NCBI GenBank assembly: GCA_022572885.1 | Contig: JACZVC010000029.1 | Span: 1-34,953 of the forward strand | Length of the DNA: 34,953 bases | Direction of reading: 5' to 3' | Source: Pseudomonadota bacterium | GTDB taxonomy: Bacteria > Pseudomonadota > Gammaproteobacteria > Steroidobacterales > MnTg04 | Shown here: positions 1-34,953 of the stretch, piece after piece | Numbering within the stretch: position 1 is the stretch's first letter | Layout of the letters: every line of letters starts with the position of its first letter | Notes under the pieces: generated by a model | Databases searched by the model: none | What the model was told of the DNA's origin: nothing | What the model saw: only the letters and a program-made list of their open reading frames with translations | Made by a program: the position numbers and the translations under genes

Positions 1-1353
1 GACCTGCAACTTCACGTTCTGCGTTCGGATGGTGGTTTGGCATCGGCTGCAGCGGCCGAAAATTTGCCGGTCAACCTGTTGATGAGTGGACCTGCCGGCG
101 GCGTCAGCGGCGCAATCTGGATTGCTAAACAGGCGGGCTTTGACAACTTATTGACCTTTGATATGGGTGGTACCTCGACCGATGTCGCGCTCGTACAAAA
201 TGGCGTTGCCCAGCTGCGAAGAGAAACGACCGTCGGTGATATCACCGTACGCGCATCATCGATCGATGTGCGCAGCGTTGGCGCCGGTGGCGGTTCGATT
301 GCGCATGTGCCCGAATTGACCAAGGCGCTGAGAGTCGGCCCACAAAGCGCCGGAGCTGATCCGGGACCGGCCTGTTATGGCCAGGGCGGTGATGAACCGA
401 CCGTTACCGATGCCAACATTACGCTGGGATATCTGCCCGCCGCCGCCCGTCTTGGCGGTGAAATGAATCTCGATCGCGAGCTGGCGGAAAAATCGGTGCA
501 AAAAATAGCCGATGCGCTGGGGCTTTCACTGCGAAAGGCTGCCTCCGGTATGGTCGATATAGTCAACGAAAATATGGTTGGCGCGTTGCGACTCGTTTCG
601 GTCGAACAAGGCCATGATCCTAGGGATTTCGCACTGATCGCTTTTGGTGGGGCGGGTCCGCTGCATGCGAATGCGCTGGGTCGATTGATGAATTCGTGGC
701 CCGTTATTATTCCGCCTGGCCCTGGAGTTTTGTGCGCTTATGGTGATGCGACAACCAGGATTCGTGACGAAGCGTCGCGTACTTTTATCCGCCGTTTTTC
801 AGACACCAGCAGCGAGGAACTGGTTACGATTCTTGAGCAGCTTGCCGAGAGTGCGGCGCAGTCACTCGACGAAGAAAACGTTCCCCGCGGGGAGCGAACC
901 AACAGCTACCAGGTGGATGTACGCTACCACGGTCAGGGCTTGTCGTTGACCATCGAAGTCGATCTGGATGAACTGCGGAGCAAAGGTCTGGATGTCATTG
1001 CCGATGAATATGACCAGCGCCACGAGCAGTTATTTACCTTTGCCCTGGATGCTGACAAAGAGGTGGTCAATGTGCGCGCTGTGGTGCAGGGCGAGGCTAC
1101 AATGGTTAAGGCGCCTTTGATCGAGTCGGGGGGTAAAGACGCGTCTGCAGCGATTATGGGGGCTGAAACCATCTTTGTTGATGACTGCGACCAGGAAGCC
1201 CGCATTTACGATCGTTCCAAAATCAAGGCCGGCAACAGGATCGCCGGACCTGCGATTGTCGTTGAAATGGATGCCACGACTTTGATATTGCCCGGGTACA
1301 CGGGCGAGGTTGATAAACTTGGAAATATTCTGATCCGCCCGGATGAGAAATAG
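1..1353 (+). CDS. hyuA: Hydantoinase/oxoprolinase subunit A (HyuA family), 3' part only
   Basis: The reading frame is open from base 1 with no start, so this is the C-terminal 450 residues of a protein that is usually about 680-700 residues long. The sugar-kinase/actin-like core is recognisable: LLMSGPAGGVSGA, TFDMGGTSTDVAL, AGGGSIA and the family signature GPQSAGADPGPACYG followed by TVTDANITLGYL. The family is the ATP-dependent subunit of N-methylhydantoinase, 5-oxoprolinase and acetone or acetophenone carboxylase type enzymes, and it works with a HyuB subunit in the cytoplasm. hyuB starts 6-12 bases downstream, so the two are almost certainly one transcript. The substrate cannot be read from sequence. 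The nearby GntR regulator and TonB receptor suggest an imported cyclic amide or related compound; that is inference. The promoter lies outside the window. Confidence 0.93.
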   Translation, partial: DLQLHVLRSDGGLASAAAAENLPVNLLMSGPAGGVSGAIWIAKQAGFDNLLTFDMGGTSTDVALVQNGVAQLRRETTVGDITVRASSIDVRSVGAGGGSIAHVPELTKALRVGPQSAGADPGPACYGQGGDEPTVTDANITLGYLPAAARLGGEMNLDRELAEKSVQKIADALGLSLRKAASGMVDIVNENMVGALRLVSVEQGHDPRDFALIAFGGAGPLHANALGRLMNSWPVIIPPGPGVLCAYGDATTRIRDEASRTFIRRFSDTSSEELVTILEQLAESAAQSLDEENVPRGERTNSYQVDVRYHGQGLSLTIEVDLDELRSKGLDVIADEYDQRHEQLFTFALDADKEVVNVRAVVQGEATMVKAPLIESGGKDASAAIMGAETIFVDDCDQEARIYDRSKIKAGNRIAGPAIVVEMDATTLILPGYTGEVDKLGNILIRPDEK

Positions 1354-1365
1354 GAGAGTATGGGG

Positions 1366-3246
1366 ATGACCGCCAAACTAATCGAAAGCACTCCGCAGCC
1401 TTTTAGCAGGATTGATATTGACCCGATCACGCTGGACATTATTGAGAATGCCCTGCGTAACGCGAGATACGAGATGGACGCCGTTTTGTTTCGTACGGCG
1501 ATGTCACCCGGTATTCGTGAGCAGCATGACGAATTTCCCATGATCGCCAACGTCGACGGGAAAATGGTTGTCGGCCAGTTCGGTTCTTTTATATACGGCT
1601 TCCTCGAAGGTTTCGACGGGACGGTGGAAGAGGGAGATATTTTTCTGACCACCGACCCTTATTCGTGCAATGGCGCGGTCAGTCATGCCAACGACTGGTT
1701 GGTGTTGCTGCCTATATTCAAGGATGGTCGCCTGTTGGCATGGTCGGCGATGTTTGGTCATATGACGGATGTGGGTGGAAAAGTGCCGGGCAGTTTGCCA
1801 ACTGACGCGACCAATATTTTTGAAGAGGGAATCATCGTTCCACCGATAAAAATCTATAAGAAAGGTGAGTTGCAGGAGGATATTCTCAATCTGATCCTGC
1901 ATAACTGCCGGTTACCACATTGGAATCTCAGTGACTTCAATGCGATCGTTGCGGCTTGCCGTACGGCGGAAAAACGCTGCATCGAAATCGCGGACCGTTT
2001 TGGCGACGATGTTTTTTATTCGGCGATGGATGAACTGCTTGCGCGAAACCGCCGGGCGATGCGTCAGTTGATCATGAATACGGTGCCCGAGGAGAAGCAG
2101 TATTTCGAAGACTATGTCTGCGACGATGGCGTCGGCATGGGGCCGTACAAAATCGCCTGCACGATGTGGCGCGAAGGTGAGAAAGTCCATTTTGATTTCA
2201 CGGGTACCGACCCACAGTCTATAGGTTCGATCAATTTCCTGTTAAACGAGGAAATGTTCAAAATGTTCTGCGGCGTGTACATGATCATGGTGTTTGATCC
2301 GCAGATCATGTTTAACGACGGTTTCTATGACCTGATGGAAGTCCATATTCCAGACGGCACATTGTTGAAGCCTCGCAAACCGGCGGCTCTTTCTTGCCGT
2401 ACCCACGCGCTCGGACGGATTTTCGATGTTTTGGGCGGGTTGCTGGGCCAGGGCAATCCGGATTTTCTGTGCGCCGCAGGATTCTCTGACAGCCCCCATT
2501 TTATGTACTCGGGGTATGACAAGAATGGTGAGTGGTATCAGCTTTACCAGATCGGCTTTGGCGGTATCCCGGGCAAACCGTTCGGTGACGGGCCGGATGG
2601 ACACTCGTTGTGGCCGAGTTTTACCAATGTTCCAAACGAATTTCTCGAGGCATATTTTCCTTTGCGCATCGAGATATATGAAACAGTGACCGATTCCGGT
2701 GGTGCTGGCACTCACAGAGGCGGCAACGCTATCCGGGTCGGCTACAGGTTCCTGGAGCCCGGTCAGATTTCAATCCATGACGACCGTTGGTTGACTTACC
2801 CGTGGGGAGTGAATGGCGGATTGCCGGGCAAGCGAAGTCAGAAAATTCTTCAACGTAAGGATGGGACCGAACAAATACTTCCATCGAAGTGTGATCGGAT
2901 CAAAGTTGAGGTTGATGATTTGCTGCTATATGAAACCTGGGGCGGAGGAGGCTGGGGCGACCCATTCAAACGCCCGGTCGAAAAGGTCGAGTTTGATGTT
3001 CGTGCCGGCCTGGTCAGTGTTGCGGGGGCTAAAAGATATGGTGTTGTCATCAGTGATCGATATGAGGTGGATCAGAAGGCCACCTCCGTATTGCGCAAGA
3101 AAATGACGGCGGACCGTGGTGACACGAGCTTGTTCGATCGCGGTGGAACGATCGAAGAGTTGAAAGAACGATGTCTTGCAGAAACGGGTCTGGAGCCGCC
3201 GAAGAAGCCGGAGTTCCAGAAATGGGTAACTATCGGCCAAAGATGA
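1366..3246 (+). CDS. hyuB: Hydantoinase/oxoprolinase subunit B (HyuB family)
   Basis: A protein of 626 residues of the hydantoinase B/oxoprolinase family, the partner of HyuA in ATP-dependent opening of cyclic amides. Typical family stretches are visible: DPITLDIIENALRNA near the N-terminus, a FRTAMSPGIREQHDEF segment, TDPYSCNGAVSHANDW, and glycine-rich C-terminal blocks (DSGGAGTHRGGNAIRVGY, ETWGGGGWGDPFKRP). Two start codons are possible. ATG at 1360 is only 3 nt after the GGAG at 1353-1356, while ATG at 1366 is 9 nt after it, so 1366 is preferred. The gene follows hyuA without room for a promoter. Length and domain order are normal for the family. Specificity (5-oxoproline, hydantoin, or a carboxylase-type reaction) is unresolved. 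Confidence 0.93.
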   Translation: MTAKLIESTPQPFSRIDIDPITLDIIENALRNARYEMDAVLFRTAMSPGIREQHDEFPMIANVDGKMVVGQFGSFIYGFLEGFDGTVEEGDIFLTTDPYSCNGAVSHANDWLVLLPIFKDGRLLAWSAMFGHMTDVGGKVPGSLPTDATNIFEEGIIVPPIKIYKKGELQEDILNLILHNCRLPHWNLSDFNAIVAACRTAEKRCIEIADRFGDDVFYSAMDELLARNRRAMRQLIMNTVPEEKQYFEDYVCDDGVGMGPYKIACTMWREGEKVHFDFTGTDPQSIGSINFLLNEEMFKMFCGVYMIMVFDPQIMFNDGFYDLMEVHIPDGTLLKPRKPAALSCRTHALGRIFDVLGGLLGQGNPDFLCAAGFSDSPHFMYSGYDKNGEWYQLYQIGFGGIPGKPFGDGPDGHSLWPSFTNVPNEFLEAYFPLRIEIYETVTDSGGAGTHRGGNAIRVGYRFLEPGQISIHDDRWLTYPWGVNGGLPGKRSQKILQRKDGTEQILPSKCDRIKVEVDDLLLYETWGGGGWGDPFKRPVEKVEFDVRAGLVSVAGAKRYGVVISDRYEVDQKATSVLRKKMTADRGDTSLFDRGGTIEELKERCLAETGLEPPKKPEFQKWVTIGQR

Positions 3247-3304
3247 AATCAATGGCATGTTAGTCTGCCTGTGCATTTATCGTTGGCGCTGAACAAGAGA
3301 CGTC

Positions 3305-3973
3305 GTGAAAGCTGCAGAAAAAGTCTATAACGATCTGCGCGCCGGAATTATCGAGGCGCTGTATCCCCCGGGTGCGCGTATTACGGAGAAAGAAATTGCC
3401 GCGGCATCGGGTGTCAGTCGAACACCTGTCCGCGAGGCCATGAGGAGACTGCAAGCAGAAGGGCTGCTGGAGTTTGTGCCCCACCAGGGAGCCTTTGTCA
3501 AAACCTGGAGCGACGCGGACGCCGAGGAAATCTTCGAACTGCGGGTGCTTCTTGAACCCTTCGCAGCGCGCCGTGCGGCCAGCAATGCAACTGAGGATGA
3601 GATTGCGCAAATGAAATCTGCGGCTAAGGCGCAGTATGCTGAAGGCCGTGGCAGGGCGCATGGCTATCTGGAAAGAATCACGGATCTGAATGACCAGTTT
3701 CATAAATTGCTTTATGTCGCTGCGCGCAGCGAGCGCCTGAAATCAGTTCTTGGTGCGCTAAAAGACGCCCCTCTGGTATTCGAGACCTTCAGAGATTACA
3801 CAGACGAAGATTTGCAGCGGAGTGCCCGGCATCATCTGGAAATCGTTCGGGCGATTGAGGCGCGCGATGGTGACTGGGCGGCATCCGTCATGCGCGCGCA
3901 TGTGCAGGCTGCCAGGTTCACGCTGCAGTCGACGAAACAATCGCACTCGCAGCCGTCGTTGAAGCAGGCCTGA
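3305..3973 (+). CDS. GntR-family (FadR/FCD subfamily) transcriptional regulator
   Basis: A 222-residue protein. Residues about 1-70 form the GntR winged helix (VYNDLRAGIIEALYPPGARITEKEIAAASGVSRTPVREAMRRLQAEGLLE, in pieces). Residues about 80-205 form an all-helical FCD ligand-binding domain (ELRVLLEPFAARRAA, FHKLLYVAARSERL, HHLEIVRAIEARD). The start is GTG at 3305; an in-frame stop at 3290-3292 leaves no longer option. FCD regulators usually sense a carboxylate or pathway intermediate and release DNA when it binds. The gene is 58 bp after hyuB in the same direction, so it is probably the local regulator of the hydantoinase locus. Members of this subfamily bind TTGTATACAA-like palindromes, and two exact copies occur at 6631-6640 and 6694-6703. 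No such site is seen next to its own start. Confidence 0.93.
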   Translation: MKAAEKVYNDLRAGIIEALYPPGARITEKEIAAASGVSRTPVREAMRRLQAEGLLEFVPHQGAFVKTWSDADAEEIFELRVLLEPFAARRAASNATEDEIAQMKSAAKAQYAEGRGRAHGYLERITDLNDQFHKLLYVAARSERLKSVLGALKDAPLVFETFRDYTDEDLQRSARHHLEIVRAIEARDGDWAASVMRAHVQAARFTLQSTKQSHSQPSLKQA

Positions 3974-3980
3974 AAAGAAA

Positions 3981-4005
3981 ACGCCGGCACATGCCGGCGT
4001 TTTTT
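3981..4005. terminator. Probably bidirectional Rho-independent terminator
   Basis: A perfect 8-bp stem (ACGCCGGC at 3981-3988 with GCCGGCGT at 3993-4000) with a 4-base loop is followed by five T on the plus strand. It is preceded by an A-rich run (AAAAGAAA) that becomes T-rich on the minus strand. It sits between the ends of the convergent GntR and TonB-receptor genes and could end both transcripts. Confidence 0.9.
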
Positions 4006-4024
4006 CGTCAACAGTGACCGGGCG

Positions 4025-6556
4025 CTAGAAAGCATAAGTAAACTCTACGCCCCAGCGAGCCTCGGTTCCCGGATGAATAAATGATCCACCAAACTCTGGT
4101 GCCACGATCACTTCTTCCAGAAAGTTTTCATCGGTGATGTTGTTGCCGATCGCGGCCACCGTCCAGTTACCCGATCTAATACCCAACCTGACATCCAGCG
4201 TCTCGTAGCTGTCACGCCGGGTCCGGTCGTAGTTGCCAGTGCCTAAACCAGGGAAGAGGAAGGGATAATCGAACACGGTCGATGTCGTGTTGTTCTGCAT
4301 CGTGTGAAACCAGGTGTCGCCAATCATCGTGTAGTAAAGATTGGCAAAGAAATCCATGTCTCCGCCGATTGGAAAATCGATCAGCGCAGCCAGGTTATGG
4401 TTGTATTCCGGCGTAGCCGGTGATTCGTTGCCCACAGTAATAGGCCGTGAACTGTTCGCTTCGATTTCACTGTCAATCCAGTTGAAGCCCGCGGCGAGTG
4501 TCAGCCAGTCGTTCAAAGACGCATCTATACCGATCTCGAAGCCATCGATACTAACGTCGTCAATATTTGAGACGACGCGTAGCAGACCAAAGGGTCCGAC
4601 GAGGAATTCGAAGAACTGCATGTCATCGACATCGGTATGGTAATAGGCCGCCTGGAATCGTACACGACCGCCGTCCGCTGCAGACTTCACGCCGATCTCG
4701 AAAGCGCTGGAGGTCTCCTCGCGGAACTGATCGTCGATGACCAGGTTGAGCCCGAGTGGTTGGTTAAAAAACAGGTCGACGGTGGCAGAGCTGCCCTGGT
4801 TATTGAAACCGCCAGCCTTAAAGCCAACCCCCCAGCTGCCAAAAGCGGTCCACTGGTCATTGAAATCCCAGGTCAAACTGACCTTCGGCTGAAATTCATC
4901 GAAGGTCGCGCTGTTGTCGGCGATAACGCCCGATGGATTAATCGTCGGATCGAGACCGGGGTTGAGCGGTGCGCCCCCCAAAGAAAAGCCATCCAGCGTG
5001 AAATCGACATATTGGGTGGTTGGACCGACTGGCACCAAGTTGTGCACATCGCGTTTTTCCTTGTCGTAACGAAGTGCAAGAGACAACTCTACATCGTCCG
5101 ACATATCGTATTGAAGCTGTCCGAATACCGCCCAGACATCGGTGTCAAACTGATCCCACACCAGCTGTTCTGTGGGGTTGGTCCCTGTCTGCGGGACAAA
5201 CAGTGAGTTGGTAATCCCTTGTCCGGTATCGATGCCCAGGTTGACGCCGACTTCGCGGTCGATGTTCAGATAATAAAAACCAGTTTGCCACCGCATGCGC
5301 TGACTCGGGTCCGATGCGAGGCGAAGCTCGAAGCTCAGGTCCTTCTGGTTTCTCTCCTGGTACTGGGTCCCGTCGCAACTGGTCGGCGTATAGGGGCCGA
5401 AGATCGGGAAAAGCCCCATAAAGCTTCCATCCGACGGGAGCAACACCTGCGGCGGGGGAAGCGTAAAACCGGCATTGAATAAAGCGGTAGAGGTCTGGAT
5501 GCAAGTCGGTTCGAAAAAGAAAAAACCGAACGCGCCACTGGTGCCATCGGCCGCGAGGGAGTTTTCGATGTTGCTGTAAAGCAGCCAGCCAGTCAGGCTC
5601 ATGCCGTTGGCCAGTTCCTGATCGAATTTGGCCGACAGTTCGAGCGCTTCCTGATCGTTTTGCGGGTCAATATTTCCCTGGAACAGAAAATTGTGGGTAT
5701 TGACGTTCTCGTGGAATAACTCAAAGCCCGGACCAAACGTTCCAAATGTTGACAGCGCAAATGCCGCGTTAAAGGTAATGGATGCAGCATCGACTTCACC
5801 GTAGCGAGCTTTCAGGTCGATTTTGAGATTTTCATTGGGGTGTAGCAACAGTCGGCCGTTGATGTTGAAACTTTCGAAATTATCAACGCCATTGCCGGTG
5901 TTAACGGTATTCCTGTAATAGCCGTCAGAGTTACGGAAATCAGCCTGCACGCTGAACTTCGTGTCACCGGCACCGGCCGGTCCCGCTATATAAGCTGAGA
6001 CCACATTGGTCCCGTCGCCGGCAAAACTGGCCTTCAAAAGGGTTTCCATTTCATCGCCAGGTTCGCGAGTCGTGACCACAATAGCGCCAGCGGCCGCATT
6101 GCGTCCGTAAAGGGCGCCCTGTGGACCCTTGAGAACTTCAATTTGCTTCAGGTTGAGGTATTCGCGATTGAATGCAGCGGGGTTGCTCATCAGCACGCCG
6201 TCCACGATAAACGCGAAACTGTTTTCCGCATCACGCGACCCGTTCATGCCTCGAATATTGACCTGTGTATCCGCGACTTCCGCCGCATTGACCATCGATA
6301 CGCCTGGTATCAGTCTGATGAAATCTTCCGCCCTGCTGATACCGGCACGCTGTATGTCCTGTTCGGTCAGTACGGTCACTGAGGCAGGAATGTCCTGCAA
6401 AGATTCCTCGATCCGGCGTGCGCTTACGATGATTTCTTCAATCGCGTTTGCACCGTCTTGTTGTGCCAAGACTGGTCCCGAGTAAAGGCCGAATCCGGCA
6501 ATCAAAAGGATTATCGTGGAACCGAAAGCTCCATAGGCTTTATTAGATTTGGACAT
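4025..6556 (-). CDS. TonB-dependent outer-membrane receptor
   Basis: An 843-residue TonB-dependent receptor. The N-terminus from MSKSNKAYGAFG has a signal peptide ending in VLAQQ, then a TonB box-like EEIIVSARR. The plug domain follows (SVTVLTEQDIQRAG, LIPGVSM, VNIRGMNG, IEVLKGPQGALYGRNAAAGAI), then a long beta-barrel ending in the canonical terminal aromatic (VEFTYAF). The open frame extends to 6640, but ATG at 6556 is preferred: it is preceded by a GGGGG run about 6 nt upstream and starts a normal signal peptide, whereas the longer version would put 28 odd residues before it. The gene faces the GntR gene and shares its terminator. Two TTGTATACAA palindromes lie upstream. It likely imports the substrate handled by HyuAB, but no ligand can be assigned from sequence. 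Confidence 0.93.
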   Translation of the reverse strand: MSKSNKAYGAFGSTIILLIAGFGLYSGPVLAQQDGANAIEEIIVSARRIEESLQDIPASVTVLTEQDIQRAGISRAEDFIRLIPGVSMVNAAEVADTQVNIRGMNGSRDAENSFAFIVDGVLMSNPAAFNREYLNLKQIEVLKGPQGALYGRNAAAGAIVVTTREPGDEMETLLKASFAGDGTNVVSAYIAGPAGAGDTKFSVQADFRNSDGYYRNTVNTGNGVDNFESFNINGRLLLHPNENLKIDLKARYGEVDAASITFNAAFALSTFGTFGPGFELFHENVNTHNFLFQGNIDPQNDQEALELSAKFDQELANGMSLTGWLLYSNIENSLAADGTSGAFGFFFFEPTCIQTSTALFNAGFTLPPPQVLLPSDGSFMGLFPIFGPYTPTSCDGTQYQERNQKDLSFELRLASDPSQRMRWQTGFYYLNIDREVGVNLGIDTGQGITNSLFVPQTGTNPTEQLVWDQFDTDVWAVFGQLQYDMSDDVELSLALRYDKEKRDVHNLVPVGPTTQYVDFTLDGFSLGGAPLNPGLDPTINPSGVIADNSATFDEFQPKVSLTWDFNDQWTAFGSWGVGFKAGGFNNQGSSATVDLFFNQPLGLNLVIDDQFREETSSAFEIGVKSAADGGRVRFQAAYYHTDVDDMQFFEFLVGPFGLLRVVSNIDDVSIDGFEIGIDASLNDWLTLAAGFNWIDSEIEANSSRPITVGNESPATPEYNHNLAALIDFPIGGDMDFFANLYYTMIGDTWFHTMQNNTTSTVFDYPFLFPGLGTGNYDRTRRDSYETLDVRLGIRSGNWTVAAIGNNITDENFLEEVIVAPEFGGSFIHPGTEARWGVEFTYAF

Positions 6557-6630
6557 CTCGCACCCCCAGCTAGCTATGGCCGTGGCCAGCGATTGCGGCC
6601 ACCAACGACATGAAGACCCTTTGGGTCGGT

Positions 6631-6640
6631 TTGTATACAA
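6631..6640. promoter_or_regulatory. Proximal GntR/FCD-type operator palindrome
   Basis: An exact 10-bp palindrome, TTGTATACAA, about 75 bp upstream of the receptor start and just downstream of its candidate -10 box. This is the type of site bound by FCD-subfamily GntR proteins, and such a regulator is encoded at 3305-3973. Assignment to that protein is inference from motif class and neighbourhood. Confidence 0.7.
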
Positions 6641-6643
6641 TAT

Positions 6644-6672
6644 AGTCTATATTAGGCCGATATACCTGTAAA
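6644..6672 (-). promoter_or_regulatory. Candidate promoter of the TonB receptor at 4025-6556
   Basis: On the minus strand a -35-like TTTACA (6667-6672) is separated by 17 nt from a -10-like TAGACT (6644-6649, 4 of 6 consensus). The proximal palindrome TTGTATACAA (6631-6640) begins just downstream, where a repressor would cover the start site. The distal palindrome lies upstream of the -35. A 13-bp inverted repeat, ATATAG-T-CTATAT at 6640-6652, also overlaps the -10. The promoter is plausible but unproven. Confidence 0.45.
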
Positions 6673-6688
6673 CTAGCACTTTAAACGA

Positions 6689-6708
6689 CTAATTTGTATA
6701 CAAATTAG
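6689..6708. promoter_or_regulatory. Distal GntR/FCD-type operator palindrome
   Basis: A perfect 20-bp palindrome, CTAATTTGTATACAAATTAG, whose 10-bp core (6694-6703) equals the proximal site. The two cores are 63 bp apart centre to centre, six turns of B-DNA, so two bound dimers would face the same side. It lies between the receptor and the VOC gene and could serve both. Confidence 0.75.
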
Positions 6709-6810
6709 GAAAAGCCCGAACCAAGGCTGGTATGTCGACCCAGGGCGCAAGGTGGGATGTTTTTGCAGTGGGTCGGCCAATTCCACGCGATAGATATTGC
6801 GAGTCAGATC

Positions 6811-7239
6811 ATGCTCAAGAAAGTACATCATATTAATTTTCTGGTGAGCGACCTTGAAGAAGCATCGTCGCGGTACCGGTCCATTTTCGGTGTAGAGCCG
6901 GGCAAGATCGAGTTTTTACCCGAGCGTGGGGCGAAGGTCGTTCGGTTCCAGCTCGATAATGTCTGGATAATCCTGGTCCAGCCAACGGATCCTGGCGGTA
7001 TGCCTGCCCGGCATCTGGCCAGCGAAGGCGAGGGCTTTTTCCTGATGTCTTTTGAGGTTGACGATATAGAAAGTGCATCCGCCTTAATCAAAAAGCAAGG
7101 CGGCCGCATCCTGGACAAGACGCCCCGGCATGGCCTGGATGACTGGAAAGTTGTTGATATCGATCCACGCGATACCTTTGGTGTCCGCTTGCAACTGGTC
7201 GAGTCGAGCGAAAGCGAGACGGGGGCGCATGAACTGTAA
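6811..7239 (+). CDS. VOC-superfamily (glyoxalase/epimerase-like) protein
   Basis: A 142-residue protein with the two-module vicinal-oxygen-chelate pattern: KKVHHINFLVSDLEEASSRY at the start (the H of HHINF is the usual first metal ligand), FFLMSFEVDDIESASALI in the middle and DTFGVRLQLVE at the end. It resembles methylmalonyl-CoA epimerases and glyoxalase-like lyases; the exact reaction is not predictable. The open frame reaches an ATG at 6757, but its extra 18 residues do not fit the fold and its AAGG is only 4 nt away. The ATG at 6811 begins directly with the conserved strand and is preferred, though its ribosome binding site (GCGAG) is weak. It is divergent from the TonB receptor and shares the operator region, so it may process an intermediate of the hydantoinase pathway. 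Confidence 0.8.
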   Translation: MLKKVHHINFLVSDLEEASSRYRSIFGVEPGKIEFLPERGAKVVRFQLDNVWIILVQPTDPGGMPARHLASEGEGFFLMSFEVDDIESASALIKKQGGRILDKTPRHGLDDWKVVDIDPRDTFGVRLQLVESSESETGAHEL

Positions 7240-7258
7240 GCGCGCTGGCGCTTTGCGA

Positions 7259-8989
7259 TCAGCGATTCTCAGGATGATCCGGCCAATACGGCGGATCGTA
7301 GAGAATTGCCGCTGATGAATCGCCATGTCCGCGGCAATCGTCCAGCACCGAGCGGCTGTCTGCAAGGTGCCAGCGGCGGCGGCTGGCAAACAGGGTTTGT
7401 TTTGCGAGGCTTTCGCTAAAACAACTTTTCCACAACTCCTGTTCGAGCAACAGGATCCGATCGGGTTTTTCGTCCAGCCAGGCGACGGCGTTATAAAGCT
7501 CCTGAGTGCGGGGAATGGTCTTGTAACCAAAATGGGTGACCGGGCGGGTGGCAAACAGCAGGAATTTCTCCTTGTAGCGGACCACGCCTAATTCCTGCTC
7601 CGGCCTGACGATCTCTTCGGCCGAGATCATCAGGTCGGAGCCGTTTTGCGACGCATTGCTCAGCGGTCCGAGCCACCAGCTGTAAACCATCCAGACCACG
7701 CCCATCATGATTGCGAACCCGGTTACCGCCTGGCGTACGCGACAGGCCAGAAAAATACTGAAACCGGCGACACCCAGGGTGATCAGCGGCGCCCAGGGCC
7801 GAACCAGGTAAATATTCTCGAGTTCGAGACCCCGTTCTGCGGCAAGCAGCTTGAAATAGATAACCGGGCTCAAGCTGGCGAGCGTGACTATAAGCGTCAG
7901 CAAAGCGGCCATGCGCCTGACGTTTTTTTGCTTTACCAGCTTGGCAAGGAACGGCGCGGCGGCAAGGGCGAGCGCCGGCAACAACGGGAATAGATAGAGG
8001 CCGCGCTTGTCTGAAGAGAAATGGAAAAACACCAGCACCAGGAGCGTCCAGCCCAGCAGGCAAAAGATGACGCTGTCACGCAGCCGGATACGCTCGCGCC
8101 ATGCCGGGATCAGCCACGGCAACAACGCCGCCATCGGCATCCACAACCACGGAATAACTTCGAGCAGGTAATACCAGATCGGCTGGTTATGGCCCTCAAT
8201 GGCGAAATAGCGTTGCACGGTCTGACCCCAAAGGACCTCATCCCGATAGGTAGCGAGCGCCGGATCGCCGCTGCCGGCAACCAGGACCAGCATCGGTATA
8301 AGCCAGGCGGAGAGGGTGGCGATCGCGATCAGGGGTCCAAGTGCCCAGCGCCAGCCGCCCGGTATCGGTGTACCCGCCCAGCGCCGATTCACGACATAGG
8401 CATAGGGAACAAAAAGCAGCCAGGGCAAAAAGCCGACGCCCTTGGTGATAACCGCCATTCCGGTCGCCGCGGCGCCAAGGTAATACATCCGCCAGTTCGG
8501 CCCGAGAAACATATGCCGTGCGAATCCGTACAGCGCAAGCGTCGTCCACATGACCAGCAAGGCGTCGATTTGCGCCGATTTCGCCTGCAATGGAAACTGA
8601 ATCGTCAGCAGCAACAAGATGACCGCGGCGATACCGGTTTCCCGGTTCCAGATGCGCCGCCCAAGGTCGTAGACGGTCAGCATGATCACCAGCCCGGCGG
8701 TCAATGAAGGCAGTAAAAACGAGATGCGCAAAGACCCGGTAAGCCAGTAGAAAGCCGCAATACACCACATAAAAAACGGTGGCTTCTGCGCGTAGTATTC
8801 GCCGGCCCGTACCGGGAAGAACCACTGATTGTTGAGTACCATGTCACGCGCCATCAACGCATACCGCGGTTCATCGGGTGGCCATGGATCGCGCAGCCCC
8901 ATTCCCGAAGCCAGTAGCAATAGCCCCGCTATGACGATGAAGAAGAGATCGCGCCGAATCAGGCTGACGTCATTTTGCAGGCTGGGCAA
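7259..8989 (-). CDS. GT39/ArnT-like membrane glycosyltransferase
   Basis: A polytopic inner-membrane protein of about 576 residues. After the first membrane helix it has the family loop LRDPWPPDEPRYALMARDM (D39-E40 in this numbering), followed by YYAQKPPFFMW. This is the ArnT/PMT_2 arrangement, in which acidic residues in the first periplasmic loop are catalytic. About ten or more further hydrophobic segments follow. Such enzymes move a sugar from a polyprenyl-phosphate donor to lipid A, a protein or another glycolipid; the acceptor here is unknown. No ATG fits the start. The chosen TTG at 8989 has a perfect AGGAG at 8998-9002 with 8-nt spacing; a longer frame from another TTG at 9070 lacks such support. 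It faces away from the c-di-GMP gene and converges with the VOC gene. Confidence 0.85.
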   Translation of the reverse strand: MPSLQNDVSLIRRDLFFIVIAGLLLLASGMGLRDPWPPDEPRYALMARDMVLNNQWFFPVRAGEYYAQKPPFFMWCIAAFYWLTGSLRISFLLPSLTAGLVIMLTVYDLGRRIWNRETGIAAVILLLLTIQFPLQAKSAQIDALLVMWTTLALYGFARHMFLGPNWRMYYLGAAATGMAVITKGVGFLPWLLFVPYAYVVNRRWAGTPIPGGWRWALGPLIAIATLSAWLIPMLVLVAGSGDPALATYRDEVLWGQTVQRYFAIEGHNQPIWYYLLEVIPWLWMPMAALLPWLIPAWRERIRLRDSVIFCLLGWTLLVLVFFHFSSDKRGLYLFPLLPALALAAAPFLAKLVKQKNVRRMAALLTLIVTLASLSPVIYFKLLAAERGLELENIYLVRPWAPLITLGVAGFSIFLACRVRQAVTGFAIMMGVVWMVYSWWLGPLSNASQNGSDLMISAEEIVRPEQELGVVRYKEKFLLFATRPVTHFGYKTIPRTQELYNAVAWLDEKPDRILLLEQELWKSCFSESLAKQTLFASRRRWHLADSRSVLDDCRGHGDSSAAILYDPPYWPDHPENR

Positions 8990-9405
8990 TCGGGATACTC
9001 CTGTTCGGCGTGTAGTTTTTCTCGCAAAATGTATCAATAACTCTACCTTGTCGAACCGGCAGACCTGCAACTCAGCGCATGTTCGATCATAACTGATAAA
9101 TTTGCGCTGATTTCAAGCATTCGACCAGCCATTCGGCATAGCCAATAAGACGTAGGGAGCCGAATCCTGGCGGCGGCAAGGGCAACAACCGGCTTTTTGC
9201 CCAGGTCTCCGACCGCAGAATATCCTCGGGCGCGCGCTAACCACCTGTGATGCGGTTGTTTCAGACCAAGGTACGGGCTATTTTCGAGATATAACATAAC
9301 GTTAGCTTGCATTCCTCGGAATTTGTTGCACAATGTGCTGTAGGTACCGGATTCCAGGGAAGGGATTCGCAGGAGAGCCGCCAGAATACAAGAGAGGACT
9401 CCGGG
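8990..9405. other. 416-bp divergent intergenic region
   Basis: The space between the leftward glycosyltransferase and the rightward GGDEF/EAL gene must hold both promoters. A -10-like TATAAC occurs at 9290-9295 on the plus strand without a convincing -35. The ribosome binding sites at both edges are good (AGGAG at 8998-9002; AGAGGA at 9391-9396). No RNA gene or clear palindrome was found. I looked for a c-di-GMP riboswitch because of the downstream gene and could not match the conserved core. Confidence 0.5.
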
Positions 9406-12105
9406 ATGAGTTCACCAGCAGGCGAGAAAGGCAAGGCACCTGAGCAGCGGGATACGAGCCTGTCCGGTATCCTTAGCCAATCCCAAAAACCCTCGGCCGG
9501 TCTTGATCTGCAATACGTCAAGGTTGCCGTCGATCTGCAAAACCTCAGTGCGGACGATGCTGACGAAAAACTTCAGGCCTGCCTCGATAATTTGCTCAAA
9601 GCCTCGTCAGTCGATACAGCATTCATCGCGTTGTTCGACGATCAGACCACGCGAATCGAGCGGCTGATCGTTTCGAAAACGGCTTTTTCGCAGAGTGCGG
9701 CCGAGGTCCTCAATGGCAAGGAGCTCGAAGAGCTTTCATGGTTTCGCGCGCGGCTGAGACATTTGCGGGTCGTCGAGATCGCGGACACGGCTAGCGTTGC
9801 CTCGAGCAATGCGGACGCGGCGTTCCTCGCCGAAAGACATATTGGTTCCATACTGATTACTGCTTTTAGCATCGGCGATCGTTTGGCCGGGATGTTGGGT
9901 CTTTGCATGGATTCCGCAAAACCCGATGGCTGGGAAGTTGATTACCACCTGCTCCTGAAACTGATCGGTACTTCGCTGGCGTGCGGCCTGGAAAAACTTA
10001 CCCTGGCGCATCGCCTGGCGAATATCGAGGAATTGCGGGAGGTGTACGATATCTGTGCAAACGACGGTATCTGGGACTACGACTCGGCAACTCGGCAGCT
10101 CATTTTTTCACCACGCTGGAAAACGATGCTGGGCTATGCACAGGATGAACTGACGAACTCTCCGGACTGGCGGGACCTGGTGCACCCGGATGACCTGGGT
10201 CGCGTCCAGGGCGAAATGCGCGCTTATGTGGATGGACGCGCCGACCGTTTCGAGAGCACGCATCGCATGCGGCATCGCGCAGGCGGTTGGCGATGGGTGC
10301 ATAGCCGTGTGCTCGCCCTGAGGACAGAAACAGGCAACGTACGCCGCCTGATTGGTGTCGAACTCGACATTACCCAGCGCAAGACCTACGAAGAAGAGTT
10401 GTTTCGCGAGAAAGAACGCGCGCAGATTACCCTGCAGTCCATCGGCGACGGCGTTGTAACCACCGATGAAAACAGTATCGTCGATTACCTGAACCCGATC
10501 GCGGAAGACCTGACCGGTTGGTCATTGGAGGACGCACAGGGTAAGAAAGTCGATGAAATATTTCGCAGTTTCCACGAAGAGACCTGCGAACCGCTGGAAA
10601 ACCCGCTGGCAATGGCGATCAAGCGTTGCCGCCTGATAAAAACCGTCAGACCGACACTGCTGATCCGCCGCGATGGCAATGAGTTGTACATAGAAAGTAC
10701 CGCCGCGCCGATCCGCAATGGCTCGGGTGACGTTAGCGGTGGCGTCCTGGTGTTTCACGACGTCAGTGAGTCACGCGAGCTAAACCGCAAACTCAGTTAT
10801 CACGCCAGTCACGACATCCTGACCGGCCTGGTTAACCGGCGCGAGTTCGAGAACAAACTGGAGCGCGCCCTGAAAGCGGCGCAAAGCAGGGAAAAGTCCT
10901 ACGCGATGTGTCATCTCGATCTCGATCAGTTCAAGATCGTCAACGATACCTGCGGGCACAGCGCCGGAGATGCACTGCTCGGCCAGTTGGGCGCCCTGTT
11001 GAAATCCAGAATCCGCTGGCGGGACACCGTGGCGCGACTGGGTGGTGATGAGTTCGGCGTGTTGCTGGAAAGCTGCTCGCTGGATGAAGCGATGAAGACC
11101 GCCGAAGACCTGCGCGAAACAGTCAAGGAATTCCACTTCGTCTGGGAGGATAGAACCTTCAGACTCGGCGTCAGCATCGGCATTGTGCCGATTAGCTCGG
11201 AAAACCAGGACGTGGCCGCGTTACTCAGTGCAGCGGACAGTGCCTGCGCGGCCGCCAAGGAGGCGGGGCGCAATCGCATCCACTGCTACCAGGAAAACGA
11301 CATCGACCTGATGCGTCGGCGCAAGGAAATGCAATGGGCCGCGCGCATCAACAATGCACTGGAGGAAAACCGTTTCGAATTGTTCCGCCAGACGATAATG
11401 CCGCTGCAGGACAACGACACCGGCTCCCATTACGAAATCCTGTTGCGCATGCGCGATGAAAACGGGCACATCGTAACGCCTGATTTATTCATATCCGCCG
11501 CCGAGAGATTCGGCATCACGCCGGCAATCGACCGCTGGGTTATCGAAAATACTTTCCGCTGGCTGGTATCGGAAGCCGATGAGCGCGAGCGGCTGGCGAT
11601 GTGCTCGATAAATCTGTCGGGCCTGAGCATCGGTGACGACAAGTTCTTGCCGTTCGTCACCGAACAGTTACAGATGAGCGGCCTGGATGCCGAAAAAATC
11701 TGCTTCGAAATCACCGAGACGGCGGCGATCGCCAGTTATTCACAAGCCAATCGGTTTATTCAGGCGCTCAAAGAATTCGGCTGCCGTTTCGCGCTGGATG
11801 ACTTCGGAACAGGCCTGTCTTCATTTGGCTACCTCAAGCATTTTCCGGTGGATTTCCTGAAAATCGATGGCAGTTTCGTCAAGGAAATCCTGCACGACCC
11901 GATCGATCGTGAAATGGTTCGCTCGATCAATGAAATCGGTCATCTGACCGGCAAACAGACGATTGCCGAGTTTGCCGAGAACGAGGAAATCATCGCCATG
12001 CTCAAGGGCATGGGCGTGGATTATGCCCAGGGTTACGGTGTCTCCGAACCCAAGCGTATCGTCCGCGACACCGATGCAGAGATCGAAACCGGCGACTTGA
12101 TTTAA
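9406..12105 (+). CDS. GAF-PAS-PAS-GGDEF-EAL c-di-GMP turnover protein
   Basis: An 899-residue cytoplasmic signalling protein. Approximate order: GAF-like sensor 35-195; PAS 218-326 (IWDYDSATRQL, LVHPDDLGRV, WRWVHSRVLALR, DITQRK); PAS 337-458 (SIGDGVVTTDE, FHDVSESREL); GGDEF 461-628 with an intact GGDEF motif near 545 and an RWRD inhibitory site five residues before it; EAL 641-890. The EAL signature reads EIL (YEILLRM), a conservative variant, and the later metal and substrate motifs DDFGTG and KIDGSFV are present. Both diguanylate cyclase and phosphodiesterase activities are therefore possible. No membrane segment is seen. The start is ATG 9406 with AGAGGA 9 nt upstream; the frame continues further 5' to a TTG but without support. 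Its stop overlaps the fadE stop on the other strand. Confidence 0.92.
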   Translation: MSSPAGEKGKAPEQRDTSLSGILSQSQKPSAGLDLQYVKVAVDLQNLSADDADEKLQACLDNLLKASSVDTAFIALFDDQTTRIERLIVSKTAFSQSAAEVLNGKELEELSWFRARLRHLRVVEIADTASVASSNADAAFLAERHIGSILITAFSIGDRLAGMLGLCMDSAKPDGWEVDYHLLLKLIGTSLACGLEKLTLAHRLANIEELREVYDICANDGIWDYDSATRQLIFSPRWKTMLGYAQDELTNSPDWRDLVHPDDLGRVQGEMRAYVDGRADRFESTHRMRHRAGGWRWVHSRVLALRTETGNVRRLIGVELDITQRKTYEEELFREKERAQITLQSIGDGVVTTDENSIVDYLNPIAEDLTGWSLEDAQGKKVDEIFRSFHEETCEPLENPLAMAIKRCRLIKTVRPTLLIRRDGNELYIESTAAPIRNGSGDVSGGVLVFHDVSESRELNRKLSYHASHDILTGLVNRREFENKLERALKAAQSREKSYAMCHLDLDQFKIVNDTCGHSAGDALLGQLGALLKSRIRWRDTVARLGGDEFGVLLESCSLDEAMKTAEDLRETVKEFHFVWEDRTFRLGVSIGIVPISSENQDVAALLSAADSACAAAKEAGRNRIHCYQENDIDLMRRRKEMQWAARINNALEENRFELFRQTIMPLQDNDTGSHYEILLRMRDENGHIVTPDLFISAAERFGITPAIDRWVIENTFRWLVSEADERERLAMCSINLSGLSIGDDKFLPFVTEQLQMSGLDAEKICFEITETAAIASYSQANRFIQALKEFGCRFALDDFGTGLSSFGYLKHFPVDFLKIDGSFVKEILHDPIDREMVRSINEIGHLTGKQTIAEFAENEEIIAMLKGMGVDYAQGYGVSEPKRIVRDTDAEIETGDLI

Positions 12106-14543
12106 CCGGCCTGCGCAACCTCGTCTTCGGCAAGCGCCGCCGCTGTTCCCCCGGGGAATACATCGACCTGCAAGGCGTCATCCACAAGCTCGGCCGCTTC
12201 GCGGATGAGTTGAGCTTCCATATCGGTGATTACGCCGGCTTCGAGACCGGCGGCGACCGCCTCCTCGTAATCATAGGGAAAGACCTGCTTGCCGGTAGCA
12301 TTCCTGATCTTGATTTCCAGCGGCTCGGAGTCGACGGATTTGCGAAATGCCAGTTCGACCCGACCGACCGGGTCGTCTTTTTTCAGGTTGATAAACAATC
12401 CCTCGGTGAGCCGGTCGCGCGCTGCGGAGGGTTCGAGCAGGATCGAAGCCACCTCGTGGCCAAGTTTGTCAGAGGCGCCCTTGGCTCGCCGTCCCAACGG
12501 GAGGACCAGCCAACGCATCAGGCGGCCGGCCAGCGACGATGGGAAATTGCGAAATATGGCGTCGAGGCGGTCTTCGATGATGCCGAGTGAATCCTCGAGT
12601 ACCCATTGGGCCAGCACCAGGTCCTCTGGACAACGACCCTGATCCTCGTAGTGCTTGATAACCGCGGAACCAAAATACAGGTGGCTGAGAATATCGCCAA
12701 AGCGTGCCGACAGTTTCTCGCGGCGTTTGAGTTCGCCGCCCAGCATCAGCATCGCGACATCCGCAACAAAGGCGAATGCTGCGCTCATTCGCGACAGGCG
12801 CCGCTGGTAATGGGTCAGGGGGCCGATATCGGGAACGCTGACCAGGCGGGAGCCGCTCAGCGCGTCAACCACGGCGCGGACCGCGTTGCTGATCGTAAAC
12901 CCGATATGCCCGAACATTGCCCGGTCGAAATCCCGCAGACCCTGTTTCGGGTCTTCGTTGGCAACGGCGAGCATTTCTGTCAGGACATAGGGATGGCAAC
13001 GAATCGCCCCCTGGCCAAAGATAATCATGCTGCGAGTCAGGATATTGGCGCCTTCGACCGTGATCGCCACCGGTATGGTGCGATAGGTCGAGACCAGGTA
13101 GTTTCGTGGCCCGCAACAGACCGCGCGGCCGCCGTGGATGTCCATCGCGTCGTTCAAACACTGACGCATACCCTCGGTGTTGTGATATTTCAGTATCGCC
13201 GACAATACCGATGGTTTTTCCCCGAGAGCGAGTGCAGACGCAGTCAGGCAACGCGCGGCATCCATGCGATAAGTCAGGCCGGCGATTCGGGTAAGCGCTT
13301 CCTCGACGCCTTCGAAGCGGCCAATCGGGGTCTTGAACTGTTTGCGTATCCGCGCGTAAGCGCCGGTGGTCAGCGAGCACAGCTTGCCGGCCCCTGCTCC
13401 GAGCGCGGGCAGTGAAATCGCCCGCCCAACCGACAGGCAATCCATCAGCATGCGCCAGCCCTGGCCGATATATTCCTGTCCGCCGATAATCCACTCCATC
13501 GGTACGAAAACGTCGGTGCCGAAATTCGGGCCGTTGAGAAAGGCGCCGCCCGGGTTATGCCGGTCGCCGATCCTGACGCCAGGCGTGTCGCTCGGTATCA
13601 GCGCGCAGGTAATGCCCAGTTCTTCACGGTCGCCCAGCAAGCCATCGGGATCGCGAGCCTTGAATGCAAGGCCGAGTATGGTGCAGGCCGGACCCAGCGT
13701 GATATAGCGTTTCGACCAGTTGATATTGAAGCCCAGGACTTCGCGGCCTTCATATTCACCCTTGCAGACGATGCCGTAATCTGTCATCGCTCCGGCATCG
13801 GAACCGGCGTACGGGCTGGTCAAGGCAAATGCAGGTATTTCCTTACCCGCGGCGAGGCGCGGGAGGTAGTAATCTTTTTGCTTTTCTGTGCCGTAATGCA
13901 TCAGCAATTCGCCTGGACCTAGCGAGTTTGGCACCATGACGGTAACCCCGGCGGCCAGGCTGCGGCTGGCGACTTTCATGACCACTTCCGACTGCGCCCT
14001 GGGCGAAAACTCCAGGCCGCCGTATTTTTTCGGAATGATCATGCCGAAAAACTTGTTTTTCCTGATGCAGTTCCAGGATTCTTCAGGCAAATCATTCAGA
14101 TCATTGTTGATATGCCAGTCGTCCAGGGTTTCACACAGTTCGGCGACCGGCCCATCGATGAAAGCCTTTTCTTCATCGCTGAGTTCCGATACCGGAACAT
14201 CCATCAGTTTTTTCCAGTCTGGCCGGCCACTGAACAAATCGCCATCCCACCAGACGGTGCCGGCGTCGATGGCCTCTTTTTCGGTGCTGGACATCGGCGG
14301 CAGAACTGAACTGAACCATTCCATCAGTGGCTTGCTCAGAATCATCCGCCGCAGCGGCCTGATATTAAGCGGAGCGGCCAGCAATGCGAATATGATCCAC
14401 GGAATGACGCTGGTCTGTCCGCCGAGCCACTGTAAACCACCGATGAAAACAGCAGCGGCAACAGTCCATTGCCAAAGACTTGCGCGTAGATAGGCGAGCG
14501 CGATAGCTGCCACCGCGATCAGGATCCAAGTCAGGGCCGTCAT
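12102..14543 (-). CDS. fadE: Membrane-associated acyl-CoA dehydrogenase FadE
   Basis: An 813-residue FadE-type acyl-CoA dehydrogenase, the first oxidation step of fatty acid beta-oxidation. Residues about 4-65 contain hydrophobic segments typical of FadE and absent from soluble acyl-CoA dehydrogenases. The catalytic part includes LGPGELLMHYGTEKQKDYYLP (in pieces), FALTSPYAGSDAGAM and YITLGPACTILGLAF. The glutamate of ITVEGANILTRSM (E497) lies in the motif expected to carry the catalytic base. The extended C-terminal region (DUF1974-like) is also present. The start at 14543 has a strong AGGAGG site. It lies downstream of nadC in the same direction but has its own probable promoter with a 19-bp palindrome. 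Its stop codon shares bases with that of the convergent GGDEF/EAL gene. Confidence 0.95.
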   Translation of the reverse strand: MTALTWILIAVAAIALAYLRASLWQWTVAAAVFIGGLQWLGGQTSVIPWIIFALLAAPLNIRPLRRMILSKPLMEWFSSVLPPMSSTEKEAIDAGTVWWDGDLFSGRPDWKKLMDVPVSELSDEEKAFIDGPVAELCETLDDWHINNDLNDLPEESWNCIRKNKFFGMIIPKKYGGLEFSPRAQSEVVMKVASRSLAAGVTVMVPNSLGPGELLMHYGTEKQKDYYLPRLAAGKEIPAFALTSPYAGSDAGAMTDYGIVCKGEYEGREVLGFNINWSKRYITLGPACTILGLAFKARDPDGLLGDREELGITCALIPSDTPGVRIGDRHNPGGAFLNGPNFGTDVFVPMEWIIGGQEYIGQGWRMLMDCLSVGRAISLPALGAGAGKLCSLTTGAYARIRKQFKTPIGRFEGVEEALTRIAGLTYRMDAARCLTASALALGEKPSVLSAILKYHNTEGMRQCLNDAMDIHGGRAVCCGPRNYLVSTYRTIPVAITVEGANILTRSMIIFGQGAIRCHPYVLTEMLAVANEDPKQGLRDFDRAMFGHIGFTISNAVRAVVDALSGSRLVSVPDIGPLTHYQRRLSRMSAAFAFVADVAMLMLGGELKRREKLSARFGDILSHLYFGSAVIKHYEDQGRCPEDLVLAQWVLEDSLGIIEDRLDAIFRNFPSSLAGRLMRWLVLPLGRRAKGASDKLGHEVASILLEPSAARDRLTEGLFINLKKDDPVGRVELAFRKSVDSEPLEIKIRNATGKQVFPYDYEEAVAAGLEAGVITDMEAQLIREAAELVDDALQVDVFPGGTAAALAEDEVAQAG

Positions 14544-14591
14544 TTCTTTTCCTCCTGGTTTTGGCCTGTGTCACACGCCAAAAATTAAACA

Positions 14592-14610
14592 TATGATGCA
14601 TTGCATCATA
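14592..14610. promoter_or_regulatory. Candidate operator overlapping the fadE -10 box
   Basis: A perfect inverted repeat, TATGATGCA-T-TGCATCATA, with 9-bp arms and one central base, 49 bp upstream of fadE. On the minus strand its first arm overlaps TGCTATGAT (14605-14613), an extended -10 element (TGnTATGAT). A bound protein would block RNA polymerase, as expected for a fatty-acid-responsive repressor. The protein is unknown; the sequence matches neither the E. coli FadR nor the PsrA consensus as I know them. Confidence 0.65.
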
Positions 14611-14659
14611 GCAGATATGACGCGGGCTTTTGGCAAAAGTGCCGCTTCAGCCGGCTAGG

Positions 14660-15538
14660 TCATGGCTCCCTAATGGTAAAACGCATTGAAAAATCAACCG
14701 CCCGGAGATTCTTGGTCAGCGCGCCACAGGAGATGAAATCGACTCCGGTCGCCGCCGTTTCCTGCAGTTGTTCGACCTGGTAGCCGCCTGAAGCTTCCAG
14801 GATGGCCTGGCTCCCGGAGTCACGGGTTTTGCTCACCGCCTCTTTTAGCAGTGCATTGGAAAAATTGTCCAGCAGTACGCTGTCCGCAGTGGCGGCCAGT
14901 GCCTGGTTCAGCTGATCCAGGTTCTCGACCTCGACCTGGACGGGCAGATCGCTGATCGTTCTCGCCCGGGCGATAGCGGCCGCCACCGATCCGGCTGCGG
15001 CGATATGGTTTTCCTTGATCAGGATTGCGTCATACAGACCCTGCCGGTGGTTTCGCGCGCCGCCGCAGGCGACCGCATACTTTTGCGCGTTGCGCAGACC
15101 CGGGATGGTTTTTCGGGTGTCCAGGATCTGACAGCCCGTACCCCTGACCGCATCGGCGTATCGCCTGGCCGTGGTTGCCGTGGCCGATAGCGTCTGCAGA
15201 AAGTTCAGCGCCGTTCGTTCACCGGTCAACATCGCGCGGGCAGGCCCGGCGAGACGGCAAATCGTTTGCCGAGCCTTTGCCGCGTCACCCTCGGTCAATA
15301 GCCATTCGATGCTTATTCCAGGATCCAGTTGGCCGAATACTTCGTCGAACCATGGACGCCCGCAGATTACCGCGGCTTCGCGCACGATTACCGTTGCTTG
15401 AGCCATGGCGTCGGTTGCCACCAGTACCGCGGTCAGGTCCCCGCCGCCCACGTCTTCTGCCAGTGCATGACGGACAAGCTGCGGCATATCGTCCGGTACG
15501 GGGTTGGAAAATCGTTGCTTGTGCTTGGTCTGGCTCAT
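14660..15538 (-). CDS. nadC: Quinolinate phosphoribosyltransferase (nicotinate-nucleotide pyrophosphorylase)
   Basis: A 292-residue NadC. It makes nicotinate mononucleotide, CO2 and diphosphate from quinolinate and PRPP in de novo NAD synthesis. The N-terminal part has ALAEDVGGGDLTAVLV. The core (about residues 138-178) has the signature LDTRKTIPGLRNAQKYAV followed by GGARNHRQGLYDAILIKENH, with the substrate-binding Arg and Lys residues. The C-terminal barrel strands VEVENLDQLNQAL, VLLDNF and LEASGGY are present. Length is normal. The ribosome binding site is weak (GGACTACCG before ATG). It is followed on the same strand by fadE after 116 bp. There is no link in function between the two genes, and fadE has its own promoter signals. 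Confidence 0.96.
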   Translation of the reverse strand: MSQTKHKQRFSNPVPDDMPQLVRHALAEDVGGGDLTAVLVATDAMAQATVIVREAAVICGRPWFDEVFGQLDPGISIEWLLTEGDAAKARQTICRLAGPARAMLTGERTALNFLQTLSATATTARRYADAVRGTGCQILDTRKTIPGLRNAQKYAVACGGARNHRQGLYDAILIKENHIAAAGSVAAAIARARTISDLPVQVEVENLDQLNQALAATADSVLLDNFSNALLKEAVSKTRDSGSQAILEASGGYQVEQLQETAATGVDFISCGALTKNLRAVDFSMRFTIREP

Positions 15539-15623
15539 CGGTAGTCCGGGAGAATGACTAATCAGGGTTGGCCTGTGTTCGACCAGATTCCGGAATCATC
15601 GCTTTTTGTCGGGGGACAAACAA

Positions 15624-15647
15624 GAAACCCGGCAAACGCCGGGTTTC
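15624..15647 (-). terminator. Probable terminator of the PuuD-like membrane gene
   Basis: A perfect 10-bp stem, GAAACCCGGC (15624-15633) with GCCGGGTTTC (15638-15647), and a 4-base loop. On the minus strand it is followed by TTGTTTG, a modest T-rich tail. It lies 25 bp after the stop of the leftward gene at 15672 and before nadC. Confidence 0.75.
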
Positions 15648-15671
15648 CGTCGTCGTTCATGAACTTTCTCT

Positions 15672-16262
15672 TCAGAACGGCAAACCATGAGTCGCGCCCG
15701 TCATGCACATCAGCATCGGCAGCGACAGCAAGGTGTTGGTTCGCGAAGCCATGAAAGCGATACTCTTTGCTTTCGCTTTTTCCTCGTCTGTGGCCGGTAC
15801 CATGCCGAGCAGTTTTTTCTGGTTTGGCCAGATCAGGACCCAGACATTGAACAGCATGATGGTTCCCATCCAGGCGCCCAGCCCGAGAATGGTGTAGTAA
15901 CTGCTACCTTCAGACATACCCAGGGTGAATGTGGGTACGAAATTTTTTCCCAGGTAGGCAGCACCCGACAGCCAGGTCACCAGGGCCGCCCAGCGGAACC
16001 AGTTGAGCGCCAGCGGCGCTACATACTTGGTAATCGCGGCGCCTCCCGGGCCTCCTTCATCGCTGGCGGCAGCGCCCAGCGCGGAAACCTGGACGAAATT
16101 GAAGTAGTACAGCAAGCCTATCCAGGTGACCCCGGCAATGATGTGCAGCCAGCGGACAAACTGGTTCCAGTCAAATGCGAAGCCACCCACCGAGGCGCCG
16201 ATAATCAGCATCAGCACAAAACCAGCGATCAGCGTTCCGTTTACCGTTTTTAGTGGGTTCAT
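15672..16262 (-). CDS. PuuD-type membrane protein (urate hydroxylase membrane domain), stand-alone
   Basis: A 196-residue protein with about five membrane helices. It matches the membrane domain of PuuD-like urate hydroxylases (Urate_ox_N): WLHIIAGVTWIGLLYYFNFVQV, WFRWAALVTWLSGAAYL, and the strongly conserved FNVWVLIWPNQKKLLGM. A C-terminal block follows with SRTNTLLSLPMLMCMTGATH. Full-length PuuD adds a C-terminal cytochrome c domain; here there is no CxxCH and the protein stops after the membrane part. No purine-degradation genes are nearby, so urate oxidation is not established, and it may have another redox or transport role. The start ATG at 16262 has GGGAGAGAG upstream. It appears to be a single-gene transcript with a terminator after it. 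Confidence 0.75.
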   Translation of the reverse strand: MNPLKTVNGTLIAGFVLMLIIGASVGGFAFDWNQFVRWLHIIAGVTWIGLLYYFNFVQVSALGAAASDEGGPGGAAITKYVAPLALNWFRWAALVTWLSGAAYLGKNFVPTFTLGMSEGSSYYTILGLGAWMGTIMLFNVWVLIWPNQKKLLGMVPATDEEKAKAKSIAFMASRTNTLLSLPMLMCMTGATHGLPF

Positions 16263-16472
16263 GATCGTCTCTCTCCCGCAGAATTATGATGTTTTTCGGC
16301 GTCAGCGTGAATGCGCCAGACACTCGATGTATTGGAAGAATAGGTTAGGCGCCGGGATATTTCAAACGCAGCAGCCCACGCAGCAGCAACGGTGGCCGGC
16401 TATTCGCCACGGTTTTTTGTGGCCGGCTTCGAGTAGAATGTAGGCACGCGATTCCAGGGACGGGTTAATGCC

Positions 16473-16826
16473 ATGAAGAAAATTCTGATCGCTGCGCTGC
16501 TGGCCTTTACAGTGACGATTTTGCCCGCTTGCGCGGCCGCGCTTCTTGGCGGGCAGGGCAGCGGTAGTTACCAGTCGTCCGGCGATGGCCGTGGCGGCGC
16601 GCAGTCGGCGGGGGATCAGACGATCAGCGCGACCTTGCAGGAAAAATTGTCGTCCGACCCGGTCACCAAGGGTTCCAGGATACAGATTGAGACCAGCAAT
16701 GCAATTGTGGTCTTGAAAGGTGACGTGGCATCGGTAAGAATCAGTCGGCGCGCGGCCGAGATAGCCGGCCAGGTCGACAAAGTCAGGGCGGTCAGGAACC
16801 ATCTGTGGGTGCGTTCCAGCGACTGA
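16473..16826 (+). CDS. BON-domain lipoprotein
   Basis: A 117-residue small secreted protein. The N-terminus MKKILIAALLAFTVTILPAC is a lipoprotein signal peptide with a lipobox (LPAC, Cys20). After a Gly/Ser-rich linker, residues about 48-115 form a single BON domain (ISATLQEKLSSDP, IETSNAIVVLKGDVAS, AAEIAGQVDKVRAVRN). BON proteins such as OsmY and DolP act in the periplasm or at the outer membrane in envelope maintenance and bind phospholipid or other envelope components; most have two domains, so this is a minimal version. It precedes grxD by 45 bp and may share its transcript. The precise role is unknown. Confidence 0.85.
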   Translation: MKKILIAALLAFTVTILPACAAALLGGQGSGSYQSSGDGRGGAQSAGDQTISATLQEKLSSDPVTKGSRIQIETSNAIVVLKGDVASVRISRRAAEIAGQVDKVRAVRNHLWVRSSD

Positions 16827-16871
16827 TCGGGGTGCCGGTGGGGTGCCACAGCATACTTATAGAGGTGCAAG

Positions 16872-17186
16872 GTGGATACAAACGAGAAAATTCAGGAACA
16901 ACTGCAGGGTAATACCGTTATTTTGTATATGAAGGGTTCGCCGGACTTTCCGCAGTGCGGTTTCTCCGCCCAGACCGTCGCCGCCCTGAGAGCCTGCGAC
17001 ACCGAGTTTACCCATGTCAATATCCTTGAAGACCCCGAGCTCAGGGAAGGGCTGAAGGCGCATTCCAACTGGCCGACCTTTCCGCAGCTATACGTTTCCG
17101 GGGAACTGGTTGGCGGTTGCGACATCACGCTTGAGATGTTTCACAGCGGCGAGTTGAAAAAGCTCCTGGACAAAGCCACCGCATAG
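16872..17186 (+). CDS. grxD: Monothiol glutaredoxin, Grx4/GrxD type
   Basis: A 104-residue CGFS glutaredoxin. The active-site motif CGFS starts at Cys29 (FPQCGFSAQT). The GSH-binding WPTFPQLYV and GGCDI motifs follow. Proteins of this class bind a [2Fe-2S] cluster with glutathione, often together with BolA, and deliver or sense iron-sulphur clusters. The start is GTG at 16872 with AGAGG six bases upstream. Length is normal. The gene converges with rnt, the two stop codons being 4 bp apart. Confidence 0.96.
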   Translation: MDTNEKIQEQLQGNTVILYMKGSPDFPQCGFSAQTVAALRACDTEFTHVNILEDPELREGLKAHSNWPTFPQLYVSGELVGGCDITLEMFHSGELKKLLDKATA

Positions 17187-17190
17187 GCTG

Positions 17191-17856
17191 CTATCTTTCT
17201 CGGTTTTTTGCGCCGGCGTATTCTTCGTACTGACCGCGAAAGCGGTTGACGATCAGGCAAAAAAGATCGGCGGTACGCTCGGCGTCGTAAGCGGCGGAAT
17301 GCGCTGATTCCGTATCCCACTCCAGACCGGCCGCTATGGCTGCTCGCGCAAGAACCGTTTGTCCGAGGGCGACGCCGCCTAAAGTCGCCGTGTCGAAACT
17401 GCTGAAAGGATGAAACGGGTTGCGTTTCAACTGGCAGCGCTCGAGCGCGGCATTCAGGAAATTCAGATCGAAAAAAGCGTTATGCCCGACCAGTATGGCG
17501 CGGCTGCAACCATAATCCCGCACTGCCTTGCGGATTGGCCTGAACAATCGTCGCAATGCTTCTTTCTCCGGCAGGGCCGGGCGGAGTGGATGGTCCGGCA
17601 CTATTTTATTGACTTCCAAAGCCGCCGCTTCGATGCGTGCGCCGGGGAACGCCGCCACGTGATAGCGGATAGTCTCGCCCCGTTCCAGCGTTCCGTCTTC
17701 ATTCATTTCGACCAGGACGGCTGCAATTTCCAGCAACGCGTCGGTGGCCGCATTGAAGCCGCCGGTTTCGACGTCGATGACGACCGGCAGAAATCCCCGG
17801 AAGCGGCCGGCCATCTCCGGCGGCCGGACATTCCTGGCCGTACCTTTTTCAGTCAT
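17191..17856 (-). CDS. rnt: Ribonuclease T (DEDDh exonuclease)
   Basis: A 221-residue RNase T, the 3'-5' exoribonuclease that trims tRNA CCA ends and other structured RNAs. The DEDD motifs are intact: Exo[11 protein letters not shown] (D28, E30), Exo[14 protein letters not shown], and Exo[19 protein letters not shown] with the catalytic His and Asp. The family typically contains the conserved AALEVNKI block, also present here. The start overlaps the end of pyrC by 8 nt, which points to translational coupling in a pepA-pyrC-rnt operon read leftward. Confidence 0.96.
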
Positions 17857-18892
17857 CGTCGGGCCCCAGGCGCCATGCGACTTCTTCGCCCGCCCTGAAG
17901 GGGGTCAGGTGATGCTGTCCGAATTCCAGTGTCCGGCTGACTGTCCATGGATTTTTTGTCAGCGTGACGGTCTCCTGGTTCCGCGGCAGCCGATAAAAAT
18001 CGGCGCCGTGATGGCTGGCAAACGCTTCCAGCCGGTCCAGCCGGCCGGCCTGATCGAATGCTTCGGCGTACAGCTCGATTGCAGCATGCGCGGTAAAGAT
18101 TCCGGCGCAGCCACAAGCGGATTGTTTGTCAGCAGTCGCGTGCGGAGCCGAATCCGTCCCCAGGAAGAACCGCTCCGACCCGCTGGTTGCGGCTTCGAGC
18201 ACGCTCAGGCGATGGCGTTCGCGCTTTAACACGGGCAGGCAATAATGGTGTGGTTGCAGCCCCTGGCCAAACAGCGCGTTGCGATTCAGCAATATATGGT
18301 GCGCGGTGATGGTGGCAGCGATTCCCTGGCGCGAAGCGAGGACGAAGGCTACAGCGTCCGCCGTGGTGATATGTTCAAAAACGATCCGCAGGCGCGGAAA
18401 CTTATCGGCCAGCGGCGCCAGAGTCTGGTCAATAAACGCTTTTTCACGGTCGAAGACATCGACCGAGGGGTCGGTGGCCTCACCATGCACCAGTAGCGGC
18501 ACATCGCTGGCCTGCATGGCATCGAGCGCCGCGTAGACTTTTTCGATAGCCGTTACCGCCGCATCCGACAAGGTGGTTGCGCCTGCCGGGTAATATTTCA
18601 CGGCGATAAGGAATTCCGCCGCCGCGGCTTTGCGGATTTCCCCGGCAGTCGTGTCGTCGCTAAGGTACAGCGTCATCAGCGGGGAAAAATTGCTGCCGGC
18701 GGGCCTGGCGGCCAGAATTCTCTGCCGGTATTCGGCGGCCTGTGCCACGGTCGTAATCGGCGGATCCAGATTGGGCATGACCACAGCCCGGGAAAACCTT
18801 GCGCAGCTAAAGGGCAGCACCGAGGCAAGCAAGGCGTCATCGCGCAGGTGCAGGTGCCAGTCGTCCGGCCGGCTTATGACCAGTCTGTCCAT
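17849..18892 (-). CDS. pyrC: Dihydroorotase, type II (homodimeric PyrC)
   Basis: A 347-residue PyrC that converts carbamoyl aspartate to dihydroorotate in pyrimidine synthesis. All metal-site motifs are present: HLHLRDD (His13 and His15), [10 protein letters not shown], the carboxylated lysine in [11 protein letters not shown] (Lys99), [18 protein letters not shown], and the catalytic Asp in FLGTDSAPH. Length equals the E. coli enzyme within one residue. The frame stays open upstream to 19210, but that part lies inside pepA, and residues before MDRLVISRP are not protein-like. AAGGAG lies 13 nt upstream of ATG 18892, slightly far. pepA ends 22 bp upstream and rnt overlaps at the 3' end, so the three form one operon. 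Confidence 0.96.
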
Positions 18893-18914
18893 CGTCAGCC
18901 AAAGACTCCTTGTG

Positions 18915-20402
18915 CTATTGGTCCGGCAATCCGGCGTCCAGCAGTTCAAGCGTAAAACGAACCCCGAAACCAGTGATCTGCGTGGGGATGTGGGCCAGCC
19001 CACCCTTGTGGCTGGAAGCGCCCAGATCGATGTGCAGCCAGGGTATGGAATCCGGGACGAACCGCCGCAGGAAGCGGGCCGCGTATATGTGATCGCCCAT
19101 GCCATCGGTCGTACATTGCTTGATGTCGGCGATCGGGCTTTCCAGCGTCTGGTCAAAATCTTTTTCGTCGAGCGGAAAAGGCCAGACGCGTTCGCCACTG
19201 GCGCGGCCAATTTGAATCAGCGGTTCCCGCCAGTGGTCCCGGTTGGTGAAAATGGCGCTCAACCGCGTCGTCAGCCCGCGGATGCAGGACCCCGTGAGCG
19301 TTGCATAATCGATCATCAAACCGGGTTTGTCGCGTGCTGCCAAGGCGAGGGTATCGGCCAGCGCCATGCGGCCTTCCGCATCCGTGTGGATGACCTGGAT
19401 GGTAACGCCGTTGCAAGCGGTGATTACATCCTGCGGCTTGTATGCCTGGCTGCCGATCATGTTCTCGCTGATCGCCAGCCAGCAGTCCACCCGGCGGGGC
19501 AGCCCGAGACGGCTGATCGCGAGCAAACAACCCAGTGCGACGGCGCTGCCGCCCATGTCCTCATGCATATCCAGCATCGAGTCGTGGGGCTTCAGATTGG
19601 TTCCGCCGGTGTCGAAACATATGCCTTTGCCCACCAGGGTCAGCAATTCGCCGGTGGTCTTTTGCGGGCGATACTTGAGATGCACGATGCCGGCGTCGCG
19701 GCCGGGATTGGCCTGGGCAACGGCCAGGAACGCACCGGCGCCTTTCTTTTCGAGTTCTTTTTGCCCGAGCAGTTGGTAGCTCCAGCCCTCGCGCCTTGCC
19801 AGCGCCTCGACCAGTCGGCAGTAATTGGCTGAATCCAGTTGGTTGGGCGGCAGGGTGGTCAGCCAGCGCGCGAGGTAATTGCCCTCGGCTTCCGCCTGGC
19901 ACCGCTTCAGGTCAGGCAGTTCTGCGACCGCGAATAATCTCAGGCTGCGAATCCGCCGTTCGCGTTTCGGCTTGCTTTTCAGGCTGGGCATCCTGGCGGC
20001 GCTCGCCAATGCCGCGCTGATCAGTGCATCCATGGCGGCCGCCTGGTGGCCGGCGTCGAAGCCATGGGCGAGTATGCCAACCGTCAACTCCTGGCTCGCC
20101 GTCGCAGTCATCTGGCGGGCCAGCGTCAATTTTTCGAATACGCTCGCCTCAAGCGATATTACACCCAGGCTGAATCCGGTCGCCGAGGCGTTGGCGAAGC
20201 GGCCGCTGATTACACCATCGGGATCGCGCCGGCTGAGTTTCTTCAACAACTCGTGATATGGCAGTTGAGACCAGGAAGTCGCCGCCAGACCCTTGGGGAT
20301 CAGGATTAGCAAGTGGTCCAGCTTGTCCAGATCCGCGCGCGACAGCTTGTTGCCGGTATGGCGTATCGTCACTGACAATTTTGGCGGCAACAACTCAGTC
20401 AT
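18915..20402 (-). CDS. pepA: Leucyl aminopeptidase family M17 (PepA-like)
   Basis: A 495-residue M17 metallo-aminopeptidase. The C-terminal catalytic half holds the two-metal site: LVGKGICFDTGGTNLKP (residues about 252-268), HEDMGGSAVAL, and the family signature here written HTDAEGRMALAD (about 338-349; the common form is NTDAEGRL). DYATLTG, DHIYAARFL and WLHIDLG follow. The first N of the signature is His, a known kind of variation between subclasses. The enzyme removes N-terminal residues from peptides in the cytoplasm; E. coli PepA also binds DNA, which cannot be assumed here. It is the first gene of the leftward pepA-pyrC-rnt set and is divergent from aceE, with a hairpin-plus-T-tract in its leader. 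Confidence 0.93.
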   Translation of the reverse strand: MTELLPPKLSVTIRHTGNKLSRADLDKLDHLLILIPKGLAATSWSQLPYHELLKKLSRRDPDGVISGRFANASATGFSLGVISLEASVFEKLTLARQMTATASQELTVGILAHGFDAGHQAAAMDALISAALASAARMPSLKSKPKRERRIRSLRLFAVAELPDLKRCQAEAEGNYLARWLTTLPPNQLDSANYCRLVEALARREGWSYQLLGQKELEKKGAGAFLAVAQANPGRDAGIVHLKYRPQKTTGELLTLVGKGICFDTGGTNLKPHDSMLDMHEDMGGSAVALGCLLAISRLGLPRRVDCWLAISENMIGSQAYKPQDVITACNGVTIQVIHTDAEGRMALADTLALAARDKPGLMIDYATLTGSCIRGLTTRLSAIFTNRDHWREPLIQIGRASGERVWPFPLDEKDFDQTLESPIADIKQCTTDGMGDHIYAARFLRRFVPDSIPWLHIDLGASSHKGGLAHIPTQITGFGVRFTLELLDAGLPDQ

Positions 20403-20414
20403 GTTTTACCTTGA

Positions 20415-20447
20415 CCTCAAAAAAACAAACCCCGATGATATCGGGGT
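20415..20447 (-). terminator. Terminator-like hairpin in the pepA leader
   Basis: An 8-bp stem, ACCCCGAT (20429-20436) with ATCGGGGT (20440-20447), has a 3-base loop. On the minus strand it is directly followed by TTTGTTTTTTTTGAGG. This is a good intrinsic terminator pointing at pepA, whose ATG is 26 nt further. No minus-strand gene lies to its right that it could end, so it may be an attenuator in the pepA leader or may stop antisense transcripts from the aceE region. Alternatively, TATCAT inside it (5 of 6 to a -10) could be the pepA promoter. Confidence 0.6.
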
Positions 20448-20608
20448 CGGTACTCGGAATCAGTAATATCATAGGTTCGCGGCGCATCATCCTAGCAGGA
20501 GGGGGCCGGGAAATCATCCTGGAGACGACTATCGCAACCTCGCATTGCATCGTCCTGCACGCTGCAGCCGGTCGCCGCGTAACAAGACAAAAACCCGGGT
20601 AATTATCG

Positions 20609-23272
20609 ATGGCTGACAGCAAGAAATTGCAGGACCAGGACCCACTGGAAACCCGTGAATGGGTTGAGTCGATCGAGTCCGTACTCAAAGTGCACGGACC
20701 CGAAAGGGCGCATTTCCTGATTGAACGGGTCATCGACCACGCCCGCCGGTCGGGCGCGTATCTTCCGTATAGCCCGAATACCGCTTACCTGAACACGATT
20801 GCCACCGGTCAGGAACCGGAATATCCGGGCGACCGCGCGATCGAGCGTCGGGTCGAGGCGTATATACGCTGGAACGCGATGGCGATGGTCGTGTACGCGA
20901 ACCGCAAGAGTACCGAGTACGGCGGCCATATCGCGTCTTACGCCTCATCGGCGACGCTGTATGAAGTCGGCTTCAATCATTTCTGGCGTGCCCCCGGCGA
21001 CGATAATCCCGGCGATATGATTTTCTTCCAGGGTCATTCCTCACCCGGCATCTACGCGCGGGCTTTTCTCGAAGGACGGCTCGATGAGCAGCAACTCAGG
21101 TCGTTTCGACGCGAAGTCGGCGGCAACGGCTTGTCATCGTATCCACATCCATGGCTGATGCCGGATTTCTGGCAATTCCCGACGGTCTCGATGGGTCTGG
21201 GCCCGATGATGGCGATTTACCAGGCCCGTTACTGCCGTTATATGCAACACCGCGGGATCATCCCGCCCGACGACCGCAAGATCTGGTGTTTCCTCGGTGA
21301 CGGTGAAACGGATGAACCCGAGTCGCTGGGCGCGATCACGATGCCGGTCCGCGAAAAACTGGACAACCTGATATTTGTCGTTAACTGCAACCTGCAACGG
21401 CTCGACGGACCGGTCAGGGGAAATGGCAAGATCATCCAGGAACTTGAAGCGGCGTTTCTCGGTGCCGGCTGGAATGTGATCAAGGTCATCTGGGGTTCGC
21501 GCTGGGATCCGCTGCTGGCCCGCGACCACAAGGGACTGCTGCGCCAGCGGATGGAAGAATGCGTCGATGGCGAATACCAGAATTTCAAGGCCAAGGGCGG
21601 CGCGTTTACGCGCGAGCATTTTTTCGGCGAGTATCCGGAGCTCGCGGCGATGGTTGCCAATATGTCGGATGACGAGATCTGGCGTCTCAATCGCGGCGGG
21701 CACGACTCACACAAGGTTTATGCCGCCTATGCGGCAGCGGTCGCCCACCAGGACCGTCCGACCGTGATCCTGGCCAAGACCGTCAAGGGCTACGGCATGG
21801 GCAAGGCCGGCGAGGGCCAGAACATCACCCACCAGCAGAAGAAAATGGATGTCGACGAGCTCAGGGCGTTTCGCGATCGTTTCAATATTCCGGTTGCCGA
21901 CGACGATATCGAGGGTCTGCCGTTTTGCAAGCTGGCCAAAGGCAGCGAGGAACTGGCCTATTTGCAGGGCCAGCGCAAAAAGCTTCGCGGATATTTGCCG
22001 GTTCGCCACAACAAGGCGCCGTCTCTGAAGGCGCCGCCGCTGGAAATCTTTGCAACCCAGCTGCAGGGCACGGGCGAAAGAGAGGGTTCCACGACCATGG
22101 CATTGGTCAGGATGCTGACCACCCTGCTCAAGGACAAGCGGATCGGCAAGCACATCGTGCCCATCGTTCCGGATGAAGCGCGTACCTTCGGCATGGAGGG
22201 CATGTTCCGCCAGGTCGGCATTTATTCATCGCTCGGTCAGTTGTATACGCCGCAGGATGCCGACCAGCTGATGTTTTATCGCGAGGATATCAAGGGCCAG
22301 ATTCTCGAGGAGGGCATCAACGAAGGCGGGGCGTTCTGCTCGTGGATGGCCGCGGGTACCAGCTACGCCAACCACGGCGTTCAGATGATCCCCTTTTATA
22401 TCTTTTATTCGATGTTCGGTTTCCAGCGGATCGGGGATTTCGCCTGGGCGGCGGGCGATATGCAGACGCGCGGTTTCCTGATCGGGGGTACGGCGGGGCG
22501 GACGACCCTCGCCGGTGAAGGCCTCCAGCACCAGGATGGCCACAGTCATTTGCTGGCCTCGACGATTCCCAACTGCGTTTCCTACGATCCGGCTTACGCC
22601 TATGAGCTGGCGGTGATTGTCCAGGATGGTTTGCGCCGCATGTTCGAGGAGCAGGAAAGCGTTTTCTACTACATCACTTGCATGAATGAGAACTATGTCC
22701 AACCGGCGATGCCCGCGGGGGTCGAGCAGGGCATTCTCAATGGCATGTACCTGTTGCGCATCGGCCAGCGCGGGCAGGTTCGCGCTCAACTGATGGGTTC
22801 GGGAACCATACTCCGGGAAGTCGAAGCGGCCGCCGACCTGCTGGAAAAAGATTTCTCGATACCCGCCGATGTCTGGAGCGTGACCAGCTTCAATCAATTG
22901 CGGCGCGATGGCCTGGAGGTCGAACGCTTCAATCGCCTGCACCCGGGCAAGGAGCAGCGGCGGTGCTACGTCCAGCAGTGCCTGGGCGACCGGGACGGGC
23001 CATACATCGTGGCGACGGATTACATGAAGGCGGTGCCCGACCAGATCAGGCAGTGGGTCCCGGGACGCTTCGTGGCGCTGGGGACGGACGGTTTCGGGCG
23101 CAGCGACGCACGCGCTGCCTTGCGCAGTCATTTCGAAGTCGATCGGCGGCACATTGCTCTCGCAGCGCTCAAGGCGCTGGCCGATGACGGCAAGCTGGAT
23201 TACGCGACAGTCGGTGCGGCGATCAAGAAACTCGGCATCGACCCGAAAAAACCGGACCCGGTCGGCGTATAG
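20609..23272 (+). CDS. aceE: Pyruvate dehydrogenase E1 component, homodimeric type
   Basis: An 887-residue AceE, the thiamine-diphosphate enzyme that decarboxylates pyruvate and acetylates the lipoyl groups of AceF. Characteristic blocks: ETREWVESIESVL at the start; YLPYSPNTAYLNTI; the HSSPGIYARAFLEGRL block; the ThDP/Mg motif GDGETDEPES to NLIFVVNCNLQRLDGPVRGN (residues about 229-272); EGQNITHQQKKM; and GEGLQHQDGHSHLLASTIPNC. Length equals the E. coli enzyme. The ATG at 20609 has only a weak GGG upstream, but the N-terminus matches the family. It heads the aceE-aceF-lpd operon. The roughly 200-bp upstream region is shared with divergent pepA; no PdhR-like operator was recognised. Confidence 0.97.
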   Translation: MADSKKLQDQDPLETREWVESIESVLKVHGPERAHFLIERVIDHARRSGAYLPYSPNTAYLNTIATGQEPEYPGDRAIERRVEAYIRWNAMAMVVYANRKSTEYGGHIASYASSATLYEVGFNHFWRAPGDDNPGDMIFFQGHSSPGIYARAFLEGRLDEQQLRSFRREVGGNGLSSYPHPWLMPDFWQFPTVSMGLGPMMAIYQARYCRYMQHRGIIPPDDRKIWCFLGDGETDEPESLGAITMPVREKLDNLIFVVNCNLQRLDGPVRGNGKIIQELEAAFLGAGWNVIKVIWGSRWDPLLARDHKGLLRQRMEECVDGEYQNFKAKGGAFTREHFFGEYPELAAMVANMSDDEIWRLNRGGHDSHKVYAAYAAAVAHQDRPTVILAKTVKGYGMGKAGEGQNITHQQKKMDVDELRAFRDRFNIPVADDDIEGLPFCKLAKGSEELAYLQGQRKKLRGYLPVRHNKAPSLKAPPLEIFATQLQGTGEREGSTTMALVRMLTTLLKDKRIGKHIVPIVPDEARTFGMEGMFRQVGIYSSLGQLYTPQDADQLMFYREDIKGQILEEGINEGGAFCSWMAAGTSYANHGVQMIPFYIFYSMFGFQRIGDFAWAAGDMQTRGFLIGGTAGRTTLAGEGLQHQDGHSHLLASTIPNCVSYDPAYAYELAVIVQDGLRRMFEEQESVFYYITCMNENYVQPAMPAGVEQGILNGMYLLRIGQRGQVRAQLMGSGTILREVEAAADLLEKDFSIPADVWSVTSFNQLRRDGLEVERFNRLHPGKEQRRCYVQQCLGDRDGPYIVATDYMKAVPDQIRQWVPGRFVALGTDGFGRSDARAALRSHFEVDRRHIALAALKALADDGKLDYATVGAAIKKLGIDPKKPDPVGV

Positions 23273-23286
23273 GGTCTCGGCGGACA

Positions 23287-24864
23287 ATGGCGCAGCGAAT
23301 CGAAATCCGGGTTCCCGATATTGGAGATTTCCAGGACGTGGAAGTCATCGAGGTCATGGTGGCGGCGGGAGACCGGGTTGAGATCGAGGACCCCCTGGTA
23401 ACCGTGGAAACCGACAAAGCGGCCATGGATATACCGGCGCCGGTGGCGGGGTCAGTGGTTGAAGTCAGCGTGAAGGTTGGCGCCAAGATTTCTGAAGGCG
23501 ACCTGGTGTTGGTGCTGGATTCAGAAGGCGAGCAACCGGCACCGGCGGACGCGGCGGATTCTGCAGCGGAAGCAAGAGTTTCTTCGCAGCCGGTGGAGAT
23601 CGAAGTCCGGGTACCCGATATCGGTGATTTCACCGATGTGGATGTGATCGAGGTACTGGTCCGGGCGAATCAGGAAATTGAGCTCGAAGAGCCGCTGGTA
23701 ACCCTGGAAACAGACAAGGCGGCGATGGATGTTCCGGCCCCGGCCGGAGGCAGGATCGTGTCGGTCGCGGTCAAAGAAGGCGACAAAGTATCCGCGGGTG
23801 ACCTGATCGTGACCCTGCTGGGAATTCCGGCGCCGGTGCCAGAAAGCCGTCAGCCCCCGGTGGCGGCAGTCGAACCGGCGCCTGCCCCGGAAACGCCTGC
23901 GCCAGCGCGCATTCCCGGGGCGGTGAAGGAATTGCCGGCTATAGACGAGGCCAGTTTCTCCCGCGCCCACGCTGGACCATCGGTCAGGATGCTGGCGCGC
24001 GAACTGGGCGTCGACCTTGGGCAGGTCAAAGGCAGCGGACTAAAGAGTCGCATCACCCATGACGACGTCAAGGCGTGGGTCAAAGCCGTATTGACCGGCG
24101 CTGACGGTTTGCCGGGCGCCGCATTGCCAAAAGTGCCCGAAGTCGATTTTGCCCGGTTTGGCGAGGTCGAGACCCAGCCGCTGGGCCGTATCCAGAAAAT
24201 CTCCGGGCCCCGGCTGCAGGCGGCCTGGATCAATTTGCCCCACGTGTTCCAGTTCGATGAGGCCGATATCACGGAACTCGAAAAAGTCCGCCAGGATTTG
24301 CAGCCGGTTGCCGCCGACAAGGGCGTCAAACTGACGCCGCTGGCGTTTATCCTCAGGGCCTGTGTGCTGGCGCTGAAGGAATTCCCGGATTTCAACAGTT
24401 CACTGTCCGCCGATGGCGAGCACCTGGTTTACAAGAAGTACTTTCACCTGGGATTCGCCGCCGATACGCCAAACGGGCTGATGGTGCCGGTGATTCGCGA
24501 TGCCGACAAGCTGGATATTTATGCCCTGGCCGGCCGGCTCGGCGAACTCAGCGCGAAGGCACGCGATGGCAAGCTGAAAGCCGACGAGATGCAAGGCGGG
24601 ACTTTTACCGTTTCCAGCCTCGGTGGTATCGGCGGTACCGGATTTACCCCGATCATCAATGCACCGGAGGTCGCGATCATGGGTGTCGCGCGATCTGCGA
24701 TGAAACCCGTATACGTCGATGGAAAATTCGTGGCGCGGCTGATACTGCCGTTTTCCGTGTCCTACGATCACCGGGTCATCGATGGCGCTCAGGCGGTTCG
24801 TTTTACCAGCTACCTGTCCACTGTGCTCGCCGATCCCGGCAAGCTGACGGCTCCGCTTTCGTGA
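23287..24864 (+). CDS. aceF: Pyruvate dehydrogenase E2, dihydrolipoyllysine acetyltransferase (two lipoyl domains)
   Basis: A 525-residue E2 core of the pyruvate dehydrogenase complex. Two lipoyl domains each carry the lipoylation motif ETDKAAMD (Lys44 and Lys144), joined by Ala/Pro-rich linkers. A peripheral subunit-binding domain follows at about 226-262 (AGPSVRMLARELGVDLG, VKGSGLKSRITHDDV). The acetyltransferase domain ends with the catalytic YDHRVIDGAQAVRF (His495, Asp499). E. coli AceF has three lipoyl domains; two is common elsewhere. It begins 14 bp after aceE and its stop overlaps the lpd start by 4 nt, so production of all three subunits is coupled. Confidence 0.97.
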   Translation: MAQRIEIRVPDIGDFQDVEVIEVMVAAGDRVEIEDPLVTVETDKAAMDIPAPVAGSVVEVSVKVGAKISEGDLVLVLDSEGEQPAPADAADSAAEARVSSQPVEIEVRVPDIGDFTDVDVIEVLVRANQEIELEEPLVTLETDKAAMDVPAPAGGRIVSVAVKEGDKVSAGDLIVTLLGIPAPVPESRQPPVAAVEPAPAPETPAPARIPGAVKELPAIDEASFSRAHAGPSVRMLARELGVDLGQVKGSGLKSRITHDDVKAWVKAVLTGADGLPGAALPKVPEVDFARFGEVETQPLGRIQKISGPRLQAAWINLPHVFQFDEADITELEKVRQDLQPVAADKGVKLTPLAFILRACVLALKEFPDFNSSLSADGEHLVYKKYFHLGFAADTPNGLMVPVIRDADKLDIYALAGRLGELSAKARDGKLKADEMQGGTFTVSSLGGIGGTGFTPIINAPEVAIMGVARSAMKPVYVDGKFVARLILPFSVSYDHRVIDGAQAVRFTSYLSTVLADPGKLTAPLS

Positions 24865-26330
24865 GCGCGGACGAGCAGACGATGGCTGCGGCCGAATACA
24901 CCGGCACCGTCGATATCTCGACCCGGCTGCTGGTGCTCGGTTCGGGGCCGGGCGGGTACACCGCCGCGTTTCGGGCGGCCGATCTCGGGCTGGAGACGAC
25001 GCTGGTGGAGCGCTTTGATGCGCTCGGCGGGGTTTGCCTCAACGTCGGTTGTATCCCGTCGAAAGCGCTGCTGCATGTCGCCAAGGTCATGGACGATGCC
25101 AAAGCCATGGCCGAGCACGGGGTCACTTTTTCCAAGCCGGTTATCGACCCGCAGGGCTTGCGCGGGTGGAAAGACCAGATCGTCGGGCAACTGAGCAGCG
25201 GGTTGGACGGGTTGGCAAAAAAACGCAAGGTTAGCGTCGTTACAGGGCATGGTGAATTCCTGTCAGCGCACCACCTGCAGGTGAGCAAACCCGATGACTC
25301 GGGAAAGCCGCAGGTCATCGAGTTCGAGCAGTGCATCATTGCCGCGGGTTCGGAGTCGGCCTGGCTGCCCTTTTTGCCGGACGATCGGCGGATCATGGAT
25401 TCGACCGGCGCGCTGGAGCTCGAAGAGCTGCCGGCGCGGCTGCTGGTCATTGGCGGCGGGATAATCGGCCTGGAATTGGCGACCGTGTACCAGGCCCTCG
25501 GGGTCAAGGTTTCGGTCGTGGAAATGACCAGCGGGCTGATGCCCGAGTGCGACCCCGACCTGGTCCGGCCGCTGGAAAAACGGATTCGAAAACAATACGA
25601 GCAGATCATGCTCGGGGTCACGGTGAGCGGAGTCGAGGCGCTGGACGAAGGGCTCAAGGTCAGTTTCTCGGGCGATGGCGCGCCCGACCCGCAAGTTTAC
25701 GGCCGTATCCTGGTCGCAGTCGGACGCAAACCGAATGGTTCGGTGATCGGCGCGGAGGCGGCGGGTGTGGCTGTGGACGAGCACGGATTTATCCCGGTCG
25801 ACCGGCAAATGCGGACCAACCAGGCACACATTTTTGCGATCGGCGATATCGTCGGCGAACCCATGCTTGCCCACAAGGCGTCCCACGAAGGAAAAACCGC
25901 GGCTGAGGTTGCCAGCGGCCTGAAGCGCTCGTTCGATGCCAGGGTTATTCCATCGGTGGCCTACACCGACCCCGAAATCGCCTGGGTCGGCGAGACCGAA
26001 TCCGAACTCAAGGCACAGGGGCGGGCATACGGCAAGGGTGTGTTTCCGTGGGCGGCCAGCGGCCGGTCATTGGCGCTAGGCAGAAACGAGGGTCTGAGCA
26101 AGCTGTTGTTCGACGAAGAAAGCGGGCAGCTGATCGGCGCCGGCATCGTCGGCCCGCAGGCAGGCGACCTGATCGCCGAAATGGCACTGGCGATCGAGAT
26201 GGGATGCGATGCATCCGATATCGCGCTGACCATACATCCACACCCGACCCTGTCGGAAACGCTCGCCTTCGCCGCCGAGGCTTTTGAAGGGACGTTGACC
26301 GACCTGTACATGCCGAAGAAGGGTAACTAA
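24861..26330 (+). CDS. lpd: Dihydrolipoyl dehydrogenase (E3)
   Basis: A 489-residue FAD-dependent disulphide oxidoreductase that reoxidises dihydrolipoyl groups with NAD+. FAD motif: LLVLGSGPGGYTAAFRAADLG. Redox disulphide: GGVCLNVGCIPSK (Cys59, Cys64). NAD motif: LLVIGGGIIGLELATVYQALG. The C-terminal catalytic dyad is in HPHPTLSE (His461, Glu466). The frame begins with GTG at 24861 in a GTGA overlap with the aceF stop, which suggests coupling; ATG at 24882 is a reasonable alternative start that removes seven residues. Because the gene is in the aceEF operon it is the PDH-dedicated E3. No clear intrinsic terminator follows. Confidence 0.96.
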   Translation: MSADEQTMAAAEYTGTVDISTRLLVLGSGPGGYTAAFRAADLGLETTLVERFDALGGVCLNVGCIPSKALLHVAKVMDDAKAMAEHGVTFSKPVIDPQGLRGWKDQIVGQLSSGLDGLAKKRKVSVVTGHGEFLSAHHLQVSKPDDSGKPQVIEFEQCIIAAGSESAWLPFLPDDRRIMDSTGALELEELPARLLVIGGGIIGLELATVYQALGVKVSVVEMTSGLMPECDPDLVRPLEKRIRKQYEQIMLGVTVSGVEALDEGLKVSFSGDGAPDPQVYGRILVAVGRKPNGSVIGAEAAGVAVDEHGFIPVDRQMRTNQAHIFAIGDIVGEPMLAHKASHEGKTAAEVASGLKRSFDARVIPSVAYTDPEIAWVGETESELKAQGRAYGKGVFPWAASGRSLALGRNEGLSKLLFDEESGQLIGAGIVGPQAGDLIAEMALAIEMGCDASDIALTIHPHPTLSETLAFAAEAFEGTLTDLYMPKKGN

Positions 26331-26694
26331 CCTATGCATCGCATACCTATTGTGATTATTTTTCTCGCATTAGCTCGTGGGAATTACGAGAGTACTGCAT
26401 TGAAAATATGTCAACTTATGGCATCGGATTATCTGTATTAGAAATCAAGAATGAGCGCGCCATGGTTCTTGATCTTGAAAGTTCGTTAATTTACGCGGAT
26501 ACTGATATAGAGGTAAAGCAATTTGCGAAAGTGTGAGAGCGCTGTCAAATACTCCATACCGGCCTAGACGACATCAGAAAACTCTCAGCTAAGAAATTGT
26601 CTGACTAGAAATTCAGGAGGGACGTTTCAGATCTCCAATCCCGATTTCGCAAAAACACACGACAAGATTCCGATCTACCTATTTATCGTACTAA
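26331..26694. other. AT-richer intergenic strip with a possible small ORF or gene remnant
   Basis: This 364-bp stretch between lpd and the HNH gene is visibly richer in A+T than its flanks. On the plus strand, ATG 26408 to stop 26534-26536 encodes 42 residues starting MSTYGIGLSVLEIKNERAM, and the frame is open upstream back to lpd (YCDYFSRISSWELREYCIEN). The text reads like a protein but has no ribosome binding site and I do not recognise it, so it may be the tail of a decayed gene. A 5-bp hairpin at 26374-26390 lacks a T run. No tRNA or att-like repeat was found. Confidence 0.35.
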
Positions 26695-28023
26695 TTACCC
26701 CAGCAACGCCTCGACCGCCACACTGTAATCCATCTTCTCGCCTTCCCACCGGGTCACGCAGGTTTTGGAGTCGATCTCGATCCCGGGGATTTCATGGCTC
26801 AGCAAACTCACCGCGTCGGTGTTTGCCGGTATCGGGGGGTGATATTCGGCACGGCGGATGACATTGCCATCTTTGTTTTTGAAAACAATGCGGCCATTGG
26901 CGGTCTTTTCGCAGCCAAAACCGCCTTCATGGACCAACCGGTGGTGATATCGGCATAGCTGTACCAGGTTGTCGATGCGGGTCTCACCACCTGCGGCCCA
27001 GTGCTTGATGTGGTGTCCGTCGATGTAATGCTGATGGGTGCAGCCGGGAAAGCGGCAGCCTTTGTCCCTGGCTTTCAATATTCGCCGCATCGCGGACGGA
27101 ATTACCCGGGATTTGCGGCCGATATTGATCGGTTCGCCGGTCTCGTCCTCGAAAAGCTTCACCACACTGCTGTCGCAAGCGATTCGTCTCGATGTTTCCG
27201 CGGAAACATTGGGGCCGTGTTCGAGTTCGCAGATATCGCCGCTGCCGTCTTCGAGTGTTTCCGCGGAAACATGGACCACGACCTGGTAACGGTCGGCGGT
27301 GGCTGAGGTCCTGGCACCGTGGCTCAAATAAGTCTCGGCCAGTTCGATCAAGGCGTCGGCCCGGTGGACGCTGAAGGGGATTCTTTCACTGGGATTGGGG
27401 TCGTTGCATGTTTCCGCGGAAACATCGGGCTCTTTTCTTTCGGCCTTGGCCCGGTCCATCGCCATTTCCAGGGCTTTGAGCACCAGCGCGCCTTGTTCGG
27501 CGGGCAATCGGGCACGAATCACCAGCGAACCATCTTCATCGGTGTAAAAAGTCAATTCCCGATGTTCGTGCTGTCGGTTGGAATTTTGGGCGTCTTGCAG
27601 TCTTTTGACCCAGCGGGTCTTGGCGATCAGTCTTTCCATGTGGCTGGCGGTGCCGTGCCTGGCGATCATCAGCAGAAAATCTTCGTTCTCACTATTCGCG
27701 ACCCTAGTCATGGCCCGCACCTTCGAATAGCTGATCTCGCCTTTTTCCAAGGCGGCGCTGATTTTCGGTAAATCTGCAAGACAATGCGCCACCCGGACTT
27801 TCTCTCTGGCTGCGTTCATGCCGATGCCGCATTGCCAGTTCAGCCAGTGGGCGCACGAATACAAACCTTCTTCATGCCAGCCATTGGCTTCATCGAATTC
27901 GCGGATCAACGTCAGCAATCGGTACTCGGCGGCATTCAGATAACCGCACAGTTTGGTGATCTCGGCACCGAGTTCTTTGCGGTGTTGTTGGTTCTGTAGT
28001 CGCTGGGCATGGGACAAATACAT
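26695..28023 (-). CDS. DUF222 (13E12-type) HNH endonuclease family protein
   Basis: A 442-residue protein with an N-terminal DUF222 helical region (CGYLNAAEYRLLTLIREFDE, AREKVRVAHCLADLP, ALEKGEISYSKVRAMTRVA) and a C-terminal HNH nuclease module at about 321-366. The module has CRFPGCTHQ, then DGHHIKHWAAGGETRIDNLVQLC and CRYHHRLVHEGG, giving the His/Asn/His core and paired Cys for structural zinc. The family is widespread, often multi-copy and associated with mobile DNA, but its biological target is not established. The middle region (about 200-276) holds three VSAET pentapeptides, each encoded by the same DNA palindrome. The start ATG 28023 has GGAG 7 nt upstream; a -10-like TATACT lies at 28067-28072. 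The gene stands alone, flanked by AT-richer DNA, consistent with acquisition. Confidence 0.9.
   Translation of the reverse strand: MYLSHAQRLQNQQHRKELGAEITKLCGYLNAAEYRLLTLIREFDEANGWHEEGLYSCAHWLNWQCGIGMNAAREKVRVAHCLADLPKISAALEKGEISYSKVRAMTRVANSENEDFLLMIARHGTASHMERLIAKTRWVKRLQDAQNSNRQHEHRELTFYTDEDGSLVIRARLPAEQGALVLKALEMAMDRAKAERKEPDVSAETCNDPNPSERIPFSVHRADALIELAETYLSHGARTSATADRYQVVVHVSAETLEDGSGDICELEHGPNVSAETSRRIACDSSVVKLFEDETGEPINIGRKSRVIPSAMRRILKARDKGCRFPGCTHQHYIDGHHIKHWAAGGETRIDNLVQLCRYHHRLVHEGGFGCEKTANGRIVFKNKDGNVIRRAEYHPPIPANTDAVSLLSHEIPGIEIDSKTCVTRWEGEKMDYSVAVEALLG
27192..27209. repeat. Frame-locked palindrome, copy 1 (encodes VSAET)
   Basis: A perfect 18-bp palindrome, ATGTTTCCGCGGAAACAT, inside the HNH gene. 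On the coding strand it reads AAT GTT TCC GCG GAA ACA T.., giving N-VSAET-S near residues 272-276. The centre is 63 bp from copy 2. Confidence 0.9.
27256..27271. repeat. Frame-locked palindrome, copy 2 (encodes VSAET)
   Basis: A perfect 16-bp palindrome, TGTTTCCGCGGAAACA, in the same codon phase as the other copies, giving H-VSAET-L near residues 252-256. The outer A/T pair of the 18-bp form is lost on one side. Confidence 0.9.
27408..27425. repeat. Frame-locked palindrome, copy 3 (encodes VSAET)
   Basis: A perfect 18-bp palindrome, ATGTTTCCGCGGAAACAT, identical to copy 1 and in the same phase, giving D-VSAET-C near residues 201-205. The centre is 153 bp from copy 2. I found no further copies of the core in the rest of the window. 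Confidence 0.9.
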
Positions 28024-28327
28024 GGTGGGCTCCGGGGGTTGAATCGATGCTGTTCTTAATCCCAGTAGTATAGGCTTATCTTACTGAAAAATAAAGCTTT
28101 ATTGTGCTGTTTTTTGACAGAAAGTGGGCTTGAAAATGCCCCGAAATACGCAAGAACAACCAGGATATCCACAGTCTCTTAGAGGCATCGACGCCGCCCT
28201 TGACTAGGGCTAATTAACCTAATTTTCAGGCGAATAGACCATGCTTCAACTACACTTTCTGAATAGGGCATCTGAAATGGCTGTGAAGAGACTTTTTTAA
28301 TGATGCAGTAAGGTACGGAGGCTGCCC
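28024..28327. promoter_or_regulatory. 304-bp divergent intergenic region between HNH gene and second TonB receptor
   Basis: The region holds the promoters of two divergent genes. For the HNH gene, minus-strand TATACT (28067-28072) is a likely -10 with no strong -35. For the receptor, TTGACT at 28200-28205 is a possible -35 without a good -10 at the right distance, and GGAGG at 28317-28321 is its ribosome binding site. A 14-bp palindrome AATAAAGCTTTATT (28090-28103) and a direct repeat of CTAATT in CTAATTAACCTAATT (28210-28224) could bind regulators. All are visual matches only. Confidence 0.4.
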
Positions 28328-30652
28328 ATGCCCGCAATAATCAAATACGGCATCTTAGGTGTGGTGTACGCATTAGGCGCGTTCTTCAGCCTGTTGCCGA
28401 TTGCCACGGCGCAACCCCAGGAAGCCGCACCGTCCTCGGACAGTGATAACTATCCGTTTATCGAAGAGATCATCGTTACGGCGCAAAAGCGCGAAAAAGC
28501 CGCGCAAGACGTCCCCGTTTCCATGTCGATCTTTAGCAACCGGGAACTGGTGGCGCTCGATCTGACCGATATCGCCGAAATCGCCAGATATACCCCCAAT
28601 CTGGAATGGGATCAGTCCTGGCTTGGAGCATCCAACTCCGCGTCGCTCTATATTCGTGGGGTTGGCCAGGCGGCAAACTTCGCAGAGCACTCCACGGATC
28701 CGGCCGTGGGCCTTTATCTGGACGGAGTCTACGTCGGACGGGCCGCAGGAAGCGTGCTCGGTGTGCTCGATATAAGCCAGGTTGAAGTATTGCGTGGTCC
28801 ACAGGGGACCTTGTTTGGCAAGAACGCAACCGGCGGCGCCATAACCGTTACGACCACACGCCCGACCGACACGATCTCAGTTTGGGCCGACGTCACGACA
28901 GGCAGCGACAACCGAAGCGATTTTCGCCTCGTCGCAAACATTCCGCTCACGGATCAGGTCCTGACGAGATTCTCCGCCTCGAGCCTCAACCGGGACGGCT
29001 ATGGCGTCAGTCTCCAGGATGGCACAGAGTTCGGTGACATCAACACCGATTACGTTCGTGGCGCACTGCGCTGGCTACCCAGGGAAAATCTGACGGTCGA
29101 TTTGATGACAGACTGGACTCGCACCCGCCAGGCCTCCGCGGTGACCACCCTGGTCTTCGTTGACTCCGGTCCCATGACGATTTCCAGCATCTACAATTTC
29201 TTTGTGGCGCCGACCAACACGGTGGCTGGATTCGGCAATGGCGTGCTGTGGGATTCACGGTTCATTACACCAGGCAACTTCACGAATTATTCGACCGACG
29301 AATCGGGATCCGATCTCGATGTTAGAGGGCTGACGGCGATTGTCGATTGGCGGCCCGGCGCCCTCACATTCAAGTCCATCACCGGCTACCGCAGCATGGA
29401 AAGCCATTGGGCTGTGGACGCGGATCTTTCCCCATTATCCATTATCGAGGATGTCATGGGCGCCGACCAGCATCAATTCAGCCAGGAATTCAATCTGCGG
29501 GGCGGCGACGGCGCACTGGACTGGTTGGTAGGCCTCTATTATTTCGAAGAGGAAGCCACCAAACTCAAATCCGGCGTAATCTTAATCCCCGAGGTCGCGA
29601 CGGTTGAATTCGACCCGGTCTTTGGTGTCCCCAACCCGCTATTCGGCATTCCGTTGAGTCCGGGCGTTCAGCCGATCACCAACGTGAGTCGCGCTAACAG
29701 CACGGCCATCTTTTCACATCTTGAGTATGCGTTCACTGAACGCTGGTCAGGGTCGGCGGGAATACGTTACACGACCGAGGAAAAACGGATCAGCAACCCA
29801 CCGGGTGTCGGTCTTGTTGCGAGCAACGGCGACTCCAAGACATTCACCAATCTGTCGCCGATGGTCGGGATGCAATATTTCATTGATCAGGACCTGCAGA
29901 TATATGGCAGCGTCTCACGGGGATTCAAGAGCGGCGGATTCAACTCCCTGGTGCTGCTGCCCAGGCTGGAATATCTACCTTTTGATCCGGAAAAGGCGAC
30001 TTCATACGAACTCGGCGTCAAGGCAAACCGCGGACGATTCACGGTGGCTGGCGCGACTTTTTTTGTTGACTACGACGATATCCAGATCAGTGTGCTGAAC
30101 GGCTTAGAACCTCAGATCCTCAACGCAGCTGAGGCCGAGATAAAAGGGGTGGAAGTCGAACTCGCTGCAACACTCACCACCGGTCTGAGGTTGCAGGCGG
30201 GCATCGGGTATCTGGATGCGAAATACGTCAAACTGGATCCATTGGGTCTTCAGGGCCTGACGGTACCGGTTACGCTGGATTCCAAGTTTATGAACGCGCC
30301 GAAGTGGTCCGTCAATCTGAGCCTGAGCTACTCAACCCAATTGCGCCACCTTGGCCGACTCGCGATTCGCGGCGACTATTCGTGGCGGGATCGGACTTAC
30401 AATAACGCCGTCAATACCGAAGAACTCATCCAGGACGCCTACGGGCTTCTGCATGCCAGTGCAACCCTGGTGAGCAACGATGGCCGCTGGCAGTTCGCTC
30501 TGTTTGGAGACAATCTCACCGACAAGGAGTACATTCAGAGCGGCGAATTTGGCGCAGCCGTCGGTGTAGCGATCGCAAATTTTGGACGTCCACGAACTTG
30601 GGGTTTAAGCGTGCGGTACCGATTTGGGTCTGAAGTCACTCGTGACCACTAG
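28328..30652 (+). CDS. TonB-dependent outer-membrane receptor with unusual C-terminal tail
   Basis: A 774-residue receptor. It has a signal peptide ending near ATAQP, the TonB box-like EEIIVTAQKREK, and a plug domain (DVPVSMSIFSNREL, LYIRGVGQAANF, VGLYLDGVYVGRAAGS, VEVLRGPQGTLFGKNATGGAI). The barrel has typical late motifs (SYELGVKANRGRFTV, LFGDNLTDKEY). The GGAGG site 6 nt before ATG 28328 supports this start. The last beta strand LSVRYRF is followed by eight extra polar residues (GSEVTRDH) instead of ending on the aromatic residue. The class is common in marine gammaproteobacteria and sphingomonads for import of complex organic molecules; the ligand is unknown. It converges with the TPR protein gene at 30687, and its 3' end is duplicated at 32531-32684. 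Confidence 0.93.
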   Translation: MPAIIKYGILGVVYALGAFFSLLPIATAQPQEAAPSSDSDNYPFIEEIIVTAQKREKAAQDVPVSMSIFSNRELVALDLTDIAEIARYTPNLEWDQSWLGASNSASLYIRGVGQAANFAEHSTDPAVGLYLDGVYVGRAAGSVLGVLDISQVEVLRGPQGTLFGKNATGGAITVTTTRPTDTISVWADVTTGSDNRSDFRLVANIPLTDQVLTRFSASSLNRDGYGVSLQDGTEFGDINTDYVRGALRWLPRENLTVDLMTDWTRTRQASAVTTLVFVDSGPMTISSIYNFFVAPTNTVAGFGNGVLWDSRFITPGNFTNYSTDESGSDLDVRGLTAIVDWRPGALTFKSITGYRSMESHWAVDADLSPLSIIEDVMGADQHQFSQEFNLRGGDGALDWLVGLYYFEEEATKLKSGVILIPEVATVEFDPVFGVPNPLFGIPLSPGVQPITNVSRANSTAIFSHLEYAFTERWSGSAGIRYTTEEKRISNPPGVGLVASNGDSKTFTNLSPMVGMQYFIDQDLQIYGSVSRGFKSGGFNSLVLLPRLEYLPFDPEKATSYELGVKANRGRFTVAGATFFVDYDDIQISVLNGLEPQILNAAEAEIKGVEVELAATLTTGLRLQAGIGYLDAKYVKLDPLGLQGLTVPVTLDSKFMNAPKWSVNLSLSYSTQLRHLGRLAIRGDYSWRDRTYNNAVNTEELIQDAYGLLHASATLVSNDGRWQFALFGDNLTDKEYIQSGEFGAAVGVAIANFGRPRTWGLSVRYRFGSEVTRDH

Positions 30653-32530
30653 GCACTAATGGTGTCAACGGGTCCTGCAGTGCAGCCTACTCCGGGAAGT
30701 TCATGCGGCGCAGAAGATCCTGAAATTCAGGCTCACGGCGCAGCGAATCAAACCGGGGTTCCACGTTTAGGAACGGCATCCATAAATTGCGTTCATCGAA
30801 GGCTTTTTCGAGCCATTCAATTGCAATCTCATTCTCTCCCAGAGCCGTGTAGATGATCGCAAAACCGTACGGCAGGACATACTGATTCTCGTCCAGACCG
30901 TGTAATTCATCGAGAATCTTCTGCGCTTCCGCAGTTCGTCCGGCCACTGCATAAGCGTGTCCCAGTAACCAGTGAAACTGTGAGATTCCGGGGAAAGCCT
31001 GCACACCTCTTTCAAATTCACCGATCGCTTCTTGGAACATGCTCTTCTGCAAGTAACTCCAACCAAGTCGCTCGTTGACGAAAGGACTCGTGAGATTCAA
31101 ATTGACGGCCTCCTGAATCTGAGCAATTGCCTTGTCGTATTGGCGCGACATGTAGAATGCGTCCGACGCGGTAAGGTATGCGGTGATGTCGAGCGGGTTC
31201 AGATCGAGTATGCGTCTGATGCTGGCGTGAGCTTCACCCGGGCGGTCCATGGCTGCCAGGTACCATGTGTAGACAAGATGTGCATTATAGTGATTTGGAT
31301 TCAGCGAAACAGCGCGTTGGAATTCTTCTTCAGCCTGTTCCCAGTCCCAGTCATAATAGAAAAGCAATGATGCATTTACTGCATGGGCATCGGCCAGATT
31401 GCTGTCGATTTCCAGCGCCAGCGCCAATTCAGCCTGCACCGTCTGGTAAATATCACGCGGACGCATGACGCCCATAAAAGCCTTTACCAGGTGAGCTCCG
31501 GCTACACCCACGTGGGCCTCTGCGTACCGTGGGTCGATTGCGATGGCTTGTCGGTAATACTCGATGCCTGTGTCCAATGCCTCTGGCCGCCACTGTGTAT
31601 GGAAGTGCCGCCCCAAGAGATAGAGCCGATAGGCTTCGGGATTGACTTCCCGAACATCAGCCAGACGAGCCGCATCCTCCGGAGTCACGACAATGTTGAT
31701 TTCGCGGGCGATGGCGCTTGCGACCTCGCTGTGAATTGCCAGCACATCGCTAAGGTCGCGGTCGTAGTTATCGGCCCACAAGTGTTGGTCAGTTGCAGCC
31801 TCGATCAATTGCACCGTGATCCTGACTTGGTCTCCGATAAGCAGCGCCGAGCCTTCCACCACCCAGTCGACGTTCAACTGCCGCGCAATTTCGGGCAAGG
31901 ACAGTTTCGTGCCTTGGAATTGCATACTTGATTGACGGGAGATCACCCGCAGCGCGGCGATCTTGGAAAGTTCTGTTATTAACGTGTCCGTCATCCCATT
32001 TACGAAATATTCCTGCTCCGGGTCTCCACTTAGGTTTTCAAGTGCCAGGACAGCAATCGAACGAAGATGACCAGTGCCAAAATCGATCCACCTGAATCTG
32101 TCCGCCGCGAATAGCGCGACGGCCACGATCAGCACGCCAATGATCACGAAGTCCATCTGACGACCGGTGTGAACCGAGATCAACTCGCCCTCGGAAACCG
32201 CCTCTGTACGCATCACGCCCTGGGTCGTAATCTCATAGACCCATGCGAGAATCAGGACAACCGGAAAGCCAACGGCAAGGGCGATTACGATGGCACGCAT
32301 CGACCATGCGGGTGCGGCGAATGCCTCGAGGAGAATATCGGCGACCTGGATCAGCAGCCACGCAACGACGACGTAGGCAACGCCGCTGCGAAACACGTTG
32401 CGGCGTCTTAGTTCATTGATGAACTGCGAGATATTGACCATAACAGGCTCCCACCGTCTGGACCAAGAGTAGCCTAGTCAGCCGCTAATTTCAGTCGAAG
32501 TGCTTGCGAGGCTTGAGTTCGCGGGTGCAT
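30499..32530. repeat. Tandem duplication, unit A (receptor 3' end plus TPR protein gene)
   Basis: This 2032-bp unit is homologous end to end to 32531-34571. Alignment by eye gives an offset of 2032 at the left end and 2041 at the right end. The 9-bp difference equals the three extra codons of the second TPR gene. The left 188 bp or so (receptor tail and spacer) differ at only about four positions, whereas the adjoining TPR coding 3' ends differ by roughly a quarter. Confidence 0.85.
30687..32441 (-). CDS. Three-TM, TolB-like, TPR protein (paralogue 1)
   Basis: A 584-residue protein. Three hydrophobic segments lie at about 18-40, 48-70 and 97-113 (SGVAYVVVAWLLIQVADILL; VIALAVGFPVVLILAWVYEI; DFVIIGVLIVAVALFAADRF). 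A TolB-N-like domain follows at about 128-250 (SIAVLALENLSGDPEQEYFV, RVISRQSSMQFQGTKLSLPE, VRITVQLIEAATDQHLWADN). The rest is TPR repeats to the end (AIDPRYAEAHVGVA, SLNPNHYNAHLVYTWYLA, LDLNPLDITAYLTASDAFY, and more). The TolB-like/TPR pair is known from class III adenylate cyclases and CadC-like regulators, but no catalytic or DNA-binding domain is visible; the membrane module occupies that place. It converges with the TonB receptor 34 bp away. The start ATG has GGAG at 7 nt. Function unknown; a receptor-linked sensor or scaffold is possible. Confidence 0.85.
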   Translation of the reverse strand: MVNISQFINELRRRNVFRSGVAYVVVAWLLIQVADILLEAFAAPAWSMRAIVIALAVGFPVVLILAWVYEITTQGVMRTEAVSEGELISVHTGRQMDFVIIGVLIVAVALFAADRFRWIDFGTGHLRSIAVLALENLSGDPEQEYFVNGMTDTLITELSKIAALRVISRQSSMQFQGTKLSLPEIARQLNVDWVVEGSALLIGDQVRITVQLIEAATDQHLWADNYDRDLSDVLAIHSEVASAIAREINIVVTPEDAARLADVREVNPEAYRLYLLGRHFHTQWRPEALDTGIEYYRQAIAIDPRYAEAHVGVAGAHLVKAFMGVMRPRDIYQTVQAELALALEIDSNLADAHAVNASLLFYYDWDWEQAEEEFQRAVSLNPNHYNAHLVYTWYLAAMDRPGEAHASIRRILDLNPLDITAYLTASDAFYMSRQYDKAIAQIQEAVNLNLTSPFVNERLGWSYLQKSMFQEAIGEFERGVQAFPGISQFHWLLGHAYAVAGRTAEAQKILDELHGLDENQYVLPYGFAIIYTALGENEIAIEWLEKAFDERNLWMPFLNVEPRFDSLRREPEFQDLLRRMNFPE

Positions 32531-32684
32531 TCTGTTTGGAGACAATCTCACCGACAAGGAGTACATTCAGAGCGGCGAATCTGGCGCAGCCGTCGGTGTG
32601 GCGATCGCAAATTTTGCACGTCCACGAACTTGGGGTTTAAGCGTGCGGTACCGATTTGGGTCTGAAGTCACTCGTGACCACTAG
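32531..32684 (+). pseudogene. Truncated copy of the TonB receptor 3' end
   Basis: A headless copy of the last 50 codons plus stop of the receptor at 28328-30652, about 98% identical at DNA level over the copied stretch. Read in the original frame it is intact to the stop (LFGDNLTDKEY to RYRFGSEVTRDH), with two amino-acid changes (F to S in GEFGA, G to A in NFGRP). There is no start codon or ribosome binding site, so it is not expected to be translated. It lies between the two TPR genes, in the same position relative to paralogue 2 as the real receptor end is to paralogue 1. Confidence 0.92.
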
Positions 32685-32718
32685 GCACTAAAGGTGTCAA
32701 CGGGTCCTGCAGTGCAGC

Positions 32719-34482
32719 CTACTCCGGGTAGTTCATGCGTCGCAGCAGGTCCTGGAAGCGGGGGTCGGAGCGCAGCGGGTCGAACCGCGGCTCCACGTTC
32801 AGAAACGGCATCCAAGGGACGCGGTCCTGAAAAGCCTTCTCCAGCAATTCCAGCGCTTTATCATTTTCTCCCAGGCCGGTGTGGATGAGCGCAAAAGCGT
32901 ATGGCTGAATATACTGTTTCTTGGCTAAAGCGTGTAAGTCATCGAGAATTTTCCGCGCCTCTGCAGTTTGTCCGGCCGCCGCATAGGCGTGCCCCAGCAT
33001 CCAGAATAAAATCGGGTTATGAGGGGCAAGCGTCACCGCTCGTTCCATGTTGCCAATTGCTTCCTCGAACATGCCCTTCTGTAAGTAGCTCCAACCGAGC
33101 CGTGAGAGCGAGTGAGGGCGTTCGGGGCTTAGATCGAGGACCTCATGCAGTTGCGTGATGGCCTGGTCGTATTGGCGTGAGAAGTAGAACACGTCCGACG
33201 CAGTGGTGTACACAATGAGGGTCAGCGGGTTGAGTTCAAGTGCACGTTTGATGCTGATGTGGGCTTCCTCCGTGCGGCCCATGGCCACCAGGAACCAGGT
33301 GTATATTTGATGCGTTTGCGCATCGTTTGAATCCAGTGAAATGGCCTGTTGGAATTTTTCCTCGGCTTTTTGCCAATCCCAGTCGAAATAGAAATGAGTC
33401 ATTGCGTGGCTCGTATGGGCACTGGCCAGGTTGCTGTTGATTTCCAGCGCTCGCGATGCTGCGGCCCACGCCTTTTCATTGGCAGGCTGCGGGGGCATGT
33501 AGCCCACGAAACCAAGCATTACATAATAATTGGCCATGCCCTGATGGGGTTCTGCGTACTCAGGGTCCATCTCGATGGCTTGCTGAAAATAGCGGACGGC
33601 TTTATCCAGTTCCGCTGGTCCCGACTTGAAAAGGTGGTACTTTCCCAAGAGATTGAGCCGGTAGGCCTCGGGATTGACTTCCCGAACATCAGCCAGACGG
33701 GCCGCTTCCTCCGGAGTCACTGCAATTTGGATTTCACGGGCGATAGCACTTGCGACCTCGCTGTGTATTGCCAGCACGTCGCTAAGATCGCGGTCGTAGT
33801 TATCGGCCCACAGGTGTACGTCGGTTGCGGCCTCGATCAATTGCACTGTGATCCTAACTCGCTCTCCGATAAGCAGCGCCGAGCCTTCAACAACTGCGTC
33901 CACGTTCAACTTCCGAGCGATTTCCGGCAAGGACAGTTTCGTGCCCTTGAATTGCATGACGGATTGACGGGAGATCACCCGGAGCGCGGAAATCTTGGAG
34001 AGTTCTGTAATCAATGTCTCCGTCATTCCATCGGCGAAGTACTCCTGCTCCGGGTCCCCACTTAGGTTGGCGAGTGGCAGAACAGCAATCGAACGAAGAT
34101 CAATTGAGGGCACTGTGCCAAAATCGACCCACCTGAATCTGTCCGCCGCGAATAATGCGACGGCCACCATCAGCACGCCAATGATCACGAAGTCGATCTG
34201 ACGACCGGCGGGTGTCGAGATCGAATCGCCCTCGGAATCCACCTCGGTACGCTTCACGCCCTGGGTTGTAATCTCGTAGATCCACGCAAGAATCAGTACA
34301 ACCGGAAATCCAATGGCCAGTGCTGTTACGACGGCACGCATCGCCCATGCAGGTGCGGCGTATGTCTCGAGGAGAATATCGGAGACCTGGATCAGCAGCC
34401 ACGCAATGACGATGTAGGCAGCGCCGCTGCGAAACACGTTGCGGCGGTGTAGTTCATTGATGAACTGCGAGACACTGACCAT
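32719..34482 (-). CDS. Three-TM, TolB-like, TPR protein (paralogue 2)
   Basis: A 587-residue protein with the same layout as the gene at 30687: three membrane segments (about 18-40, 48-70, 97-113), a TolB-N-like domain (SIAVLPLANLSGDPEQEYFA, DGMTETLITELSKI, RVISRQSVMQFKGTKLSLPE) and C-terminal TPRs (EMDPEYAEPHQGMANYY, SLDSNDAQTHQIYTWFLV, LELNPLTLIVYTTASDVFY). It has VPSID where paralogue 1 has GH, giving the three extra residues. The membrane and TolB-like parts and the last 20 residues (FLNVEPRFDPL, FQDLLRRMNYPE) are much better conserved between the two than the middle TPRs, as expected if ligand or partner specificity lies there. GGAG 7 nt before ATG is shared. The receptor it presumably once faced survives only as a 50-codon remnant. 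Confidence 0.85.
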   Translation of the reverse strand: MVSVSQFINELHRRNVFRSGAAYIVIAWLLIQVSDILLETYAAPAWAMRAVVTALAIGFPVVLILAWIYEITTQGVKRTEVDSEGDSISTPAGRQIDFVIIGVLMVAVALFAADRFRWVDFGTVPSIDLRSIAVLPLANLSGDPEQEYFADGMTETLITELSKISALRVISRQSVMQFKGTKLSLPEIARKLNVDAVVEGSALLIGERVRITVQLIEAATDVHLWADNYDRDLSDVLAIHSEVASAIAREIQIAVTPEEAARLADVREVNPEAYRLNLLGKYHLFKSGPAELDKAVRYFQQAIEMDPEYAEPHQGMANYYVMLGFVGYMPPQPANEKAWAAASRALEINSNLASAHTSHAMTHFYFDWDWQKAEEKFQQAISLDSNDAQTHQIYTWFLVAMGRTEEAHISIKRALELNPLTLIVYTTASDVFYFSRQYDQAITQLHEVLDLSPERPHSLSRLGWSYLQKGMFEEAIGNMERAVTLAPHNPILFWMLGHAYAAAGQTAEARKILDDLHALAKKQYIQPYAFALIHTGLGENDKALELLEKAFQDRVPWMPFLNVEPRFDPLRSDPRFQDLLRRMNYPE

Positions 34483-34730
34483 AACAGGCTCCCACTGTCT
34501 GGACCAAGAGTAGCTTAGTCAGCCGCTTAATTCAGTCGAAGTGCTTGCGAGTGTTGAGCCAGCGGGCGCATCCCGCTCCAGGAAAACACACTTTGCGGGG
34601 CCATAGCAACGTCAGCCATGTCTGTTATCAACAGCTTGCTCGCAATCGAGGAGGGATCCATATGCGCGCTATCAGGTGCAATCAAATCCTGGCAGGATGA
34701 GTCGTTTCAGGCATGCACGATGACAGTCAA
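34483..34730. other. 248-bp intergenic region upstream of TPR paralogue 2
   Basis: The first 90 bp are homologous to the region upstream of paralogue 1 and should contain the promoter and ribosome binding site; no convincing -35/-10 pair was found. The rest shows no terminator or RNA. GAGGAGGG at 34648-34655 is followed by ATG 34662 on the plus strand, but that frame has only 12 codons. Confidence 0.4.
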
Positions 34731-34953
34731 TCAGTTGGCGGTCGAAGCCGTGTTTCCAGTTTCCGCTTCGGTGTTCAGGACCATGACGCGCTGACCTGGG
34801 CGCAGCCTTTCGGCGCCACGTACGACGATGGTGTCGCCAGCTTTGAGATCGCCGGATACTTCGATCAGGTCGCCATCGCCGCTGCCGGCCAGGATCGAAA
34901 CCCGTTCGACGAGTTGATCCTTGCCGACCCGAAACACGCTGGCGCCATTGCGC
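34731..34953 (-). CDS. RND efflux periplasmic adaptor (membrane fusion protein), C-terminal fragment
   Basis: The frame runs off the right edge, so only about the last 73 residues are seen (RNGASVFRVGKDQLVERVSI to NTEAETGNTASTAN). The text fits the C-terminal membrane-proximal domain of HlyD/AcrA-type adaptors: VFRVGKDQLVERVSILAGSGDGDLIEVSG (in pieces) and LKAGDTIVVRGAERLRPGQRV. The presence of an inner-membrane pump gene beyond the window is likely but unseen. It reads toward the TPR genes on the same strand, about 250 bp away, with no obvious functional link. Confidence 0.8.
   Translation of the reverse strand, partial: RNGASVFRVGKDQLVERVSILAGSGDGDLIEVSGDLKAGDTIVVRGAERLRPGQRVMVLNTEAETGNTASTAN

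Follow-up and report, generated by a model that had tools for sequence, protein, structure and literature searches.

Palindromes within DUF222-HNH genes as candidate parS-like binding sites of the encoded protein, which has a predicted ParB/Noc fold

The DUF222-HNH gene and its three palindromes

The window, which is the whole stretch of 34,953 nucleotides that was analysed, contains on its minus strand a gene for a 442-residue protein whose matches to the DUF222 and HNH profiles of Pfam (E 8.6e-25 and 2.5e-5, respectively) both exceed the cut-offs. Its neighbours, named from sequence only, are a dihydrolipoamide dehydrogenase-like gene (lpd, 24861-26330) and a TonB-dependent-receptor-like gene (28328-30652). 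These two were not found adjacent to each other in genomes of the same genus, and therefore no empty site can be read there. The features of the gene are as follows:

26695 to 28023, minus strand: DUF222-HNH gene, an ORF of 442 residues
28048 to 28067, minus strand: LexA/SOS-box-like operator TACTGGGATTAAGAACAGCA, upstream of the ATG
27604 to 27951, minus strand: predicted ParB/Noc-type DNA-binding domain, residues 25-140 (AlphaFold2 model and fold matches)
27410 to 27423, minus strand: site 1, core GTTTCCGCGGAAAC, within the 18-bp palindrome ATGTTTCCGCGGAAACAT (27408-27425), at residue 201
27257 to 27270, minus strand: site 2, core GTTTCCGCGGAAAC, within the 16-bp palindrome TGTTTCCGCGGAAACA (27256-27271), at residue 252
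27194 to 27207, minus strand: site 3, core GTTTCCGCGGAAAC, within the 18-bp palindrome ATGTTTCCGCGGAAACAT (27192-27209), at residue 273
26884 to 27105, minus strand: HNH nuclease domain, residues 307-380 (Pfam HNH and fold match)
26696 to 28138, minus strand: dispersed repeat unit of promoter plus ORF, 91-93% identical to copies on contigs C15 and C37

The core GTTTCCGCGGAAAC has exactly three matches in the window, starting at 27194, 27257 and 27410, against 0.28 expected in shuffled windows even with two mismatches tolerated. The earlier note had described three perfect palindromes in an HNH gene, each encoding VSAET, and their coordinates, their codon phase (0 in all three) and the spacings of 63 and 153 bp between their centres were all confirmed. 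Judged by codon usage in the rest of the gene, any single VSAET would be spelled GTT TCC GCG GAA with a probability of approximately 0.001. Site 1 falls in an inter-helix linker of lower model confidence, and site 3 overlaps the conserved DUF222 motif V-x-A-E-T-x-R-R; many homologues also have a site at the position of site 3, which is -48 amino acids from the CxFPGC motif of the HNH domain.

Copies in the genome and its relatives

In the genome from which the window comes (2.76 Mb in 66 contigs), GTTTCCGCGGAAAC occurs nine times, a count above chance, versus no occurrence of the reversed control sequence. Three copies are located in each of the exactly three DUF222 genes of this genome and none outside them. 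Among 59 genomes of the same order, the window's own included, the core is present in 10 of the 18 that have a DUF222 gene and in 3 of the 41 that do not (Fisher p 1.2e-4). Several DUF222 genes without GTTTCCGCGGAAAC have other palindromes at the same places (ACGTTCCCGCGGGAACGT, ACGTTACCGCGGTAACGT, CGTCTCCGCGGAGACG), and a scan for the variant GTTACCGCGGTAAC found it in all five genomes whose DUF222 gene bears that variant and in none of seven genomes with other variants. The density of palindromes is 8.0 per 10 kb within the genes versus 0 to 0.7 in their flanks. In some genomes, copies are also found outside DUF222 genes, either near them, in intergenic DNA, or in the integron-like repeats of one genome (G060).

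Several of these outlying copies may be described individually. G060 has 22 copies of GTTACCGCGGTAAC versus only about three DUF222 genes, and several of the palindromes (L209, L211) are located in the loop of apparent integron attC repeats. Three related genomes also carry the core within FemAB-like genes (L031:4081, L041:3349, L055:2507; encoding CVSAETGWQP), probably as one old coincidence. A genome that has no DUF222 gene (G019) contains two copies (L053:2625, L054:3249) whose right flanks (AAACATTTGCT) resemble each other. Pairs of palindromes 61 to 66 bp apart, a spacing like that in DUF222 genes, were found at L030:3097-3171 and L033:3034-3113 with no recognizable DUF222 coding match there, and are possibly remnants of DUF222 genes. 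The DUF222 genes themselves number up to 20-22 per genome in G079 and G103, which belong to the class of G071.

Constraint on DNA rather than peptide

In 80 named DUF222 loci from Gammaproteobacteria, Rokubacteria, Gemmatimonadetes and others, 101 perfect palindromes of at least 16 bp were found, compared to approximately 8 expected from the flanks. When synonymous codons were permuted within each of 126 non-redundant DUF222 genes (20 runs), an average of 9.85 and a maximum of 14 such palindromes were produced, versus 155 observed; therefore the constraint is on the DNA and not on the peptide. The palindromes occupy three preferred places relative to the CxFPGC motif, at approximately -160 to -105, -50, and +75 to +95 amino acids, and 125 of the 155 are in the frame that encodes VSAET. 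The frame lock proposed in the earlier note holds for all three sites of the window gene and fails in homologues, where the copies at +75 to +95, towards the C-terminus, are mostly read in another frame and encode CFRGN instead of VSAET. Of 127 DUF222 ORFs, 104 have one or more sites in which no more than one position is unpaired, and no recognizable site was found in the other 23 (about a fifth). Genes of the proteobacterial/Rokubacterial clade typically contain parS-like palindromes, which were absent from most of the actinobacterial DUF222 genes sampled.

Linkers around the sites have diverged by as much as 31 bases per 100 between paralogs in which the sites themselves remain perfect, and almost every variant has a palindromic centre of four bases (CGCG, AGCT, GGCC, ACGT, TGCA). 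An RNA hairpin, with a possible stem and a CGCG loop, was rejected by argument alone, as a loop does not need a palindromic centre. Gene conversion was rejected as the source of site identity because divergence between paralogs around the sites is not reduced and is often higher.

Two local elaborations were noted. Beside the C-terminal site of three loci (L032:13798-14027, L043:13821-14071, L034:3236-3465) there are tandem degenerate copies of a half-site (GGAAACACTTGCG...) that encode repeats resembling GNTCAxSGNTCA. A divergent subclade of DUF222 genes without the usual sites (L148, L149, L153, L186) has a different palindrome at the 3' end of the gene, of the type AATCC[GT]CCACGTGG[CA]GGATT and perfect over as many as 34 bp.

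Site letters follow the gene

The letters of the sites vary between genes with palindromy kept, and tend to agree within a gene: 75 of 88 within-gene pairs of sites have the same core, compared with a mean of 47 and a maximum of 60 in 5000 permutations. Paralogs in one genome may have different variants, as in Seongchinamella (GTTTCC in L092, GATTCC in L104), a Burkholderiales bin (L100, L101, L107), G010 and G050. Thus, the variant tracks the gene and not the genome, a pattern to be expected of proteins that each read their own site but not of an inserted repeat or of a host factor acting genome-wide. One asymmetric variant occurs in both orientations and in two reading frames (L066, L069, L121), and this, together with the gene-specific letters, suggests that the site is recognized by the encoded protein and is not an inserted element.

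Predicted ParB/Noc fold and likeness of the sites to parS

A search of PDB sequences with the window protein returned, of note, only HNH relatives, and the viral contigs that were searched contained only distant relatives. In the AlphaFold2 model of the protein (69 sequences, pLDDT 86), the helical N-terminal domain best matches Noc (VIA Z 8.5), ParB, and Spo0J bound to parS (7.3), and the C-terminal HNH domain is predicted to have a fold like those of the HNH domains of IscB, McrA and Cap5 (Z 6-8). For a Rokubacterial homologue, a model of just the N-terminal domain (pLDDT 96) matches Noc with a Z of 10.2 and Spo0J-parS with 9.9; the best 14 matches to this model are all ParB, Noc, Spo0J or KorB (Z 6.7-10.2), and the first unrelated protein follows at 6.2. 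Middling Z scores can be reached by chance among helical folds. Comparison of the DUF222 and ParB profiles (hhalign) gave a weak match (E 0.04, probability 1.3%), and the HTH_ParB profile weakly matched one of 69 family members (E 0.079). The CTPase motif ENxQR was not found in any of 157 DUF222 proteins, and a GE[RK]R motif (compare GERR of the CTPase) was found in three of the 157. Given the weak sequence match and the missing ENxQR, the DUF222-HNH protein is predicted to have a domain fold in common with ParB without itself being a ParB.

The 16-bp palindrome TGTTTCCGCGGAAACA differs from the parS sequence TGTTTCACGTGAAACA solely in the central four bases. Each half-site of the window palindrome (TGTTTCCG-CGGAAACA) is identical at six of eight positions to that of the parS consensus TGTTTCAC-GTGAAACA (PMC7383237). 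Across the whole protein, the alignment column that follows the site's outer base most closely is residue 64, inside the N-terminal domain: glutamine at this position goes with outer base T (16 of 16 versus 4 of 75), and mostly lysine or arginine with C. This covariation may be taken as a lead from sequence comparison, as it represents only five changes on the tree (p 0.25).

SOS boxes and dispersed units

The LexA box upstream of the window gene has a score of 22.8, and a score of at least 22 is reached by 0.5% of 390 control stretches. Boxes of the E. coli type with a score of at least 18 precede 51% of proteobacterial-type DUF222 genes versus 2.3% of controls, and at a score of at least 24 the comparison is 34% of 111 DUF222 genes versus none of 390 controls. 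Of the actinobacterial DUF222 genes, 14 of 32 have a box of the mycobacterial type (TCGAAC-N4-GTTCGA, at most one mismatch) versus none of 62 controls, in agreement with the published LexA control of the 13E12 family of M. tuberculosis (PMC5005354; PMC4181829). Autoregulation of the promoter through upstream sites was rejected as the main role of the palindromes, since there are few sites of a gene's own variant in its flanks.

The three DUF222 genes of the window's genome belong to units that are 91-93% identical over approximately 1.45 kb and have unrelated flanks; homology extends from approximately 116 bp before the ATG as far as the TA of the stop codon. Units in other genomes have similarly abrupt ends. 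Three units of G060 start exactly at a palindrome on the left edge; in the window's genome, the edges of the units showed no palindrome. The REP13E12 loci of M. tuberculosis, which are related to DUF222-HNH genes, are hotspots of gene conversion (PMC13061034).

Alternative explanations

The palindromes might be a by-product of selection for VSAET as a repeated peptide, with which the predominance of the VSAET frame and the overlap of the -48 site with VxAETxRR are compatible. The earlier note had named conservation of VSAET with varied codons as the sign of such selection, but the codon permutations, which yield approximately 10 palindromes against 155, point the other way; moreover, the C-terminal copies are read in another frame, and palindromic variants that encode VTAVT or VPAGT break the VxAETxRR motif with palindromy kept, so that this explanation is scarcely credible. 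Repeated insertion of a small mobile palindromic element into tolerant linkers, either of the Rickettsia type with which the earlier note had compared it or of the REP type, would account for the extra copies outside DUF222 genes in some genomes, including the integron-like sites of G060, and for the location of two of the three preferred places in linkers. Alignment of homologues, however, showed no clean insertion: at -48 amino acids, residues of the conserved motif are replaced and none are added, and the three preferred places are fixed even in distant homologues. An element of merely 16-22 bp or so, concentrated within the genes as opposed to their flanks (nine of nine copies in the window's genome), with letters that agree within a gene yet differ between paralogs of the same genome, is highly improbable as an inserted repeat.

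Sites for another host factor, such as a regulator, a recombinase, or a phage integrase that docks on DUF222 genes, could explain why some copies are outside these genes, but a host factor would not cause the variant to track the gene instead of the genome, and the encoded protein itself has a predicted ParB-like DNA-binding fold; this alternative is unlikely. More substantial, though still doubtful, is the possibility that the HNH nuclease cuts the palindromes and that the gene is a selfish element of the homing type, which break repair spreads or keeps uniform. This overlaps with the best explanation, that of binding by the encoded protein, to which it adds cutting. It is consistent with the HNH domain, the dispersal of promoter plus ORF as units with unrelated flanks, the SOS control, the gene conversion hotspots at the related REP13E12 loci, and the coincidence of the left edge of the G060 units with a palindrome. 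On the other hand, three intact targets inside the gene would expose it to self-cutting, whereas the target of a homing gene is normally interrupted by the gene itself; resemblance between paralogs is no greater around the sites than elsewhere and is often smaller; and the units of the window's genome lack palindromes at their edges.

Proposed function and relation to known systems

The explanation that probably accounts for these data is that the palindromes are cognate parS-like sites, located within the coding sequence, of the ParB-fold/HNH protein that the gene encodes; the fold is a model prediction and binding by the protein is inferred. The further suggestion of the earlier note, that the palindrome could be the recognition site of the nuclease itself, gains indirect support from the gene-specific variants and from the predicted ParB/Noc fold. 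The N-terminal ParB/Noc-fold domain would bind the 16-bp palindrome as a dimer, with the HNH nuclease next in the same chain. The LexA box would place the gene under SOS control, so that synthesis of the protein would follow DNA damage, and the protein would load on the sites within copies of its own gene. Binding might limit the expression of the protein itself, a speculation that falls somewhat short of an even chance and that draws on analogy with ParB-family proteins, which silence DNA near parS (PMC7333895). It is also conceivable, though speculative and rather doubtful, that HNH nicks or cuts at the sites are followed by recombination that spreads or reshuffles the gene; the divergence near the sites, which is not reduced, is mildly against frequent cutting and copying there.

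The ParB/Spo0J-parS and Noc-NBS systems have the same DNA-binding fold as is predicted for the N-terminal domain of DUF222-HNH proteins, and parS and the window site are both 16-bp palindromes with the half-site TGTTTC, although the centre is ACGT in parS and CGCG in the window site. In B. subtilis, a parS site is located within the spo0J gene itself. Unlike ParB, the DUF222-HNH protein has an HNH nuclease in the same chain, lacks the CTPase motif, and is SOS-controlled, and its sites are within the gene family whereas those of ParB are near the origin. The DUF222/13E12 (REP13E12) genes of Mycobacterium likewise combine DUF222 with HNH, are multicopy members of the LexA regulon (PMC5005354; PMC4181829), and form dispersed units; most of the actinobacterial DUF222 genes sampled differ in lacking the in-gene palindromes. 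Freestanding HNH homing endonucleases resemble the DUF222-HNH system in joining a compact, mobile-looking nuclease gene to a long specific site (putative in the present case), but the DUF222-HNH sites are intact inside the gene and are not an interrupted target. Rickettsia palindromic elements and REP also place a palindrome within coding sequence with in-frame read-through; the DUF222 palindromes, by comparison, are far shorter, are not inserted, occur mainly in one gene family, and have letters that depend on the gene.

A literature search, with most subscription journals outside its reach, found no description of in-gene palindromes or of the function of DUF222, which is a large family of unknown function that includes the SOS-regulated, recombination-prone 13E12 repeats of M. 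tuberculosis. The family now gains a predicted DNA-binding fold and a predicted recognition sequence for each gene. Tentatively, DUF222-HNH genes could constitute an unrecognized class of selfish SOS-induced genes, each encoding a ParB-fold nuclease whose targets in its own coding sequence co-evolve with the protein, and binding or cutting of its own copies could drive their spread, upkeep or control. With the cognate site written into its own gene, the family would be a natural series of matched protein-site variants in which the evolution of DNA-binding specificity may be followed.
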